This document shows positions 1 through 64,000 of a stretch of 64,000 nucleotides of DNA, piece by piece; within the stretch, counting starts at the first letter, position 1; every line of letters begins with the position of its first letter. The position numbers and the translations under genes were made by a program. Source of the stretch: an uncultured Bacilli bacterium (GTDB lineage: Bacteria > Bacillota_I > Bacilli_A > RF39 > UBA660). Location of the stretch: the NCBI GenBank assembly GCA_944329375.1, contig CALVIB010000005.1, positions 1 through 64,000 of the forward strand, read 5' to 3'. A model generated the notes under the pieces. The model was not told the DNA's origin, made no database searches, and saw only the letters and a list, made by a program, of their open reading frames with translations.

Positions 1-2486
1 ACAACACCTTGTTCAGTACCACAGTCATCTTCCTTAACAATAACATCTTGAACAACATCGACAAGTCTTCTTGTTAAATATCCAGCATCGGCTGTTTTTA
101 AAGCAGTATCAACGGCACCTTTACGAGTTCCGTGAGTTGATGTAAAGAATTCTGATACAGTAACACCTTCTGATAATGAAGATAATATTGGAATTTCAAC
201 ATAATCTCCATTTGGTTTACTCATGATACCACGCATACCAGCCATTTGTCCGTATTGGTCAATAGAGCCACGGGCTTTAGAATCAATCATCATAGTGATA
301 GAAGATTCTGGATTGGCTTTTAATCTTTTATCTAAGTCATCATATATTTTAGCTTTGGCATCAAACCAAGTTTGAATTACATTGTCATATCTTTCTTTAT
401 CAGTAATTAAACCACGTTTAAACTGTTTAGTAATAGTATCGATTTTTTTATTGGCTTCAGCAATAATTTCTCCTTTAACTGGACTTTCCTTTATATCATC
501 GATTGAAATACTAATTCCAGATAAAGTCGAATATTTAAATCCTAAATCTTTAATAGCATCAAGCATAACAGATGTTTCAGTTGTATGGTATCTTTTATAA
601 ATTTGAGCAATTAGTCTGACAATCGCACCTTTATTTAAAGCTTTAACTAAAGGCATTTTTTCTATTTCTTCTTTGATGTTTTTACCTTTATCAATAAAAT
701 ATTTAGCTGGAGTGCATTTAACAGCATTATCAACACTACTATCGTTTATATATTGGAATGTATCTGGGAAGACTTCATTAAAAATGATTTTTCCAGGTGT
801 TGTTACTAGATACTTATCCATGTATTTATCTGGGAATATTTTATGTTTAAATGATTTAACAGGTAAAGCAACACGAGTGTGCAATGTAATTTCTCTTCTT
901 TCGTAAGACATAATTACATCATCTGCATTTCTAAATACTCTACCTTCTCCTTCTAAGCCAGCTTTTTCCATAGTTAGATAATAGTTACCTAAAACCATAT
1001 CTTGACCAGGAGTGGCAATTGGAGAACCATCTTTTGGAGATAGGATATTATTGGCTCCTAACATTAATAATCTAGCTTCGGCTTGGGCAGATTCACTAAT
1101 TGGTACGTGAACAGCCATTTGGTCTCCATCGAAGTCCGCATTGAAGGCTGGACAAACTAGTGGATGAAGTCTAATAGCTTTACCTTCGATTAATTTTGGT
1201 TCAAAGGCTTGAATACCTAATCTATGTAAAGTAGGTGCACGGTTAAGTAATACTGGGTGCTCTTTAATAACTTCTTCAACAATATCCCATACACGTTCAT
1301 CTTGATTTTCAATCATTCTTTTAGCAGCTTTAATATTGCTTGCTATTTCTTTAGAAACTAAACCATGAATAACATGTGGTTTAAATAATTCTAAAGCCAT
1401 TTCTTTTGGAATACCACACTCATACATTTTAAGTGATGGTCCAACAACGATAACAGAACGGCCTGAATAATCAACACGTTTACCTAATAAATTTTGACGG
1501 AAACGTCCTTGCTTACCTTTTAACATGCTAGATAATGATTTTAATGGTCTATTACCTGGTCCAGTAATATTTTTACCACGCCTTCCATTATCAAATAAAG
1601 CATCAACAGCTTCTTGTAACATTCTTTTTTCGTTTTGAATAATGATAGAAGGTGCACCTAAATCAATTAATTTTTTTAATCTATTATTACGGTTAATAAC
1701 CCTTCTATATAAATCGTTTAAATCAGAAGTAGCAAACCTACCACCATCTAGTTGAATCATTGGTCTAAGCTCTGGTGGAATAACCGGTAAAGCTGTTAAA
1801 ATCATCCATTCAGGGCGATTACCTGATTCTAAGAAAGCATCTAAAACATCTAATCTTTTAATTAAACGAATACGTTTTTGACTAGCAGAATCTTTTATTT
1901 CAGAGATTTCTTTTTTAATTTCATCTACTTCTTTTTGTAAATCTACTTCTTCTAATAATTCTTTAATAGCTTCGGCACCCATGCCAACTCTAAAGGTGTT
2001 TCCATATTTTTCATAGTAACTTCTATATTCTTTATCACTAATGGTTTGTTTTTTCTCAAGTGGAGTATCACCTGGGTCTAAAACAACATATGATACGAAA
2101 TATAATACTTCTTCTAATTCTCTTGGTGACATATCAAGAACTAGTCCCATTCTTGATGGCACACCTTTGAAAAACCAAATGTGTGATACTGGGGTAGCTA
2201 GTTCTATATGTCCCATACGTTCACGTCTAACTTTTGATTTAGTAACTTCAACGCCACATCTATCACATATGATATTTTTATATCTTAGTCTTTTATATTT
2301 ACCACAAGCACATTCAAAATCTTTAGTTGGTCCGAATATTTTTTCACAAAATAATCCATCACGTTCAGGTTTTAATGTTCTATAATTCATTGTTTCTGCT
2401 TTTTTTACTTCGCCATAAGACCATGAACGAATTTTTTCTGGTGAGGCAATGGCTATTCTTAATCCTTCAAAACTATTTGCATCCAT
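1..2486 (-). CDS. rpoC: RNA polymerase subunit beta' (3' part outside window)
   Basis: Largest catalytic subunit of RNA polymerase. About 828 codons are visible and the frame is open to base 1, so the C-terminal part lies outside the window. Seen: an N-terminal zinc-binding cysteine set (CACG near residue 59, CDRCG near residue 72), PVESPEG-partner regions typical of the family, and the magnesium-binding signature NADFDGDQM near residues 448-456. The ATG is preceded by GGGGAGGATAATTA. Its first base overlaps the rpoB stop (TAATG), so the two subunits are translationally coupled, as usual in this operon. Nothing suggests a split or inserted subunit in the visible part. Confidence 0.98.
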
Positions 2487-5400
2487 TAATTATCCTCCCC
2501 TTCCAAACTTTTTAATTCTTCATCAGTTGGCTCTTTATCTTCATCAGTTTCTTCAAAATCATCTAATTCGTTTTCAAGTTCACTAGGTGTTTTTTCTAAA
2601 TTGTTTTTAGCATTTTCGTTTGCTTCTTTTTCTTTTAAAATTTCACTTTCCAAATCGGTATCTGGAACATAGCTATCTTTTTCAGCTTCTTCTAGTTCTT
2701 TTAGTTCTACATATTTTCCATCTTTATTTAAAACAGTAATATCTAAACCTAAAGCTTGGAATTCTTTAATTACTACTCTAAAGCTTTCTGGAACACTAGG
2801 TTTTGGTAAATCTTCGCCTTTAACTAATGCTTCGTAAACTCTTACACGGCCTGTAACATCATCAGATTTAACAGTCATCATTTCTTGTAAAATATGAGCT
2901 GCACCATATGCATATAATGCCCAAACTTCCATTTCTCCGAAACGTTGTCCACCAAATTGAGCTTTACCACCTAGAGGTTGTTGGGTAACTAATGAATATG
3001 GTCCTGTTGACCTTGCGTGTAATTTATCATCAACCATGTGGTCAAGTTTAATCATGTACATAACACCAACGCTGATTCTATTATCAAATCTTTCGCCTGT
3101 TCTACCGTCATATAACCACATTTTACCATCTTTGTCTAATCCAGCTTCTTCTAAAGCATCGACAATTTCTTCACGGGTAGCCCCATCGAATACTGGGGTA
3201 GCTACATGAATGCCTAATGTTTTAGCGGCCATACCTAAATGTAATTCTAAGATTTGTCCTAAATTCATACGAGATGGTACACCAAGTGGGTTAAGTAAAA
3301 TATCAACTGTTCTACCATTTTTATCGTATGGCATATCTTCTTCTGGAAGGACTAATGAAACAACACCTTTATTTCCATGACGACCAGAAATTTTATCTCC
3401 AACACCGATTTTACGTTTTTGAGCAATATATACTCTAACTTTTTTACTTACACCAGCAGGAAGTTCATCACTATCTTCTTTAGTTAAAATTTGAACATCA
3501 TGAACAATTCCTCCACCACCGTGTTGAACTCTTAAAGATGTGTCTCTTACTTCTCTTGTTTTTTCTCCGAAAATAGCATGTAATAATTTTTCTTCTGAAG
3601 TTAGTTCAGCCATACCTTTTGGTGTTACTTTTCCTACTAAGATATCGTCATCTTTAACTTCAGTACCGATTCTGATGATACCATTTTCATCTAGGTTTTT
3701 ACGAGCTTCTTCTGAAACATTTGGAATGTCTCTTGTAAATTCTTCTGCTCCTAGTTTTGTATCCCTACATTCTATTTCATAATCTTTAATATGAATTGAT
3801 GTAAACACATCATCATTAACTAATCTTTCATTTAAGATAACAGCATCTTCATAGTTATAACCATCATAGTTGACAAAGGCAATAGTCAAGTTTTTACCTA
3901 AAGCCATTTCTCCATCATCGGTTGATGGTCCATCGGCAATAACAACGCCAACTTTAACTTTATCGCCTTTTCTAACAATAGGTTTTTGGTGGTAACATGT
4001 TCCCATATTACTTCTTTCAAAACCTTCTAAGTAATATGTATCAGTACCTTTAGCATTTTTGATAATTATCTTTCTTGCATCGACATAATCTACTACACCA
4101 TCGGCTTTAGCGCATATTACAACACCAGAATCTTTAGCTGCAATAGCTTCAATACCAGTTCCAACATAAGGTGCTTCAGCTTCTAATAATGGTATTGCTT
4201 GACGCTGCATGTTCGCACCCATCAAAGCTCTTTTACCATCATCGTGCTCAAGGAATGGAATTCCACTAGTTGTAATAGAAATTATCTGCTGTGGAGATAC
4301 ATCAACATAATCTATTTTTTCTTTTTCAATAATTAAATTATCATTTTGATATCTGACTGGAACTCTATCTTCTAAGATATTTCCTTCTTCATCAGATTTA
4401 ATGGTTGCAGGTGCGATATAATATTCTAATTCTTCATCAGCTGTCATATATTTAATTTCATCAGTTAATTTATTATTAACAACCTTACGATATGGAGTCA
4501 TTATAAATCCATATTCATTTACTTTCGCATAACTTGCTAAAGAAGTAATTAATCCGATATTAGGTCCTTCTGGAGATTCAACTGGACAAAGTCTACCATA
4601 ATGTGATGGGTTAACGTCACGAACTTCCATTCCAGCTCTATCTTTAGAAAGTCCACCAGGTCCTAATGAAGATAATCTTCTTTTATGTGTAAGTTCAGCA
4701 ATTGGATTAATTTGGTCCATGAACTGAGATAATTGAGATGAACCAAAGAACTCTTTAATGGCTGCTGTTAATGGTCTAATATTAATTAAACTTTTTGGAG
4801 TGACTTCAGCTATATCTTGAGTACTCATTCTATCTCTTATCATTCTTTCAATTCTACTGATACCTATTCTAAATTGGTTTTGTAATAATTCTCCAACTTG
4901 CCTTACACGTCTATTAGATAAGTGGTCTATTTCGTCAAATGAGCCAATTCCTTCTAATAGATTTAAGTAATATGAAAGTGATGCATAGATATCAGAAACA
5001 GTTAAACGTTTAATATCAATGCTTTGGTCATTACCAATTACTTTAACTACCTTTTCTGGATTTACTTTAGAATACACTTTGACAATTTGAACATCGCCAT
5101 AAGTATCTAAATCATTGTTGATTAAAGCTTCTTTTTTACCATAACCTTCTTTAAAGATAGGTTTTAATTTTTCTAATACTTCTTTAGTAATCAGTTCCCC
5201 ATTTTTTATAATTACTTCATCATCAACTTTGATATCTTCGGCTATTTTACATCCTAATAATCTGTCAGTTATATTTAATTTTTTATTAAATTTATAACGT
5301 CCAACTTTAGCCAAATCATATCTAAATGCATCAAAGAATCTTGTGATTAATTGGTTTTTCGCACTTTCTAAAGTACTAGGCTCTCCTGGTCTTAATTTAG

Positions 5401-6115
5401 AATGGATATCAATTAAAGCTTCATCGGTGTTTTTGTTAGTGTCTTTTTCAATTGTTTTGATTAGATAATCATCTTCTCCAAATAAATCTAAAATATCACT
5501 ATCACTAGATAAACCGATTGCTCTAAGTAAAGTTGTTACAGGAACTTTTCTCGTTCTATCAATACGTACATAAATAATATCGCGAGCATCTGTTTCAAAT
5601 TCTAACCAAGTACCTCTTGTTGGAATAATTTGTGCTCCAACTGTTACTCTACCATTTTTTTTGTCTACTTCTTTTCCGAAATAAACAGATGGTGAACGAA
5701 CTAATTGTGAAACGATAACGCGCTCTGCTCCATTGACAATGAAAGCTCCGCTATCAGTCATAACTGGCATGTCACCTAGATAAATTTCTTGTTCTTTTAC
5801 TTCACCTGTTTCAACATTGAAAAGTCTAGCTTCTACTTTTAGTGGCGCAGCATAAGTAGAATATCTTTCTTTACATTGTTTGATGGTGTGTCTTGGTTCA
5901 TCAAAGCTATATTCGCCAAATTCTAATGACAAATTACCAGTGAAACTCTCCACTGGAAAAATATCATCGAATACCTCTTTAATACCCTCTGTAATAAACC
6001 AATTATAAGAATCTTTTTGAATTTCTAACAAGTTGTTTAATTCAATTGCATTTTTGGTTTTACCGTAATTTCTTCTCTCTCTTTTACCATTGATTTTTTG
6101 AATTTTGTATGCCAA
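2486..6115 (-). CDS. rpoB: RNA polymerase subunit beta, TTG start
   Basis: Catalytic beta subunit, about 1209 residues. The rifampicin-pocket segment is present around residues 465-540 (SQLSQFMDQ, then [14 protein letters not shown] and [13 protein letters not shown]) and looks wild type; C-terminal clamp motifs such as [19 protein letters not shown] are present, followed by an acidic tail rich in Asp/Glu. A GTG at 6124 is in frame but forms part of the ribosome site AGGGGTGA; the TTG at 6115 lies five bases after that site and is preferred. Stop overlaps the rpoC start. It has its own promoter just upstream, separating it from the methyltransferase gene. Confidence 0.97.
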
Positions 6116-6185
6116 GTATTTCACCCCTATAAACTAGTTTTTAGATTTTTCATGTCTCTTTAAGAGTACATGTCGCCAATATATA

Positions 6186-6214
6186 ATTATAAAGATTTTG
6201 TTTCTAAAAGTCAA
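6186..6214 (-). promoter_or_regulatory. rpoB promoter and leader hairpin
   Basis: On the minus strand TTGACT, a 17-base spacer and TATAAT give a near-consensus vegetative promoter. The -35 box overlaps the last codon of the upstream methyltransferase gene. The leader that follows contains a hairpin (CATGT..CTCTT / AAGAG..ACATG, about 6145-6172) without a U run, so it may stabilise or regulate the rpoBC message. Confidence 0.85.
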
Positions 6215-6795
6215 CGCTTTTTCGCACATATTATGTAAAAACCTTTATTTTTTTTAACTACTTTAACATCATATGTTTTCTCTAAGTCTTTCGTTAAAGA
6301 TTTAGCGCCACTATTTTTATTAATCACAAGCCATAGTTCGCCTTTGTTTTTCAAATAGTCATTTGCTTTAAATAAAATTTCATATAAGATTTTTTTACCC
6401 ACTTTAATTGGTGGGTTTGTTATAATAAAATCATATTTTTTATCTACATTTTCATAGATATCACTTTTATATATATTTACATCAACGTTATTTATTTTGG
6501 CATTTTTTTTAGCTAAATTTAAAGCTCTTTCACTAATATCTATCATATCAACGTTAGCTGGAGTGTTTTTTTTAATGAAAATACCAATCGGCCCATAACC
6601 ACACCCAAAATCTAAGACATTTCCTTTAATTTGATTGGTATCTATATTTTCAAGTAAACTTCTCGTTCCAAAATCTAAACCTTTTTTGGAAAAAACACCA
6701 TTATCAACATAAAATTTCAATTTTAAATCTTTTACTATAACATCAATTATACGTTCATCACTTTTGACATAATCATTTGTAAAATAATGTGACAT
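6211..6795 (-). CDS. RsmC/YbxB-type class I methyltransferase
   Basis: A 194-residue SAM-dependent methyltransferase of the RsmC/RlmG superfamily, which methylate guanine N2 in rRNA. Seen: SAM-binding motif DFGCGYGPIG near residues 61-70, the acidic loop MIDIS near 83, and the catalytic NPPI near residue 127, the mark of N-methyltransferases acting on exocyclic amines. It is only the C-terminal catalytic half of the two-domain E. coli RsmC. Bacillus subtilis has the same gene (ybxB) in the same place between rplL and rpoB, which supports the call. Ribosome site AAAGGAGGG eight bases before ATG. The actual rRNA target cannot be told from sequence. Confidence 0.88.
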   Translation of the reverse strand: MSHYFTNDYVKSDERIIDVIVKDLKLKFYVDNGVFSKKGLDFGTRSLLENIDTNQIKGNVLDFGCGYGPIGIFIKKNTPANVDMIDISERALNLAKKNAKINNVDVNIYKSDIYENVDKKYDFIITNPPIKVGKKILYEILFKANDYLKNKGELWLVINKNSGAKSLTKDLEKTYDVKVVKKNKGFYIICAKKR

Positions 6796-6810
6796 ATTAC
6801 CCTCCTTTTT

Positions 6811-6843
6811 TAAATGGGTAAAGCCCGCACTTATAGTGCAGGC
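6811..6843 (-). terminator. terminator/attenuator after rplL
   Basis: On the minus strand GCCTGCAC pairs with GTGCGGGC around a five-base loop, followed by UUUACCCAUUU. It sits between rplL and the methyltransferase and would cut down read-through from the abundant ribosomal protein genes into ybxB-rpoB. The U run is interrupted, so partial termination is likely. Confidence 0.7.
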
Positions 6844-6857
6844 TCTTTAAATTATAA

Positions 6858-7226
6858 TTATTTAACTTCGACAGTTGCGCCAGCTTCTTCGAATTTAGCT
6901 TTTAATTCATCAGCTTCTGAAGATGGAATATTTTCTTTAACAGCTCCGCCGTTATCAGCAATATCTTTAGCTTCTTTTAATCCTAAACCAGTAACTTCTT
7001 TGATTAATTTGATAACTGGTAATTTGTTAGGACCAGCAGATGTTAATGTAACTGTAACAGTAGTTGGCCCAGCAGCTTCTTCACTAGCAGCAGGTGCGGC
7101 AGCAACAGCTACGGCAGATGGGTCTACACCAAATTCCTCCTTCATTGCTTCTACTAATTCCATAACTTCAAGCATACTCATTTCTTTTAAACCAGCGATA
7201 AATTCATCTTTATTAATTTTTGCCAT
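6858..7226 (-). CDS. rplL: Ribosomal protein L7/L12
   Basis: 122 residues, normal length. Forms the dimers of the ribosomal stalk that recruit elongation factors. N-terminal dimerisation helices (LKEMSMLEVMELVEAMKEEF), an Ala-rich hinge around residues 38-55, and the conserved C-terminal domain with GLGLKEAKDIADNGG. Lies 16 bases after rplJ in the same transcript, ribosome site AAAGGAATG. The balance with L10 is expected to be set by the leader upstream of rplJ. Confidence 0.98.
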   Translation of the reverse strand: MAKINKDEFIAGLKEMSMLEVMELVEAMKEEFGVDPSAVAVAAAPAASEEAAGPTTVTVTLTSAGPNKLPVIKLIKEVTGLGLKEAKDIADNGGAVKENIPSSEADELKAKFEEAGATVEVK

Positions 7227-7242
7227 TTATAATCATTCCTTT

Positions 7243-7743
7243 CTAATTTTCTTTTTTTTCTAAATCTTGTCTATATAAATCTAGACAAATTGATAAACTC
7301 TTAAGTGGGTAAATAAGTCCACTTGCAAGCATTGTAAGTAATCCTTCTCTTGATGGTAATTTTGATAATTCTGATAATTTATTTTCTTCAGTTTTTTCGC
7401 CATCAATTAAACCTACTTTAACAACTAAAGCTGGGTGCTTTTTTGCAAAGTCGTATAAAACTTTTACAGGAGCCACAGCATCATTACCAAAAGCAATAGC
7501 TTTAGGTCCTTTTAAATCATCGTTTAAATCTATTTTTAAAGTATCAAATGCTCTTTTAACTAATGTGTTTTTATAGATTTTAAATTCTGATTCGCTTTCT
7601 TTTAATTTTCTTCTTAATTCATTTGTTTCTAAAGCTGTTAATCCTTGATATTCAAATAAAATAGTAGCTGTAGAATTTTTTGTTTTTTCAGCGATTTCAT
7701 CGATGATTCCTTGCTTCTTATCTAAGATTTTTTGATTAGCCAA
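7243..7743 (-). CDS. rplJ: Ribosomal protein L10, TTG start
   Basis: 166 residues. Stalk base protein that binds 23S rRNA and carries the L7/L12 dimers. Seen: AEKTKNSTATILFEYQGLT near the N-terminus, then KIYKNTLVKRA and the helix that binds L7/L12 at the C-terminus. A GTG at 7752 is in frame but overlaps the ribosome site GGAAGGTG; the TTG at 7743, six bases behind it, gives the family-typical beginning Met-Ala-Asn-Gln-Lys and is preferred. Preceded by an L10 leader, so it is most likely autoregulated. Confidence 0.95.
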   Translation of the reverse strand: MANQKILDKKQGIIDEIAEKTKNSTATILFEYQGLTALETNELRRKLKESESEFKIYKNTLVKRAFDTLKIDLNDDLKGPKAIAFGNDAVAPVKVLYDFAKKHPALVVKVGLIDGEKTEENKLSELSKLPSREGLLTMLASGLIYPLKSLSICLDLYRQDLEKKEN

Positions 7744-7756
7744 GTTACGCACCTTC

Positions 7757-7872
7757 CTTTCTTTTTGCCGCTTAAAAAAGCTCCAGCTATTATGCCAGAG
7801 CGAAAAGACTTTTATTCAATGTCTCGGTAGGAAATTAAGCTTTAAGCACCTACTGTCTACGGCATAATTAAA
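7757..7872 (-). promoter_or_regulatory. L10 leader (rplJL autoregulatory mRNA)
   Basis: Untranslated leader of rplJL. On the minus strand it carries the conserved pieces of the Bacillota L10 leader: TGCCGTAGACAGTAGGTGC, then TTTCCTACCGAGAC, and a 3' hairpin GCTC..GAGC followed by six U. In the known family the L10(L12)4 complex binds the leader and represses the operon; the 3' hairpin plus U run has the form of an attenuator. Assignment is from recall of the B. subtilis leader; a covariance-model search was not possible. Confidence 0.85.
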
Positions 7873-7883
7873 CTAACAAATTC

Positions 7884-7912
7884 ATTATATCATAGCTTTA
7901 ATTAATTGTCAA
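7884..7912 (-). promoter_or_regulatory. rplJL promoter
   Basis: TTGACA, 17 bases, TATAAT on the minus strand: a perfect vegetative promoter. Its -35 box lies inside the last codons of rplA, so rplJL is transcribed separately from rplKA as well as by any read-through. Transcription would begin near 7877, right at the L10 leader. Confidence 0.9.
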
Positions 7913-8597
7913 AGCTAGATGGGTCTACTTTAATACCAGGTCCCATAGTTGCTGATAAAGAAATATTTTTAACATATGTTCCTTTAACAACACTTGGTTT
8001 AGATTTGATGATTAAAGTAACAAAGGTTTTAAGGTTATCAAGTAAATCTTCATCGCTAAATGAAACTTTACCAATTAAAGCATGTACATTACCGAATGAA
8101 TCAGTACGGTACTCTACTCTACCTTTTTTAACTTCTTCTACTGCTTTTTTAGTATCCATAGTTACAGTACCAGTTTTAGGGTTTGGCATTAAACCTTTTG
8201 GACCTAAGATACGTCCAATTTTACCTAAAGCAGGCATCATATCTGGTGTAGCTATTAAAGTATCGAAATCAAACCAGTTTTCTTTTTGGATTTTTTCAAT
8301 CATGTCAGTATCCCCAACATAATCAGCTCCAGCTTCTTTAGCTAATTTTGCAGCTTCACCTTTAGCGATAACTAAAACTTTTTTAGTTTTACCAGTTCCA
8401 TGTGGTAAAACAACAGCTCCTCTTAATTGTTGGTCAGCTTTTTTAGTATCTAAGTTTAAGTGCATAGCTACTTCTACTGATGCATCGAAAGAAGTATAAG
8501 AAGTTTCTTTAACTAATTTGACTGCTTCTTCTTTAGTGTAAAGTTTATGTTTGTCAATTTTTTTAGCTTCTTCTACGTATTTTTTACCTTTTTTCAT
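7902..8597 (-). CDS. rplA: Ribosomal protein L1
   Basis: 231 residues from the chosen start, the usual length for L1. It binds the E-site stalk of 23S rRNA and helps release deacylated tRNA; in bacteria it also represses its own mRNA. Seen: [41 protein letters not shown] and the C-terminal [11 protein letters not shown]. The frame is open 16 codons further up, but the ATG at 8597 follows AGGAGG at the right distance and gives the family N-terminus MKKGKKY. Downstream of rplK with a 54-base structured spacer. Confidence 0.97.
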
Positions 8598-8599
8598 TT

Positions 8600-8645
8600 T
8601 TTTACCTCCTTGTGGTTTTTGCGGATTATTCCTCCCACATAGCAT
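8600..8645 (-). promoter_or_regulatory. Structured rplK-rplA spacer, candidate L1 binding site
   Basis: The minus-strand spacer holds GTGGGAGG, a small GGAATAATCC hairpin and a closing CCAC just before the rplA ribosome site. The same GTGGGAG element occurs in the leader of rplK. L1 is known to bind mRNA copies of its rRNA target and repress rplKA; I infer such a site here. The element overlaps the rplA ribosome region, where repression would act. Confidence 0.5.
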
Positions 8646-8651
8646 GGGTTT

Positions 8652-9086
8652 TTAGTCTTCAATTTTAACGCCCATATTTAAAGCTGTACCTTCGATGATT
8701 TTCATTGCATCTTCGACAGTATAGCAATTTAAATCTGGTAATTTTGTTTCAGCAATTTCTCTTAATTTATCTTTAGATAAAGTTGCGACAGTTTCATTTT
8801 TACCATTAACTGAACCTTTTTTAATACCGCAAGCTTTTTTAATTAAGAAAGCTGCTGGTGGAGTTTTAACTACAAAGCTGAAACTTCTGTCTTCATTAAC
8901 TGTAATTTCAACTGGTAATATATCTCCCATCTTATCTCTTGTCGCTTCGTTGAATTGATTACAAAAATCTCCTAAATTAATTCCAGCAGGTCCTAAAGCT
9001 GTACCAACTGGTGGTGCTGGTGTTGCTTTTCCAGCAGGAATTTGGATTTTAATTTTCTTAATTTTATTAGTTGCATCTTTTGCCAC
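8652..9086 (-). CDS. rplK: Ribosomal protein L11, GTG start
   Basis: 144 residues. Binds the GTPase-associated centre of 23S rRNA and is needed for (p)ppGpp signalling on the ribosome. Seen: [23 protein letters not shown] with the conserved proline pair, then GVKIED at the end. Two in-frame GTG codons exist; the one at 9095 is part of the ribosome site AGGAGGTG, the one at 9086 lies eight bases behind it and gives the usual Met-Ala-Lys start. First gene of rplKA, own promoter and leader. Confidence 0.97.
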
Positions 9087-9113
9087 GAAAAACACCTCCT
9101 ATAATTTTTTTTC

Positions 9114-9163
9114 GTGGGTGGTTCCAATGATTATCCGCTTCATCTCATTTGGTAATCTCCCAC
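9114..9163 (-). promoter_or_regulatory. rplK leader, candidate L1 operator
   Basis: Between the promoter and rplK the minus strand folds into an outer stem GTGGG/CCCAC and an inner stem CCAAATG/CATTGG, with GATGAAGCGGATAA between them. The GTGGGAG and GATGA pieces resemble the L1 recognition motif in 23S rRNA and in other L11-L1 leaders. This is inference from motif recall. Confidence 0.5.
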
Positions 9164-9192
9164 ATCTATATCAAAAATAATATAGCGTATTA

Positions 9193-9221
9193 ATAATAGC
9201 ACAAATTCCTATTTTTGTAAA
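9193..9221 (-). promoter_or_regulatory. rplKA promoter
   Basis: TTTACA, 17 bases, TATTAT on the minus strand. It lies directly behind the nusG stop codon, so rplKA can be transcribed independently of secE-nusG. The predicted start near 9186 puts the candidate L1 operator at the beginning of the message. Confidence 0.8.
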
Positions 9222-9746
9222 CTAAGCTTTAGAAATTTGTGATAGTTCTAGTTCAACAGTTGTTTCTTGTCCAAATAAGTCGATAGATACTTCTAATTTG
9301 GCTTCTTTTAAGTCTACTGATTTTATAGTTCCAAACATTCCTTCAAATGGTCCAGAGATAACTTTAACTTTTTCTCCTTCTTTTAAATCATTTTCGGCAT
9401 CTAATCTACTCATACCCATTGAGCCTAATATTTTATCAACTTCAGCTGGCGTTAATGGGAAAGGTTTAGCTCCTTTTCCAGATGAGCCAATAAATCCAGT
9501 GACACCTGGTGTATTTCTAACAATAAACCAAGCTTCATCAGTCATTACCATTTCAACCAATATATATCCTGGGAATAGTTTTACTTTTTTTTCTTTTCCA
9601 TTATTATCTATTACTGTTTCTTCTGGAACAACCACTCTTAAGATATAATCTTCCATTCCCATTGAACTAGCGCGCATTTCTAATTTTTCTTTTACTTTAT
9701 TCTCATGCCCAGAATAAGTGTTTACAACATACCATTCTTTTTCCAT
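9222..9746 (-). CDS. nusG: Transcription antitermination/pausing factor NusG
   Basis: 174 residues. Binds the RNA polymerase clamp and controls pausing and coupling to translation. N-terminal NGN domain begins KEWYVVNTYSGHENKVKEKL, with FPGYILVEM and the NTPGVTGFIG loop; the C-terminal KOW domain (EGEKVKVISGPFEGMFGTI) binds S10 or Rho. Four bases after secE, ribosome site TTGGAGGGG. The secE-nusG-rplK order is the normal one. Confidence 0.98.
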   Translation of the reverse strand: MEKEWYVVNTYSGHENKVKEKLEMRASSMGMEDYILRVVVPEETVIDNNGKEKKVKLFPGYILVEMVMTDEAWFIVRNTPGVTGFIGSSGKGAKPFPLTPAEVDKILGSMGMSRLDAENDLKEGEKVKVISGPFEGMFGTIKSVDLKEAKLEVSIDLFGQETTVELELSQISKA

Positions 9747-9749
9747 TAA

Positions 9750-9944
9750 TTACCCCTCCAATAATGTTCTTACAAAAGCGATTATTACATCTGATAGCAT
9801 AAAGAATAATGAAAATATTATAATACATACTAATACAGCCACTGAATATTTAATCATTTCTTTTCTTTTTGGCCATCTTACTTTTTTAAATTCTGAACGT
9901 ATACCCGATACTTTTTTTTCTTTTTTTTCGGCTTTTTTTGCCAT
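9750..9944 (-). CDS. secE: Preprotein translocase subunit SecE
   Basis: 64 residues, single-span SecE of the short Gram-positive type. It stabilises SecY. The Lys/Glu-rich N-terminus (MAKKAEKKEKK) is followed by the conserved RSEFKKVRWPKRKEM amphipathic segment and one membrane helix at about residues 34-55. A GTG at 9953 is in frame, but the ATG at 9944 is correctly spaced behind AGTAGGTG. No rpmG (L33) gene precedes it, unlike in B. subtilis. Confidence 0.95.
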   Translation of the reverse strand: MAKKAEKKEKKVSGIRSEFKKVRWPKRKEMIKYSVAVLVCIIIFSLFFMLSDVIIAFVRTLLEG

Positions 9945-9985
9945 ATGATTCACCTACTTTAATTTTATGATTTTCTAAAATAAAA

Positions 9986-10028
9986 AACACTTCCTTGTGT
10001 TCATTTATAAATTACCACAATAAGTGTT
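9986..10028 (-). terminator. terminator overlapping the secE promoter
   Basis: On the minus strand AACACTT and AAGTGTT can pair around a 29-base loop containing a smaller hairpin, followed by TTTTTATTTT. It would end transcription from the GVRP-family gene ending at 10047. It overlaps the -10 box of the secE promoter, so it could also act as a short-leader attenuator. Confidence 0.5.
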
Positions 10029-10037
10029 TCTTGTCAA
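10009..10037 (-). promoter_or_regulatory. secE-nusG promoter
   Basis: TTGACA, 17 bases, TAATTT on the minus strand. It lies 65 bases in front of secE and just behind the upstream gene. Confidence 0.75.
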
Positions 10038-10046
10038 TATATTTAT

Positions 10047-10793
10047 CTAAAGTGTTTTAATTTTTGTTTTTACTTTTTCTATCCTTTTTTCTAAATTTCT
10101 TTGCTGTTTTAAAATCATTTCTATTTGTTTTTCTAAACTTTCTTCTTGTTGGTTATTCTCACTATCAATAATTATTGGCAATATTTGAGCTTTTAAGACT
10201 TCACATAAATCATAACTAACGTTTTCTTTATTTGATTTTTTGCTTCTTCTTAAAGAGTAAAATAATGAGTTTACTGATAATAGTTGATTATTTTCTTCAT
10301 CGTAATACCATTCAATTGGGATTATTGGATGGAATTTATCATTAAACAAAACATATTTTTGATTGCTTTTTTCAAATTCTAAGCCCATTCTTTTTTCGCC
10401 AATTGGGTAACATTTACTGGTATATTCTAAGTCGGTTGGATTTATAATTTGAACCGTTTTAGAACTATACCAATTTCCAAATTCTATTACTTTAATATTG
10501 TTTTTAACTAATTTTAATTTGCTATTTTTAACTAAGTTAGGTAAATCATTATAAGTTATAATAGGTCTTACTCCATTTTGACTATCAACGCTTCTATAAA
10601 CTATTTGTCCATATATGGTTGCACAAGGCGAAAGAGCTTCACGGCCATTTTCATTAAAAATATCTGAAGTCCAGTAGTTAGTTAAATCGCCACTCAAGTC
10701 GGTACATTTTATTCCTATCTCATTAATTAGTTTAGAATTTTTTAAATATTCTACTGATGGTAAATTAATTGTGAAATTATCTTTGTTATACAT
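10047..10793 (-). CDS. GVRP-motif (DUF6273-like) protein with coiled-coil tail
   Basis: 248 residues, no signal peptide or membrane helix. It shares with the three genes at 12.0-15.6 kb a core made of NYWTS (near residue 38), GVRPIITYNDL (near 75), a FGxW/GxY turn, and PIEWYYDEENNQLLSVNSLF (near 158). The last 40 residues are a Lys/Glu/Gln-rich coiled coil (EKQIEMILKQQRNLEKRIE). The YWT and GVRP signatures recall DUF6273, a domain seen in gut Bacillota proteins with a sulfatase-activator-like fold, but that is recall, not a search. It is the most divergent member and lacks the FLNNEF segment. Function unknown. Ribosome site AAAGGAAG. Confidence 0.8.
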   Translation of the reverse strand: MYNKDNFTINLPSVEYLKNSKLINEIGIKCTDLSGDLTNYWTSDIFNENGREALSPCATIYGQIVYRSVDSQNGVRPIITYNDLPNLVKNSKLKLVKNNIKVIEFGNWYSSKTVQIINPTDLEYTSKCYPIGEKRMGLEFEKSNQKYVLFNDKFHPIIPIEWYYDEENNQLLSVNSLFYSLRRSKKSNKENVSYDLCEVLKAQILPIIIDSENNQQEESLEKQIEMILKQQRNLEKRIEKVKTKIKTL

Positions 10794-10808
10794 AAAACTT
10801 ACTTCCTT

Positions 10809-11330
10809 TCAATTAACTAGTATGTCAGTTACTAAATCGACAAAATCTATTCCAAAATCTTTTATTTTATAAAATAAATCTTTTAAAAAATGATTTTTAG
10901 TGCCACAGGCATTTATTATTAAAATAGAGTCCTTTTCTATTTTTACTTCTTTAGTATACCTTAGATATTTTTGTTTTAATTTTTTTAAGTCATCTTTTTT
11001 TCCATATATATAAATGGTTTGATTACATAAATAAATACTATTTGGAACAAATGAACGATAAAATTGTTTGATGATATCAAAATTACATATAATATTATCT
11101 AAAGATTTTTTCTTAAATTGTTTTTTTATTTTTTTTATATTTATTTTTTTATTTTTCCCTCGCTTAGTTATACTAAATTTTTTTCCAGTTAAACTTATAT
11201 TATTCAAAAGATAGCATACATCAATATTAGAGTTTTCTTCAATAGCATTTAAAATATTTTCGTTAGTCAAACCAATTCCAAGTAAAGACCCTTTTAATTT
11301 GTTAATTATTTCTAATATTTGTTCATCCAT
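10809..11330 (-). CDS. Conserved-looking protein of unknown function next to tcdA
   Basis: 173 residues, very rich in Lys and Ile, no signal or membrane segment. I do not recognise the family. The N-terminal 35 residues look helical; the middle (GKKFSITKRGKNKKINIKK) is strongly basic and could bind nucleic acid; the end holds a small Rossmann-like stretch SILIINACGTKNHFL. The start overlaps the tcdA stop by eight bases and has a good ribosome site (TTGGAGG), so it is co-translated with TcdA. The pairing hints at a role in tRNA modification, but this is only context. Confidence 0.75.
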   Translation of the reverse strand: MDEQILEIINKLKGSLLGIGLTNENILNAIEENSNIDVCYLLNNISLTGKKFSITKRGKNKKINIKKIKKQFKKKSLDNIICNFDIIKQFYRSFVPNSIYLCNQTIYIYGKKDDLKKLKQKYLRYTKEVKIEKDSILIINACGTKNHFLKDLFYKIKDFGIDFVDLVTDILVN

Positions 11331-11994
11331 GATTTTCCTCCAAAATTTTATTTACTACATAACTTGCGGCTATTAGTCCAGCTGTTGGTGGGACAAAGGC
11401 ACTTGAACCTACTTTACCTTTTATTATTGGTTTTTCTTTAGAATAAATTACGGGTATTTTTTCTTTTATTTTTTCTTCTTTAACCATTTTTCTAATTATT
11501 TTAGCAATAGGGTCATATTCTGTTTTTCTAATGTCAGATATTTCTAATAATTCTGGATGCATTTTATTTCCTGTTCCCATTACTGAAATAAAAGGTGTTT
11601 TTTCTTTTAGGCATGTTTTGATAATTAATTTTTTTGTTTCTATGGTATCAATGGCATCAATTACAAAATCTATTTTATTTGAAAATACTTCATCTATATT
11701 ATTTTTGTCTAAAAATATTTGATAGGTTTTAATATTTGCATTTGGATTTATATTGTAAGCTAGTTTTTTAGCTATATCGGTTTTATATTGACCTATGGTG
11801 TTTTGGTGAGCTAAAGTTTGTCTATTTAAATTGGTAATATCTATTTTGTCATTATCTATAACTATTATATTTTCTATCCCACTTCTAATTAAACTCTCAA
11901 ATGCGTGTCCACCAACACCACCTAGACCAATTACTAAAATTGTTTTATTTTTTAATTTATCTATGTCAATCAACAATTTTAATCTATCAAACAA
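11323..11994 (-). CDS. tcdA: ThiF/E1-like protein, tRNA threonylcarbamoyladenosine dehydratase
   Basis: 223 residues. TcdA adenylates and cyclises the threonylcarbamoyl group of t6A37 in tRNA. Seen: ATP-binding LVIGLGGVGGHAFESLIRSGI near residue 20, DNDKIDITNLNRQ near 48 (the conserved Asp and Arg), and FVIDAIDTIETK near 105. The C-terminal KVGSSAFVPPTAGLIAASYVV is typical of TcdA rather than MoeB or ThiF. There is no ThiS- or MoaD-like partner nearby. A GTG at 12003 is in frame but belongs to the ribosome site AGGGTGG; the TTG at 11994 gives the usual Met-Phe-Asp-Arg beginning. Confidence 0.87.
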   Translation of the reverse strand: MFDRLKLLIDIDKLKNKTILVIGLGGVGGHAFESLIRSGIENIIVIDNDKIDITNLNRQTLAHQNTIGQYKTDIAKKLAYNINPNANIKTYQIFLDKNNIDEVFSNKIDFVIDAIDTIETKKLIIKTCLKEKTPFISVMGTGNKMHPELLEISDIRKTEYDPIAKIIRKMVKEEKIKEKIPVIYSKEKPIIKGKVGSSAFVPPTAGLIAASYVVNKILEENHG

Positions 11995-12035
11995 TTTAAC
12001 CACCCTGTTTTAATTATACTATATTTCTTCTAAAG

Positions 12036-12070
12036 AAAAAAGTTTTAAAATTTTATTTTTTTAAAACTTT
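12036..12070 (-). terminator. terminator after the GVRP-family operon
   Basis: AAAGTTTTAAA and TTTTAAAACTTT pair over an A-rich loop, ending in six U on the minus strand. It overlaps the last codons of the gene ending at 12053 and separates it from tcdA. The stem is all A-U except one pair, so it is weak on paper. Confidence 0.6.
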
Positions 12071-12892
12071 TGAAGGACCCTTTAATGAATTTTCTATTTC
12101 AGAGTTTAAACTATTATTTTGAGTTTTTAGTTCCTCATTTTCTTGAATAATTTTTTTTAGTTTTTTTAACTCTTTTATTTTTGTTTCTATCTCTTTTTCT
12201 AGTATTTCTTTTTTTCTTATTAACGCTGCCATTTCATTGTTTTTTGGGTTTGGTAAAAGACTATTTATAAATTCATTATTCAAAAAATGATATAGCTGTG
12301 AGGTTTCAAAATCGCCATTATAATTTTTGTTATCTATATTTATTGGGGCTTCAAACAAAACATCTTTAGCTATTAACATGTTATATTCTCTATCTATATA
12401 AAATTTGATTGGCATTACTTCGTAAAAACCATATTTTAAATGTGCAAACTTTGTTCCATAATATTGATATTCTAAAAATTCATCTACTCTATAATTATTT
12501 TGTCTAGAGGCATCACATGGATAGTAATAACTTTTGCCTGTTGGTTTTGAACTATTAGAAGTATAAAATTTTTCTTCTAAATTAGGATACTCTCCATATT
12601 CTACAACTTCAACGCCATTTTCATATGATATTTTCAAATCTTTAATTAATTTTTCTAAGTTATTAGTTTTTAGAACTGGGCGGATGCCATGAACTTCATT
12701 GGCTTTATTTTTTAAAATTCCGCCAATTGTTGTAATTAAAAGAATATAGTATACATTGTTCCAAGATTCATAACTTGATGACATACTACGTGTCCAATAA
12801 GGTATACTGCATTCTCGCCCAACTTTTTTTAATACTTTTGATTTTCTTATTTCTTCTTTACTTAATAATGTTACTTCGATATCTTTATTCAT
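12053..12892 (-). CDS. GVRP-motif (DUF6273-like) protein with coiled-coil tail
   Basis: 279 residues from the chosen ATG, which follows TTGGAGAT and gives the start MNKDIEVTLLSKEE shared with its paralogue at 13.9 kb; an ATG ten codons upstream lacks a site. Core motifs: PYWTRS, GIRPVLKTNNL, VVEYGEYPNL, KPTG, PIKFYIDREYNMLIAKDVLF, and LYHFLNNEF. The last 75 residues form a Lys/Glu coiled coil ending GPSKVLKK. No signal peptide. Its start overlaps the end of the upstream two-repeat gene by eight bases, so the two are coupled. Function unknown; the family may be a binding domain. Confidence 0.82.
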   Translation of the reverse strand: MNKDIEVTLLSKEEIRKSKVLKKVGRECSIPYWTRSMSSSYESWNNVYYILLITTIGGILKNKANEVHGIRPVLKTNNLEKLIKDLKISYENGVEVVEYGEYPNLEEKFYTSNSSKPTGKSYYYPCDASRQNNYRVDEFLEYQYYGTKFAHLKYGFYEVMPIKFYIDREYNMLIAKDVLFEAPINIDNKNYNGDFETSQLYHFLNNEFINSLLPNPKNNEMAALIRKKEILEKEIETKIKELKKLKKIIQENEELKTQNNSLNSEIENSLKGPSKVLKK

Positions 12893-13880
12893 GATTATCT
12901 CCAATATTAATTTTATATCCATTTCTTAAAACTTTTGATTTAGCAAATTTATCTATGTCATCTTTATGTTCACATTCAAATGCGACTAAAGTATCTAAAT
13001 AATCTTCATCTATTACAATACAGTTTAAATTACCACTTTCATTATAAGAAAGTCGCCATTTATTTTTAGGTAATATATTTTTTAAAGGTTTTACATAATT
13101 AATTTCAATTCCATTGTTAATATATTCATTAGTGCATAAATTAAAAATATTACCATTTATACTTGTTATAAAATTAGCAACAGTTTGATTTTCATTTATT
13201 CTAAAATACCAGTATTTATCTAAATCATCTGTAGCTTGATTTTTAAATTCATCAATAAATGCATCTTTTTTATTTCCTTTTGGTAAAATAATTTTGCCAT
13301 TATCAATCATACCTTCTAATAGAACAGCTAAATCCTCTATACCTTCATAAGTTATATTAATTAATTTTTCTCTTTCGAATGATGAATCATGATTAACATT
13401 TTCTAAAATAGCTAAAAATATATTTTCGTCTGTTATGTTTTTTAAATTAGCTTTGGTCAATATAATTTTTTTCTTAAACTTTGGAGTAATATAACCATTT
13501 TTCAAAACTTTCTTTTTGGCATCCTTATCATAAATACCTTTATATTTTTCTTCAAATTCTTCAAATAAATATATTTTATCATCATCTACATCAATCGTTA
13601 TAATATTATAATTAACAATATAAATTAATCGCCATATTTCTTTTGGTACAAAATCAGAAAATGCTTTAGCATATAAAATTTCATCTGTTATATATTTATG
13701 AGTACTAAAATTATAAATTTTACCATCAATTGCTGCTATATAATTTAATGAAGGATTATCTTTTAAAAAAGCTAAAAATATATTATCCCCATTAATCATA
13801 TCTAAATCATTTGGATTTAGATAATCAATATTCTTATAAATCTTACCATAATCATCTATATTAAAATATTCTTTTTCCAT
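12885..13880 (-). CDS. Unknown protein with two internal repeats
   Basis: 331 residues, cytoplasmic by appearance. Two copies of one domain of about 100 residues are visible: residues 27-130 (NIFLAFLKDNPS, IDGKIYNFSTHKYI, VPKEIWRLIY, KKKVLKNGY) and 222-325 (INGNIFNLCTNEYI, LPKNKWRLSY, KSKVLRNGY). A Lys-rich linker with KKIILTKANLKN joins them. I do not recognise the family. It lies in an operon between two GVRP-motif genes with one-base and eight-base junctions, which suggests a shared function. Confidence 0.78.
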   Translation of the reverse strand: MEKEYFNIDDYGKIYKNIDYLNPNDLDMINGDNIFLAFLKDNPSLNYIAAIDGKIYNFSTHKYITDEILYAKAFSDFVPKEIWRLIYIVNYNIITIDVDDDKIYLFEEFEEKYKGIYDKDAKKKVLKNGYITPKFKKKIILTKANLKNITDENIFLAILENVNHDSSFEREKLINITYEGIEDLAVLLEGMIDNGKIILPKGNKKDAFIDEFKNQATDDLDKYWYFRINENQTVANFITSINGNIFNLCTNEYINNGIEINYVKPLKNILPKNKWRLSYNESGNLNCIVIDEDYLDTLVAFECEHKDDIDKFAKSKVLRNGYKINIGDNHE

Positions 13881-13881
13881 A

Positions 13882-14796
13882 TTAATTCCTTTTTAACACC
13901 TTAACTTTACTAATTTCTTTTTCTATATCACTATCTAAATTAGTGCTTTGAACTCTAAAGGCTTCATTTTGAGCACTTATTTCTTTTATCTTTTTTAATA
14001 ACGTTTTTTTTCTTTGAATTTCTTCTTCTAATTTTCTATTTTCTTCTTGTAATTGTTTTAATAGTATTTCATCTTGTACATTATCCTCTATTGGTTGTAA
14101 TAATGTTTCATCTTGCACCTTATTTTCTCGATAAAGTGAAGGACATAAAATCTCTATAAATTCGTTATTTAAAAATTTATATAACTCTGATTTTTCAAAA
14201 ACATCAAATATTGCTTCATAATCCATATTTATTGGCGAGGTAAATAAAATGTTTGCAGATATAAGTCTATTATTTTCTTTATCAACAAAAAAATCAATTG
14301 GACGTACTAAGAAAAATTTGTTACAAAAATTGGCGATTTTTTGTCCATTATAATCATATTCTGTTACTTTACTTAAATCATAGGTTTCTGTCTCTTGTGA
14401 TTTTTCTGTTATTAAAGGTAGATTATATTCTTTACCTGTCGGTTTTAAAAATGATATATCATTTATTTTTATTTCTCCACTTGAAAAGTCAATAAATTCT
14501 CCAAATCGAATTCTAATAAGACTAGACTTTTTTAAATCATAAGTTTTGAATAATTTTTCTAAATCATCTGTTTTAATAACTGGTCTTACACCTAAATTTT
14601 CATCAGCTGTTGTACGACCATATTTACCATTTGTTCCACCGTAAGTAAATAATCCATGAGTAAGACTAGTATAATATGTAGGTGCAGGGGTTTTTGTCCA
14701 ATAGCACCACATATTACCTATTCCTCTTTCTGGTAAACCATACCAAGATGAAACATCTTCTTTTGATAATAATGTTACTTCAAAATCTTTATTCAT
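13882..14796 (-). CDS. GVRP-motif (DUF6273-like) protein with coiled-coil tail
   Basis: 304 residues. The ATG at 14796 follows AAAGGAGAAAGT; an upstream in-frame ATG sits in the promoter region and is rejected. Motifs in order: VTLLSKEDV, CYWTKTP near residue 29, GVRPVIKTDDL near 66, KPTG, PIDFFVDKENNRLISANILF near 165, SPINMDY and LYKFLNNEFIEIL. A long coiled coil fills residues 230-300 (EENRKLEEEIQRKKTLLKK) and ends KVKVLKRN, much like the paralogue at 12.0 kb. First gene of a three-gene operon with its own promoter. Function unknown. Confidence 0.82.
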   Translation of the reverse strand: MNKDFEVTLLSKEDVSSWYGLPERGIGNMWCYWTKTPAPTYYTSLTHGLFTYGGTNGKYGRTTADENLGVRPVIKTDDLEKLFKTYDLKKSSLIRIRFGEFIDFSSGEIKINDISFLKPTGKEYNLPLITEKSQETETYDLSKVTEYDYNGQKIANFCNKFFLVRPIDFFVDKENNRLISANILFTSPINMDYEAIFDVFEKSELYKFLNNEFIEILCPSLYRENKVQDETLLQPIEDNVQDEILLKQLQEENRKLEEEIQRKKTLLKKIKEISAQNEAFRVQSTNLDSDIEKEISKVKVLKRN

Positions 14797-14822
14797 ACTT
14801 TCTCCTTTAATTTGTATTGTAT

Positions 14823-14851
14823 ATTTTACTAACAAATTATATGTGTGTCAA
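14823..14851 (-). promoter_or_regulatory. promoter of the GVRP-family operon
   Basis: TTGACA, 17 bases, TAAAAT on the minus strand, 27 bases before the ATG at 14796. Confidence 0.8.
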
Positions 14852-14915
14852 TAAAAGATTGTAATCAAAATGAAATAATTTTATGATAGTTTTTTATCTG
14901 TTAAATTATTTAGTT

Positions 14916-15596
14916 TTATAAGTGCAGGGTCTTTTGTTTTGATACATAATGATTTAATAACAAATCCTTTTTAAATTCTTCATTCAAAAAACGGTATAAC
15001 TGGGAATATTTAAAATATTTTTCAAAAATATTATTATATTTAAAATTTCTTACATTTATTGGCGAGGTAAATAAAACACCTGCAGATATTAACATACTAT
15101 TTTCTATATCAACGTAAAACTTAACTGGTTTTACTGGATAATAAGAACCCTGTAATCTAATAATCTCTTGGTCATTATTATAAATGTATGATGGACAGTT
15201 ATACCACTGAAATATATTAGATTTACTAATCGCAGATGCGACTATAATTTTATATTTATAGAACTGCTGTTTAAAAGTGTAGGAATAATCAACGTTTAAT
15301 TTTTTACTTAAATCAGGATATGTTCCAAGTTTTATAGTTAGAACACCATTATTTAATTCACTTGGACAATTTTTGATTAATGTATATAAATTATCTGTTT
15401 TTAAAACTGGGCGGACGCCATAGTTATAATGTGTTTGATCATAGAAAATATATCCAAAAATATCAGCTACACCAGAAAAACTTTTTAAAATCATATCACT
15501 TGTCCAATAAAACCTTTTACATCCAGCCCCAAGCTTTTGTAAAACCTTAGATTCTTCTATTTCTTTTCTCGATAAAAGTGTTACTTCAATATTCAT
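14916..15596 (-). CDS. GVRP-motif (DUF6273-like) protein, no coiled-coil tail
   Basis: 226 residues. Begins MNIEVTLLSRKEIEESK behind TTTAGGAGAG. Carries FYWTSDM, GVRPVLKTDNLYTL, IKLGTYPDLSKK, PVKFYVDIENSMLISAGVLF, SPINV and LYRFLNEEF, so it aligns along its length with the paralogues at 12.0 and 13.9 kb. It stops right after the FLNEEF helix and lacks their coiled-coil tail, either a natural short form or a truncation. Separated from the 13.9-kb gene by a promoter, so it may be its own unit following the murC terminator. Confidence 0.8.
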   Translation of the reverse strand: MNIEVTLLSRKEIEESKVLQKLGAGCKRFYWTSDMILKSFSGVADIFGYIFYDQTHYNYGVRPVLKTDNLYTLIKNCPSELNNGVLTIKLGTYPDLSKKLNVDYSYTFKQQFYKYKIIVASAISKSNIFQWYNCPSYIYNNDQEIIRLQGSYYPVKPVKFYVDIENSMLISAGVLFTSPINVRNFKYNNIFEKYFKYSQLYRFLNEEFKKDLLLNHYVSKQKTLHL

Positions 15597-15624
15597 ATTT
15601 TCTCTCCTAAACTTTTAAATATAT

Positions 15625-15652
15625 AAAGAGCCTAATTTTCACTAGGCTCTTT
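15625..15652 (-). terminator. murC/Tad operon terminator
   Basis: AAAGAGCCTA and TAGGCTCTTT form a ten-pair stem over an eight-base loop, followed by AUAUAUUU on the minus strand. The stem includes the murC stop codon. Confidence 0.8.
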
Positions 15653-16948
15653 ATGAATTTCATGATATTTATTTATATAATCTTGTTCAAAGCTAATTAA
15701 ATCATTTGGACTCATAAATAATAAAACAGTATTTTCATAAGGAAGTAATTTATCTACTTCTTCTTTAGAAATGTGTTCAGCTTTAGGAATTTCTTTAATA
15801 ATATCATTTATATCAATATCGCCTTGTTTTTCCCTAGCTGCATATATATCCATGACATAAGCTTTATCTACTGTTTTAAGTATTTCTATATATTCGTCTT
15901 TAAAAGCTTTAGTTCTAGAATATGTATGTGGTCCCCAAATAACTACTATTTTTTTATCAGGATATTTTTGTCTAGCGGATTTAATTGTACATTTTAATTC
16001 AGTTGGATGATGAGCATAATCATCTATTACAATATTACTTCCAACTATGGTTTCATTAAATCTTCTTCTAGCAGCATGATAATTTTTTAATATTTTAGAT
16101 ACTTCTTTAGCATCAAATCTTTCATAATAACATAAGCTTATGACTGCTAGTGCATCTAAAAGCATATGTTTACCATAAATTGGTAAATCAAAGTGTCCAT
16201 AGTAATTATCTTCGACAAAGACATCAAAGGTTACCCCATTTTCTGAATACTCTACATCTTTAGCTATTATATCATTATCATCATCTAAACCATAATAAAA
16301 TATTGGCTTATTTACCTCTAAGCTATGAGTATATCTATCATCTCCACAAGCAATAACCATTTTTTCGGCATTGTTCGCATATTCGGTAAAAGCATCGATT
16401 ACATCATCGATATCTTTGAAATAATCAACATGGTCTAATTCGATGTTAGTAATAATTGCATAATAAGGAGTATAGGCTAAAAAATGTCTTTGGTATTCAC
16501 AAGCTTCTAAAATAAAATATTTATTATCTTTACTAGCAATACCTGTACCATCGCCAATTAAACAGTTCGCACCTTTAATGTTATTTAGAACTTGATAAGC
16601 CATTGTAGATGTTGTTGTTTTCCCATGACATCCAGCTACTGTAATAGTCATAAACATTTTAGTTAGTTTAGCAACCATCTCTTGATAAGTATAAATTTTT
16701 AAATCTAACTCTTTGGCTTTTAAATATTCTGGATGGTCATCTTTAATGACATTACCTTTAATAATAACCATATCTTTAGTGATGTTTTTTTCATCATATG
16801 GTAATATTTCAATGTTTCTTTCATTTAAACCTTGTTCAGTAAAGAAATGTCTTTCAACATCACTACCTTTAATTTCATAACCTAAATCTTTTAAAAAGCA
16901 TGCAAGTGCACTCATACCAGTTCCTTTTATTCCGATAAAATAATACAT
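15632..16948 (-). CDS. murC: UDP-N-acetylmuramate-L-alanine ligase MurC
   Basis: 438 residues, normal length. Adds L-alanine to UDP-MurNAc in peptidoglycan synthesis in the cytoplasm. Seen: N-terminal nucleotide-sugar motif FIGIKGTGMSALA, the ATP loop TVAGCHGKTTT near residue 103, EACEY and NIELDHVDYF, and in the C-terminal domain IDDYAHHPTE and GPHTYSRTKAF. The loop has Cys where most MurC proteins have Thr (GTHGKTTT). The substrate-loop and C-terminal motifs favour MurC over Mpl. It follows tadC by 11 bases, so it is the last gene of the Tad operon. Its presence shows that the organism makes a wall. Confidence 0.93.
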   Translation of the reverse strand: MYYFIGIKGTGMSALACFLKDLGYEIKGSDVERHFFTEQGLNERNIEILPYDEKNITKDMVIIKGNVIKDDHPEYLKAKELDLKIYTYQEMVAKLTKMFMTITVAGCHGKTTTSTMAYQVLNNIKGANCLIGDGTGIASKDNKYFILEACEYQRHFLAYTPYYAIITNIELDHVDYFKDIDDVIDAFTEYANNAEKMVIACGDDRYTHSLEVNKPIFYYGLDDDNDIIAKDVEYSENGVTFDVFVEDNYYGHFDLPIYGKHMLLDALAVISLCYYERFDAKEVSKILKNYHAARRRFNETIVGSNIVIDDYAHHPTELKCTIKSARQKYPDKKIVVIWGPHTYSRTKAFKDEYIEILKTVDKAYVMDIYAAREKQGDIDINDIIKEIPKAEHISKEEVDKLLPYENTVLLFMSPNDLISFEQDYINKYHEIHKEPSEN

Positions 16949-16959
16949 GGATGTTCCCC

Positions 16960-17658
16960 CTAACTAATGAATTCAATTAAATATGGTCCGAGTATTAAAA
17001 TTAATATTAATGGTACAATAAATAAAACGGAAATAATACTTACTTTATTAGGTATTTTATTTATCTGTTCCTTAACTGTTAATAGCTCTTTTTGTCTTAA
17101 GAAGTCAACTTCATTATATAATGTATCTAAAATACTATTACCAAATCTATTAGTTTGAATTATATTTAATATTATGTTACCTATTATATCTGATGATATA
17201 TTTTTTTTAAAATCAGTTAATGTTTCTATTAATGATTTTCCGAATTTCATATCATCTAAAGCTTTTTTAAATTCTAAAGAAAGTTCAGAATCAACATTAT
17301 CACATGTTACTATTAAGGCATTTTCTAAGTTTCTTCCAGATTCTAGTGTTAAGGTTAGTATTTCAAAAAAATATAATGCTTGATGTTCTAATTTTCTGTT
17401 TCTTAAGGCTATTTTTTTTGTTATGTTTAAGTAGTAAAATAAATAATAAATTATAACAGCGACAAATGGAGCATATATATATCCCATGTCAGTTATGATG
17501 ATGGTTAAAATAAAAGCTAATATAGTAACAAGTATTCTATGGGTGCAGAAAGATGTTACTGTATATTTTGTGTCATTTCCTAAGCATTTTAATTTAGTTT
17601 CTATTTCTTCAAGTTCTTTCGCACTATAAAGCTTTTTAATGAATTTGGCACTATTCAT
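16960..17658 (-). CDS. TadC-like pilus assembly membrane protein
   Basis: 232 residues, type II secretion system F-domain family. Two hydrophobic clusters lie at residues 48-88 and 205-230, with the cytoplasmic F domain between them (LEHQALYFFEILTLTLESGRN, then FKKALDDMKFGKSLIETL and QTNRFGNSILDTL). Together with TadB it should form the inner-membrane platform on which the TadA ATPase acts. ATG overlaps the tadB stop as TAATG, so the two are coupled. About the usual length or slightly short for TadC. Confidence 0.87.
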   Translation of the reverse strand: MNSAKFIKKLYSAKELEEIETKLKCLGNDTKYTVTSFCTHRILVTILAFILTIIITDMGYIYAPFVAVIIYYLFYYLNITKKIALRNRKLEHQALYFFEILTLTLESGRNLENALIVTCDNVDSELSLEFKKALDDMKFGKSLIETLTDFKKNISSDIIGNIILNIIQTNRFGNSILDTLYNEVDFLRQKELLTVKEQINKIPNKVSIISVLFIVPLILILILGPYLIEFIS

Positions 17659-19145
17659 TAAACCACCACCTTCATTATCTTACGCACTACTACAACAAAA
17701 ATTATATAGTAAATTACCATAAATATCAAGAGTATTAGTCCAATATCTGTGGTTATAAAAGGTAAAAAGTAGCCTGGATTTATTAGACTGATAACTAAAA
17801 TAAAGAAAAATGGAATAGCTAATAGAACGTATACTATAATTCTACTACCGCTAGTTAAACTCTTAAGTTCTAATCTAAGTTTACGTTTATCAAATAAACT
17901 TCTTTCAATTGATGAAAATACTTTAATTATATCTCCACCAGTTTTATTTAGAATAGTTAGTGAAGCGGTTAGATAATTAGCTTCTTCTAAATTTACTCTT
18001 TTAGCAAATCTTTTAAATACTTGTTCAATATCTAAACCGTATAATAATTCTAAATTCATTCTTTTAAATTCTTGACCAATTGTCCCACCTACTTCATCTG
18101 AAACAATTTCAATAGCTTGGGTAATACTTCTACCTGATTTAAAAGAATTATTCATGATGGTTATAGCGGCGGTAAAATCACTTTCTAAATTCCATCTAAA
18201 TACTTTATTCTTTGCAAATAAATAAATATCTAATACAAAGAATCCTAGTAAAAATACACCTAGAGTTTCCATGCTACCTAATAATTTAAATTGAAAGGCT
18301 TTAATTATTATGGCCATAACTGTTAAAGTACAAGCAATAATTAATTTTCCAGATAATATATCAAAACCACTTTTATGAATACCACTTACTGGAGTATATT
18401 TATCTAATTTTTTGGCATATTTACTTAAGACAACTGATTTTTTTAATTTTTTTGTAAATAATATTAGAAAATTCTTATAAATTCTTCTTATTTTTTCAGA
18501 GGTTGTTAAAGAATCGTTTTTTAAAGGTTTGATTACATATGGGTCTAATCTTTCTTCTAATTTTATGACCTTAAATAATTTATAGATCCTAATAAGTAAT
18601 ATAAATAAAATAATAAAACAAGTTATTTGAATAATATATATTGCTCCACTATGGGGAACAACATCTATATTTATTGATTTACTAGCTGTGTTTCCAGCTT
18701 CATCTTCTACTTTACATGTATAGGTATAATTTCCTATTCTATTTAAAGTTAAAGTATCTTCATTGGTTTCGATTTTTAAATCTTTACTATAATTATCACT
18801 AGCTGTACATGAAATTAAATTTTTTTCATTAGTTGGATTTGTTTCTAATTTATCTTTAGAAATGTTTATTTTAGGCGCTTCTTTATCAATAATATAATCG
18901 CCACTTGTAATAGTATCGTGCATTCCGTTTATTAAATTTAAATTAACGTTTATTCTATAAGTTCCTGTTTCATTCAAGTTGATTTTCGAAATATTGTTAT
19001 TTAAAACATCTAAAGAATCTATTAGAATATCATCTTTATATATTTGATATGTGTAAGATATGACATTGTTAGATGGCGAAAAAATGATAGATAAATCTTT
19101 ATTTGTTGGTTTTTCTAAACTTTGAATATCAAAATTTCCATTCAT
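17658..19145 (-). CDS. TadB-like pilus platform protein with N-terminal Ig-like domains
   Basis: 495 residues against roughly 300 for ordinary TadB. The C-terminal 300 residues are a standard F domain (ITIMNNSFKSGRSITQAIEIV, then EFKRMNLELLYGLDIEQVF and LTILNKTGGDIIKVF) with membrane helices near 265-310 and 430-490. In front of a helix at about 168-190 lie some 165 residues of beta-rich sequence: a fibronectin/Ig-like part, then DKEAPKINIS and TCKVEDEAGNTASKSINIDV, which match bacterial Ig-like repeats of surface proteins. No signal peptide precedes them and an in-frame stop rules out a longer start. The Ig part would have to be exported as an N-out tail. Confidence 0.85.
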   Translation of the reverse strand: MNGNFDIQSLEKPTNKDLSIIFSPSNNVISYTYQIYKDDILIDSLDVLNNNISKINLNETGTYRINVNLNLINGMHDTITSGDYIIDKEAPKINISKDKLETNPTNEKNLISCTASDNYSKDLKIETNEDTLTLNRIGNYTYTCKVEDEAGNTASKSINIDVVPHSGAIYIIQITCFIILFILLIRIYKLFKVIKLEERLDPYVIKPLKNDSLTTSEKIRRIYKNFLILFTKKLKKSVVLSKYAKKLDKYTPVSGIHKSGFDILSGKLIIACTLTVMAIIIKAFQFKLLGSMETLGVFLLGFFVLDIYLFAKNKVFRWNLESDFTAAITIMNNSFKSGRSITQAIEIVSDEVGGTIGQEFKRMNLELLYGLDIEQVFKRFAKRVNLEEANYLTASLTILNKTGGDIIKVFSSIERSLFDKRKLRLELKSLTSGSRIIVYVLLAIPFFFILVISLINPGYFLPFITTDIGLILLIFMVIYYIIFVVVVRKIMKVVV

Positions 19146-19162
19146 CTTATGTCACCATCCTT

Positions 19163-20491
19163 TTACTCTCCAAAAATATCTTTTAAATCATCAATACCTT
19201 TGGCTTTAATTCTTTGGTATACTTTAGGGATATATCTATGAAGCAAGAACTCTCCATCAACATCTCCATTAGCTAAAACGCCAGTTTGTCTAAATTTAAA
19301 TATTTCTTTTTGTTTTATTTCTCCATTTTCCATACCAATTATTTCATTAATACTACTTACTCTTCTTCTTCCATCGGATAATCTTTTTACTTGGACTATT
19401 ATCTGAATTGCACTTTCTATATATTCTCTAATAGCTGTAACTGGTATTTCTACTCCGTTCATTAAAACCATTGTTTCTAATCTGTTTAGGGCATCTTCTG
19501 GACCATTCGCATGCATTGTTGTCATACTACCTTCATGACCTGTATTCATAGCTTGAAGCATATCAAAAGCTTCTTTTCCTCTAACTTCTCCAACAATTAT
19601 TCTATCTGGTCGCATTCTAAGTGAATTTATTACTAAATCTCTAATGGTAATTGCCCCAGAGCCTTCATAATTAGTAGTTCTAGTTTCTAATGAAATTACA
19701 TGTTCTTGTTTTAATTTTAATTCTGCGGCATCTTCGATAGTGATTATTCTGTCATTTGGGTCACAAAATGAAGACAAAACATTTAATAATGTTGTTTTAC
19801 CCGCACCAGTTCCACCAACAACTAAAATATTTAGTTTAGCATGAACACAGGCTTCTAAAAATCTTGCCATGTATGGTGTAAGTGTTCCTGTTCTAAGTAA
19901 ATCTTCAATATTGGCCAGTTCACTTTTAAATTTTCTAATAGTTACAACTGGGCCATTTAGAGATAAAGGGGGTAATATTGCATTTAATCTAGAGCCATCT
20001 TCTAATCTAGCATCGACCATTGGATGCGCTATATCGATTGTTTTCCCAATTGGCTGAATCATTCTTTGAACAACTCTAATTATATGGGCATCATTTATAA
20101 AACTAACGCTGTCATCTTTAATTACTTTACCATCTAATTCAATATATATTTCATTTGGCGAATTAACCATAATTTCTGTTATTTCTTTGTCTTTTAAAAG
20201 TTCTGTTAAAGGGCCGTAACCATTTACTTCATTATCAATTAAGTTATAAATATAGCTTCTTTCTTCATTAGATAAATCATATCCTTCGATTGTTTTATCT
20301 ATTTCATCTTTGATAAAATCTTTCATATCTTCATTTGATTTATCTTTACTATCTATTAAATTTTGAATTATTTTACTTCTAAGTTCATCTAATAATTTTT
20401 TATTTGGAAATTCATCATAATCATCTATTTCTTTGATGTTTGTTTCATGTAATGTATTAGCGAACTCATCGACAAATCTTTTGCTCTCCAT
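19163..20491 (-). CDS. TadA/CpaF-type secretion ATPase
   Basis: 442 residues, the hexameric motor of Tad (Flp) pili. Seen: ENEVNGYGPLTELLKD-type N-terminal domain (VNGYGPLTELL), Walker A GGTGAGKTTLLN near residue 226, IEDAAELKL (Asp box), Walker B region RMRPDRIIVGEVRGKEAFDML and the His box TTMHANGPEDALNRLE. These motifs separate it from the PilB-type ATPase at 28.6 kb. Four bases after cpaE and 17 before tadB. Ribosome site AGGGGTAGATT. Confidence 0.95.
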   Translation of the reverse strand: MESKRFVDEFANTLHETNIKEIDDYDEFPNKKLLDELRSKIIQNLIDSKDKSNEDMKDFIKDEIDKTIEGYDLSNEERSYIYNLIDNEVNGYGPLTELLKDKEITEIMVNSPNEIYIELDGKVIKDDSVSFINDAHIIRVVQRMIQPIGKTIDIAHPMVDARLEDGSRLNAILPPLSLNGPVVTIRKFKSELANIEDLLRTGTLTPYMARFLEACVHAKLNILVVGGTGAGKTTLLNVLSSFCDPNDRIITIEDAAELKLKQEHVISLETRTTNYEGSGAITIRDLVINSLRMRPDRIIVGEVRGKEAFDMLQAMNTGHEGSMTTMHANGPEDALNRLETMVLMNGVEIPVTAIREYIESAIQIIVQVKRLSDGRRRVSSINEIIGMENGEIKQKEIFKFRQTGVLANGDVDGEFLLHRYIPKVYQRIKAKGIDDLKDIFGE

Positions 20492-20494
20492 AAT

Positions 20495-21229
20495 CTACCC
20501 CTTCAATATATTATCTATAACTTCTTTTAAAATGGTATCTTTTTGATAATTTTTTTCTAAGGTAACTATTTTACCTTCCATAATTAATTTTTTCATGTTT
20601 TTTATATAATAATTACTTGGAATAATATAATCTATGTTTCTTCCTAAATATGCGTTTATTTCATGAGGTGTGAGGGAATGTTTATTTAAAACTTCATTTA
20701 AAATTAATGTATATTTATTTAAATTCATATCTTTGTATATTGCCAGCATTGTTTTCATATTTCTTAAGTCCATTAAATCACTAGTCATTATATAAATAAT
20801 GTTATCAGCGTTGTCAAAAGTAATTAGATTAATATCATCAATAATATGATTAGTATCAATTAGAATAACATCGTATTTATATTTTAATTTTTTTAATAAT
20901 GAATCTATATAATATGAATTTATTTTACCAACACTTCTCGGGTCTTTAGGTGCGGGTAAAACATCAATATAATCATTGTATTTTGATATATAATCATTTA
21001 TTTCTTTTAAATTATGATTCATGTAATCATTAATTAAGGTATATATATCTTTATTTGATTTTAAATTCAAAGAAGCACCTATTACTCCTGAATGAAGGTC
21101 CATATCGACAATAATTGTTTTTATTTTTTTATTAGATAAAATACCAGCTAAAGCTAAAACGGTTGTAGTTTTACCTGTTCCCCCTTTAACTGATGTTACT
21201 GCAATTACTTTAGCTTGTTTTATTGCCAT
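20495..21229 (-). CDS. CpaE/TadZ-like MinD-family ATPase
   Basis: 244 residues. Deviant Walker A SVKGGTGKTTT near residue 13, DMDLHSGVIGASL near 42, and DTNHIIDDINL as the second aspartate motif mark the ParA/MinD family. In Tad systems such a protein (TadZ/CpaE) places the pilus machine in the cell. Typical CpaE has an N-terminal receiver-like domain that is absent here, as in many Gram-positive versions. The position directly in front of tadA supports the call. Confidence 0.88.
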   Translation of the reverse strand: MAIKQAKVIAVTSVKGGTGKTTTVLALAGILSNKKIKTIIVDMDLHSGVIGASLNLKSNKDIYTLINDYMNHNLKEINDYISKYNDYIDVLPAPKDPRSVGKINSYYIDSLLKKLKYKYDVILIDTNHIIDDINLITFDNADNIIYIMTSDLMDLRNMKTMLAIYKDMNLNKYTLILNEVLNKHSLTPHEINAYLGRNIDYIIPSNYYIKNMKKLIMEGKIVTLEKNYQKDTILKEVIDNILKG

Positions 21230-21238
21230 ATTATCCCT

Positions 21239-21601
21239 CTATTCTTTTTTTATTATTTTTTTATTATTTTCTATATATCCTATATAGGTTATATCAATAT
21301 CAAATTTATTATTAAAATTAAATAGATTATCATATTTTTCTTTGACATTTATTTTAATAATCTGATTATTTATTTCAATGTTTATATTTCCTTTTATATT
21401 TTCTTTTAATAAATTAGTTAATTTTTCTTCATTTATACTATCTATATTATCTAACCCATATTCAATAGTACTTTTTATTTCTTTTTCATATTTATTAATA
21501 GTTAATCCATAATTTCCTAATTCAAATATTAAAGCGAATAATAATAGTAAAATAGGTAAAATTAATACAAATATAATTAAACTTTGTCCTTTATTGTTCA
21601 T
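21239..21601 (-). CDS. TadE-like minor pseudopilin
   Basis: 120 residues. N-terminus MNNKGQSLIIFVLILPILLLLFALIF: a short basic head, the processing region and one hydrophobic helix at residues 8-28, then a small beta-rich domain. Such TadE/TadF-type proteins are minor pseudopilins cleaved by a prepilin peptidase. It overlaps the preceding paralogue by 11 bases. The usual Glu at position +5 of the mature part is replaced (Gln-Ser-Leu-Ile-Ile), which differs from its neighbour. Confidence 0.8.
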   Translation of the reverse strand: MNNKGQSLIIFVLILPILLLLFALIFELGNYGLTINKYEKEIKSTIEYGLDNIDSINEEKLTNLLKENIKGNINIEINNQIIKINVKEKYDNLFNFNNKFDIDITYIGYIENNKKIIKKE

Positions 21602-21938
21602 TTACTTCCTCATAAAAAGTTTTGGATGTTTCTATTATATAATTTTTACCTAAAACATTTTTTAATAAAGGAGCATTGATTTCAATTTGTTTTTGTAATG
21701 TGATAGTTATCATTTCATTTGTTTTACTATCCTCTAACTTTATATCTTCATTAGCTAAATATAGACCAAGTTCTTTTGTATCATTATTTTTATATAATTC
21801 TGTTACAGTTTCTAAATCTTCGTTTAATTCATATTTCTTTAAAAAAATATTACCAATATCTATCATGGCCATTAATATTAATAGCAAAACTGGTAATATA
21901 AGTATAAATTCTATTAATGCTTGCCCTTTATTATTCAT
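21591..21938 (-). CDS. TadE-like minor pseudopilin
   Basis: 115 residues from ATG 21938 (AGGAAAG ahead). N-terminus MNNKGQALIEFILILPVLLLI with the Glu after the cleavage region and one membrane helix, then an 80-residue extracellular part. First gene of the Tad operon. The frame is open 18 codons further up, but those bases hold the promoter and the mutS terminator, so the later start is right. No separate major Flp pilin is visible, so one of these two may serve as it. Confidence 0.82.
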   Translation of the reverse strand: MNNKGQALIEFILILPVLLLILMAMIDIGNIFLKKYELNEDLETVTELYKNNDTKELGLYLANEDIKLEDSKTNEMITITLQKQIEINAPLLKNVLGKNYIIETSKTFYEEVNEQ

Positions 21939-21963
21939 ATTATCACGCTTTCCTACCATATAA

Positions 21964-21992
21964 ATTATATCAAAAAAAAAACTTAATAACAA
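21964..21992 (-). promoter_or_regulatory. Tad operon promoter
   Basis: TTGTTA, 17 bases including ten consecutive T, then TATAAT on the minus strand, 26 bases before the first TadE gene. The spacer is the U run of the mutS terminator, so one stretch of DNA ends one unit and starts the next. Confidence 0.7.
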
Positions 21993-22020
21993 TAAATTTA
22001 TAATAAGTTTTGTTATTAAG
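21972..22020 (-). terminator. mutS terminator
   Basis: CTTAATAACA and TGTTATTAAG form a perfect ten-pair stem over a 19-base loop, followed by a run of about ten U on the minus strand. Confidence 0.85.
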
Positions 22021-22059
22021 TATAAGGAAAAAATTTTCTATCTAGAAAGTTTATCTAAA

Positions 22060-24588
22060 TTATTTCAATTTTTGCTTTAATTCATATAAAATATTTAAAG
22101 CTTCAATTGGGGTTATTTCTAAGGGATTTAATTTTTCTAATTCTTCTTCTACTTCTGATTTTTTTGTCATTAATTCATCTAGTGGCAAGGATTCTTGGAT
22201 TTTAATATCTCTTTTATTTTCTTTATTTTCATAGATTTTTAAAATTTCATCAGCTCTTTTAATTACAGATTCGGGCAAATTAGCAAGTTTTGCTACATGG
22301 ATACCATAACTTTTATCGACACTTCCTTCTTTGATTTTATGTAAGAAAGTTATTTTTCCATCTTCTTCATAAGCTGATACATGAATATTTTTTAAATGTT
22401 TTAATGTTTTATCTAAATCTGTTAATTCGTGGTAGTGGGTTGAAAAGAAAGTTTTTCCTTTGATATTTTGATGAATATATTCGATTATAGCTTGGGCGAG
22501 AGCCATACCATCAAATGTTGCGGTTCCTCTACCTAATTCATCAAATAAAAGTAAACTTTTATCGGTAGCTGATGTTATGGCATTAGAGGCTTCTGTCATT
22601 TCAACCATAAAGGTGGATTCTCCACTTACTAAATCATCTGAAGCACCAATCCTTGTATATATGGCATCAAATATAGGTAATTTAGCTACGCTTGCTGGAA
22701 CAAAAGAGCCAATTTGAGCCATAATAGCTATTATAGCCATTTGACGCATATAAGTTGATTTACCAGCCATATTAGGACCTGTTATCAATAATATATTTGT
22801 GTTTTTATCCATGATGATATCATTGGTAACAAACTCGCTTTTGATTACTTTTTCGACAACTGGATGTCTTGAATCTTTAATGTATATTTCATTTTCGGTA
22901 ATTGTTGGCCTTACATAATTATTTTCTTCAGCTATAGTTGCGAGAGATTGTAGGACATCAATTTCACTAATGATTTTTGCTGTTTTTTGTAATTTAGGAA
23001 TATATTTTTTTACTTCATCTCTTATTTCGCAAAATAAATTATATTCAATTTCAATTATTTTTTCTTCGGCATTTAATATTAAAGCTTCTTTTTCTTTTAA
23101 AATTGGGCTTATATATCTTTCTGCGTTAGCTAGAGTTTGTTTTCTTTGATATCCCCATTCATCTTTGACTAAATTTGTATTTCCTTTACTTATTTCAATA
23201 TAATATCCAAAAACTCTATTATAACCAACTTTTAAATTTTTTATGCCTGTCTTTTCTCTTTCTTCGGTTTCAAATTTTGCGACAAAATCTTTACCACCTT
23301 TTCTTAATTTTTTAAGTTCATCTAGTTCATTATTATATCCTTCTTTAATTAAATATCCTTCTTTAGTGCTTACTGGAGGATTTTCATAGATACTTTTTTC
23401 TAATAAATTATATAATTCAGTAAAGTCTTCTAGTTTTTTATTATAATTTATTTTATTTAAAATGTCTGATATATGTGGTAAAACTTTTAAAGAGGTTTTT
23501 AATTGTAATAAGTCTTTACCATTCGCATTTCCAAAGGCAATTTTTCCACTTAGCCTTTCTAAGTCATATACTTCAGTTAAATAATTTTCTAAATCACTTT
23601 TATAAATAAATTCTTTTAACAATATTTCTATTATATCGTATCTTCTTTCAATTTCATTTTTATCTATTAATGGATTTAATAGATAATTTTTAAGTAATCT
23701 CGCACCCATGGCTGTCTTGGTTTTATCTAAAAGCCAAATTAATGAATAATTTCTTTGTTTTAATCTTAATGTTTCAACAAGCTCTAAATTTCTTTTTGTA
23801 TGAACATCCATCTTTAAATAATCTTTGGTTTCTCTTATTTGCAGTTTTTGAAGGTGGGACAAATCTCTTTTTTGATTATGAATGATATATGCGAGTAAAT
23901 GTTTAACTGAGTTTATATATCTTTGGTCTATCAAATCTTCATATATATAAGTGTATTCATTTGATAGCTCATCGGTAATGGTTAAGGTTAAATGAAATTG
24001 GTTTTTTAAAATAGAATAAATATCTTTATCGGTTTTACTATCTAATATTACTTCTTTAACTCCTAAATTTATTATTTCTGATACTACTTTGGTAGGATTA
24101 TGGTCTAGTAAAAAAGCATATATTTCTCCAGTTGAAACATCTGCATAACTAATTGCATATCCATGTTTAAAGTCTGTTATAGAGGCAATAAAATTATAGT
24201 CACCAGCTTGTAATGTGTCAGTATCCATAACAGTGCCTGAACTTATTATTTGAACAATTCCTCTTTTGACTAACCCTTTAACACCTTTAGGGTCTTCTAA
24301 TTGTTCGACTATACCTATTTTATGACCGTTTTCTATTAACTTATCTATGTATGTATTAGCGGCATGATAAGGGATTCCACACATAGGAATCCTCTCATCT
24401 AAACCAGCTGATTTTCCTGTTAAAGTTAATTCTAATTCATGGCTTACTTTTATGGCATCATCAAAAAACATTTCATAGAAATCGCCTAATCTAAAGAATA
24501 TTATTAAATCTTCATTGGCATTTTTTATTTCTAAATACTGTTTCATCATTGGGGTTACTTTTTCTATATCGACATCTTTTCTTTCCAT
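22060..24588 (-). CDS. mutS: DNA mismatch repair protein MutS
   Basis: 842 residues, MutS1 class. Recognises mismatches and starts repair. The N-terminal mismatch-reading motif FFRLGDFYEMF (Phe-x-Glu type) is at about residues 27-37, TGKSAGLDERIPMCGIPYH follows, and the ATPase has LLITGPNMAGKSTYMRQ near 608, then DELGRGTATFDG and FFSTHYHELT. The C-terminal tail is complete. No mutL is next to it in the window. It has its own near-consensus promoter and terminator, so it is a single-gene unit. Confidence 0.97.
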   Translation of the reverse strand: MERKDVDIEKVTPMMKQYLEIKNANEDLIIFFRLGDFYEMFFDDAIKVSHELELTLTGKSAGLDERIPMCGIPYHAANTYIDKLIENGHKIGIVEQLEDPKGVKGLVKRGIVQIISSGTVMDTDTLQAGDYNFIASITDFKHGYAISYADVSTGEIYAFLLDHNPTKVVSEIINLGVKEVILDSKTDKDIYSILKNQFHLTLTITDELSNEYTYIYEDLIDQRYINSVKHLLAYIIHNQKRDLSHLQKLQIRETKDYLKMDVHTKRNLELVETLRLKQRNYSLIWLLDKTKTAMGARLLKNYLLNPLIDKNEIERRYDIIEILLKEFIYKSDLENYLTEVYDLERLSGKIAFGNANGKDLLQLKTSLKVLPHISDILNKINYNKKLEDFTELYNLLEKSIYENPPVSTKEGYLIKEGYNNELDELKKLRKGGKDFVAKFETEEREKTGIKNLKVGYNRVFGYYIEISKGNTNLVKDEWGYQRKQTLANAERYISPILKEKEALILNAEEKIIEIEYNLFCEIRDEVKKYIPKLQKTAKIISEIDVLQSLATIAEENNYVRPTITENEIYIKDSRHPVVEKVIKSEFVTNDIIMDKNTNILLITGPNMAGKSTYMRQMAIIAIMAQIGSFVPASVAKLPIFDAIYTRIGASDDLVSGESTFMVEMTEASNAITSATDKSLLLFDELGRGTATFDGMALAQAIIEYIHQNIKGKTFFSTHYHELTDLDKTLKHLKNIHVSAYEEDGKITFLHKIKEGSVDKSYGIHVAKLANLPESVIKRADEILKIYENKENKRDIKIQESLPLDELMTKKSEVEEELEKLNPLEITPIEALNILYELKQKLK

Positions 24589-24615
24589 TATTAATCACTT
24601 CCATTTTTTGGTTAT

Positions 24616-24644
24616 ATTATAACATTCACTATTTTGTTTTTCAA
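24616..24644 (-). promoter_or_regulatory. mutS promoter
   Basis: TTGAAA, 17 bases, TATAAT on the minus strand, 28 bases ahead of the mutS ATG. Confidence 0.85.
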
Positions 24645-24669
24645 GGGAATTTGTGGTTAAATTGTTTTG

Positions 24670-24724
24670 AAAAAAACGAAAATCTCTTTATAATATTTGA
24701 CACTAATCAAAAAGAAATTTTCGT
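24670..24724 (-). terminator. terminator after the YlbL-like gene
   Basis: ACGAAAATTTCTTT pairs with AAAGAGATTTTCGT with one mismatch, ending in seven U on the minus strand. Confidence 0.75.
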
Positions 24725-24733
24725 AAAATAATA

Positions 24734-25744
24734 TTAATGATTTTTTAAATAAGTTAAAGCTTCTTCAAAAGTTCCTACTGGAATCAATTTAATATTGTAA
24801 CCTTTTTCTTTTTTTATTTTTTTGGCTTCTTTATAATTTTTTCCTTTTGGAACTAGAAATACATCTGCATGTTTATTAACCGCTCCTATTAATTTATATT
24901 TAATTCCACTAATTTCTCCAACATTGCCATTTATATCTATGGTTCCAGTTCCAACAATGGTTTTACCACTAGTTAAATCTACTTGATTTAAATGACTATA
25001 TAGCGCGAGAGTAAGCATTAGACCACCAGAAGAACCTGACTCACTACCATTAAAGTTAAATTTAACTTTTTCATTTGATTTTACATCAAATGTTTCGGTA
25101 ATAATGGCTCCAACTTTTGGTTCATTTAATATATCTATCAATGTGGCTTTTCTAGTTTGTTTATTTCCATTTATATCATTTACTTCAATGGTAATTTTAT
25201 CTTTGATTTTTTTTGATGAGATATATGAAAATAAGGATTCTTTATCGGTTATTTTTTGATTATCAATTTTTAATATTCTATCCCCTATTTTTAAATCTGT
25301 TTTAGCCATCTCATCAACATAAGTTATATATACTTTATTATTAGTTATTTTATAGTTTATGTCTGAGTGTTTATATGCAACTAAAAGCGCGGTATCGTTA
25401 GCTTCTTCTAGAAGCATTTTGTTACGGTAGTTTTTTTCTTCTACTGTTTCGTTATCGTTTTTAACTTCGGTTTCTTTTTCTACATCCCAATCTTTATTTA
25501 ATAAAGATATTATTAATGTTGGTATAGTAGCGTGTATTTCAGAAACATAAGCCATATTTAATGAACCTTTCATCTTGAAATTTTCAGTTGTTTTAATTTT
25601 ATCATCGGTATTAATTAATCCACCTGGGGCGGAAATATAATATGGAAATTCTATTAAGAAAACAACTAAAATCAAAATATAAATTATAATAGCTTTATAG
25701 TATTCTTTTATATATTTTTTAATATTATTAAATAGGTTTTTCAT
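24734..25744 (-). CDS. YlbL-like PDZ-Lon membrane protease
   Basis: 336 residues. One N-terminal membrane helix (about 15-35), a PDZ domain near residues 140-205 (MAKTDLKIGDRILKIDN), and a Lon-type proteolytic domain with the catalytic Ser in SGSSGGLMLTLALY and the Lys in GIKYKLIGAV, plus GTIDINGNVGEISG. This is the S16 family of YlbL/YdgD-like proteins, with the catalytic part outside the membrane. In B. subtilis ylbL lies close to ylbJ; here the two are divergent neighbours, which supports both calls. Known YlbL takes part in releasing the SOS cell-division block. Confidence 0.88.
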   Translation of the reverse strand: MKNLFNNIKKYIKEYYKAIIIYILILVVFLIEFPYYISAPGGLINTDDKIKTTENFKMKGSLNMAYVSEIHATIPTLIISLLNKDWDVEKETEVKNDNETVEEKNYRNKMLLEEANDTALLVAYKHSDINYKITNNKVYITYVDEMAKTDLKIGDRILKIDNQKITDKESLFSYISSKKIKDKITIEVNDINGNKQTRKATLIDILNEPKVGAIITETFDVKSNEKVKFNFNGSESGSSGGLMLTLALYSHLNQVDLTSGKTIVGTGTIDINGNVGEISGIKYKLIGAVNKHADVFLVPKGKNYKEAKKIKKEKGYNIKLIPVGTFEEALTYLKNH

Positions 25745-25790
25745 ATAAACTTCCTTTCATTATAATTTTTATTTTCAAGTGGGTGAAATT

Positions 25791-26765
25791 ATGAAAAAAT
25801 GTATTAGTGTTTTTATTATGATTTTTTTAGGATATATTGGTTATGAAATTTTAACTGAGTCTGAAAGTATTTTAAATTCAGTTAGTTTTTCTTTAAATAT
25901 TTTTAAAAACAATATTTTCCCATCTTTATTTCCATTTTTTGTCCTTTCAAATCTTTTGATTAAATGCGGGATTCCTGAATTTATGGGAAATTTATTCAAA
26001 GGAATTATGAATAAAGTTTTCAAAATAAAAGGAGTTTGTGCATTTATCTTTTTCATGAGTATTATATCAGGAAATCCAGCAAATGCAAAATACACCAGAG
26101 AATTATATTTGGAAAATAAAATAAATAAATATGAAGCAACTAAGATTCTTTGTTTTACTTGTTTTTCTAATCCTTTATTTATTTTAGGAACGGTATCACT
26201 TTTATTTTTAAATAATAAAGAGGTTGGTTTTTTAATATTGATTTGTCATTATTTGGGTAATGTTTTTGTCGGTATTGGTATGCGAAGATACCATCCTAGT
26301 AAAGAAGAAAATGAAGTAACTAGTTTAAAAAAAGCTATTGATGCGATGCACAAAAAAAGAATTAGTAACAAAATTAATTTTGGGGAAATGATTACAAATT
26401 CTTTAACCAGCAGCATCAATACATTACTTTTAATATTAGGAGTTATTACAACTTCACTAGTATTAACAACAATTATAGACAATAATTTAAATTTAAACAG
26501 TATTTTTCAAAGTGTATTAAATGGTTTTATAGAAATGACACAAGGACTTAAATATATAAGTTTAGAAGCAATTCCTTTAAAGTTAAAATGTGTTTTAACA
26601 GTGATGATTTTGTCTTTTGGTGGTTTTTCTGTACATATGCAGATAATGAGTATTTTAAGTGATACAGATATTAAATATTTACCTTTTTTATGTGCGAGAA
26701 TATGTCATGCTGTAATATCTTCATTACTGATGTATTTTGGTTTTGATATTTGGATGAGATTTTAA
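25791..26765 (+). CDS. ylbJ: Sporulation integral membrane protein YlbJ-like
   Basis: 324 residues, mostly hydrophobic, about eight membrane helices, nucleoside-transporter (Gate) fold type. Seen: NIFPSLFPFFVLSNLLI near the N-terminus, then MSIISGNPANAKYTREL and TCFSNPLFILGTV, all conserved in YlbJ, which is required for spore cortex formation. A GTG four codons earlier belongs to the ribosome site; the ATG at 25791 is used. Divergent from the YlbL-like gene. Confidence 0.88.
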   Translation: MKKCISVFIMIFLGYIGYEILTESESILNSVSFSLNIFKNNIFPSLFPFFVLSNLLIKCGIPEFMGNLFKGIMNKVFKIKGVCAFIFFMSIISGNPANAKYTRELYLENKINKYEATKILCFTCFSNPLFILGTVSLLFLNNKEVGFLILICHYLGNVFVGIGMRRYHPSKEENEVTSLKKAIDAMHKKRISNKINFGEMITNSLTSSINTLLLILGVITTSLVLTTIIDNNLNLNSIFQSVLNGFIEMTQGLKYISLEAIPLKLKCVLTVMILSFGGFSVHMQIMSILSDTDIKYLPFLCARICHAVISSLLMYFGFDIWMRF

Positions 26766-26772
26766 AATTACA

Positions 26773-27219
26773 TTAAGGTAAATAATAATAAGTGACATTA
26801 TAAATATATTCATTTTTTATGTTTGCACTATCTAAAATCATTTCAACATACAAATAACATTCTTTATCATCACAATAATTAGTTATTTGATAATCTTTTA
26901 TCTCTACTGACTTAGGCATATTAAAATTTTGACCATTTATTATTATTTGGTTGTTATTTTTTTTTATTTGCAATATTTTATCATTTATTGTGCATATTCC
27001 TTGATTAGAATTACAGTTGATATTATTTGAATCTGGATTTAAAAGATTTTCTATATTTTTGGAAATTATGCTTGATTTTTGTTGAATAGCTGTTTTTATA
27101 TTTGTGTCTGCAAATACATCTTTAACCTCAATTAGTACTTCAAACAAGAAAACAGCAATTACCATGGTTAAAGCGAAAGAAGCAATTAATTCAACTACTG
27201 TAAAACCTTTATTATTCAC
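26773..27219 (-). CDS. Type II/IV pseudopilin (ComGF/GspJ-like)
   Basis: 148 residues, GTG start behind AAGGGGGTAAGTAAA. Class III prepilin signal: MNNKGFTVVELIASFALTM, with Gly before the Phe cleavage point and Glu at mature position 5, then one membrane helix and a small extracellular domain with a Cys pair (CNSNQGIC) and another near DDKEC. Lies five bases behind the large pilin below, so they share a transcript. Close to a divergent PilB-type ATPase, which suggests one machine. Confidence 0.82.
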   Translation of the reverse strand: MNNKGFTVVELIASFALTMVIAVFLFEVLIEVKDVFADTNIKTAIQQKSSIISKNIENLLNPDSNNINCNSNQGICTINDKILQIKKNNNQIIINGQNFNMPKSVEIKDYQITNYCDDKECYLYVEMILDSANIKNEYIYNVTYYYLP

Positions 27220-27224
27220 TTTAC

Positions 27225-28499
27225 TTACCCCCTTATTTTATATGGGTTATCACTAGTACCATTGCCAGTAATATTTGATGTGTTTTTTATGCTAATTACT
27301 GGAAAAATAGTATATTCTAAATTACTACTATTTACATCGATATAATTGTTAGTTCCATTTACTATGTATATACCTTTTTTATTTCCTTTACTGGATGAAA
27401 TAGTCCATATATTATTTTCATTTAAAACGATATTATATATCCAATTTGTTTCTTTACATGAATTAAAGTTTTTATTGTTTAAGTTTAATGAACTACAATT
27501 ATCATTAGAATTAGCTCTTATATATTCAGATACACTAAGTAGACCAACTTTACCATTCCATGTTTTTGTTTTTTCTTTTTTTATTTGATTTGATATATTA
27601 TTGTTATCCCATGTAACTGCACCAATATTAAAATCAAAATTAATAATTTGATTTGAGATAGAAGGCTGTAATTTAGATAAATATTCATTATTAAGATAAT
27701 TTTTAATGTAAGAGTTAGTCCAATTAGTAGAATTTGAATCATCCCAAACTTTTTTATCTACTGATTCATTTTTAATTAATTTAAGGGTATTATCTGGTTC
27801 AATTGATATTATTCTCCACATTTCATTATTAAATAAAATATAATTATTTGGGGCTTTTCCTTTAAAGATACACTTCCCATTTTCATATTCATCTTTATAT
27901 AACCCATCTTTAGTAGAATCTATATTATTTAATGTACAATTTAAAATAGAGGTATTTGAATCAGAATCTGGGAGAGTTTGAATATATGATTCATTATCCA
28001 TAGCTATTGTAGCATAGGTTTCATTATTAAATTCAGCAAATAATCTGCCTTTATTTTGAATTATTGGAGTATTTACTTTTAAGATAAATTCACGAAATTT
28101 TTGATTTATTTTTTTATCTTCGTTTTCTGATAGATATTTTTGTATATTATCTATATTTGAATCTGTATAAATAATAGTTTTGGCACCTGTTTTGTTTATT
28201 AAATTTTTACAAAAGGAGTCGGTTAAACCTACGTTAGTATTACAGTTATTATTTTCAAAAAGTATAACATATGGGGTAGTTTTTGTTAAAAATGGAGATA
28301 GATTGTATTCGTTTTTGTTTAAATATTTTACAACTGAAGATAAATCATATAGTGACTCTATGTTATTATAGCTATAACTGTTTTTATAATTGATGGTTAG
28401 ATTACTAAATTGTATATATAGTAACATTATAACAGTTAAAACAAAAGTTGATACTACTAAAGATTCAACAAGTAAAAATCCTTTATTGTTTTTTTTCAT
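27225..28499 (-). CDS. Large pseudopilin with C-terminal GVRP/NPYK-type domain
   Basis: 424 residues. The N-terminus MKKNNKGFLLVESLVVSTF is a prepilin signal with one helix. The first 180 residues after it look like a pilin stalk domain. From about residue 215 comes a domain with MWRIISIEPDNTLKLI, SYIKNYLNNEYLSKL, TWNGKVGLLSVSEYIRA, an ISS.KG stretch and FPVISIKN..ITGNGTSDNPYKI at the end. The same ending occurs in the broken gene at 39.5 kb and recalls DUF6273. It is probably a tip or adhesin-like pseudopilin. Heads a two-gene unit. Confidence 0.8.
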   Translation of the reverse strand: MKKNNKGFLLVESLVVSTFVLTVIMLLYIQFSNLTINYKNSYSYNNIESLYDLSSVVKYLNKNEYNLSPFLTKTTPYVILFENNNCNTNVGLTDSFCKNLINKTGAKTIIYTDSNIDNIQKYLSENEDKKINQKFREFILKVNTPIIQNKGRLFAEFNNETYATIAMDNESYIQTLPDSDSNTSILNCTLNNIDSTKDGLYKDEYENGKCIFKGKAPNNYILFNNEMWRIISIEPDNTLKLIKNESVDKKVWDDSNSTNWTNSYIKNYLNNEYLSKLQPSISNQIINFDFNIGAVTWDNNNISNQIKKEKTKTWNGKVGLLSVSEYIRANSNDNCSSLNLNNKNFNSCKETNWIYNIVLNENNIWTISSSKGNKKGIYIVNGTNNYIDVNSSNLEYTIFPVISIKNTSNITGNGTSDNPYKIRG

Positions 28500-28519
28500 G
28501 TTTTTTTACCCCTTTGTAA

Positions 28520-28548
28520 TTGTTTTTAATTTAAAACTATTATATAAT
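28520..28548 (+). promoter_or_regulatory. promoter of the PilB-type ATPase gene
   Basis: TTGTTT, 17 bases, TATAAT on the plus strand, about 49 bases before the ATG, in the divergent region shared with the pilin pair. Confidence 0.75.
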
Positions 28549-28596
28549 ATATTTAGACTAAAATCTAGTCCTTATTAGAGAAAGGGGTTATTAATC

Positions 28597-29940
28597 ATGA
28601 TGAAAGAGTTTGATTTTTCAAAGATGCCTATTGCGGATATTATAAATGAAATTTTGGTTGATTCAACTAAAAAAGGAGCCAGTGATATTCATTTTGACCC
28701 TTATGAAGATTTTTTATTAATTAGAATAAGAATTGATGGTATTTTAATGGATTATGCGAAAGTACCTAATCAATATCGTGATTATTTAATAACTCGTATT
28801 AAAACAATTGCTAAAATGAATATTACTGAATCAAGGCTTCCTCAAGATGGGGCGATTAAGGAAACTATAGAAAATATTGATTTAGATTTACGTGTTTCTT
28901 CATTACCTGTTAGTACTGGCGAAAAAATTGTTATTAGAATTTTAGATTATACACGTAGTATGGCTGGTTTAGAAGAACTTGATTTTAGTGAGGAAAATTA
29001 CAAAAAGGTATTAGAAATGATTAATCTTCCCGATGGAATTATATTGGTAACAGGGGCGACAGGAAGTGGAAAATCGACAACTGTTTATTCTATGCTTCAG
29101 CAGCTCAATACTTCTTCAACAAATATTATTACAGTTGAAGATCCAATTGAAATGGATATTGCGGGAATTAATCAAGTTCAAACTAACTCTAAAATAGGTT
29201 TAACTTTTGCGACTGCTTTACGTTCTATTTTAAGACAAGACCCAAATATTATTATGATTGGAGAAATAAGAGATACAGAGACGGCTAAAATTGCGGTGCG
29301 AGCTTCAATTACAGGTCATTTAGTATTATCTACTTTACATACTAACACCTCGTTAAATACCATTGAAAGATTAATTGATATGGATGTACAAAGGTATTTA
29401 TTAGCTTCCGCACTTGAAGGTGTTATATCACAAAAACTAGCTAGGCAATTGTGTCCTCATTGTAAGCATAAAAGAAAAACAAGTGAATATGAACAAATGG
29501 TATTTAAAACGGTTTTAGATAAAGATATTAAAGAAGTTTGGGATGCGAAAGGTTGTGAACATTGTCACAATGGTTATAAGGGACGTATTGCTATTCATGA
29601 AGTATTAAGAATTGACCAAAATATTCGTGATGCTTTAAGCAATAATAAACCTAAGGAAGAAATTAGAAAATTAGTTTATGGTAGTGGGAATGTTATTACT
29701 ATGCTTCAAGATGGTTTAGAAAAAGTTATAAAAGGTAAAACTTCTTTTGAAGAAATACTTAAGTTAATTGAGTTAGAAGATGATGATAAAATAAGTGCTA
29801 ATGATGCTTTGAAAGAAGCAATTATTGAAACTAAAGAAGCAATGGCTTCTAAAAATAAAAAGACTTTTGATATAGATAATCTTGATAATGAACAAAAGAA
29901 TATTTATAGTTATGAAGATGTTGAAAGTTTAGATATATGA
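28597..29940 (+). CDS. PilB/GspE/ComGA-type assembly ATPase
   Basis: 447 residues. Motor for type IV pilus or competence pseudopilus assembly. Seen: KKGASDIHFDPYEDFLLIRIRIDG near residue 28, Walker A GATGSGKSTTVYS near 154, Asp box VEDPIEMDI, Walker B DPNIIMIGEIRDTETA, His box LSTLHTNTSLNTIERL, and a tetracysteine zinc site (CPHCKHK then CEHCHNGYKG). It lacks the long N-terminal domain of Gram-negative PilB, like ComGA. No comGB/pilC gene is adjacent. The last 60 residues are acidic and specific to this protein. Stop is TGA. Confidence 0.92.
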   Translation: MMKEFDFSKMPIADIINEILVDSTKKGASDIHFDPYEDFLLIRIRIDGILMDYAKVPNQYRDYLITRIKTIAKMNITESRLPQDGAIKETIENIDLDLRVSSLPVSTGEKIVIRILDYTRSMAGLEELDFSEENYKKVLEMINLPDGIILVTGATGSGKSTTVYSMLQQLNTSSTNIITVEDPIEMDIAGINQVQTNSKIGLTFATALRSILRQDPNIIMIGEIRDTETAKIAVRASITGHLVLSTLHTNTSLNTIERLIDMDVQRYLLASALEGVISQKLARQLCPHCKHKRKTSEYEQMVFKTVLDKDIKEVWDAKGCEHCHNGYKGRIAIHEVLRIDQNIRDALSNNKPKEEIRKLVYGSGNVITMLQDGLEKVIKGKTSFEEILKLIELEDDDKISANDALKEAIIETKEAMASKNKKTFDIDNLDNEQKNIYSYEDVESLDI

Positions 29941-29970
29941 TTTTTTACTACATGTAGGTTTTTTCAATTA

Positions 29971-30006
29971 AAAGCGTATAAGTTTATATTCTTCTTATAC
30001 GCTTTT
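29971..30006 (+). terminator. terminator between convergent genes
   Basis: AAAGCGTATAAG and CTTATACGCTTT form a twelve-pair stem over an 11-base loop followed by UUUUUAU. The mirror strand also ends in U residues, so it likely serves the convergent gene at 30.0 kb too. Confidence 0.85.
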
Positions 30007-30015
30007 TATAACATT

Positions 30016-30489
30016 TTAGTTTTCATATTTAGCAATTGCTTTAGCTGTTACATTTTTTAATTCTCCTTTAGTTACAGCAGTAATTGTTCTTGTTTCATTT
30101 GGCTTTAAAGGTTCTCCTATATTTCCACGTAATGTAATAACTTCATTTCCATCTTTATCTTGTAAAACGATGTCAACATCACTAATATCACTATTGTTTG
30201 TTGAAATATTGGTAACATCAGCGGTAAAGGTACTATAACCATTTTCGGTAATTAAGGAAACATTAGAAAATTTTAAATTTTCATAGGTTTCTTCTTTGAT
30301 TACATTTTGACTAGTGTTTGCACTAGCACCTTGATTATCGTTTTTAGCTAAACCAATCTTTTCTTTTCTAAAGCCAAAAGAAATTATAAGACCAACAATT
30401 AAAGCTATTATAACAACTAAAAAAATTAATAAAGGTATTTTATTTTTCTTTAAAAATTGTCTAAAATCATTTTTACTTACTGTTTTCAT
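30016..30489 (-). CDS. Membrane-anchored FxLYD-like domain protein
   Basis: 157 residues. Cytoplasmic basic head, one membrane helix at residues 18-40, a Ser/Asn linker, then a beta domain of about 85 residues (YENLKFSNVSLITENGYSTFTADVTN to LKNVTAKAIAKYE). The order of strands and the ISDVDIVLQDKDGNEV phrase match the FxLYD/DUF3426-type extracellular beta sandwich seen in many Bacillota surface proteins. Binding partner unknown. Single gene between two terminator-like regions. Confidence 0.72.
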   Translation of the reverse strand: MKTVSKNDFRQFLKKNKIPLLIFLVVIIALIVGLIISFGFRKEKIGLAKNDNQGASANTSQNVIKEETYENLKFSNVSLITENGYSTFTADVTNISTNNSDISDVDIVLQDKDGNEVITLRGNIGEPLKPNETRTITAVTKGELKNVTAKAIAKYEN

Positions 30490-30544
30490 CTCGTCCCCTA
30501 CTTTCTTAATATTATTATAATTTATTTTGGGGATAATTTCAATA

Positions 30545-30982
30545 CTATAAATATACTTTTAGTTTTTCTATATATTCTTCACCAAATTTTCTTAAAGATT
30601 TAGCTATATCTATTACTTTTTTATCAGCAGTTTTTTCATAATTATCAATGTGTTTAGTTAATTCTAAATTACCCATGGTTAAACCTTGAATTAACATATC
30701 AGCTATATTAGAATCACTATTATCATTCATCATCTCTTTATTAATGCTCATTTTAGACATAGCTTTAGCCATCATTCCAATAGGTTTTGCTTTTAAGTCT
30801 TGTTTATTTAATAGTTTTTCTGTTTCTTTAGCATACTTTGCATAATTTTTTTCAATTTCTGGGAGAATTTTTTTTATTTTATTATCTTTTCCTTTCAAAG
30901 TATTTATTAAATCTTTAGTACTTTGCATACCCATATTACTTGTTTGGTAAATATACTCTAATATTTCTTCATTTTCGTTCAT
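30545..30982 (-). CDS. Helical protein of unknown function
   Basis: 145 residues from ATG 30982, which follows AAAGGAATG; seven further upstream codons lack a site. No signal, no membrane segment. All-helical by composition, with YQTSNMGMQSTKDLINTL at the start, a Met-rich middle (GMMAKAMSKMSINKEMM) and YEKTADKKVIDIAKSLRKFGEEYI at the end, as in a four-helix bundle of ferritin-like shape, but without a clear metal-ligand pattern. I do not recognise the family. Confidence 0.7.
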   Translation of the reverse strand: MNENEEILEYIYQTSNMGMQSTKDLINTLKGKDNKIKKILPEIEKNYAKYAKETEKLLNKQDLKAKPIGMMAKAMSKMSINKEMMNDNSDSNIADMLIQGLTMGNLELTKHIDNYEKTADKKVIDIAKSLRKFGEEYIEKLKVYL

Positions 30983-31041
30983 TATTATCATTCCTTTCAA
31001 CATTTATTATGTGAAAGATTTACATTTCTATACAAAAAATG

Positions 31042-31374
31042 TTACTCGTAAGTAACAATTATTATACATGGTTTATTGTTTTTTCTTTCTCTTTTTACTA
31101 CTATTTTATCAGTTATATTTACCTCATAATTTTTATTAAAGTATTTTGGTAATTTTTCTTTAAGTTTTTTAATGAATAACTCTTTATCTAAAATATGTGT
31201 ATTAAAGTATCTTATAAAATTTGTTTTTAAAACATATATTTCCATTGTAACGACTTTTTCATTATCTATTTGCTTATGGGAGAATTTTATAAGACCACTA
31301 GTTACTCTTGCATCTGACGATATTTGTTCGATATATTCTTTGGTTAAATTAATTACCTTATCTATATTATTCAT
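31042..31374 (-). CDS. Small protein of unknown function behind tag
   Basis: 110 residues from ATG 31374, set by AAGGAGAGAGTC; it overlaps the tag stop by eight bases. Alpha/beta mix with KFSHKQIDNEKVVTMEIYVL in the middle and a basic end (KIVVKRERKNNKPCIIIVTYE). No recognised domain. Its tight coupling to two alkylation-repair genes suggests co-expression, not necessarily a repair role. Confidence 0.7.
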   Translation of the reverse strand: MNNIDKVINLTKEYIEQISSDARVTSGLIKFSHKQIDNEKVVTMEIYVLKTNFIRYFNTHILDKELFIKKLKEKLPKYFNKNYEVNITDKIVVKRERKNNKPCIIIVTYE

Positions 31375-31912
31375 GACTCTCTCCTTTAAAACAATTTTCC
31401 TCATGTGTATTTAGTATACCAATAGCTTCTAAATAGGCATAAATGATAGTAGTTCCAACAAAGCTCATGCCTTTATTTTTTAAGTCTTTAGAAATTTTAT
31501 CTGATAATTCTGATGAAGTTCTATGTTTTTCATATATTATTTTATTATTTGTAAAAGACCAAATATAGTTTGTAAATGAGCCATATTCTTTTTGAATTTG
31601 TTTAAATATTTTAGCATTTTTAATTGAAGCTTTTATTTTTAATTCATTTCTAATGATACCTTTATTTTCTTTTAACTCTTTTATTTTATTTTCATCATAG
31701 TTTATTATTTTGTTTATATCAAAGTTGTCATAAGCTTTTCTAAAATTTTCTCTTTTATTTAAAATACATTCCCAAGAAAGTCCCGCTTGAAATGATTCTA
31801 ATATTAAAAGTTCAAATAGCTTTTTATCATCATATATTGGGACTCCCCACTCTTCGTCATGGTATTTGATATATAAAGGGTTATTTAAATTACACCAACT
31901 ACATCTATTCAT
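31367..31912 (-). CDS. tag: DNA-3-methyladenine glycosylase I
   Basis: 181 residues. Removes 3-methyladenine from DNA. Seen: N-terminal RCSWCNLNNPLYIKYHDEEWGVP with the Cys and His of the zinc site, LFELLILESFQAGLSWECILNKRENFRKAY (substrate pocket and catalytic Glu), FVGTTIIYAYLEAIGILNTHEENCF with the last His and Cys ligands. Four-base overlap with ogt, so the two alkylation-repair enzymes are co-expressed. Confidence 0.96.
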   Translation of the reverse strand: MNRCSWCNLNNPLYIKYHDEEWGVPIYDDKKLFELLILESFQAGLSWECILNKRENFRKAYDNFDINKIINYDENKIKELKENKGIIRNELKIKASIKNAKIFKQIQKEYGSFTNYIWSFTNNKIIYEKHRTSSELSDKISKDLKNKGMSFVGTTIIYAYLEAIGILNTHEENCFKGESHE

Positions 31913-32388
31913 AATACACCTTCTAATTTTAGTAATTTTATTTTGTTTTCTATTCCCCCACTATAACCTGTTAGTTTATTATTCGCCCCTATTACTCTAT
32001 GGCAAGGAATAATAATAGGAATTGGGTTATGGCCTATGGCACTTCCTACGGCTCTATATGCTTTGGGTTTGTTTAGTTTTTCAGCTATTTCTTTATAGGT
32101 AATGGTTTTTCCATAAGGAATAGTTTTTAAAATATTCCAAATTTCTTTTTGAAATATAGTTCCTTTGGGATTTATATTTAACTCATTTATATTAGGATTT
32201 TGTCCTTTAAAGTATTTATCTAACCAAAGTTTTGTTTGAGTAAATATTTTTAAGTCTTTTTCTATAGCTTTTGGTTTTATGTTTTCATAAAATCTATCAT
32301 TTTCAAATAAAATATAATTTAAAGTATCTTTATCGCTTATTAAAGTAAGTATACCTAAAGGAGATTTATAATATGATTTATATAACAT
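31909..32388 (-). CDS. ogt: Methylated-DNA-protein-cysteine methyltransferase
   Basis: 159 residues. Suicide repair of O6-alkylguanine. The active-site stretch IPIIIPCHRVIGANNKLTGYSGG holds the acceptor Cys, preceded by the helix-turn-helix TITYKEIAEKLNKPKAYRAVGSAIGHNP with the arginine finger. Two bases behind the ABC permease gene and overlapping tag, so it may be read in one long transcript from 34.7 kb. Confidence 0.96.
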   Translation of the reverse strand: MLYKSYYKSPLGILTLISDKDTLNYILFENDRFYENIKPKAIEKDLKIFTQTKLWLDKYFKGQNPNINELNINPKGTIFQKEIWNILKTIPYGKTITYKEIAEKLNKPKAYRAVGSAIGHNPIPIIIPCHRVIGANNKLTGYSGGIENKIKLLKLEGVL

Positions 32389-32389
32389 T

Positions 32390-33967
32390 TTACACTCTTA
32401 ATTTAAAAGTTTTAGGTGCTTTTTTATAAACTAAAATTAAAGATACTAAAGAATATACTATACTAAAAATGATAGTAGCTAGGCCAAAATAGAATGTTGG
32501 AAGTTTTTCACCAATGAAGAAGTAGCATACAAAATAAGTTAAACCTTGAACTACTGAATATGTAGAACTTTTCATTTCCGTATTTACATTATAGGGCTGT
32601 AATAGATAATACATGACTAAATAGTGAACTGAGAAAAATATACTCATAGCTATAATTGAGGTAAATAAGATTATATAGTTTAAATTTTCCATAGTTCCAC
32701 CTGATATATATAAAAGGAGTGTTAATCCTGCTCCAATTAAAATAGCAGGAATTAAGTTTATTAATATTAATGTTTTTAGTCTTTCTTTAAATACACCTAA
32801 AATAACTTTTGGAGTTCTATATATACGGTATGTAAGCATACTGTGGTCGCAGTTCATAAACATGGCCTGCGTTACATAAGTCCCTCTATTTAAAATATAC
32901 ATCACAAAAACGAAGTATGGTAAGTATATTAGTAATGAAGCATTTATTATTTTAGCTACATTTTCGTTTTTTAAAACTACAATAGTTAAAACGGCAAAAA
33001 TACCGATTATGACCATAGACTGTTTTTTTACCGATTTGGATAATATTTTACTATGTCTTTTGACAAATAGTTCATGAAAGTAGGCAAAACCATGTTTATT
33101 ACTTGTGAATGATTTATCTAACTCTATTTGTTTAGAAACATTTTCTTTAATTGATTGATTACTTTTCGCATTTTCTGTGGCATAAACGTTTTCATTTGTT
33201 AAAATTTGTTTATATATTTGTTTATATTTATCAAATGAGTTTATTATTTTGATAGATAAAATACCTAAAATTAAACTAATGATAAAACAGATTAGGAAAA
33301 TAGTTTGATTAATAACTATACCTATATAGGGAAGTCCATAAGCAAGTAAAAGTAAGATGAAGATTACTATCCAAGTAAATTTATCTATTTTGTTTTCATT
33401 TTTAGCTATTTTAGTTTTTTGATAGTCTATTAAAATGTAGGCACTGAAAATCATTTTTATCATGACAACAAAAATAGGCATAATTATACATATATATAGT
33501 GGTATTTTAGATAATAGTCCAAAGATTATAGTAAATGGCATAAAGCCAATAAATGTTTTTATCATGGAATAAATATAGTTAGAAATAGTATATTTTTTGG
33601 CATCCATATTCATGATTATCATGGCATAGTATTTATCTTTTGTGGGGTTAAACATATAGGTGTTCATGATGCCACCAATAATGGTTAAGAATAAAAATAT
33701 ATGAATAAATGTATTTGCACTTTCTAATTTAAAAACTGGTAACATGGATGTGATACAAAAGAAAATATATAAGAGTTTACCTAAGAATATGGTACCTATT
33801 TCCATAAGTATACTAATGATATTACCAATTATTTTTAAAGCTTTATTTTTATATAGACTTTCTGGTAATATTTTTTTAATTAAAGGTAACTGTTTGAGTG
33901 AATAGATAACACTATTAACACGGTAAGTGTTTTTTAATTTAAAAGATGTAATGAAAGTGTCTAACAT
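32390..33967 (-). CDS. ABC transporter membrane protein (exporter-like)
   Basis: 525 residues with about a dozen hydrophobic segments and few recognisable motifs. It lies one base after the ATPase gene, so they form one ABC system. The shape (many-span permease of about 500 residues with a 230-residue ATPase) is that of ABC-2-type exporters near bacteriocin or drug resistance genes. The cargo cannot be told. A cytoplasmic loop at about residues 255-300 is rich in Asn and Lys. Confidence 0.82.
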   Translation of the reverse strand: MLDTFITSFKLKNTYRVNSVIYSLKQLPLIKKILPESLYKNKALKIIGNIISILMEIGTIFLGKLLYIFFCITSMLPVFKLESANTFIHIFLFLTIIGGIMNTYMFNPTKDKYYAMIIMNMDAKKYTISNYIYSMIKTFIGFMPFTIIFGLLSKIPLYICIIMPIFVVMIKMIFSAYILIDYQKTKIAKNENKIDKFTWIVIFILLLLAYGLPYIGIVINQTIFLICFIISLILGILSIKIINSFDKYKQIYKQILTNENVYATENAKSNQSIKENVSKQIELDKSFTSNKHGFAYFHELFVKRHSKILSKSVKKQSMVIIGIFAVLTIVVLKNENVAKIINASLLIYLPYFVFVMYILNRGTYVTQAMFMNCDHSMLTYRIYRTPKVILGVFKERLKTLILINLIPAILIGAGLTLLLYISGGTMENLNYIILFTSIIAMSIFFSVHYLVMYYLLQPYNVNTEMKSSTYSVVQGLTYFVCYFFIGEKLPTFYFGLATIIFSIVYSLVSLILVYKKAPKTFKLRV

Positions 33968-33968
33968 A

Positions 33969-34664
33969 TTATTCCTCTTTTAGAGCCTCGATTATTTTAT
34001 TTTTGAAACTTTGAGTATCTTCTTTGTCATTTTCTATTTCAGTAAGTACGCCTTTGTTTAAAATAACTATTTCATCACATAAATCTAAAGCAAGTTCCAT
34101 AATATGGGTTGAGAAAATAATTATATGGTCTTTTTTTATGTCTTTAAATAATTGTTTCATTTCTTCCTGGGCGACAACATCAAGTGAGGTTAGTGGTTCG
34201 TCTAAAAGTAAGATGTCTGGTGAGGCAATAATATTGACAAGCATCTGCATTTTGTTTTTCATACCATGTGAGTAATCTTTCATTAATTTATCTCTATCTT
34301 CTTTTTCTATTTGGACAAAATCAAAATATTCATCAGTTGTTTTTTTGTTTTTTATTCTTTTTTCATTTATTTCTATAAAGAATTTTAAAAATTCTCTTCC
34401 AGTTAAAAATTCTGGAACATTAGGGGTTGATAAAACATAACCAATATCTTCTGGTTTTATATTTCTATCAGATCCATCATTTATGTAAAACTCTCCCCCA
34501 TCTAAGTCTAAGTCTTCATTTAAACAGTTGAATAAGGTTGTTTTACCAGCTCCATTTCTTCCTAATAATCCGTATATTTTTCCTTTTTCAAATTCAAAGT
34601 TTATGTCTTTTAAAACTTCTTTTTTTTCAAAATTTTTCTTTAAATGTTTAATAACTAACTTCAT
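33969..34664 (-). CDS. ABC transporter ATP-binding protein
   Basis: 231 residues from ATG 34664 (AAAGGAGAGAAAAAC ahead); the frame is open 19 codons earlier without a site. Walker A GLLGRNGAGKTTLFNCL near residue 35, signature segment DYSHGMKNKMQML (Tyr-Ser-His-Gly-Met instead of LSGGQ), Walker B DILLLDEPLTSLD, and the switch FSTHIMELALDLCDEI. Belongs to the ABC-2 exporter class. Paired with the permease downstream and an XRE regulator upstream. Confidence 0.93.
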   Translation of the reverse strand: MKLVIKHLKKNFEKKEVLKDINFEFEKGKIYGLLGRNGAGKTTLFNCLNEDLDLDGGEFYINDGSDRNIKPEDIGYVLSTPNVPEFLTGREFLKFFIEINEKRIKNKKTTDEYFDFVQIEKEDRDKLMKDYSHGMKNKMQMLVNIIASPDILLLDEPLTSLDVVAQEEMKQLFKDIKKDHIIIFSTHIMELALDLCDEIVILNKGVLTEIENDKEDTQSFKNKIIEALKEE

Positions 34665-34764
34665 GTTTTTCTCTCCTTTAACATCTATTTCATTATACAT
34701 TATGAATATATTATTTGACAATAATTTTAGAAAGAAAAAAATTCTAGACTAGAGTTCTAGAACT

Positions 34765-35496
34765 TTAATTAAAACTATTTTCATAAATATCTAAAAAACT
34801 ACTGATGAATCTTGCCTGCTCTTTATCTTTTTTAGAGCCTTTTGTTACTTGCCATCCATAGGTTTTATATCCTTTATATGTGAAGTTAGAAAGCGGTGGC
34901 AGATTAAATTCTTTTTGGATTAATTTTATACCATTTTTATATTTTTTCTTTAATGTTTTGAAGGCCTTTTTAGGATTTTTAAAGACAGCCATGCCATATT
35001 TATTAGCGCCTATATCAAAATCTTTATCTATTTTACCAAATTTATTAATATCAACATTACCCTTAATATTACCTTCGTTTTGAATATAAATTTGTGTATA
35101 TTTTAAGTCATCATCATAGATAAAACCATATTCTACAAGTAACATTTTTCCTATGACAAAAACTAATAATATAAGCAATATAAGTGTAATAGACATAAAT
35201 GTTTTCTTTTTGTTTTTAATTATATTATTTATTTTTAATAAATTTAAAAGATTATTTTCTGATTTTTTTTGAATATCTTTTTCTTTTATTTTTTCGCCAG
35301 CAAATAGTTCATTTAAAGTGATTCCTAAAATGTCACATAAATCTTTCATAATGGAAATATCTGGCATACTTTTGCCGTTTTCCCATTTACTGACAGCCTT
35401 ATATGATACTCCTAATTTTTCGCCAAGCACACTTTGAGTTAATCCTTTTTCTTTTCGGCACCTTGCAATAAACATTCCAATTTTTTCTTGATTCAT
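34765..35496 (-). CDS. XRE-family regulator with membrane anchor
   Basis: 243 residues. N-terminal helix-turn-helix MNQEKIGMFIARCRKEKGL through SYKAVSKWENGKSMPD (residues 1-65), a linker, one membrane helix near 95-117, and an extracellular part of about 120 residues of unknown fold ending with FISSFLDIYENSF. Such membrane-tethered XRE proteins are common in Bacillota and often sit with ABC exporters, as here. It may sense something outside the cell. The divergent side begins the triple small-ORF array. A second protein of this type is at 38.7 kb. Confidence 0.87.
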   Translation of the reverse strand: MNQEKIGMFIARCRKEKGLTQSVLGEKLGVSYKAVSKWENGKSMPDISIMKDLCDILGITLNELFAGEKIKEKDIQKKSENNLLNLLKINNIIKNKKKTFMSITLILLILLVFVIGKMLLVEYGFIYDDDLKYTQIYIQNEGNIKGNVDINKFGKIDKDFDIGANKYGMAVFKNPKKAFKTLKKKYKNGIKLIQKEFNLPPLSNFTYKGYKTYGWQVTKGSKKDKEQARFISSFLDIYENSFN

Positions 35497-35597
35497 AATT
35501 TTATCTCCTTTTGCCTACATTATAAAACACTTTGGAGATTTTGAACACCTACTGGTGGTAGAGTTTTAACAATTTAACAAAAAGTGATTATAAATTA

Positions 35598-35626
35598 TTG
35601 TAATGAGTGTCATCATTTGTTATACT
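35598..35626 (+). promoter_or_regulatory. unit 1 sense promoter
   Basis: TTGTAA (35598-35603), 17-base spacer, TATACT (35621-35626). Transcription would start near 35633, immediately before the GGAATGTTCAATA segment that pairs with the 3' end. Confidence 0.75.
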
Positions 35627-35691
35627 TGTTTCAAGGAATGTTCAATAGTTGGGTGGGATGCCAATCTTCTATTTAGAAGGGAGGCGGTATA

Positions 35692-35775
35692 ATGAACAAG
35701 AAAGATTTTTTAATCTTAAGCTTAATCATTATTATCTTCTTTCTATTATTGTTATTACTTATAACTTTAATATAA
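35692..35775 (+). CDS. Unit 1 hydrophobic micropeptide (toxin-like)
   Basis: 27 residues, ATG behind AGGGAGGCGGTATA. The peptide begins MNKKDFLILSL and continues as an uninterrupted run of Ile, Leu and Phe to the stop, so it is one membrane helix with a basic N-terminal head and no charged tail. Size and composition are those of type I toxins such as Fst, Ldr or TxpA, though it matches none by eye. The hairpin CTTCTA-TT-TAGAAG lies against the ribosome site and could hide it. The ORF is intact in all three units, which supports translation. Confidence 0.75.
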   Translation: MNKKDFLILSLIIIIFFLLLLLLITLI

Positions 35776-35887
35776 ATGAAAACCACCTAACACATCTGTG
35801 ATTTAGGTGGTGAACAAAAAATTTTTTGGCATCATCCAACATGAGATTATTGAATGTTCCTTTTTATTATATGAGAAAATCTCATCT
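35776..35887 (-). ncRNA. Predicted unit 1 antisense RNA
   Basis: Minus-strand promoter TTGCTA (35917-35922), 17 bases, TAAAAT (35894-35899). Transcription from about 35887 would run to the hairpin ACCACCTAA/TTAGGTGGT (35782-35811), which on this strand is followed by UUUUCAUUU, an intrinsic terminator. The RNA of about 110 nt is fully complementary to the 3' untranslated part of the unit 1 mRNA, including the segment that pairs with the mRNA 5' end. Predicted from sequence only. Confidence 0.6.
35848..35866 (+). terminator. unit 1 sense 3' end
   Basis: TATTGAATGTTCC followed by five T. The segment pairs with GGAATGTTCAATA at the 5' end of the same RNA (13 pairs, two of them G-U), so the stem that closes the whole transcript directly precedes the U run and may act as terminator. 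Confidence 0.55.
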
Positions 35888-35955
35888 ATATACATTTTAA
35901 CATAAATTTAATTTTATAGCAAATTTAAATTTTAACAAAAAGTGATGTAATTCTA

Positions 35956-35984
35956 TTGTAATGAGTGTCATGGTTTGTTATACT
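35956..35984 (+). promoter_or_regulatory. unit 2 sense promoter
   Basis: TTGTAA (35956-35961), 17-base spacer, TATACT (35979-35984), same hexamers as in units 1 and 3 although the DNA just upstream differs. Confidence 0.75.
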
Positions 35985-36050
35985 TATTTTAAGGAATGTT
36001 CGATAGTTGGGTGGCTGCCAAGCTTCTACTTAGAAGGGAGGCAGGATAGT

Positions 36051-36134
36051 ATGACTAAGAAAGATTTTTTAATTTTTTCTTTAATTTTACTTATCTTTTT
36101 CCTGATATTTTTACTTTACAAAGTATTAATATAA
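36051..36134 (+). CDS. Unit 2 hydrophobic micropeptide (toxin-like)
   Basis: 27 residues starting MTKKDFLIFSLILL, one hydrophobic helix, with Tyr-Lys-Val-Leu-Ile at the end. ATG behind GGGAGGCAGGATAGT, with the hairpin CTTCTA-CT-TAGAAG against the ribosome site. About two thirds of positions are identical or similar to the unit 1 peptide. Most differences are conservative hydrophobic swaps, a pattern of selection for a membrane helix. Confidence 0.75.
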   Translation: MTKKDFLIFSLILLIFFLIFLLYKVLI

Positions 36135-36244
36135 TGAAAAGCCACCTAACACATCTGTGATTAGGTGGTAAACCAAATTACTTGGCACCATCCAACATGG
36201 GATTATTGAATGTTCCTTTTTATTATATGAGATTTCTCCCATCT
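36133..36244 (-). ncRNA. Predicted unit 2 antisense RNA
   Basis: Promoter TTGCTA (36274-36279), 17 bases, TAAAAT (36251-36256) on the minus strand; terminator hairpin CCACCTAA/TTAGGTGG (36142-36168) followed by CUUUUCAUU. About 110 nt, antisense to the 3' part of the unit 2 mRNA. Confidence 0.6.
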
Positions 36245-36312
36245 ATATACATTTTAACACAAATTTAACTTTATAGCAAATTTAAATTTTAACAAAAAGT
36301 GATTATAAATTA

Positions 36313-36341
36313 TTGTAATGAGTGTCATAGTTTGTTATACT
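36313..36341 (+). promoter_or_regulatory. unit 3 sense promoter
   Basis: TTGTAA (36313-36318), 17-base spacer, TATACT (36336-36341). Start near 36348, directly before GGAATGTTCAGTA. Confidence 0.75.
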
Positions 36342-36407
36342 TATTTCAAGGAATGTTCAGTAGTTGGGCGCAGCCTCTACTCTTTGTAAAGATTGGAGGT
36401 GATGTTT

Positions 36408-36485
36408 ATGACTAAAAGAGAAAAATCTCTTTATGCCATAATTCTCCTTCTATTTATTTTAGTATTTATTTTATTAACTAAATAG
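36408..36485 (+). CDS. Unit 3 hydrophobic micropeptide (toxin-like, divergent)
   Basis: 25 residues beginning MTKREKSLYAI, then a Leu/Ile/Phe/Val helix ending LLTK. ATG at 36408 behind TTGGAGGTGATGTTT; an in-frame ATG at 36402 is too close to the ribosome site. It shares only the basic head and hydrophobic core with units 1 and 2, and its RNA stems have changed in compensation, so it is an older or specialised copy. The upstream hairpin is TCTTT-GT-AAAGA here. Confidence 0.72.
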   Translation: MTKREKSLYAIILLLFILVFILLTK

Positions 36486-36594
36486 AAAAGCGCCTAACTC
36501 ATTTGCTTCAATGATTTAGGCGCACCCAAATCGGTTGCGTTCAACATTGCATTATTGAACGTTCCTTTTTTATTATATGAGATTTCTCCCATCT
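36482..36594 (-). ncRNA. Predicted unit 3 antisense RNA
   Basis: Promoter TTGCTA (36624-36629), 17 bases, TAAAAT (36601-36606) on the minus strand; terminator hairpin GCGCCTAA/TTAGGCGC (36490-36523) followed by UUUUCUAUUU, the strongest of the three. Its stem differs from the others by paired changes. Read-through from the gene ending at 36639 could add to its expression. Confidence 0.62.
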
Positions 36595-36638
36595 ATATAC
36601 ATTTTAACACAAATTTAACTTTATAGCAAATGTGTATT

Positions 36639-36905
36639 TTATCTTCTTTTAAATATTTTTCTCATAACTCTTTGAAATCCATTATAAGCTGATTTATCAA
36701 TTTCTCTATCAATCTCTTTTCTTGTAATAATGTGTGCTTTATCAATGGGAATTCCATCAACAATTTGTCTATAATCAGGTTTTAATTTTTTGTCTATTTT
36801 TGTTTCAATTAGTCCAGTTATGATTTCGGGATCTAACTCGCAGAACTCTTCATAAGGAATTCCAAATGTATCTTCAATTTGTTTTTTTAATAATGCTATA
36901 TTCAT
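36639..36905 (-). CDS. Small protein of unknown function
   Basis: 88 residues, no signal or membrane helix. Begins MNIALLKKQIEDTFGIPYEEF, then an acidic stretch, and ends in a very basic tail (FQRVMRKIFKRR) that could bind nucleic acid or membrane. Ribosome site AAAGAGAG with a long spacer. I do not recognise it. Its stop lies in the outer end of the unit 3 antisense promoter region, so its transcript would run into the array on the antisense strand. Confidence 0.65.
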   Translation of the reverse strand: MNIALLKKQIEDTFGIPYEEFCELDPEIITGLIETKIDKKLKPDYRQIVDGIPIDKAHIITRKEIDREIDKSAYNGFQRVMRKIFKRR

Positions 36906-37019
36906 AAACGACTCTCTTTTCTTTTTAAGCTGTTTTTCTAATTGATAAACCTTTTATAAATAATTTTAATTTTATTATATATAATTTTTTTACTTTTATC
37001 AATGTTTTTAGTGAGTTTA

Positions 37020-37910
37020 TTAATTGTTTTTAATTTTATCAAAATAAATATCTTTACTATTTTTATGTGTTGTTTTAATAGCTTCTAAAATTTTATCTTT
37101 ACTATTTTCTCCAAAACCAGAAAATGAAGTATCCCCTACAACAGTATATGGAACACCTTTGATTTCATCATTTAATGCGTCAGCAAATCTATGCATAATT
37201 TGATTATTTTCTTCATTTCCCCATACTTCAAATGTATAAAGATTATAATAGTTTCCATATTCTTCTTTTATTTCATCAAAGAATGCAAATTCATTTTTAC
37301 ATACAGGGCAAGTACTTCCCCAAAATAAATATATATTAACTTTATTTTGGTCATAAACAACATTTTCTAAATTGATTTTTTCTAATCCTGACTTATCGTT
37401 AGTTTCATCTTTATTATTCTCCACTATCCTATTAACATTAGGCATATTTTTAAGTAAAACATAATTAGTAAACCATTTATTAAATCCATCTTTTGTTTCA
37501 TAATATTTTAAATCATCATCACTATCCGCATCTAAATAATCAATCATTTTGCCTTCATTAAATATAGCAAATGATGGATAATATTTTATTTTTTTACTTA
37601 AACTTGTATCTTTAATATTAGAAAAAGCAATTTTATAAATTTGAATAGGATTTTCATCTAAAAACTCATTCAATACTTTTTCGAAATTAGATGATGTAAC
37701 ACATGCTGGTTGATAGACAAATAAAGCAAATGATTCTTTACTATCAATTAATTCATTTAACTTTGTATCATCAATATCTACAAATCCATTTTTTTCATAA
37801 TATTTATCTTCTAAATAAAACTTAAGCTCGGGCTTATTTTTTAATACAAAAATTGTTATAGATATTAATAGTAATATGGGAATAATTATTAAATATTTTT
37901 TATCTATCAT
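37020..37910 (-). CDS. Membrane-anchored tandem thioredoxin-like protein
   Basis: 296 residues from ATG 37910 (GAGGTTTCAA ahead), which overlaps the rhodanese gene stop. Residues 4-22 form a signal anchor. Two thioredoxin-like domains follow: the first (about 40-130) has FALFVYQPACVTSSNFEKVL, a single Cys in the active-site place; the second (about 190-290) has YLFWGSTCPVCKNEFAFFDEI with a full Cys-Pro-Val-Cys pair, and the cis-Pro loop GVPYTVVGD. Probably acts outside the membrane on disulfides. Paired with a membrane-anchored rhodanese, which points to extracytoplasmic thiol or sulfur handling. Confidence 0.8.
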   Translation of the reverse strand: MIDKKYLIIIPILLLISITIFVLKNKPELKFYLEDKYYEKNGFVDIDDTKLNELIDSKESFALFVYQPACVTSSNFEKVLNEFLDENPIQIYKIAFSNIKDTSLSKKIKYYPSFAIFNEGKMIDYLDADSDDDLKYYETKDGFNKWFTNYVLLKNMPNVNRIVENNKDETNDKSGLEKINLENVVYDQNKVNIYLFWGSTCPVCKNEFAFFDEIKEEYGNYYNLYTFEVWGNEENNQIMHRFADALNDEIKGVPYTVVGDTSFSGFGENSKDKILEAIKTTHKNSKDIYFDKIKNN

Positions 37911-38595
37911 TTGAAACCTCATGAAGTGAATCAAAGTCTATATCATGATATGGTAATTTCCAAAAGTCATAAGTTACATCTTTATGTTTTTCATTTTTAA
38001 CAATAACATTATTTTTACCTTCATAATACCAGTAACCACCTACATTGTATATTTTATCTTCATTCCAACCTAAAGCTACCAACATATTCTTAGTCATGCC
38101 AGCGTATCCACCGCCACCACACATTAAAAATATATTTTTATCTTTTGGAAATAAATACTCTAATATATCCATGGATTCTTCAAAATTAGGTGTATATTTT
38201 CCAGCTTTTTCAGTAAATAAAGTTTTACCAGTATATGTATCTCCTACTTCTTCTGGTAAACCAGATACATTTACTAAATAAGGATATGGTACAACTTCAA
38301 AACCTTTAACAAATCCAGAAAGATATGAATCTCCTCCGATAGCTTCATAATTACCTGGGTCTTTTAACATTCGCATGTCTCTATATACAGAATCAGGTCT
38401 ATTTAAATATTCATCTATGTTTTTTTCATTAATGTTTTTATCTATACCAAATTCTCCTCTTAATCCTTCTGAAATTTCTGGCTTAGGTAATGTGCTTAAG
38501 GTATTTTTATCATCATTAAAAATAAAGGCACATACAATAATTGTGATAATTATTAATACACTTATAACTAACATTATAATACTTTTCTTTTTCAT
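37900..38595 (-). CDS. Membrane-anchored rhodanese-like protein
   Basis: 231 residues from ATG 38595, set by AGGAGGGATAGA; the open frame continues upstream but without a site. A signal anchor at residues 6-28 carries a Cys inside the helix but no clear lipobox. The rhodanese domain fills the rest: YLVNVSG, then FLMCGGGGYAGMTKNMLVALGW and VYNVGGYWYYEG-like end. The Cys loop (CGGGGYAG) is glycine-rich and lacks the Arg of the usual CRxGxR loop, so normal thiosulfate transfer is doubtful. First gene of a two-gene operon with the thioredoxin-like protein. Confidence 0.78.
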   Translation of the reverse strand: MKKKSIIMLVISVLIIITIIVCAFIFNDDKNTLSTLPKPEISEGLRGEFGIDKNINEKNIDEYLNRPDSVYRDMRMLKDPGNYEAIGGDSYLSGFVKGFEVVPYPYLVNVSGLPEEVGDTYTGKTLFTEKAGKYTPNFEESMDILEYLFPKDKNIFLMCGGGGYAGMTKNMLVALGWNEDKIYNVGGYWYYEGKNNVIVKNEKHKDVTYDFWKLPYHDIDFDSLHEVSNDR

Positions 38596-38615
38596 TCTAT
38601 CCCTCCTACAATTTA

Positions 38616-38644
38616 AGTTTACAAAAAATAAAATAAAATTGCAA
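38616..38644 (-). promoter_or_regulatory. rhodanese-thioredoxin operon promoter
   Basis: TTGCAA, 17 bases, TAAACT on the minus strand, 21 bases before the chosen ATG; this supports that start. Confidence 0.7.
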
Positions 38645-38657
38645 TAACGTATTAGTT

Positions 38658-38682
38658 GAAAAAGACTCAACCAAAAGTTGAG
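38658..38682 (-). terminator. terminator of the XRE gene at 38.7 kb
   Basis: CTCAAC and GTTGAG pair over a five-base loop, followed by UCUUUUUC on the minus strand, directly behind the stop. Confidence 0.75.
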
Positions 38683-38683
38683 C

Positions 38684-39376
38684 TTATTTATTACAACTAT
38701 CATCTAATTTTAAAGGGATTTCATAAGTAATTGTTTTATGATGTTTATTACTAGCATTTACTCTTAAAAATAAAGTATTATCCTTATATACTTTGCATGT
38801 TTTTTCATAATCATCTATTGTAAATGTTACTTCTTTTAAAAAATCTTCTAAAGTTATGTTTTCTTTACCATTATATTTATAAGAACTAATAGTATTTTGA
38901 ATATTACCGTTTTTTTCATATAAGATGCATTCTATATTCTCATATTTTTCAGTTTCATCTCCACCACAATATTCAATATTAGATATATAAATTGCAGATT
39001 TTTGATTATTATATGCGATATTTCCAGAAATAGTAAAATTGGGGCAATTGGCTAAAAGGGTTTTAAATTGAAAATCATCTGATTTAAATAAATTTAAAAA
39101 TATAATAAAAGTAACAGTAATAATGCATATAGTTATAATGATTGGGATAATTTTTTTCTTTTTATTTTTAAATTCTCCATTATATAATTCTTCTAAACTT
39201 ATATTAAAATCTTCACTAATTTGTTTAATAAGTGTGCTGTCGGGCATATTTTTACCATTTTCCCATTTACTTACTGCTTGATAAGTTACATGATATTTAT
39301 CGGCAAATTCTTTTTGGGTTAAGTTATGTTTCTTTCTTATTTCTTTAATAAATCTTCCAAATTTTTCTTGATTCAT
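38684..39376 (-). CDS. XRE-family regulator with membrane anchor (second copy)
   Basis: 230 residues. Helix-turn-helix at residues 1-65 (MNQEKFGRFIKEIRKKHNL, then TYQAVSKWENGKNMPD), basic linker, one membrane helix near 76-95, and an extracellular part with Cys residues (CPNFTISG, CGGDETEKYENIEC, CKVYKDN, and DDSCNK at the end) that could form disulfides. Same layout as the regulator at 34.8 kb but with an unrelated outer domain. Lies upstream of the thiol-handling pair with a terminator between; a link to redox sensing is inference from the cysteines and the neighbours. Confidence 0.85.
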   Translation of the reverse strand: MNQEKFGRFIKEIRKKHNLTQKEFADKYHVTYQAVSKWENGKNMPDSTLIKQISEDFNISLEELYNGEFKNKKKKIIPIIITICIITVTFIIFLNLFKSDDFQFKTLLANCPNFTISGNIAYNNQKSAIYISNIEYCGGDETEKYENIECILYEKNGNIQNTISSYKYNGKENITLEDFLKEVTFTIDDYEKTCKVYKDNTLFLRVNASNKHHKTITYEIPLKLDDSCNK

Positions 39377-39421
39377 TAAACCACCTACTTACTTATTAAG
39401 TATATCATTTTTCAAATATAA

Positions 39422-39449
39422 AAACTAGAGAAAAATTTTTCTCTAGTTT
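39422..39449 (-). terminator. perfect palindromic terminator
   Basis: AAACTAGAGAAAAA and its exact complement form a 14-pair stem with practically no loop, followed by UUUUUAUA on the minus strand. Serves the broken gene just upstream and works in both orientations. Confidence 0.75.
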
Positions 39450-39455
39450 ATGTAC

Positions 39456-40037
39456 TTATTGCACTATTTGATATGGATTACTTTGTGTACCACTTCCACT
39501 TAAGGTGGTGGTAGATTTCAAAAAGACTACTGGGCGGGGAGGATTTGTATGTGCTGCATTAGAATTTGCAATTACTGCTGAAAAATCACTAGATGAAAAA
39601 CCAGTCCAAACTATATTATATGCTGGTTCAGCAACCTTATAATATGCATTTATTGTCCAGTAATATAATGTACTTGCCGTTCCTTTATCTAATAAATAAT
39701 TACTATTACAATTTCTTTGATTGTTGTTATAATATGTTGCTGATGTACATAATGGATTAGTACTTGCTCTTAATAAATCTGATACATTGGCTAGTCCCAC
39801 ATTCCCTATCCATGTATACATTTTCTCTCCTGCTATATTTTTTCTATACTATCTGCTGAAGAACTACTTAATTGCTCTACTGCTCCTATATTAAATATGT
39901 GTAATGTCATTTGCTCTTTGGCTGTGTTATTTATGTTATTAACATAATAATCATCATTTAAATATATTTTTATACTTGAATCTTCCGTTACTGTTCCTTT
40001 TACGGAGCCATCTGGTGTTGAAAATTCTCCTTTACCT
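39456..40037 (-). pseudogene. Broken GVRP/NPYK-family surface protein
   Basis: Two adjacent reading frames together encode one domain. The upstream piece reads GKGEFSTPDGSVKGT, then IYLNDDYYVNN and LHIFNIGAVEQ and ends at a stop after DSIEK; the downstream piece, in another frame, reads AGEKMYTWIGNVGLANVSDLLRA-type sequence and ends RPVVFLKSTTTL..GSGTQSNPYQI. A one-base loss in a run of six A near 39843 explains the shift. The N-terminal part is also missing, since an in-frame stop (40038-40040) precedes it. The domain aligns with the C-terminal half of the large pseudopilin at 27.2 kb. Confidence 0.8.
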
Positions 40038-40052
40038 TATACCCACTTTATC

Positions 40053-40089
40053 AAAAAAACAAGTAATATTTTCGAAAAATCACTCGTTT
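40053..40089 (-). terminator. uvrA terminator
   Basis: On the minus strand ACGAGTGAT pairs with ATTACTTGT (two G-U pairs), continued by TTTT/AAAA, and is followed by seven U. Confidence 0.75.
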
Positions 40090-40135
40090 TAACTTTTTGT
40101 TTACAAAATATTAAATATAATTTTAACAATTTAAA

Positions 40136-42949
40136 TTATTTTAAATAAGGTTTTAAAAATTTACCAGTATAACTTTCTTTGCATAAAGCTACTTCCTCAG
40201 GAGTTCCAGTAACGACAATATTACCTCCTCCATTACCCCCTTCTGGTCCTAAGTCAATAATATAATCTGCTTGTTTAATAACATCTAGATTGTGCTCGAT
40301 AACTAAAACAGTATCTCCGTTATCGACAATTCTATTTAAAATAACAAGTAGTTTCTTTATATCATCGGAATGTAAACCTGTTGTTGGTTCATCTAAGATA
40401 AATAAACTTTTGCCAGTAGGTTTTTTTTGTAATTCTTTAGCTAATTTAATTCTAGCAGCCTCACCACCAGAAAGAGTTGGAGCACTTTGACCTAATTTAA
40501 TATATGAAAGTCCAACATCAGATAACATTTGTAATTTGTTTTTTATTTTTGGAATGTTTTCAAAAAACTTTAGGGCTTCTTCTACTGTCATTTCTAAAAC
40601 TTCATAGATATTTTTACCTTTATATTTTATTTGTAATGTTTCACTATTGTAACGTGTTCCATGGCAAACTTCACAAGGAACATATACATCTGGTAAAAAG
40701 TGCATTTCAATTTTTTTAACGCCATCTCCCCAACAAGCTTCACATCTTCCACCTTTAACATTAAATGAAAATCTACCTTTGTCATATCCTCTCATTTTAG
40801 CCTCTTTAGTTTCAGCAAAGACATCACGTATGTCATCAAAAACTGAAGTATAAGTGGCAGGATTACTACGTGGTGTTCTTCCAATAGGAGCTTGGGAAAT
40901 ATCTATAACTTTATCGATGTTTTCTAAACCTTTAACTGATTTATAAGCACCTGGTTTTTCTTTAGTTTTATATAAATTATTAGATACAACTTTATATAAA
41001 ATTTCATTTACTAAAGTTGATTTACCACTACCAGAAACACCAGTTACACAAATAAATTTACCTAGTGGAAATTTAACTTTGATGTTTTTTAAATTATTTT
41101 CTTTAGCGCCTATAATTTCTAAATATTTCTTATTACCTTTTCTTCTTTTTTTAGGAACTTCTATTTTAAGTTCGCCTGTTAAATATTTACCAGTTAAACT
41201 ATTTGGATTAGCCATAACTTCTTTTGGTGTACCTTCAGCGACAACCTTACCACCATGTACTCCAGCGGCTGGGCCAATATCGACTAAATAGTCAGCTTGA
41301 AGCATTGTGTCAGTATCGTGCTCAACAACGATTAAAGTATTACCTAAATCACGCATTTTTAAAAGTGAATTAATTAATCTTTGGTTATCTCTTTGATGAA
41401 GTCCAATTGAAGGTTCATCTAAGACATATAAAACGCCTGTTAACTGTGAACCTATTTGTGTAGCTAATCTGATTCTTTGAGCTTCGCCACCTGATAAAGT
41501 TTTTGCTTCTCTATCTAGAGTTAAATATTCAAGTCCTACATTGATTAAAAATGAAAGTCTAGAATTAATCTCTTTAATTATAAGTTCTGATATTTCTTTT
41601 TGTTCTTTATTTAATTTTAGGTTACTTAAAAATGAATATAAATCTTTAATACTAAGTTTTGTTACTTCATAGATGTTTTTACCGCCAATTAAAACAGCTA
41701 AAACATTATCGTTAAGTCTAGCACCATGGCACTTTGGACATTTAAGTTCTGTCATGTAATTTTCTATCCATGTTCTAATCCATGTACTTTTGGTTTCCAT
41801 ATAACGTCTTTCTAAATTAGTAATAATTCCTTCAAAATAACCTTTTGTAGTTCGTTTATTACCAGCTTTAGAGACATAGTTAAATGTAAGCAAATCGGGA
41901 GAACCATATAATACAATATCTAACTCTTTTCTTGTTAAATCTTTAACTGGTTTATCCATATCAATTTTATGATGAGTACATGCGGTTTCTAAATTGGTAT
42001 AAGTTATATTACTTTCATCAGAAGTATTAATAGCTGTAATAGCTCCTTCATTAATGCTTAAATCTTTATTAGGAATTATCAAATCTTCATCGATTTTATA
42101 TTTAATACCTAAGCCTTTACACTCAGGGCAAGCACCCCAAGGAGCATTGAATGAAAACATTCTAGGTTCAAGTTCTGGTAAAGAAAAATCACACTCTGGA
42201 CAAGCATATGTTTCACTCATAAGCATTTTTTCGCCATCAATAACATCAATTAATAATTTACCATGTCCTAATTTAGTAGCTACTTCCATACTTTCATAAA
42301 GTCTACTTCTAATTTCTGGTTTAATTACTAACCTATCAACTACGACTTCAATGGTGTGTTTTTTATTTTTTTCTAAATCAATATTTTCTGATAAATCATA
42401 TTCTTTACCATCGATAATAACTCTAACATATCCATCTTTTCTTAAATCTAAAAGTAAATCTTTATGAGTACCTTTTTCTAAAGAAACTACTGGCCCCAAA
42501 ACTCTAATTTTGGTTCTTTCTGGTAATTTCATTACATCTGTACACATTTCTTCAATACTTTGACTACTAATTGGAATATGATGTTTAGGACAATATGGAA
42601 CACCTATTCTAGCAAACAAAAGTCTTAAGTAATCATAAATTTCAGTAACTGTTCCTACTGTACTTCGTGGGTTTTTATTAGTGGTTTTTTGGTCAATACT
42701 AATGGCTGGAGAAAGTCCATCAATACTATCAACATCAGGTTTTTCAGAGCCTCCTAAAAATTGTCTAGCATAAGCACTTAAGCTTTCAATATATCTTCTT
42801 TGTCCTTCCGCATAAATGGTATCAAAAGCTAAACTACTTTTACCACTTCCAGATACGCCTGTCATAACGATTAATTTATTTTTAGGTAAGGTTATATTGA
42901 TGTTTTTTAGGTTATTTTCTCTAGCTCCTTTTATAATAATTTCATCCAT
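40136..42949 (-). CDS. uvrA: Excinuclease ABC subunit A
   Basis: 937 residues, full length. Damage recognition ATPase of nucleotide excision repair. Two ABC modules: Walker [15 protein letters not shown] near residue 31 and [14 protein letters not shown] near 640; signature ETLSGGE-type segments ([15 protein letters not shown] and [15 protein letters not shown]); zinc fingers [28 protein letters not shown] and [25 protein letters not shown]. uvrB is not in the window. Seven bases behind the DUF7666-like gene; own terminator. Confidence 0.98.
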
Positions 42950-42955
42950 TTACCA

Positions 42956-43444
42956 TCAACTCCTATATGCATTTTTATTACCATTATGATAATAATCAAT
43001 ATCTTTTAAAATTTTTTGTTTACCTTTAGAAACTGTTTCTATTTCTTTAGCTTCTTCATCAGTTAAGCTAAATGTCCTAATAAAGTTATAAAGTCTATCT
43101 TCCCATAAGGTTTTTGCCATTTCTATTATTTCTTTTCTAGAAATAGTTCTAATGATTCGCATGTTTTCACATACATACATATCAAAATATCCATTATATT
43201 CATCATCATATTTTATTAATTTTCCAAAGCCTATAACTTCGGTTAAAATAAAATTATTAGAATCGACATATCTAAAGCATTCTTCAAAGTTAGTACATAT
43301 ATGAAAACCGTTTCCATTATTACCCCATTTTATTGCACCATCTACATGATATGTTTGTCCAACTTTAAATTTATAACCACTTCTATTAGTAAAATTACCA
43401 TTAAATGCTTTATAACCAATTACAAACAAAATAATCACATCCAA
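42956..43444 (-). CDS. DUF7666-like protein
   Basis: 162 residues or fewer. The N-terminal 85 residues show the pattern IGYKAFNGNFTNRSGYKF, VGQTYHVDG, then GFHICTNFEECFRYV and ILTEVIGFG, which I know from small proteins of phages and Bacillota grouped as DUF7666. The rest is helical with Lys/Glu. The start is uncertain: the -10 box TGATATAAT ends only about 12 bases before the ATG at 43444, which would leave almost no leader, while a TTG at 43429 has GGATGTG ahead. Function unknown. Confidence 0.7.
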   Translation of the reverse strand: MDVIILFVIGYKAFNGNFTNRSGYKFKVGQTYHVDGAIKWGNNGNGFHICTNFEECFRYVDSNNFILTEVIGFGKLIKYDDEYNGYFDMYVCENMRIIRTISRKEIIEMAKTLWEDRLYNFIRTFSLTDEEAKEIETVSKGKQKILKDIDYYHNGNKNAYRS

Positions 43445-43543
43445 TAAACATTATATCATTAATGTCAAATATTTTTTTACTGACAATCTTATTTTACATA
43501 GCAAACAAAAGTTTGTCAATGTTTTATGTAATTATCAAATATT

Positions 43544-43569
43544 AAAATAATAAGCAATTTATGCTTATT
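43544..43569 (-). terminator. spoVA operon terminator
   Basis: AATAAGC and GCTTATT pair over a seven-base loop, followed by AUUUUAAUAUU on the minus strand. It lies 70 bases behind the last spoVA gene in a 194-base gap that otherwise shows only the promoter of the DUF7666-like gene. Confidence 0.65.
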
Positions 43570-43638
43570 ACCTTACTTTTTACATGTTCAAATTTGATGG
43601 TACGAATGATTAATACAAAAAATAATAAACTAAATATT

Positions 43639-43989
43639 TTAATCTTTTGGTTCAAATATTAAAGACATAAAGAAGGCAAAGATAATAGCAGCACTAATAC
43701 CAGCGGCTGTTAAATCTAGAGTACCACTAAATAATCCTAATACTCCTTCTGTATTATATCCATGGATTGCTCCATGGGTTAAGTTATGACCAAAACTAGT
43801 TATAGGAACAAGTGCGCCACCACCTGCCCATAAAATTATTTGGTCATATATATTAAAAACATCTAAAAAGGCACCTAATACTACAAATATTACTGTGATA
43901 TGTCCAGGAGTAAGTTTAGTTTTATCAAGAATTATTTGAGCAATAGCACAGACAAAACCAGCAAATAAAAAGGCATTTAAATATATCAT
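43639..43989 (-). CDS. spoVAE: Stage V sporulation protein AE (SpoVAEb type)
   Basis: 116 residues, four to five membrane helices. Seen: FLFAGFVCAIAQIILDKTKLTPGHITV near the N-terminus and GGGALVPITSFGHNLTHGAIHGY in the middle, both characteristic. Part of the membrane channel that moves dipicolinic acid into the forespore and out at germination. Overlaps spoVAD by four bases; last gene of a three-gene operon. Confidence 0.93.
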   Translation of the reverse strand: MIYLNAFLFAGFVCAIAQIILDKTKLTPGHITVIFVVLGAFLDVFNIYDQIILWAGGGALVPITSFGHNLTHGAIHGYNTEGVLGLFSGTLDLTAAGISAAIIFAFFMSLIFEPKD

Positions 43990-44975
43990 GAGATTACCTC
44001 CAAACTAATAGCATGGCTTATGCTTGGTATTGTAAGTTTATGGTTTACCATGGTTGGATTCATTAAAGCACCAGTAGCTACAAGTAAAACTTTTTTGTAT
44101 TTTCCTTTTTTCATTTCATCAAATATGTAACTATAAGTCACTAAAGGGGCACATGCTGGTCCTGAAGCTCCTGCATAAACGGGTTGATTTTTTAAATCAT
44201 AAAGCATAACACCTGTATCGTTATATTTTTCAAGATTAATGTTATATTCACTAGACATATATTCTTTTAAAATTTTTTTACCATATATTCCTAAGTCACC
44301 AGTTAAAATTAAATCATAATAATCAATAGTTCTTTTAGTATCATTTAAATGTTTAGAAATTGTATCAGCTGCGGCTTTAGCCATAGCTGCTCCCATATTA
44401 TAAACATCTTTACTTAATGAATCGACTACTGTACCTATTGTTCCACTTTCTATTTTAATGGTATTTTGTTCGTTAGAAACTAAAGCTGCAACTGCTCCAG
44501 TGGAAGTAAATGTTGTGGTTTTTCTTTTGGGACCTCCATATTCTACTGGATAACGATATTGTTTTTCAGCGGCTGTATTATGAGATGATGTAAAGGTAAC
44601 TGCTTTTTTTATAAATCCTCCTTGAATTAAAATGGCGGATAAAATAAGACCTAAGGTAGAAGTTGTACATGCGGCATATATTCCAATAAAACTTTGATTA
44701 TATTTACTCATGGCATAATTAGAAGGTGCAATTTGGTTGAGTAAGTCTCCACCTATAAAAACATCGATGTCTTTTTCTGTTAATTTACTTTTTTTAAGTA
44801 CAATATCAATAGCTTCTTTAATTGATTTTTCTTCAGCTTGTTCCCAATTTTTTTCTCCAAAGTACAAATCTTTATGACATAAATCAAAATACTTACCTAA
44901 TGGTCCTTTACTTTCATAAGGTCCTGTGACAGTAGCAGTTTCATTTATATAAATATCATTAAATTTAATTGTCAT
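43986..44975 (-). CDS. spoVAD: Stage V sporulation protein AD
   Basis: 329 residues, thiolase-fold protein that binds dipicolinic acid. Seen: TATVTGPYESKGPLGKYFD near the N-terminus, the GIYAACTTSTLGLILSA loop with the Cys near residue 103, PVEYGGPKRKTTTFTSTGA, and NHKLTIPSISHAISLE at the end. Overlaps spoVAC by four bases. The operon has only C, D and E; spoVAA, AB and AF are absent, as in minimal mobile or clostridial sets. Confidence 0.95.
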   Translation of the reverse strand: MTIKFNDIYINETATVTGPYESKGPLGKYFDLCHKDLYFGEKNWEQAEEKSIKEAIDIVLKKSKLTEKDIDVFIGGDLLNQIAPSNYAMSKYNQSFIGIYAACTTSTLGLILSAILIQGGFIKKAVTFTSSHNTAAEKQYRYPVEYGGPKRKTTTFTSTGAVAALVSNEQNTIKIESGTIGTVVDSLSKDVYNMGAAMAKAAADTISKHLNDTKRTIDYYDLILTGDLGIYGKKILKEYMSSEYNINLEKYNDTGVMLYDLKNQPVYAGASGPACAPLVTYSYIFDEMKKGKYKKVLLVATGALMNPTMVNHKLTIPSISHAISLEVIS

Positions 44976-45409
44976 AAAAGACCAACCACCATTCTAATTA
45001 AACTAAAGATAAAACTACTTACTACACCAAATATGATAACTGCACCTGATAATTTAAGCATATTCATACCTATTCCAGTAACTAATCCTTCTTTTCTATA
45101 TTCTAAGGCTGCACTCATGGTTGCATGAGCAAATCCAGTAATTGGAATTATTAATCCACATTTACAAAAATTAACCCATTTATCAAAAAATCCTAAAGAT
45201 GTAAATAAACAACTAAAAAATATCAAGGTTACAAGCATACACACAGTAGCTTCTTTAGTAGAAATATCTAACCAGTAAGAATATCCATCAATTAAAATTT
45301 GACCAATAATACCTATTATTCCTCCACTTATAAAGGCTATAATTGCATTTGTTAAAACGTTTTCTTTAGGGTAGTTTTTTTGGACTATTTCTTGATAACT
45401 TTTTTTCAT
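44972..45409 (-). CDS. spoVAC: Stage V sporulation protein AC
   Basis: 145 residues, four membrane helices. Seen: AFISGGIIGIIGQILIDGY and the conserved GLIIPITGFAHATMSAALEY motif. SpoVAC is a mechanosensitive channel in the spore inner membrane. First gene of the operon, ribosome site TTAGGAGG, with a forespore-type promoter upstream. Confidence 0.94.
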   Translation of the reverse strand: MKKSYQEIVQKNYPKENVLTNAIIAFISGGIIGIIGQILIDGYSYWLDISTKEATVCMLVTLIFFSCLFTSLGFFDKWVNFCKCGLIIPITGFAHATMSAALEYRKEGLVTGIGMNMLKLSGAVIIFGVVSSFIFSLIRMVVGLL

Positions 45410-45428
45410 ATTGTTTTCCTCCTAATAC

Positions 45429-45457
45429 TATTATGGACTGAATAATTTTTTATATAC
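45429..45457 (-). promoter_or_regulatory. candidate SigG/SigF-type promoter of spoVA
   Basis: On the minus strand GTATA, 17 bases, CATAATA. The SigG consensus in Bacillus is GHATR, about 18 bases, CATWHTA, so both boxes fit. No good SigA pair is visible at this place. It lies 20 bases before the spoVAC ATG. Confidence 0.6.
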
Positions 45458-45482
45458 AAAAAACATGCCTAACAATTAGGCA
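45458..45482 (-). terminator. pilin gene terminator
   Basis: TGCCTAA and TTAGGCA pair over three bases, then UGUUUUUUG on the minus strand. The stem includes the pilin stop codon, and the U run touches the spoVA promoter. Confidence 0.8.
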
Positions 45483-45873
45483 CGCTAGATGAAATAACAT
45501 ATTCATATTTATATTTATTATTAGCAAAGGTAACGATAACTTTTCCATCAAAGTTTTTAAATTTTTCTTCAGGTTTTGAACTGTTTTTTTTATATTTTGG
45601 ATTATCAATATCATCTACACTTAATAAACCTTCTTTTTGTAGAGTACTAACACTAATAGTACATTTAGCGTTTTCTTCCTGATTTGGTAACTTTAATGAA
45701 TTTTTAGACATATATGTTCTCGCCGCATTTTGGATTGTGTTTATTTGTTCATTATAGGCTTTATTACGAGAAGAATTTATTGCTGTATTAATAGTTGGTA
45801 TAGCTATACTAGCAAGTATTCCTAAAATAACAATAACACTTAAAAGTTCAACTAAAGTAAATCCTTTTTTCAT
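45469..45873 (-). CDS. Type IV pilin-like protein (ComGC/GspG type)
   Basis: 134 residues from ATG 45873, behind AGGTGGTAGAA. Prepilin signal MKKGFTLVELLSVIVILGIL with cleavage after Gly and Glu at mature position 5, one helix of about 20 residues, then an alpha/beta domain with two Cys (NAKCTIS and the final NC). A major-pilin-like protein. Its gene stands alone between the sigma factor and spoVA, far from the assembly ATPase. Confidence 0.88.
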   Translation of the reverse strand: MKKGFTLVELLSVIVILGILASIAIPTINTAINSSRNKAYNEQINTIQNAARTYMSKNSLKLPNQEENAKCTISVSTLQKEGLLSVDDIDNPKYKKNSSKPEEKFKNFDGKVIVTFANNKYKYEYVISSSVPNC

Positions 45874-45891
45874 TTCTACCACCTATTATTA

Positions 45892-45920
45892 ATTATAAAT
45901 AAGCAATTAGTAATTGTCAA
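45892..45920 (-). promoter_or_regulatory. pilin gene promoter
   Basis: TTGACA, 17 bases, TATAAT on the minus strand, perfect consensus, with the -35 box overlapping the stop codon of the sigma factor gene. Confidence 0.88.
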
Positions 45921-46558
45921 TTAAAGGTTTTACGAAGTTTTGTTAAGACTTTTTTTTCTTTTCTAGAAACATTTACTTGACTTAAACCTAAACTATCTGC
46001 GACTTCACTTTGAGTCATATCTTCAAAATATCTATAATACATGATTGTTCTTTCTGGTTCTTCCAAAGATTCAAATTGTTGTTTTAAAAAAATTAAATTA
46101 TCATAATTATGGTCTGAGCCTATTACATCATAAAGAGATAAATCATCTAAATAAAATTCATCTAAGCTTAATCCTTCTCCTTTATAATTCATAAGTATGT
46201 TTACATTTTCTAAAGGTATATTTAAATAATTACTAATTTCTTCGTTTGTTGGCTCTTTCATTAGTTCTTGCGAAAGATATATTTTTACTTTTTCAAGTTT
46301 TCTTTTTGCTCTTGTCATATCTCTACTTAATTTAATTGTATGATTTTCTCTTATAAATTCAGTTATTCTTCCTAAAATATATGGGTAGGCGAAGCTGGTA
46401 AATTTAACGCCTCTTGATTCATCAAAATTTTTATAGGCTTCCATCATTCCAATACATCCAACTTGAAACAAATCATCAATATCACTATAATTGAATTTAT
46501 TTGCAATACTGTATATTAAATTACTGTTTTTTATTATAACCTCTTTTAAAGGTTCCAT
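45917..46558 (-). CDS. Sporulation sigma factor of the SigF/SigG type
   Basis: 213 residues. Sigma-70 regions: 2 with FNYSDIDDLFQVGCIGMMEAYKNFDESRGVKFTSFAYPYILGRI, 3 with RDMTRAKRKLEKVK and a helix-turn-helix EEISNYLNIP, 4 with TQSEVADSLGLSQVNVSRKEKKVL. The region 2 and 3 wording and the length match SigF/SigG rather than SigB or SigE. Ten bases behind a STAS-domain gene, as spoIIAA precedes spoIIA genes, but the SpoIIAB kinase gene that should lie between is missing. TGA stop. SigF and SigG cannot be told apart here. Confidence 0.9.
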   Translation of the reverse strand: MEPLKEVIIKNSNLIYSIANKFNYSDIDDLFQVGCIGMMEAYKNFDESRGVKFTSFAYPYILGRITEFIRENHTIKLSRDMTRAKRKLEKVKIYLSQELMKEPTNEEISNYLNIPLENVNILMNYKGEGLSLDEFYLDDLSLYDVIGSDHNYDNLIFLKQQFESLEEPERTIMYYRYFEDMTQSEVADSLGLSQVNVSRKEKKVLTKLRKTFN

Positions 46559-46568
46559 TTTTGCCTCC

Positions 46569-46895
46569 TTATGAATTTATTAAATGACAAGCTGATAGTT
46601 CATCTTTGACAATATTTAAAGATTTTAAATCATAGTTAAACTTATTTTTATTTAAACAAATCATACTGTTACCATTATTTTTGGAGGAAATGTTATAGCA
46701 TTTAATAAGATTTTTATATCCGCTATCATCCATTTTGTAAACATTTTCTAGATTAAAAACAACATTTTTAACTCCAATATTTATAAGTAAGTCGAATACT
46801 TCTTTGTTAAATTTTTTTCTAGTCTTTTTAGTTAATTCGCCAAATAACCTTACAAATAATATTCCATACTTTGAGTCCATATCTATCTCTAACAT
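46569..46895 (-). CDS. STAS-domain anti-anti-sigma factor (SpoIIAA-like)
   Basis: 108 residues. STAS fold with the phosphorylation-site phrase YKMDDSGYKNLIKCY near residue 60, where SpoIIAA has MDSSG, and the N-terminal LFVRLFGELTKKTRKKF strand-helix. By family, the unphosphorylated form frees a sigma factor from its anti-sigma kinase. The gene directly precedes the SigF/SigG-type sigma gene. No kinase (GHKL) gene is in the window. The last 30 residues are divergent from SpoIIAA. Confidence 0.83.
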   Translation of the reverse strand: MLEIDMDSKYGILFVRLFGELTKKTRKKFNKEVFDLLINIGVKNVVFNLENVYKMDDSGYKNLIKCYNISSKNNGNSMICLNKNKFNYDLKSLNIVKDELSACHLINS

Positions 46896-46961
46896 ATCAT
46901 CACCGATTATACTTTAACATCTTTTAATTTTAATTTATATAAATTCGCCAAAACTAGTCAT

Positions 46962-46994
46962 AAAAAGAAAAAATACGTGATATTAACGTATTTT
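46962..46994 (-). terminator. terminator after the gene at 47.0 kb
   Basis: AAAATACGT and ACGTATTTT form a nine-pair stem over a seven-base loop, followed by UUCUUUUUA on the minus strand. It isolates the spoIIAA-sigma pair from upstream transcription. Confidence 0.8.
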
Positions 46995-47041
46995 TAGACT
47001 ATTGATAAACTATATTTTGAAAATATAATATATTAAATTTT

Positions 47042-47719
47042 TTATAATGTATAAGATTTTGCTGCTTCAACAGCACTCCTACTCCTTATTTGATTATTTT
47101 TCCTCATTATATATTGCATTTCAGCGCATTCTTCAGCACAATCTTCTGCCGTACTTTTAAATCTTGGGTCATTAGCTAAATTAACTCCATAATTACATCC
47201 TAATCGCTTTAATAATAAACATTCTAAATAATCTGAAATAATTTTTCCTTTTAAATCATTTTTAAAACAACTTAATATAAACTCTTTTACTTCCTCATCA
47301 TTATGTGAAACAAAATAATTAATAATATTATTATATTCATTTGGCATAATCTTTTTTATTAAACCATCTAACGGCGTACGTTTTACATATGCTTTAGCTA
47401 ATTCTATATCTTCTTCTTGAAATTTATTTAAATGTATATTTTCAAAAGCTTTTGAAAATATACTATTTGAATTTATGAATAATAAGCAATTATAATAGCA
47501 TTCAATTACTTTACTTTCGTTTATCCAAAGTACTTTCGTATCGACCAAATCATCTTTTGAACACCAAAGTAATCCTTCACATAAAACTGCTTTATAAACT
47601 GCCTCATTACTGTTTAAATGTAATTTGTTTTTTAACTCTCTAGCAAAAAATTCATCCATACGAGCACCTAAATAAGATTTTTTTATATCAGAATTATCTT
47701 TAAATATATATAAGTTCAT
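47042..47719 (-). CDS. Helical protein of unknown function
   Basis: 225 residues, no signal or membrane helix. Mostly helical; the middle holds RTPLDGLIKKIMPNEYNNIINYF, and the end is Cys-poor except for the acidic AEDCAEECAEM stretch and a basic helix with RSRSAVEAAKSYTL. A faint likeness to the protein at 61.9 kb exists (a Pro-Leu-x-x-Leu-Val/Ile helix, then a Glu/Lys helix and an Arg/Ala-rich end), too weak to claim homology. Single gene, GGGGAGG ribosome site, own promoter and terminator. Confidence 0.7.
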   Translation of the reverse strand: MNLYIFKDNSDIKKSYLGARMDEFFARELKNKLHLNSNEAVYKAVLCEGLLWCSKDDLVDTKVLWINESKVIECYYNCLLFINSNSIFSKAFENIHLNKFQEEDIELAKAYVKRTPLDGLIKKIMPNEYNNIINYFVSHNDEEVKEFILSCFKNDLKGKIISDYLECLLLKRLGCNYGVNLANDPRFKSTAEDCAEECAEMQYIMRKNNQIRSRSAVEAAKSYTL

Positions 47720-47755
47720 TAACTATACCTCCCCAAAAAAAATTTGAATAGGTTT

Positions 47756-47784
47756 ATTATACATTATTTTTTCTATCTTGAAAA
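47756..47784 (-). promoter_or_regulatory. promoter of the gene at 47.0 kb
   Basis: TTTTCA, 17 bases, TATAAT on the minus strand. Between it and ftsK lie two hairpins (AAAATACAT/ATGTATTTT at about 47818-47840 and TGCTGA/TCAGCA at about 47786-47812) that probably end the ftsK message. Confidence 0.65.
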
Positions 47785-47836
47785 GAGTGCTGAGATTGAT
47801 ATAAGTCAGCAGTCTGAAAATACATGATAATGTATT

Positions 47837-50023
47837 TTATTCATCTTTCTTTTCTAATTTAACTAATACTTCACGTGGTTTGGCACCATTAGGTGGTCCA
47901 ACTATACCACGTTCTTCTAATAAATCAATACATCTAGCGGCTCTATTATATCCAAGTCTAAACCTTCTTTGGAGTAAGGAAGCTGAGGCTTTGCCTTGAG
48001 TAATGACAAACTCTCTAATTTCATTATATAAAGGTTCTTCATAGTCATCATCTTCAGTCATTGTTGTAGCTCCCCTATCTTCATCAGATATGGTTAAAGA
48101 TGTATCATACATAGCTTTTTGCTGAGATATTGTATAATCGACGACAGCTTTAATTTCATCATCACTAACAAAAGTACCTTGAACACGAGTTGGAATACTT
48201 TCGCCTTGTGGTAAAAATAACATATCTCCTTTACCAAGTAATTTTTCGGCTCCACTCATATCTAATATTGTTCTAGAATCGATGCTTGAAGAAACAGCAA
48301 ATGAAATTCTTGATGGAATATTTGCTTTAACAACACCTGTAATAACATCGGTACTAGGTCTTTGGGTTGCAACTATTAAATGAATACCAGCGGCTCTTGC
48401 CATTTGAGTAATTCGCATAATAGAATCTTCAACTTCCTTAGCAGCCACTAGCATCAAATCAGCAAGCTCATCTATTATAACTACAATATAAGATAATCTA
48501 TTTATTTTCTCATCATCTGGTAAACTTTCATTTTTTTTATCAACATAGGCATTATAACCAGCAATATTCTTAGTTTTACTTCCTTCAAATAAATCATATC
48601 TATCTTCCATTATTTTAACTATTTTTTGTAAGACAATGTTTGCTTTTTTAGGGTCAGTAACAACAGGTGTTAATAAATGTGGAACTCCATTATACATTGA
48701 TAGTTCAACTTTTTTAGGGTCGACTAGGACTAGTTTAACTTCATCTGGTTTAGTTCTCATTAAAATGGATGTAATCATACTATTAATACATACTGATTTA
48801 CCACTACCCGTAGAACCTGCTACTAATAGATGTGGGGTTTTATCAATTTCACACCACACAGGGTTACCCATTATACTTTTACCTAAAGCAACCAATAATT
48901 TTGAATTATCTTTAGTTTTTGGTACGGATTCCAAAATTTCTCTAATAGAAACTGACATGATTGATTTATTAGGTAATTCTATACCAACTGTTTTTTTACC
49001 AGGAATCGGTGCTTGAATACGAACATCTTTAGCGCCTAATTCCAAAGCGATTTCTTTATTTAAGGCGGTTATTTTAGAAAGTCTTGTTCCAGATTTAATT
49101 TCAAGTTCATACTGTGTAACTGATGGACCTATATTAGCGGCTACAACTTTACCTTCAACTCCGAAGTCTCTAATAACTTTTTCTAATTCTGTAACATTAT
49201 TTTTTATTGCATCTTGATTAGCCTTGATGGCTTCTTTTTTTATTTTTGGTTTTATTAATAATCCCATAGGTGGTTTATTATAACCTTTACTATCTACATG
49301 AATTTCTTCTTTATGTTCTTTAGTTTCTTCTTTAACTGGTTCTTTAGGAAGTTCATCTATTGAAGAAATAACAACTCTTTTATCTTCATTTTCATATTCT
49401 TCTTCAGCTTGTTTTGCAGCTTTTTCGGCTTTTTTATTAATTTTTATTTCTTTAGCGTTCTTTAATTTATCTTTCATATAATTTACTGCATCATAAATAG
49501 ATATACCTGTAAACATTATTAAACCACAAACAATTAAAGCAATACATACAACTCTGGTTCCTTCTAATGTTAAGAGTTTAACGCCAATAACTGCGAAGAT
49601 AGCTCCAAGCATACCTCCACCTTGAATGTCGGCTGTATGATTTACAAAAGCCATTAAATTATCGATAGTTTCTGTAATAATATTCCAAGCTGAAATACTT
49701 TCACTACCTAACTGTTTAATATATTCTGTATGTGATAAAATTAAAATTCCTAAAATCAACACATAAAGTCCAACTAATCTTGAGGTTAGAAAATCAGGTC
49801 TTTCTCTTTTTACCATCATATATATACCAGCAGCTCCAGTTGCAATAAGTGGAACAATATACCAGCCACCAGCGATAAAACCCGCAAAACCTTTAATAAT
49901 ATCTGCGGTAACGCCAAATGGACAGCACCCAATTATCATGATTAAAATTAAAATTATTCCTTTTAACTCTATACTATAAGATGGTTGTTCTTTTTTTTGT
50001 TTTCTTGTTTTTTTCTTTGCCAT
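47837..50023 (-). CDS. DNA translocase FtsK/SpoIIIE
   Basis: 728 residues from ATG 50023 (GGAGAGGATAAC ahead). Pumps DNA through the division or sporulation septum. Four to five membrane helices in the first 180 residues, an acidic/basic linker to about 270, then the motor with Walker A LVAGSTGSGKSVCINSM near 415, VVIIDELADLMLVAAKEVED and ATQRPSTDVITGVVKANIPSRI, and the gamma winged-helix domain LLQRRFRLGYNRAARCIDLLE at the end. In a genome with spoVA genes this protein may serve forespore filling. Monocistronic. Confidence 0.96.
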   Translation of the reverse strand: MAKKKTRKQKKEQPSYSIELKGIILILIMIIGCCPFGVTADIIKGFAGFIAGGWYIVPLIATGAAGIYMMVKRERPDFLTSRLVGLYVLILGILILSHTEYIKQLGSESISAWNIITETIDNLMAFVNHTADIQGGGMLGAIFAVIGVKLLTLEGTRVVCIALIVCGLIMFTGISIYDAVNYMKDKLKNAKEIKINKKAEKAAKQAEEEYENEDKRVVISSIDELPKEPVKEETKEHKEEIHVDSKGYNKPPMGLLIKPKIKKEAIKANQDAIKNNVTELEKVIRDFGVEGKVVAANIGPSVTQYELEIKSGTRLSKITALNKEIALELGAKDVRIQAPIPGKKTVGIELPNKSIMSVSIREILESVPKTKDNSKLLVALGKSIMGNPVWCEIDKTPHLLVAGSTGSGKSVCINSMITSILMRTKPDEVKLVLVDPKKVELSMYNGVPHLLTPVVTDPKKANIVLQKIVKIMEDRYDLFEGSKTKNIAGYNAYVDKKNESLPDDEKINRLSYIVVIIDELADLMLVAAKEVEDSIMRITQMARAAGIHLIVATQRPSTDVITGVVKANIPSRISFAVSSSIDSRTILDMSGAEKLLGKGDMLFLPQGESIPTRVQGTFVSDDEIKAVVDYTISQQKAMYDTSLTISDEDRGATTMTEDDDYEEPLYNEIREFVITQGKASASLLQRRFRLGYNRAARCIDLLEERGIVGPPNGAKPREVLVKLEKKDE

Positions 50024-50121
50024 GTTATCCTCTCCATTATTACATAACAATTATACCATTTTTACCTAAAAAACAAAAGTTAACAAATAAAATTAACATT
50101 TTTTTGACATATTTTTTTAAG

Positions 50122-50145
50122 AAAAAAAGCCTTGAAAAACAAGAC
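50122..50145 (-). terminator. tRNA-Glu terminator
   Basis: GTCTTG and CAAGGC pair over five U, followed by seven U on the minus strand, 15 bases behind the tRNA. Confidence 0.8.
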
Positions 50146-50159
50146 CTTAATAAACATAC

Positions 50160-50234
50160 TGGTAGCCTGTACGAGAATTGAACTCGTGTCTCCACCTTGA
50201 GAGGGTGGCATCTTAACCACTTGACCAACAGGCC
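50160..50234 (-). tRNA. tRNA-Glu (anticodon CTC)
   Basis: Full cloverleaf on the minus strand: acceptor GGCCTGT/ACAGGCT, with a G-U first pair, anticodon stem CCACC/GGTGG with loop CTCTCAA (anticodon CTC, reading GAG), T loop GTTCAAT, and an encoded CCA end. Single gene with its own promoter and terminator. Confidence 0.93.
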
Positions 50235-50265
50235 ATTTTAATAGACATAATTAAATGTCTATTTA

Positions 50266-50294
50266 ATATTAACACAAAACAAATAATTTGACAA
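50266..50294 (-). promoter_or_regulatory. tRNA-Glu promoter
   Basis: TTGTCA, 17 bases, TAATAT on the minus strand. Between it and the tRNA lies a hairpin (TAGACAT/ATGTCTA) that is part of the 5' leader. Confidence 0.75.
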
Positions 50295-50304
50295 TAGCTA
50301 TAAT

Positions 50305-51303
50305 TTATTTACCTGGATTATTTAATTTCTGGCTTAATTTACTTGGTATTCTTCTTGCACTTCGAATTGAATTTAAGCCATATTCTTTTAATTTGGAAAA
50401 AGTATATTGTTGAGGATTATATTTTTCTAAAAGTTCAACATTCATTATTTTTTCTTTAGAATCTTTATACAAATCTAATTCAACAACTTTACATTTATAC
50501 ATTAGTGCGGAATAAGGAGCTCCTAAATATATGTATATAGTATCATTTAAATTTATATTTTTTGGTTGTTTCCAAGAAAATATTTTTAAACTTTCAATGT
50601 AGGTTATTACATCAAAGTATTTTGGGTTAGCTGGTATTATCCATTCATCTTTGATTTTTGAATATTCATAACTAATATCTAGTAAATTTAAAATATCTTC
50701 ATCTTTTAAAGTATTATCTAATATAATGGTAACCCATGATTTTTTATTCATGTGATAAGCAGGATATATTCCTTTTTGGCTTAAGTATTTAGGGTCATCT
50801 AATTTTAAATTTAATATTTCTACTTTACCTTCAGAATTTTGAATAATTTTACTTTTATCAATGTTCATAATAATAGCAAACCATTTACTACTTTTTTGAT
50901 TTCTAAATACACCAAATCCTGGAAATTTTTGCCATAAAAATTCTGGCTTTATTTTATATTTTTCAATTATTTTGTTAGTTATTCTATTTGATTGATTAAA
51001 CAGAAAATAATTTTTTTCAAAACATTTTGTTCTAATATCTTTTAATATATTTATATATTTTTCTTTAATGGTTAAAGCGAACTTACCTGTTATATTTTTA
51101 ATTCGAAAATTAGTATATTCTGCCTCGGCATCTAAATCAAATATTTTACCAATTACTTTATCATTGATAATAGTTATCTCAACTTCAAAATTATCCATTA
51201 TTTTTGTTGAATATTTATATGTTTTATTTTTTATAAAACCATATTTTAATAATTCTTTTTCATTTACTTTATATGTTTTAAATATTTCTTCTTCAATTGT
51301 CAT
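50305..51303 (-). CDS. YjbR/MmcQ-family protein fused to an EVE-like domain
   Basis: 332 residues, three parts. Residues 1-100 are an N-terminal part often fused to this family. Residues 105-225 are YjbR/MmcQ: KPEFLWQKFPGFGVFRN, SKWFAIIMNI, and PAYHMNKKSWVTIILD with the conserved Lys-Lys-Ser-Trp. Residues 240-332 resemble an EVE/PUA-like fold: EWIIPANPKYFDVITYI, DTIYIYLGAPYSALMYKCKVVE. YjbR proteins have a DNA-binding-like fold, and EVE domains read modified bases, so a nucleic-acid role is plausible. Single gene between tRNA-Glu and ackA. Confidence 0.83.
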   Translation of the reverse strand: MTIEEEIFKTYKVNEKELLKYGFIKNKTYKYSTKIMDNFEVEITIINDKVIGKIFDLDAEAEYTNFRIKNITGKFALTIKEKYINILKDIRTKCFEKNYFLFNQSNRITNKIIEKYKIKPEFLWQKFPGFGVFRNQKSSKWFAIIMNIDKSKIIQNSEGKVEILNLKLDDPKYLSQKGIYPAYHMNKKSWVTIILDNTLKDEDILNLLDISYEYSKIKDEWIIPANPKYFDVITYIESLKIFSWKQPKNINLNDTIYIYLGAPYSALMYKCKVVELDLYKDSKEKIMNVELLEKYNPQQYTFSKLKEYGLNSIRSARRIPSKLSQKLNNPGK

Positions 51304-51324
51304 ACTAACCTCTTATATTTTAAA

Positions 51325-52500
51325 TTATTTTATTAATTCTAATGTGTCACGAGCTATCATTAATTCTTCATTGGTTGGAATAACATATACTTTTACTTTT
51401 GAATTATCAGTACTAATTAGGGCTTCTCCATGACAATTTTTGTTTTTTTCATCATCTATTTTTACACCTAAACATTTTAGGTTATCACAAACTAGTTTTC
51501 TAACTATAAAACTATTTTCACCTATTCCAGCTGTAAAAACGATGTTATCTGCGCCTTCTAATAAAACGTAATATTGAGCAATATAATCGGTTATTCTTCT
51601 AGCATATTTATTCATAGTTAAAATAGCTCTTTCATTACCTTGATTATAAGCTTCTGTTAAATCTCTCATATCACTACTAATTCCACTTAAGCCTAAAATA
51701 CCACTATGTTTATTTAAATCATTAATTATTTGATTAATATCTTTGTTTTCTGCTTCCATGACGGGTGGTAACAAAGATGGGTCTATGTCTCCTGAACGTG
51801 TTCCCATCATGACTCCAGCAAGTGGCGTAAATCCCATAGATGTATCTATACATTTACCATCTTTAATGGCTGTGATTGATGCTCCATTTCCAATATGGCA
51901 ACTAATTAATTTAAATTTATTTGTGTTTAATTTTTTTTCTAAAGTTTCAGCTATATATCTATGACTTGTTCCATGGGCGCCATATTTTCTTATACCATAT
52001 TTTTCATACCATTCATATGGTACTGGATATAGATATGTTTCTTTATTCATGGTTTGATGAAAAGCTGTATCAAATACAACCGTATTTTTAGCATGTGGTA
52101 AGGATTTCATAAAGGCTTCTATTCCTAACATATTAGCTGGATTATGTAGTGGAGCAAAAGATTTAATAGATTCTAATTTTTTCATCACTTCTTCATCAAC
52201 TATGACCGATTTATCAAATATGTCTTTACCTTGAACTACTCTATGTCCGACACCTTCAATTTCATCTAATGATTCTACGATTTTTAGACTTATTAATTTT
52301 TCTAGTAATATATTAACTGCATCGACATGAGTGTCTAGTTTAGCATCTTCTTTTATTTTTTCTCCATTAAATTTAATGGTATAACTGCCATCAATACCTA
52401 TTCTTTCAAATATTCCACTAGCGATAACGCTTTCATCTTTCATGTTAAATAAACTAAATTTTAATGAACTACTTCCTGCATTAATTGATAATATTTTCAT
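51325..52500 (-). CDS. ackA: Acetate kinase
   Basis: 391 residues from ATG 52500 (AGAGGTATTAGA ahead); the frame is open further up into the tRNA. Makes ATP and acetate from acetyl phosphate. Seen: ILSINAGSSSLKFSLF at the start, GHRVVQGKD, VFDTAFHQTM, HIGNGASITAIKDGKCIDTSMGFTPLAG with the phosphate loop, and VFTAGIGENS. pta is not adjacent. Probably transcribed together with tRNA-Arg(CCG), since no terminator separates them. Confidence 0.97.
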   Translation of the reverse strand: MKILSINAGSSSLKFSLFNMKDESVIASGIFERIGIDGSYTIKFNGEKIKEDAKLDTHVDAVNILLEKLISLKIVESLDEIEGVGHRVVQGKDIFDKSVIVDEEVMKKLESIKSFAPLHNPANMLGIEAFMKSLPHAKNTVVFDTAFHQTMNKETYLYPVPYEWYEKYGIRKYGAHGTSHRYIAETLEKKLNTNKFKLISCHIGNGASITAIKDGKCIDTSMGFTPLAGVMMGTRSGDIDPSLLPPVMEAENKDINQIINDLNKHSGILGLSGISSDMRDLTEAYNQGNERAILTMNKYARRITDYIAQYYVLLEGADNIVFTAGIGENSFIVRKLVCDNLKCLGVKIDDEKNKNCHGEALISTDNSKVKVYVIPTNEELMIARDTLELIK

Positions 52501-52524
52501 TCTAATACCTCTTTTCAATAATTT

Positions 52525-52599
52525 TGGCGTTCGAAGGGAGAATTGAACTCCCATCTTTCCCTTCGGAGGGGAATACTCTATCCATTAAGCTATTCGAAC
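52525..52599 (-). tRNA. tRNA-Arg (anticodon CCG)
   Basis: Minus-strand cloverleaf: acceptor GTTCGAA/TTCGAAC, anticodon stem TTCCC/GGGAA with loop CTCCGAA (anticodon CCG), T loop GTTCAAT, discriminator G and encoded CCA. An extended -10 box (TGGTATAAT) lies about 15 bases upstream, overlapping the herA terminator. Confidence 0.93.
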
Positions 52600-52615
52600 A
52601 CATACATTATACCAT

Positions 52616-52642
52616 GAAAACACTCAGGATAAAACCTGAGTG
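52616..52642 (-). terminator. herA terminator
   Basis: CACTCAGG and CCTGAGTG pair over six bases, followed by UUUUCAU on the minus strand, immediately before the -10 box of the tRNA-Arg gene. Confidence 0.85.
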
Positions 52643-52648
52643 GGTATT

Positions 52649-54403
52649 TTAATTTGCTTTCCATGTTTCAAATACATTACAACTACTTGATGAAGGTGCT
52701 GGATCTGGCATTTTCATTCTAACTATTGTTGGAATTTTAAAGGCTGCTCCAAAGGCCATACAAGTTCCTGGTTGTAAAGTTTTTTGTTTTTCAACGATAT
52801 CAGCTGAAATGTTTGGAAGCATTTTAGTTATATAGTCTAAATCTCTTGGGTGAGTAATTTTGAATATTAAGAAATTAGCACACTGAGAAATAACTGTATC
52901 AGATATTTCAACTGGTCTTTGTGAAATTAAATTGAATATTAAACCATATTTACGGCCTTCTTTAGCGGCTCTTTCAAAAATATTATATCCAATTAAAGCT
53001 ACATCTCCATCATTTTGGACATATCTATGAGCTTCTTCAACAAATATATGAAATGGAATAGATGCTCTATTTTTTAATCTTTTAGCAAAGTTAAATAGCA
53101 TTTTAGTATATATTTTTACAACAACTTTAGCAAACCAATCTTCGACATCTTCTAAGTTAAAGTTAATAACTTGCGCTTTTTTCCCGTTTTTAGCTACTAG
53201 TGTGGCAATATAATTTTCCATGGTTATAAAACTTGGATAACGTAAGTATCTTGAGTTTTCAGATATTGTTAATGAATGTAATCTTACTTTTAGTTCAATT
53301 GCATCGGCATATGTATCAGTGTTGTTTAAAAGTCCTTCACTGATTAAAGTAAATTCTAAGGCTTTTTCTAAATCTTCTAATGTATAGTATTTTATTTCTT
53401 TTGGCTCATATTTATCTAATGATTCATCAATAAAACTAGTAATATATTCGGTCATTAAAATACTTTCTGGGAACTGACCTTGAGTATCAATTGTGAAACA
53501 TTCTCTAAATTTTCTTGTGTATCCAATTCCATGAACTGGAGCTTCCAAATTAAATTCATTAGTTGAGCAGGTAGCTAATATGGCAAAAACATCATTTCTT
53601 TTACTACTTGCGGTTTGATTTGTATATAAGATTGTCATGATTGCTTTGGCAATCAAATGGTTTTTGTATTTTGTACTCATTTCATCTTCAGAAGCGAATA
53701 TATTAACTAATTTTAGCATTCTTTCAATTATTGTAAGTTGTGAGTGTTTATCAGCACGTAATAACAATGCCATATCATCGATATCTAAAAGCCATAAAGG
53801 AACTGAAAGTACTTCGCCATCTGTTTGATTTATATTTGTTGTATAGAATTTAAAATTTAAGTTTGGGTTTATTTTATCAATGTTTTGCAAAGCGTTATGG
53901 TATTCTCCATAGGCATCAAAAATGAAAAAGTTAGACCTAAATGGTAATAATTTTGGATTTTCAAAAATATTTTGTAAAAGTCTTGCAACTCCACAAGATT
54001 TACCAGAGCCACTATTACCAAATATCGCCATATGGCTACTAAATAAATCATTGATATCCACGTTTATTGGATGACTATCATATAATGGGCTTTCGCCAAT
54101 TACAAAAGATGATTGGGTATCTGCGCCTAATATTAATCCAACTTCTTCTTGACTAATTAATCTAATGTTTGCGTTAAAGGTTGGTTTTCTAATAACTCCA
54201 CCAACAAATTTACCATTTGTAATTTCTCCTAAGAATCTAATTTTTATTATGTCACTACCTGTATCTTCGACTTCTCCTAAAATTTTCTTTTTATCATCTT
54301 CAAATATGACATGCATATTCATAATGTTTGTTGAAATTGAACCATCTTTTGGTGTTTCAACGTGTGCTTCTGTATCACTTATATAAAGTATTTTTCCAAA
54401 CAT
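52649..54403 (-). CDS. HerA/DUF87-family ATP-dependent DNA translocase
   Basis: 584 residues. N-terminal beta-barrel (HAS-type, residues 1-100, with IKIRFLGEITNGKFVGGVIRKP), then a FtsK-like ATPase: Walker A MAIFGNSGSGKSCGVARLLQ near 128, FIFDAYGEYHNAL, and a C-terminal Walker B/arginine region with FVEEAHRYV and ISQRPVEISDTVISQCANF. HerA hexamers usually work with the nuclease NurA or with defence effectors (Sir2, DUF4297); none lies next to it. The downstream neighbours are ylxM-ftsY upstream in transcription, so it looks like a housekeeping orphan. Confidence 0.9.
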   Translation of the reverse strand: MFGKILYISDTEAHVETPKDGSISTNIMNMHVIFEDDKKKILGEVEDTGSDIIKIRFLGEITNGKFVGGVIRKPTFNANIRLISQEEVGLILGADTQSSFVIGESPLYDSHPINVDINDLFSSHMAIFGNSGSGKSCGVARLLQNIFENPKLLPFRSNFFIFDAYGEYHNALQNIDKINPNLNFKFYTTNINQTDGEVLSVPLWLLDIDDMALLLRADKHSQLTIIERMLKLVNIFASEDEMSTKYKNHLIAKAIMTILYTNQTASSKRNDVFAILATCSTNEFNLEAPVHGIGYTRKFRECFTIDTQGQFPESILMTEYITSFIDESLDKYEPKEIKYYTLEDLEKALEFTLISEGLLNNTDTYADAIELKVRLHSLTISENSRYLRYPSFITMENYIATLVAKNGKKAQVINFNLEDVEDWFAKVVVKIYTKMLFNFAKRLKNRASIPFHIFVEEAHRYVQNDGDVALIGYNIFERAAKEGRKYGLIFNLISQRPVEISDTVISQCANFLIFKITHPRDLDYITKMLPNISADIVEKQKTLQPGTCMAFGAAFKIPTIVRMKMPDPAPSSSSCNVFETWKAN

Positions 54404-54416
54404 ATTTTATCCTCCC

Positions 54417-54713
54417 CTATAATAGTTCTTCTATTTGTTTTTTTATATTTTCATCTAAGTTTTTAATTATTTTTTTTATTTTTAAACTATTTTGATATTG
54501 TTTTAATATATTTTCATAATGAATTAATTTATTTACACCATCTTTTATTTGTTTATGAATAGCATTTCTAGAAACATTTTCATTTTCTGCTATTTCCGAT
54601 AGTGTTAAGTTATTAAAATAATAATCTTTGAAATAAGCTTGTTGTTTAGGTGTTAAAAGCTCGCCATAATAATCAAATAAGTTAATTAAATATATGACTT
54701 TATCCATTTTCAT
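54417..54713 (-). CDS. ylxM: YlxM-family regulator of SRP genes
   Basis: 98 residues. Sigma-70-region-4-like helix-turn-helix: LFDYYGELLTPKQQAYFKDYY, LTLSEIAENENVSRNAIHKQI, typical YlxM, which accompanies ftsY-ffh in Bacillota and modulates the signal recognition particle. Overlaps the ftsY stop by 14 bases. The next gene in such operons is normally ffh; here it is herA, so ffh must lie elsewhere. Confidence 0.92.
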   Translation of the reverse strand: MKMDKVIYLINLFDYYGELLTPKQQAYFKDYYFNNLTLSEIAENENVSRNAIHKQIKDGVNKLIHYENILKQYQNSLKIKKIIKNLDENIKKQIEELL

Positions 54714-55680
54714 CTATACCTTTAAATAATCCATATATATATTTTTCAATATCAAAAGTTCTTAAATCTTTTTCTCTTTCTCCTAAACCAATGTATTTAA
54801 CAGGTATACCAGTTTCTTCTTTAATGGCTAAGACTATTCCACCTTTAGCTGTACCATCTAATTTGGTTAAAACTATTCCTGTAATATTTGTTATTTCTTT
54901 GAAGTTTTTGGCTTGGCTTATACCATTTTGACCTGTTGTTCCATCTATAACTAATAGTGTTTCATGAGGTGCGTTAGGAATTAATTTTCCAATAACTTTA
55001 TTTACTTTTTCTAATTCTTTCATTAATCCTATTTTGTTTTGTAGTCTTCCAGCTGTATCGATTAATACAACATCATAGTTTTCTTCTTTAGCTTTATTAA
55101 CTCCATCATACATAACGCTTACTGGGTCAGCATTTTCTTTTGAAACTATATCTACACCTATTCTTTTTGACCATTCATCTAATTGTTCGATAGCGCCTGC
55201 TCTAAAGGTGTCTCCAGCTATCATTAAAACTTTTTTACCTTCTTCTTTTAATTTATAGGCTATTTTCCCAATTGTTGTCGTTTTTCCTGCACCATTAACT
55301 CCAACAAATAAAATTACAGTTGGACCTTTATCTGCATAATTTATTTTATTAGTAATAATATCTCCATTAACATATATGATGAACATTTCATCTACTATAA
55401 TATCTTTTAGTTCATCAGATGTTTTAATGTTTTCTTTTTTTACACGTTTTTTTAATCTATTAATTATTTCCATTACAGTATTTACACCTATATCAGACAT
55501 AATTAATATTTCTTCTAAATTTTCGAAGTATTCATCATCAACAATTTTGTGATTTTTATTTAAATTAAGTAAAGCAGATAAAAAGTTATTTCTTGTTTTT
55601 TCTAAACCTTTATCATAAACTTCTATATCTTCTTTTGCCTCTTTTTTAAATATATTTTTAAATTTGTCAAATAATCCCAT
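54700..55680 (-). CDS. ftsY: Signal recognition particle receptor FtsY
   Basis: 326 residues. GTPase that docks SRP-ribosome complexes at the membrane. Short basic/acidic A domain as in Gram-positives, N domain near 25-100, G domain with GVNGAGKTTTIGKIAYKL near 120, DTFRAGAIEQL, LIDTAGRLQNK, TKLDGTAKGG and GLGEREKDLRTFD. Own ribosome site AAAAGGTGATAGC. First gene before ylxM and herA. Confidence 0.98.
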   Translation of the reverse strand: MGLFDKFKNIFKKEAKEDIEVYDKGLEKTRNNFLSALLNLNKNHKIVDDEYFENLEEILIMSDIGVNTVMEIINRLKKRVKKENIKTSDELKDIIVDEMFIIYVNGDIITNKINYADKGPTVILFVGVNGAGKTTTIGKIAYKLKEEGKKVLMIAGDTFRAGAIEQLDEWSKRIGVDIVSKENADPVSVMYDGVNKAKEENYDVVLIDTAGRLQNKIGLMKELEKVNKVIGKLIPNAPHETLLVIDGTTGQNGISQAKNFKEITNITGIVLTKLDGTAKGGIVLAIKEETGIPVKYIGLGEREKDLRTFDIEKYIYGLFKGIDENG

Positions 55681-55735
55681 ATGCTATCACCTTTTACTAT
55701 AATAATTTTACACTATTTTTTTTAAAAAAACAATA

Positions 55736-55760
55736 GAAAAAGGCTGGTATGCCAACCTTT
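55736..55760 (-). terminator. terminator of the unknown gene pair
   Basis: AAGGTTGG and CCAGCCTT pair (one G-U) over four bases, followed by UUUUC on the minus strand, in the 138-base gap ahead of ftsY. Confidence 0.75.
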
Positions 55761-55818
55761 GAAAAAATGTGCGAGTTATATAACTGTTTTAATATAATTT
55801 TTTAATCTTGTAATTTTA

Positions 55819-56475
55819 TTAAATACTTATTCTTAGTCTTGCTATACTTTTTACATGATTAGTTTCTTTTTTGGGTTTAAGATTATTTACATCTTCTTCT
55901 GTCATATACTTTTGTTTTTCTAAACAGTTCATGATGGCTTTACTTTCTAAAGTAATTCTATTTAAATCTTTATAATTAATTTTAAACATGACATCTTCTA
56001 TCTTATTTTTATCTACGTTTATTATCATTAAATTTAATATATCTACTGTTTGGGTATTTGTAATATCGATAAGTGTGTGTCCATCTGCCATTTTATCACT
56101 AAAATTTAGGGTAAATGAGGTATTTACTATGGTATCTTTTCCGTTATGTATTTCAAACATTAAAATTGTAGATTCTTTTTCAAGTCTTCTTTTTGAAAAA
56201 ATAGGAAAAGTACTTCTCATGTAACTTAAACTAGGTTTTAATTCTTCTTTTGGAATATTAGTAATTTCGGATACTTCATCTATTAAATCACCTATTTTAA
56301 TATAAATTTTATTATCAAAATTATTAGTTTCTTCATTTATTGTTTTTAAAATTTCTTCTAGGGGATTAATAATTGAGTGATATTGTTTGTTTAATTTATC
56401 AATAACTTTTATTAAAGCTTCTCTTTGTTTTTTTAATTTTATATAATATTCAATTTGATTAGTATTTTCATCCAT
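55819..56475 (-). CDS. Unknown protein, paralogue of the next gene
   Basis: 218 residues, cytoplasmic. Starts with a coiled-coil-like helix (residues 8-55), then KIGDLIDEVSEITNIPKEEL, a beta-rich middle with NFSDKMADGHTLIDITN, and NKIEDVMFKINYKDLN, followed by a helical tail. It aligns with the upstream gene over GDLxxExS, SDxxADGxTxxD and the IxxVMF/IxxMMY segment, so the pair arose by duplication, this one with added ends. I do not recognise the family. Second gene of a two-gene operon. Confidence 0.75.
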   Translation of the reverse strand: MDENTNQIEYYIKLKKQREALIKVIDKLNKQYHSIINPLEEILKTINEETNNFDNKIYIKIGDLIDEVSEITNIPKEELKPSLSYMRSTFPIFSKRRLEKESTILMFEIHNGKDTIVNTSFTLNFSDKMADGHTLIDITNTQTVDILNLMIINVDKNKIEDVMFKINYKDLNRITLESKAIMNCLEKQKYMTEEDVNNLKPKKETNHVKSIARLRISI

Positions 56476-56478
56476 AAG

Positions 56479-56949
56479 TTATCTCCTTTTCAATGTTTTT
56501 TCATAACTTTTACAATGCGTTATAGCTTGAGCGAAAGTATCATCATAAGTATTTGAATCTAAGAAATCATCTAAGTCAAAATTATACATCATATTAGGTA
56601 TATCTTCCTTTGGAATTATAATATATGTTCTATCCCAGTTTAATCCTTGTTCTTGTAAAAAATGTTTTTTTATTATTTTAGTATGGTCATATATTGTTAG
56701 ACCATCAGCGCATACATCTGATAAATCACTTATTACTGTATAATTTAAATCTAAATCTTTTAAAGCAATATTAAGGGTTAAATTTTCTGGAATACTTTTA
56801 TTTAATATATCGCTTTTTTCATGTATACCATATACAAAGTTTGGTAAATATTCTAAATTTATTTCTATATCTGATACTTTAATATCTTTTAATTTAGATA
56901 ATTCATTTAATAAATCTCCTAACTTAACGGTTTTTATATTATTTTTCAT
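56479..56949 (-). CDS. Unknown protein, paralogue of the previous gene
   Basis: 156 residues. Contains KLGDLLNELSKLKDIKVSDI, a beta-rich part, DLSDVCADGLTIYDHTK and PKEDIPNMMYNFDLDDFL. It is the short form of the neighbour's central domain. AAAGGAGG ribosome site and a clear promoter divergent to RNase J. No nucleic-acid or enzyme motif seen; the beta-rich core with ADG turn may be a binding domain. Confidence 0.75.
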   Translation of the reverse strand: MKNNIKTVKLGDLLNELSKLKDIKVSDIEINLEYLPNFVYGIHEKSDILNKSIPENLTLNIALKDLDLNYTVISDLSDVCADGLTIYDHTKIIKKHFLQEQGLNWDRTYIIIPKEDIPNMMYNFDLDDFLDSNTYDDTFAQAITHCKSYEKTLKRR

Positions 56950-56977
56950 TTCTAATGCCTCCTTTAAAGGTTTTAAT

Positions 56978-57007
56978 ATTATAATTCTTTATTATCTATC
57001 TTGTCAA
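56978..57007 (-). promoter_or_regulatory. promoter of the paralogous pair
   Basis: TTGACA, 18 bases, TATAAT on the minus strand, divergent from the RNase J promoter. Confidence 0.82.
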
Positions 57008-57037
57008 TGGTTTTAAGTAAAACTATTATACATTAAC

Positions 57038-57066
57038 TTGTCAAAGTTATAAAAAAAGGATATAAT
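57038..57066 (+). promoter_or_regulatory. RNase J promoter
   Basis: TTGTCA, 17 bases, TATAAT on the plus strand, about 40 bases before the start codon. Confidence 0.85.
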
Positions 57067-57105
57067 GTTATAGTCAGTTTTAACTTTGAAAGAAAGGAGT
57101 TTTTA

Positions 57106-58785
57106 ATGAAGTTTAATAAAGATGAAACTTACATTTTCGCTTTAGGCGGACTTGGTGAAGTTGGTAAAAATATGTATGTTGTAATGCATAATGATGAAAT
57201 TATTATTACTGATGCGGGTGTTATATTCCCTGGTGGAGAACTTATGGGAATTGATTATGTAATTCCAGATGTAACTTTTTTAAAGCAAAATGAAAATAAA
57301 ATAAAAGGATTATTTATTACACATGGCCATGAGGACCATATTGGTGGCATACCATTTTTACTTTCAGAGGTTAATGTCCCAGCTATATATGCACCTAATC
57401 AAGCAGCAGCACTTATTAAAAGAAAATTAGAAGATAGAAAAATTAAATACAATAATTTATATATTTATAATGAAAATAGTGTTTATAGGTTTAAAAATAT
57501 ATGGGTAGAGTTTTATAGAACTACGCATTCTATTCCAGATTCACATGGTATTGTTATTCATACTCCAGATGGAGTTATTATGACAACTGGGGATTTCAAA
57601 TTTGATTTAACTCCAATTGGTCCAATGGCAGATGTTTGGAAGATTGCGAAATTAGGTTCTGAAGGTGTAACATTACTTTTAAGTGATAGTACTAATGCAA
57701 TGAATTCTGGTATAAGTATTAGTGAATCTAAGGTTGATGATGCTTTAGAAGATTTATTTAATAAACATAATAGCAGAATTATTATTGCAACTTTTGCTTC
57801 AAACATATATAGATTAAAACATATTGTAGATACGTGTAAAAGACATGGAAGAAAAATTGCGGTATTTGGTAGAAGTATGGAAAACAATATAGAAATATCG
57901 ATTGAAGGTGGATATATAAAGCATAAAGAAATATTTATTTCTCCAGATGAAGCTACTAGACTTCCATCCGATAAGGTATGTTTACTTTGTACTGGTACTC
58001 AAGGCGAGCCACTTGCAGCTTTAAGTAGACTTGCGAATGGAACATTTAGACATATAAAACTTCGTAGTGATGATGTTGTCGTATTTTCTTCATCAGCTAT
58101 ACCTGGTAATGCTTTAAGTATTTCAAGAACAATTAATAAATTATATTTAAAAGGAATTACAGTTTATACTAATACTTCTTTAAGCGATATTCATGCTTCT
58201 GGTCATGCGAATGAAGAAGAATTGAAATGGATGATTAGATTAGCTAAACCTAAATATTTTATGCCATTTCATGGGGAATATAGAATGCTTAAAAAGCATG
58301 CTGATATAGCAATTGAATGTGATATTCCAAAAGAAAATACTTTTGTTTTAAATAATGGTGATGTACTTTCAATGAAGAAAGGTATTATTAAAAAAGTTGG
58401 CCATGTTTTAGCTGGAGATACATATGTTGATGGCAATCGTATTGGAGAAATTAGTAGTGCGGTAATGAAAGACCGTAAAATAATGGCAAATGATGGAATT
58501 GTGGTTGTAATTGTTAATATGGAAGTTCAAAGCGGTAAATTATTAACAAATCCAAATATTATTACAAGAGGTTTTGTTCTAGTGAATGACAATTTAGATT
58601 TACTTAAAAAATTAGAATTACTAGCTAAGGAGGCAATTAATAGTAAAATTAAAACTGGCATAAATTATTCGGATATTAAATTAGAGATTATTAACGTTTT
58701 AAGTAACTACATTAGTTTCCATACTGGAAGAAAACCAATTATTTTACCAGTCATTATGAGTATAAAAAAAGACATTAAATTATGA
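57106..58785 (+). CDS. Ribonuclease J
   Basis: 559 residues, full length. 5'-3' exonuclease and endonuclease of mRNA decay and rRNA maturation. Metallo-lactamase core with FITHGHEDHIGGIPFLL near residue 73 (metal ligands), TTGDFKFDLTP, the beta-CASP part with GRSMENNIEI and SGHANEEELKWMIRLAKPKYFMPFHGEYRML, and a C-terminal domain with KTGINYSDIKLEI. The wording fits RNase J1 rather than J2 since all metal ligands are present. Single gene with AGAAAGGAG ribosome site. Confidence 0.96.
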   Translation: MKFNKDETYIFALGGLGEVGKNMYVVMHNDEIIITDAGVIFPGGELMGIDYVIPDVTFLKQNENKIKGLFITHGHEDHIGGIPFLLSEVNVPAIYAPNQAAALIKRKLEDRKIKYNNLYIYNENSVYRFKNIWVEFYRTTHSIPDSHGIVIHTPDGVIMTTGDFKFDLTPIGPMADVWKIAKLGSEGVTLLLSDSTNAMNSGISISESKVDDALEDLFNKHNSRIIIATFASNIYRLKHIVDTCKRHGRKIAVFGRSMENNIEISIEGGYIKHKEIFISPDEATRLPSDKVCLLCTGTQGEPLAALSRLANGTFRHIKLRSDDVVVFSSSAIPGNALSISRTINKLYLKGITVYTNTSLSDIHASGHANEEELKWMIRLAKPKYFMPFHGEYRMLKKHADIAIECDIPKENTFVLNNGDVLSMKKGIIKKVGHVLAGDTYVDGNRIGEISSAVMKDRKIMANDGIVVVIVNMEVQSGKLLTNPNIITRGFVLVNDNLDLLKKLELLAKEAINSKIKTGINYSDIKLEIINVLSNYISFHTGRKPIILPVIMSIKKDIKL

Positions 58786-58816
58786 TGTTAATTATCATTA
58801 TAAAATGTCTTTTTTA
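58765..58816 (+). terminator. RNase J terminator
   Basis: AAAAAAGACATT and AATGTCTTTTTT form a twelve-pair stem over a 27-base loop that includes the stop codon. The U-rich arm also reads as A on the other strand, so it can serve the convergent pilin gene as well. Confidence 0.7.
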
Positions 58817-59188
58817 TTTGCAATTCGCAGGGGCATTATATTTATAATTGTATTTTATGTTTTTTTCGGTTATTTTTGATGTTATAGTAACAGAAGCATC
58901 ATTTAAACTACATTTTTTAGAAGGTAATTTTATGTCTTGTGGTAAATATCCTTCATCTTGTAATACTGAAACATTTACTGTATATGATGAATTTTTATTA
59001 ACTTTATCTTTGTTGTCGGTAAGCCAATTTTTAGTGGCTAGGATGATTGAATTTTTTGTGTTATTATCAGCTTCCTCTTGTCCTTTTTTGATGTTTTCTA
59101 AAATACTTGGTACAACAATTAACAATAATAATGTCAATATAATGATAACACCTAATAATTCTATTAAGGTAAAACCATTATTCTTCAT
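58814..59188 (-). CDS. Type IV pilin-like protein (ComGC/GspG type)
   Basis: 124 residues. Prepilin signal [20 protein letters not shown], Glu at mature position 5, one helix, then a domain with [19 protein letters not shown] and [13 protein letters not shown] and a final Cys. The layout ([11 protein letters not shown], two Cys) is the same as in the pilin at 45.5 kb, so the two are paralogues. It overlaps the eno stop by 11 bases and is read from the eno transcript, an unusual place for a pilin. Confidence 0.87.
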
Positions 59189-60416
59189 TACCTATTACCT
59201 CTTCGATTCTTAATAATTCATTATATTTACAAGTTCTATCAGTTCTAGAAAGTGAACCTGTTTTTATTTGTCCTAAATTTAAGCCTACGGCTAAATCAGC
59301 GATTGAGGTATCTTCGGTTTCTCCACTTCTATGAGAGATAATTGTTTTATAACCATATTGCTTAGCTAAATTAATTGTATCTATTGTTTCACTGATGGTT
59401 CCTATTTGATTTATTTTTAATAATATTGCGTTTCCTGCATGCATTTCAATACCTTTTTGTAAGTATTTTTTATTAGTTACGAATAAATCATCGCCGACTA
59501 ATTGTATTTTATTTCCATATCTTTCGGTCATTTTTCTAAAACCTTCCCAATCATTTTCATCTACTGGGTCTTCAATTGAAACAATTGGATATTTATCTAA
59601 TAGTGTTTGATAGTAATCTAGTAATTTATCAGTTGTTAATTTTAAATTAGCTCCTTTTAAATTATAAATTCCATTTTCATAAAATTCACTTGCTGCTACA
59701 TCAATGGCAAAATTAACATCTTTTCCTGGAGTATATCCAGCTTCATTAATGGCTTTAATTAATAAATCTAACGCTTCTTCATTAGTGTTTAAATTTGGAG
59801 CAAATCCACCTTCATCTCCTACACCAGTATGATACCCAGCTTTATTTAAAACACTTTTTAAGTGATGAAAAATTTCACTACCAATTTGCAGTCTTTTACT
59901 AAATGTTTCTGCTTCTGGAATTATCATAAATTCTTGAAAATCTAAACCATTATCAGCATGAGCTCCACCGTTTAAAATATTCATCATTGCTTTTGGCATA
60001 GAATATTCTGTTCCTACATATTCAAATAATTTTTTATTGTTATCTAAAGCAGCTGCTTTTAAATTTGCTAACGAAATACCTAATATTGCATTAGCGCCAT
60101 ATTTTTCTTTATTTTCTGTTCCATCTAATTTTAATAATGTTTTATCAATTGCTTTTTGATTATTACAGTCCATTCCAATCAAGTATTCTTTTAGAATGTT
60201 ATTAACATTATTTACAGCAGTTAATACACCTTTACCCATATATCTTTTTGGATTATTATCTCTTAATTCTAATGCTTCTCTAGTACCAGTAGAGGCTCCT
60301 GAAGGGACCGCTGCTCTACCTATAATACCATTTTCTAAAATCACATCAACTTCAACAGTTGGATTACCTCTTGAATCTAAAATTTCTCTTGCTTTTATAT
60401 CTTTAATTTTTGACAT
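59178..60416 (-). CDS. eno: Enolase
   Basis: 412 residues against about 430 usual. Converts 2-phosphoglycerate to phosphoenolpyruvate. Seen: [32 protein letters not shown], the magnesium and catalytic parts [45 protein letters not shown] and [11 protein letters not shown]. Missing are a few surface loops only. Not in a glycolytic operon; it lies behind an unknown gene whose end contains its ribosome site, and ahead of a pilin gene. Confidence 0.97.
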
Positions 60417-61113
60417 TTTTTTCTCCTCCTTTTAAATAATTTAATGTGTTTTTTTGTACTAATAGGTTTTCAAATATACGGTATTTGTTTAACCAATACC
60501 TATAATCTTTTAAATCTTCTAAATAGTCCTTTGAATGTGAATTTTCAAATTTTTGGATATAATTTAAAATTTCATTTTGGAAATTAATCCAATAGTCTAC
60601 ACTATATTCAATAGTATAGTTAATATGTGGACCCCTTAATTTAGGGTCTCCTTTAGGTGGTCTAAAGAAAATATCGTTATTAGTTATTATTTGAGTGGCT
60701 GAATAGTTTACTGGTATTTGCTTATGAGTTATTTTACTAATAAATTCTAGTTCGCCATTTTCTTCTGCAAGTTCAAATCCATATAAGTATAAGATATTTT
60801 TTGATAAAGCTCTTTCTTTTTCAATGATTTCAGGTTTTCCATCATTATTTAAGAGCTGTTTTTTTTGGACAAAATTTATTATGCTATCCATAACATTATT
60901 TAAAAGTGCTTGATAATAATCATAAATATAGATTTCTGAAAAATCATTATAAAATTCATTTTCATATTCCTTTATTATCAATTTAAAAATATCTCTATAT
61001 TCTTCATCGGTTAAATTTTCTCTTATATTTAAATCTTCTTTTAAATCAGTTTTAAACTTTTCAAAAAAATTCTCAAAATCTAATAAGTCATTTTGAAATG
61101 TTTTTTCACTCAT
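60403..61113 (-). CDS. Unknown protein upstream of enolase
   Basis: 236 residues, soluble, acidic and helical. Residues 1-100 contain [17 protein letters not shown] and [21 protein letters not shown] Pro-rich loop [20 protein letters not shown] lies near residue 155, followed by a helical end with [23 protein letters not shown] do not recognise it. It overlaps the eno start by 14 bases. No helix-turn-helix or enzyme motif is visible. Confidence 0.75.
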
Positions 61114-61176
61114 AATACCACCGATACAATTATAACATTTTTTTGTTAAAATGTAATTAAAATATTAGCGTTTTCA

Positions 61177-61205
61177 TTGACTTTGAAAGTTTTGGTGTTT
61201 ATAAT
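61177..61205 (+). promoter_or_regulatory. promoter of the gene at 61.2 kb
   Basis: TTGACT, 17 bases, TATAAT on the plus strand. Start near 61212 leaves a leader of only about a dozen bases, made almost entirely of the ribosome site TCAGGAGGG. Confidence 0.85.
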
Positions 61206-61224
61206 GATTTCAGGAGGGTTAATT

Positions 61225-61806
61225 ATGAGCTTGTCAATATTAGATATTGAAAGAGGGGCCTTAGAATTAGAAAGTAATTTTGATGAAAGGATTAATAAAC
61301 TTACTGAATTAGAAGAAAAGCTACTTGAAGATAAAAAGGTACAGTTGTATGCTTTTATTCATGAAAAGCTTAAAAAAATTTCACACGAAAAAAAAGAAGC
61401 TTACAATGAATATTTAAAGCATACAAAAGAAACCTGCGAACATCCTTTATATGTGTGTGTAACTAATAACTATGATAACACTTATACATATAAATGTATT
61501 TGTCTTAACTGTAAAAAAGCAAGATATTTTAAACAATATGAATTGGATAAATTATATGATGAACATAAGGTAATAGCTAGATTAAATGGTAATATTCATG
61601 AAAATCATTTTTATTCTGTTCAGGCAGACTTTACAGATATACGTGATTATTATAAGGAGGCATATGCACATTTAATTTGTTTAAATGGCAAATTAAATAA
61701 TGCTCAAGATATTAATTCTATTGAATTAGCAAGTGCGGAAATAACTTTTAATTATTTTGTTTATCCTGAAAAAGAGATATCTCGCCAAAAAAGGTTAAAA
61801 AAATAG
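61225..61806 (+). CDS. Unknown protein with putative zinc-ribbon
   Basis: 193 residues from ATG 61225, set by CAGGAGGG and the promoter. N-terminal 60 residues are a charged coiled-coil (RINKLTELEEKLLEDKK). A Cys/His cluster follows: KETCEHPLYVCV near residue 70 and YKCICLNCKKARYF near 92, which could bind zinc. The C-terminal half is helical and mixed. Family not recognised. Single gene with a terminator behind. Confidence 0.75.
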   Translation: MSLSILDIERGALELESNFDERINKLTELEEKLLEDKKVQLYAFIHEKLKKISHEKKEAYNEYLKHTKETCEHPLYVCVTNNYDNTYTYKCICLNCKKARYFKQYELDKLYDEHKVIARLNGNIHENHFYSVQADFTDIRDYYKEAYAHLICLNGKLNNAQDINSIELASAEITFNYFVYPEKEISRQKRLKK

Positions 61807-61807
61807 T

Positions 61808-61839
61808 AAGTATAAAAAAACTTGCTATGCTTATTTTTT
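61808..61839 (+). terminator. terminator after the gene at 61.2 kb
   Basis: AAGTAT and ATGCTT pair (one G-U), extended by neighbouring A-U pairs, followed by AUUUUUUA. The stem is short. Confidence 0.55.
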
Positions 61840-61940
61840 ACAATGATAGAATTTAAACTTTTTGTATTTTGCTCGAGTGAAAAGGTAAATGCAACATTTT
61901 ATTTATGTATATTATATTTTATATCAAGAGGAGGGATTTT

Positions 61941-62531
61941 ATGTCTTTAGATTTTGGAAAAATTTTTTATTTTTCATTACTTCATGTAGGTGAACTTGGT
62001 GGAACATCTACTATTGATAATAATGGTCAAATTAAGTATAGACATGGTGTTGGTGAAAGTGCTTCTCAATACTTAACTGTTTTAAAATTTATTAATAAAA
62101 TTAACAAAAGTACCGATTTATTTAAAAAAATGATTAGTATATTTGAAAAAATAGTAAAAAATAATTATAAAAGTGAGGATATTGTTAGTGCTGGAAGCTT
62201 TATTGAATCATATCCTTTAAATGAACTAGTAATGGAATTTTTACCAAAGGAAATTATTGAAATTAACAATGTAATAAATGATATGTCAACAGATGAATTA
62301 AAGAAATATATTGAAAAATTTAAAGCAAAATCTAATGATGAAAATACTAATGTATTAATTGCTTATTTGAATTATTGTATGGATGAAAAAGAGGCTGAAG
62401 ATTATAATAAGCGCCTTACTCATACTACTGAAGAAATGAAAAGAATGCGAGCTGACCAAATAATATCAATCTATGAAAGAGATGCAGCTAGAGCTTATGC
62501 CTATGAAAGAGCTTCTAAAATTCGTATGTGA
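61941..62531 (+). CDS. Unknown helical protein
   Basis: 196 residues from ATG 61941, behind AAGAGGAGGG. Begins MSLDFGKIFYFSLLHVGELGG, then long helices; the end is an Arg/Ala-rich amphipathic helix (ERDAARAYAYERASKIRM). No signal, no known motif. A loose pattern (a Pro-Leu-x-x-Leu helix followed by a Glu/Lys helix) is shared with the protein at 47.0 kb. TGA stop. It is the last gene before a 700-base stretch without a gene. Confidence 0.72.
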   Translation: MSLDFGKIFYFSLLHVGELGGTSTIDNNGQIKYRHGVGESASQYLTVLKFINKINKSTDLFKKMISIFEKIVKNNYKSEDIVSAGSFIESYPLNELVMEFLPKEIIEINNVINDMSTDELKKYIEKFKAKSNDENTNVLIAYLNYCMDEKEAEDYNKRLTHTTEEMKRMRADQIISIYERDAARAYAYERASKIRM

Positions 62532-62950
62532 TTTAAAAATCACTATGTTGTAAGTTCATTGTTTAAAAATAAATTAAAACAAAAACAAAATAATATTAGG
62601 TGCTGAAAAATAATAAAAATTATATAATGTAATTTAATAAATTTTATATTATTTAATAAATGTTTAAAAGTTTGACTTAGATATAATCATATAAAATAGC
62701 TACTCTTGTTTAATTTTATCAGTCAAATATTTTTCTGCAGACTTTGATATTATTTTTTCAAATAAGTTTTATGAATTTTTAGAACAAATGCAATTTTAAA
62801 AAATAAAACTTAATTTACAAAAATTATTACAGGTTTAGAATAAGAAACCGAAAATAGGCCCTATAATTTTATTGTACTATGTTCAAACTTATTTTGTTTT
62901 TTAAAACGGAATTCCAAATAAAAATCTACGTTTTCAAATAAATTTACAAA
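62532..62950. other. AT-rich stretch without a clear gene
   Basis: No ORF with a ribosome site, no RNA fold and no promoter-gene pair seen. On the minus strand near 62705-62770 a stop-bounded stretch reads LFEKIISKSAEKYLTDKIKQ and looks like the end of a decayed gene, but it is only about 22 codons. Confidence 0.4.
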
Positions 62951-62956
62951 AAAAGT

Positions 62957-62985
62957 TTGAATTTTTTTTAAATATATAGTATAAT
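62957..62985 (+). promoter_or_regulatory. promoter in front of the tRNA remnant
   Basis: TTGAAT, 17 bases, TATAAT on the plus strand, placed 18 bases before the tRNA-like segment, as for a former tRNA gene. Confidence 0.7.
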
Positions 62986-63003
62986 TAATTCGTTGGTTGA
63001 GTT

Positions 63004-63050
<47 letters not shown>

Positions 63051-63080
63051 TCTATCAAGAGTTACCAGTTGACAAAAACA

Positions 63081-63109
63081 TTGTAATTACTACGATTTTG
63101 TGATATAAT
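63081..63109 (+). promoter_or_regulatory. promoter upstream of tRNA-Arg(TCT)
   Basis: TTGTAA, 17 bases, TATAAT on the plus strand. It is the nearest good promoter to the intact tRNA, 130 bases ahead. Confidence 0.65.
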
Positions 63110-63121
63110 CGTTAGTGTTGA

Positions 63122-63231
63122 TTAAGAAATTAGTACCCATTTTAGTACCCACATTTCTTAAATTAATTAAAATTGATTTAAACTATTTTTAAATAGTTTA
63201 AAATAGATTTCTTGCTAAATTTTAGTAAGAA
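63122..63231. repeat. Three inverted repeats and a TAGTACCCA direct repeat
   Basis: TTAAGAAAT/ATTTCTTAA (63122-63161) encloses two copies of TAGTACCCA at 63131 and 63143. AAACTATTT/AAATAGTTT follows at 63180-63199 and TTCTTGCTAAA/TTTAGTAAGAA at 63209-63231. They lie between a cut tRNA and an intact one. Paired GTACCC words next to tRNA genes remind me of regions near phage integrase attachment sites; this is recall, not a match. Confidence 0.6.
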
Positions 63232-63239
63232 TTCCTTAT

Positions 63240-63316
63240 GTCCCAGTAGCTCAGCTGGATAGAGCATCGCCCTTCTAAGGCGAGAGTCCGGGGTTCGAAT
63301 CCCTGCTGGGACGCCA
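63240..63316 (+). tRNA. tRNA-Arg (anticodon TCT)
   Basis: Cloverleaf complete: acceptor GTCCCAG/CTGGGAC, D arm GCTCAGCTGGATAGAGC, anticodon stem TCGCC/GGCGA with loop CTTCTAA (anticodon TCT), T loop GTTCGAA, discriminator G and encoded CCA. Confidence 0.96.
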
Positions 63317-63330
63317 TTTGGGTAATTAAA

Positions 63331-63354
63331 AGTCTTGAACTTCAAGGCTTTTTT
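63331..63354 (+). terminator. tRNA-Arg(TCT) terminator
   Basis: CTTGAA and TTCAAG, extended by flanking G-C and A-U pairs, followed by six U, 15 bases behind the tRNA. Confidence 0.8.
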
Positions 63355-63361
63355 CGTGCAT

Positions 63362-63390
63362 AAAAAAACAACTCTGTACTAGCAGTTGTT
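63362..63390 (-). terminator. terminator of the last gene
   Basis: AACAACT and AGTTGTT pair over ten bases, then seven U on the minus strand. The stem includes the stop codon of the gene ending at 63379. Confidence 0.8.
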
Positions 63391-64000
63391 TATCATTTTT
63401 TTCATTTTTATATAATCATCAATTAATGATAAATATTGAAATTGATAAAATTCTACTGTTCTATAATAAATATTATCAAAATAATAAATACCTTTCTTTT
63501 TCTCTACTTCATAATCAATATTAAATTTTTTTGATTTTTTTCTTTTTTCGACTACTGTATTTATATTTGAAAATATATACGTGAGTACAAATTCATCATC
63601 AAGATTACATATTCCTATTTTTTTAAAGAAATTTGCTATATCACATAATTCTATAACTGAATATTCCGAAATTTGTTTTATTTTAATATTTTCTCTTTTT
63701 AAAATGTTTTTCACTTCTGACATTTCTTGAATATTATTTATAAAATTACCAAAAATAATTTTATAATTATTCTCTTTAAAAAAATTTATATATTTATTAT
63801 CTCCAACGTAATGTTTAGATAATAAGTATTTTTCTACATTTTGTTTATTACCATTAATTATATCTTCCATGACTACTTTTCTAACTTTATAAAGTGAGGG
63901 AAATATTTTTAAAAGAAAATCAAATAACCTAGTCAATAGCATTAAAAACTGTTCTTCAGCACTATATATTTCACTTGGATTCGCATTACAACATACTATT
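63379..64000 (-). CDS. Unknown protein, 5' end outside window
   Basis: The frame is open to the window edge. An ATG at 63942 would give 187 residues but has no convincing ribosome site, and the codons before it read as normal protein (NPSEIYSAEEQFL), so the true start is probably beyond base 64000. The visible part has a hydrophobic amphipathic beginning (LLTRLFDFLLKIFPSLYKV), then helical Lys/Asn-rich sequence ending in QFQYLSLIDDYIKMKKMINN. No family recognised. Confidence 0.65.
   Translation of the reverse strand, partial: IVCCNANPSEIYSAEEQFLMLLTRLFDFLLKIFPSLYKVRKVVMEDIINGNKQNVEKYLLSKHYVGDNKYINFFKENNYKIIFGNFINNIQEMSEVKNILKRENIKIKQISEYSVIELCDIANFFKKIGICNLDDEFVLTYIFSNINTVVEKRKKSKKFNIDYEVEKKKGIYYFDNIYYRTVEFYQFQYLSLIDDYIKMKKMINNC

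Follow-up and report, generated by a model that had tools for sequence, protein, structure and literature searches.

A spoIIA-sigF-spoVA locus without spoIIAB and with a diverged SpoIIAA-like STAS protein in a reduced-genome family of Bacilli

Introduction

In Bacillus subtilis, the gene for sigma F lies in the order dacF-spoIIAA-spoIIAB-sigF-spoVA, and the kinase SpoIIAB and the phosphatase SpoIIE are, in the textbook view, indispensable for switching on forespore-specific gene expression. For the order RF39, the absence of both spoIIAB and spoIIE is already in print in the form of gene counts by KEGG orthologue (PMC10868615). In this report, we describe the spoIIA-sigF locus of an uncultured Bacilli bacterium of this order (lineage Bacilli_A; RF39; UBA660) and compare it with the corresponding loci of its relatives. 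The window is the whole stretch of 64,000 nucleotides that was analysed (contig CALVIB010000005.1 of assembly GCA_944329375.1). It belongs to a genome assembly (G000) of 1.19 Mb in 48 contigs that is 81% complete. The family sample comprises 60 genomes (G000-G059) distributed over 17 genera; 29 of these genomes are listed as at least 90% complete.

Results

The features of the window are collected in Table 1. According to an earlier note on this DNA, the STAS gene is followed by the sigma gene with no gene between them and a spacer of 10 bases, and both the sequence and its open reading frames bear this out. Because spoVAC, spoVAD and spoVAE lie downstream of the sigma gene, the arrangement is that of the classical sigF-spoVA locus. 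Indeed, it is a B. subtilis-type spoIIA-sigF-spoVA locus minus spoIIAB. The type IV pilin-like gene is found in most genomes of the window's genus, but elsewhere in the family several genera lack it. To judge from their spacing and common promoter region, the STAS gene and sigF probably form one operon. Across about 40 loci in which this synteny was compared, the STAS gene usually adjoins sigF, and the genes upstream of it vary (FtsK, a DacF-like protein, a membrane protein and others). The loci were also read for a new anti-sigma gene between the STAS gene and sigF; only G044 has an insert at this place, and the inserted gene encodes an S-adenosylmethionine synthetase. At some distance from this locus, the window contains a cluster of several related open reading frames of unknown function that have motifs such as VRPVLKTDNL in common.

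Table 1. Positions of the features discussed, numbered from the first letter of the window
Feature	Position	Strand	Basis or remark
Related ORF cluster, whole extent	10047-15596	-	common motifs
Related ORF cluster, member	10047-10793	-
Related ORF cluster, member	12053-12922	-
Related ORF cluster, member	13882-14835	-
Related ORF cluster, member	14916-15596	-
SepM-like PDZ protease	24734-25744		beside YlbJ
Sporulation membrane protein YlbJ	25779-26765		model match
spoVAE	43639..43989	-	model matches
spoVAD	43986..44975	-	model matches
spoVAC	44972..45409	-	model matches
Type IV pilin-like gene between sigF and spoVAC	45469..45882	-	models
Sigma F, 213 aa, regions 2, 3 and 4	45917..46558	-	models, tree
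SpoIIAA-like STAS-domain protein, 108 aa, MDDSG	46569..46895	-	ORF and domain models
STAS-sigF promoter region (predicted)	46896..47041	-	sequence, promoter comparison across relatives
Spo0A box (predicted), TTTTGGCGAA	46944..46953	-	core TGGCGAA starts 55 bases upstream of the STAS start codon

Within the predicted promoter region, the terminator-like palindrome of the upstream gene is followed by the Spo0A box and then by a -10-like element. An exact Spo0A box (TGNCGAA) precedes the STAS gene at 60 of the 64 family loci, where mononucleotide shuffles would yield 2.8 by chance; many of these 64 loci come from close relatives and are not independent, but the bases around the box differ. In most loci, the distance from the start of the box to the STAS start codon is 55-66 bases, and most of the family's STAS promoters have CTAGTTTTGNCGAA in common. 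Since TGNCGAA alone is frequent (28 matches in the window), the evidence lies in the constancy of the box's position across genera.

The best models for the window's sigma factor are those of SigB/F/G and then of SigF, and its score with the SigF model TIGR02885 is 163.8 bits, below the cut-off of 321.45. In a tree of 102 sigma factors, the 62 SigF sequences of the family form one clade (100/99) that stands apart from SigG (99/91), SigE and RpoD. The SigFs of the SpoIIAB-bearing relatives split into two groups, and all SigFs together do not form one supported clade. The name SigF rests on the gene order, on the Spo0A box and promoter, and on the exclusion of SigG, SigE and SigA given a separate SigG. 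The factor is encoded at the spoIIA-spoVA locus and is distinct from SigG. The earlier note had named SigG as the identity that would undo its reading, and this objection fails, for the window genome encodes a separate SigG (G000:C21) and the tree sets the window's factor apart from it. A merged F/G factor was rejected along with SigG itself, the separate SigG being found away from sigE. In the family, sigG is not beside spoIIGA-sigE (L184, L186, L200, L202, L203), and in related families it is (L188, L191, L194).

The window genome also has Spo0A, SpoIIR, spoVAC/AD/AE, SigK, and SpoIIGA and SigE in adjacent positions (SpoIIGA, SigE and SigK owe their names to gene order and resemblance). A match to the sporulation membrane protein YlbJ scores 237 bits, below the cut-off of its model; a gene for a SepM-like PDZ protease is its neighbour. 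In terms of gene content, the cascade of Spo0A, SigF, SpoIIR, SpoIIGA-SigE, SigG and SigK is present, and these genes suggest that the organism sporulates.

The absence of spoIIAB from the locus, which the earlier note had reported, extends to the rest of the genome in searches with PF13581 and with a SpoIIAB profile; a spoIIAB elsewhere with its normal partner set, the note's other possible objection, was looked for in the genome and not found. Nor was a SpoIIAB-like protein detected in any of the 60 family genomes, either with PF13581 or in a profile search with positive controls. The profile, built from seven SpoIIABs of the same class, scores 168-248 bits in 10 SpoIIAB-bearing relatives; in the 60 family genomes, no score exceeds 41 bits. 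The family's matches fall in open reading frames of about 300 residues or longer, with the exception of one short frame in G011, which is a contig-end fragment of the same recurring histidine kinase that is described below. Outside the window's family, PF13581 identifies SpoIIAB in several families of the class; in the window's own family, it finds only domains that form part of open reading frames a few hundred residues long. Because SpoIIAB is absent across the family, a gap in the window's assembly is not the cause. As for SpoIIE, no match to PF07228 above the cut-off was obtained in the 60 family genomes, the sole hit at E <= 0.01 being one of 16 bits in G022, beneath the cut-off. In the SpoIIAB-bearing relatives, SpoIIE scores at least 88 bits.

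In the window genome, the SpoIIAB profile finds its best match in a membrane histidine kinase (L273 2448-3689; G000:C1; about 413 residues), which differs from SpoIIAB in having a HisKA box (ITHEIKNP) and an N-terminal part with hydrophobic segments. This kinase recurs across the family at about 400-430 residues, and its copy in the window genome lies about 2.6 kb from a gpr-like gene. We regard it as a candidate sporulation sensor kinase.

The STAS protein itself matches PF01740 at 28.4 bits (cut-off 22.6). Its best NCBIfam model is that of SpoIIAA (TIGR02886), at 39.7 bits and far under the cut-off of 114.75. When a profile of the STAS family, in which four rows are from SpoIIAB-bearing genomes, was compared with solved structures, SpoIIAA chains came first (E of about 1e-26), and the closest structures (1th8, 1tid and 1auz) are all SpoIIAA. 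By sequence, then, the STAS fold is nearest to that of SpoIIAA, and the gene has its place in the probable sigF operon; the Ser58 of the DSSG motif, the SpoIIAB partner and the SpoIIE partner are all lacking.

The earlier note had taken the phosphorylatable serine to be kept in the sequence DDSG. This assignment does not survive alignment. The B. subtilis protein, which reads MDSSG with S58 as the phosphosite, is matched in the window by MDDSG, with Asp at the S58 position and the remaining Ser aligned with S59. Chain 1tid has Ala in the S58 column, in agreement with the S58A mutant of the literature. In that column, Ser occupies 11 of 11 SpoIIAB-bearing rows; in the family, the column is near random, the commonest residues being D (11), K (10), I (9), E (9), N (5) and S (5) in an alignment that includes L101. 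This row, one of the five with Ser, comes from another family's locus, and its exclusion leaves 64 family sequences with Ser in 4 (about background) and Thr in 1.

The drift is not confined to the phosphosite. E21, D23, F55, S58, S59, G62, R67, K72 and S94 are fixed or nearly so in the 11 SpoIIAB-bearing rows and have drifted in the family, where the first eight of them have entropies of 2.0-3.4 bits. Conversely, G12, G42 and E106 are near-invariant in the family and variable in the SpoIIAB-bearing rows (n = 11). In published structures, E21 is the point of clash with sigma F, and the equivalents of D23 and S58 are kinase contacts in RsbV (PMC7340262); R67 lies in the SpoIIE interface (PMC11418112). 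In these alignments, the family's STAS protein has lost the phospho-serine and most of the residues that contact the kinase or phosphatase in SpoIIAA/RsbV. Both docking faces have thus escaped constraint along with the disappearance of the two enzymes. Of the partner-switching module, the kinase, the phosphatase and the phosphorylatable STAS protein are thus all missing.

Nevertheless, a STAS gene without internal stops in its matches is present in 53 of the 60 family genomes. A copy was also found in G055, and this one and that of L168 are strongly diverged. Between the window and its nearest relatives, dN/dS for the STAS gene is 0.09-0.17, and by the Nei-Gojobori method it is 0.06-0.23 in nearly all of 14 close family pairs (one recent pair reaches 0.35, with few changes behind the value); these are rough values because synonymous differences are large in most pairs. 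The range for sigF, 0.065-0.17, is comparable. The STAS gene is under purifying selection. Four genomes (G015, G051, G056 and G058) have sigF with no recognisable STAS gene beside it and with the Spo0A box directly before sigF; one of these, G015, is from the window's own genus and retains SpoIIR, Spo0A and SigG. Since the STAS gene has been lost in at least four relatives that kept sigF, it is dispensable, though useful in most of the family.

The membrane protein found upstream of many STAS genes belongs to an uncharacterised family of about 370-530 residues whose members have a signal peptide, a membrane helix at the C-terminus and tyrosine-rich motifs of the RRYKYYKLEKE type. Copies lie, for example, at L099 3605-4810, at L071 3205-4755 and, in the window genome, at L283 4038-5171 (G000:C20). 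Comparison with Pfam and NCBIfam gave no convincing match.

Discussion

With the kinase, the phosphatase and the phosphosite all lost, the start of sporulation must be controlled in another way. The reading that we prefer, to which we give about even weight for and against, has three parts. The SpoIIAB/SpoIIE phosphorylation partner switch has been lost from the spoIIA-sigF operon of this reduced-genome family of Bacilli. Sigma F would then be switched mainly by Spo0A-driven transcription together with some compartment cue. Finally, the STAS protein, produced along with sigma F, would make a direct contact that does not depend on phosphorylation and would thereby tune sigma F or the access of this factor to RNA polymerase. 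This contact is the least certain step of the explanation. A direct action on sigma F seems the most likely role for the STAS protein because its gene and sigF stay together while the upstream genes change; the adjacency may also be a mere inheritance from the ancestral operon. With respect to an origin-distance cue, sigF and dnaA lie on different contigs in those family genomes that were compared. The earlier note had left two branches, a kinase acting on the STAS protein from elsewhere or a switch that works without one. The first finds no footing, given that the phospho-serine is unconserved, SpoIIE is missing and the family's GHKL proteins are long sensor histidine kinases; the second is the branch that the evidence favours.

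Another possibility, which we advance tentatively and with distinctly less confidence, is that the STAS protein is a direct, phosphorylation-free regulator of sigma F that replaces the three-protein switch as a whole, in which case the STAS-less relatives would depend on Spo0A-controlled transcription alone.

It is rather unlikely, in our estimation, that the STAS protein has ceased to contact sigma F and instead serves a purpose independent of SpoIIAB, such as restraining the activation of Spo0A, while sigma F is controlled by expression alone. Such an activity is on record for B. subtilis SpoIIAA, which is a negative regulator of Spo0A activation beside its part in partner switching (review PMC8256260). 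Further, the operon has a predicted Spo0A box, Spo0A is present, and the loss of the STAS gene in some relatives would only drop a feedback loop. The retained sigF neighbourhood, however, fits a role in sigma F control equally well.

We consider it improbable that the STAS gene is a remnant of the partner switch that has little function and is slowly decaying. The randomised phosphosite and docking surface are what decay would produce, as are the strong divergence of two copies and the disappearance of the gene from four genomes. Purifying selection argues against this explanation: dN/dS in nearly all close pairs resembles that of sigF, internal stops are missing from the matches, and new near-invariant residues have appeared.

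Still less probable is the proposal that the STAS protein and the family-restricted membrane protein together sense the septum in place of SpoIIE. The membrane protein's gene lies directly upstream of the STAS gene in about 17 loci from several genera, and the window genome has a copy; its profile matches 38 of the 60 family genomes, all of which also have the STAS gene, and none of 39 genomes of other families. But the Spo0A box is located between this gene and the STAS gene, or within the 3' end of the former, so the STAS promoter does not drive it. Moreover, the gene's own upstream region has no Spo0A box in nine loci, about 15 genomes have the STAS gene with no detectable copy of the membrane protein, and the latter is predicted from its sequence to lie mostly outside the cell.

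Finally, that an unrecognised kinase phosphorylates the STAS protein and doubles as the anti-sigma factor is very improbable: the recurring sensor histidine kinase is the family's best match to the SpoIIAB profile and has a gpr gene (named by resemblance) nearby, but its architecture is unlike that of SpoIIAB and the target serine is missing.

By keeping a sigma cascade without SpoIIAB and SpoIIE, and sometimes without the STAS protein, the family offers an experiment of nature on which components a cell truly requires to establish two fates once it has divided asymmetrically. The case is also a warning against the use of spoIIAB as a marker of spore-forming ability. In SpoMAG, spoIIAB is among the genes present in all of the predicted spore-formers, and RF39 genomes scored 0% (PMC12536801).

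In a limited literature search, we found no description of a retained STAS protein with a lost phosphosite and docking surfaces, of a fixed Spo0A box or of STAS-less relatives. The gene pattern agrees with the account of the order in the RF39 survey (PMC10868615), in which we likewise found no mention that a STAS gene is kept, that its phosphosite is lost, that a Spo0A box is conserved or that some relatives are without the gene. The STAS-only proteins SypA and HmpV (PMC8256260) resemble the present case in that they are thought to act on targets beyond a classical anti-sigma factor. They differ in that phosphorylation of a conserved serine still governs them, whereas this serine is gone from the family's STAS protein. 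Compared with the spoIIAA-spoIIAB-sigF operon of B. subtilis, the family has no spoIIAB, SpoIIE or phospho-serine, the docking surfaces are degraded, and the STAS gene is dispensable in some relatives. The two nonetheless agree in gene order (bar spoIIAB), in the STAS family, in sigma F, in the downstream spoVA genes and probably in control by Spo0A, to which the predicted Spo0A box points. The likeness extends in genus g5 to a gene for a DacF-like carboxypeptidase, so named by resemblance, directly upstream (L070), as in B. subtilis.
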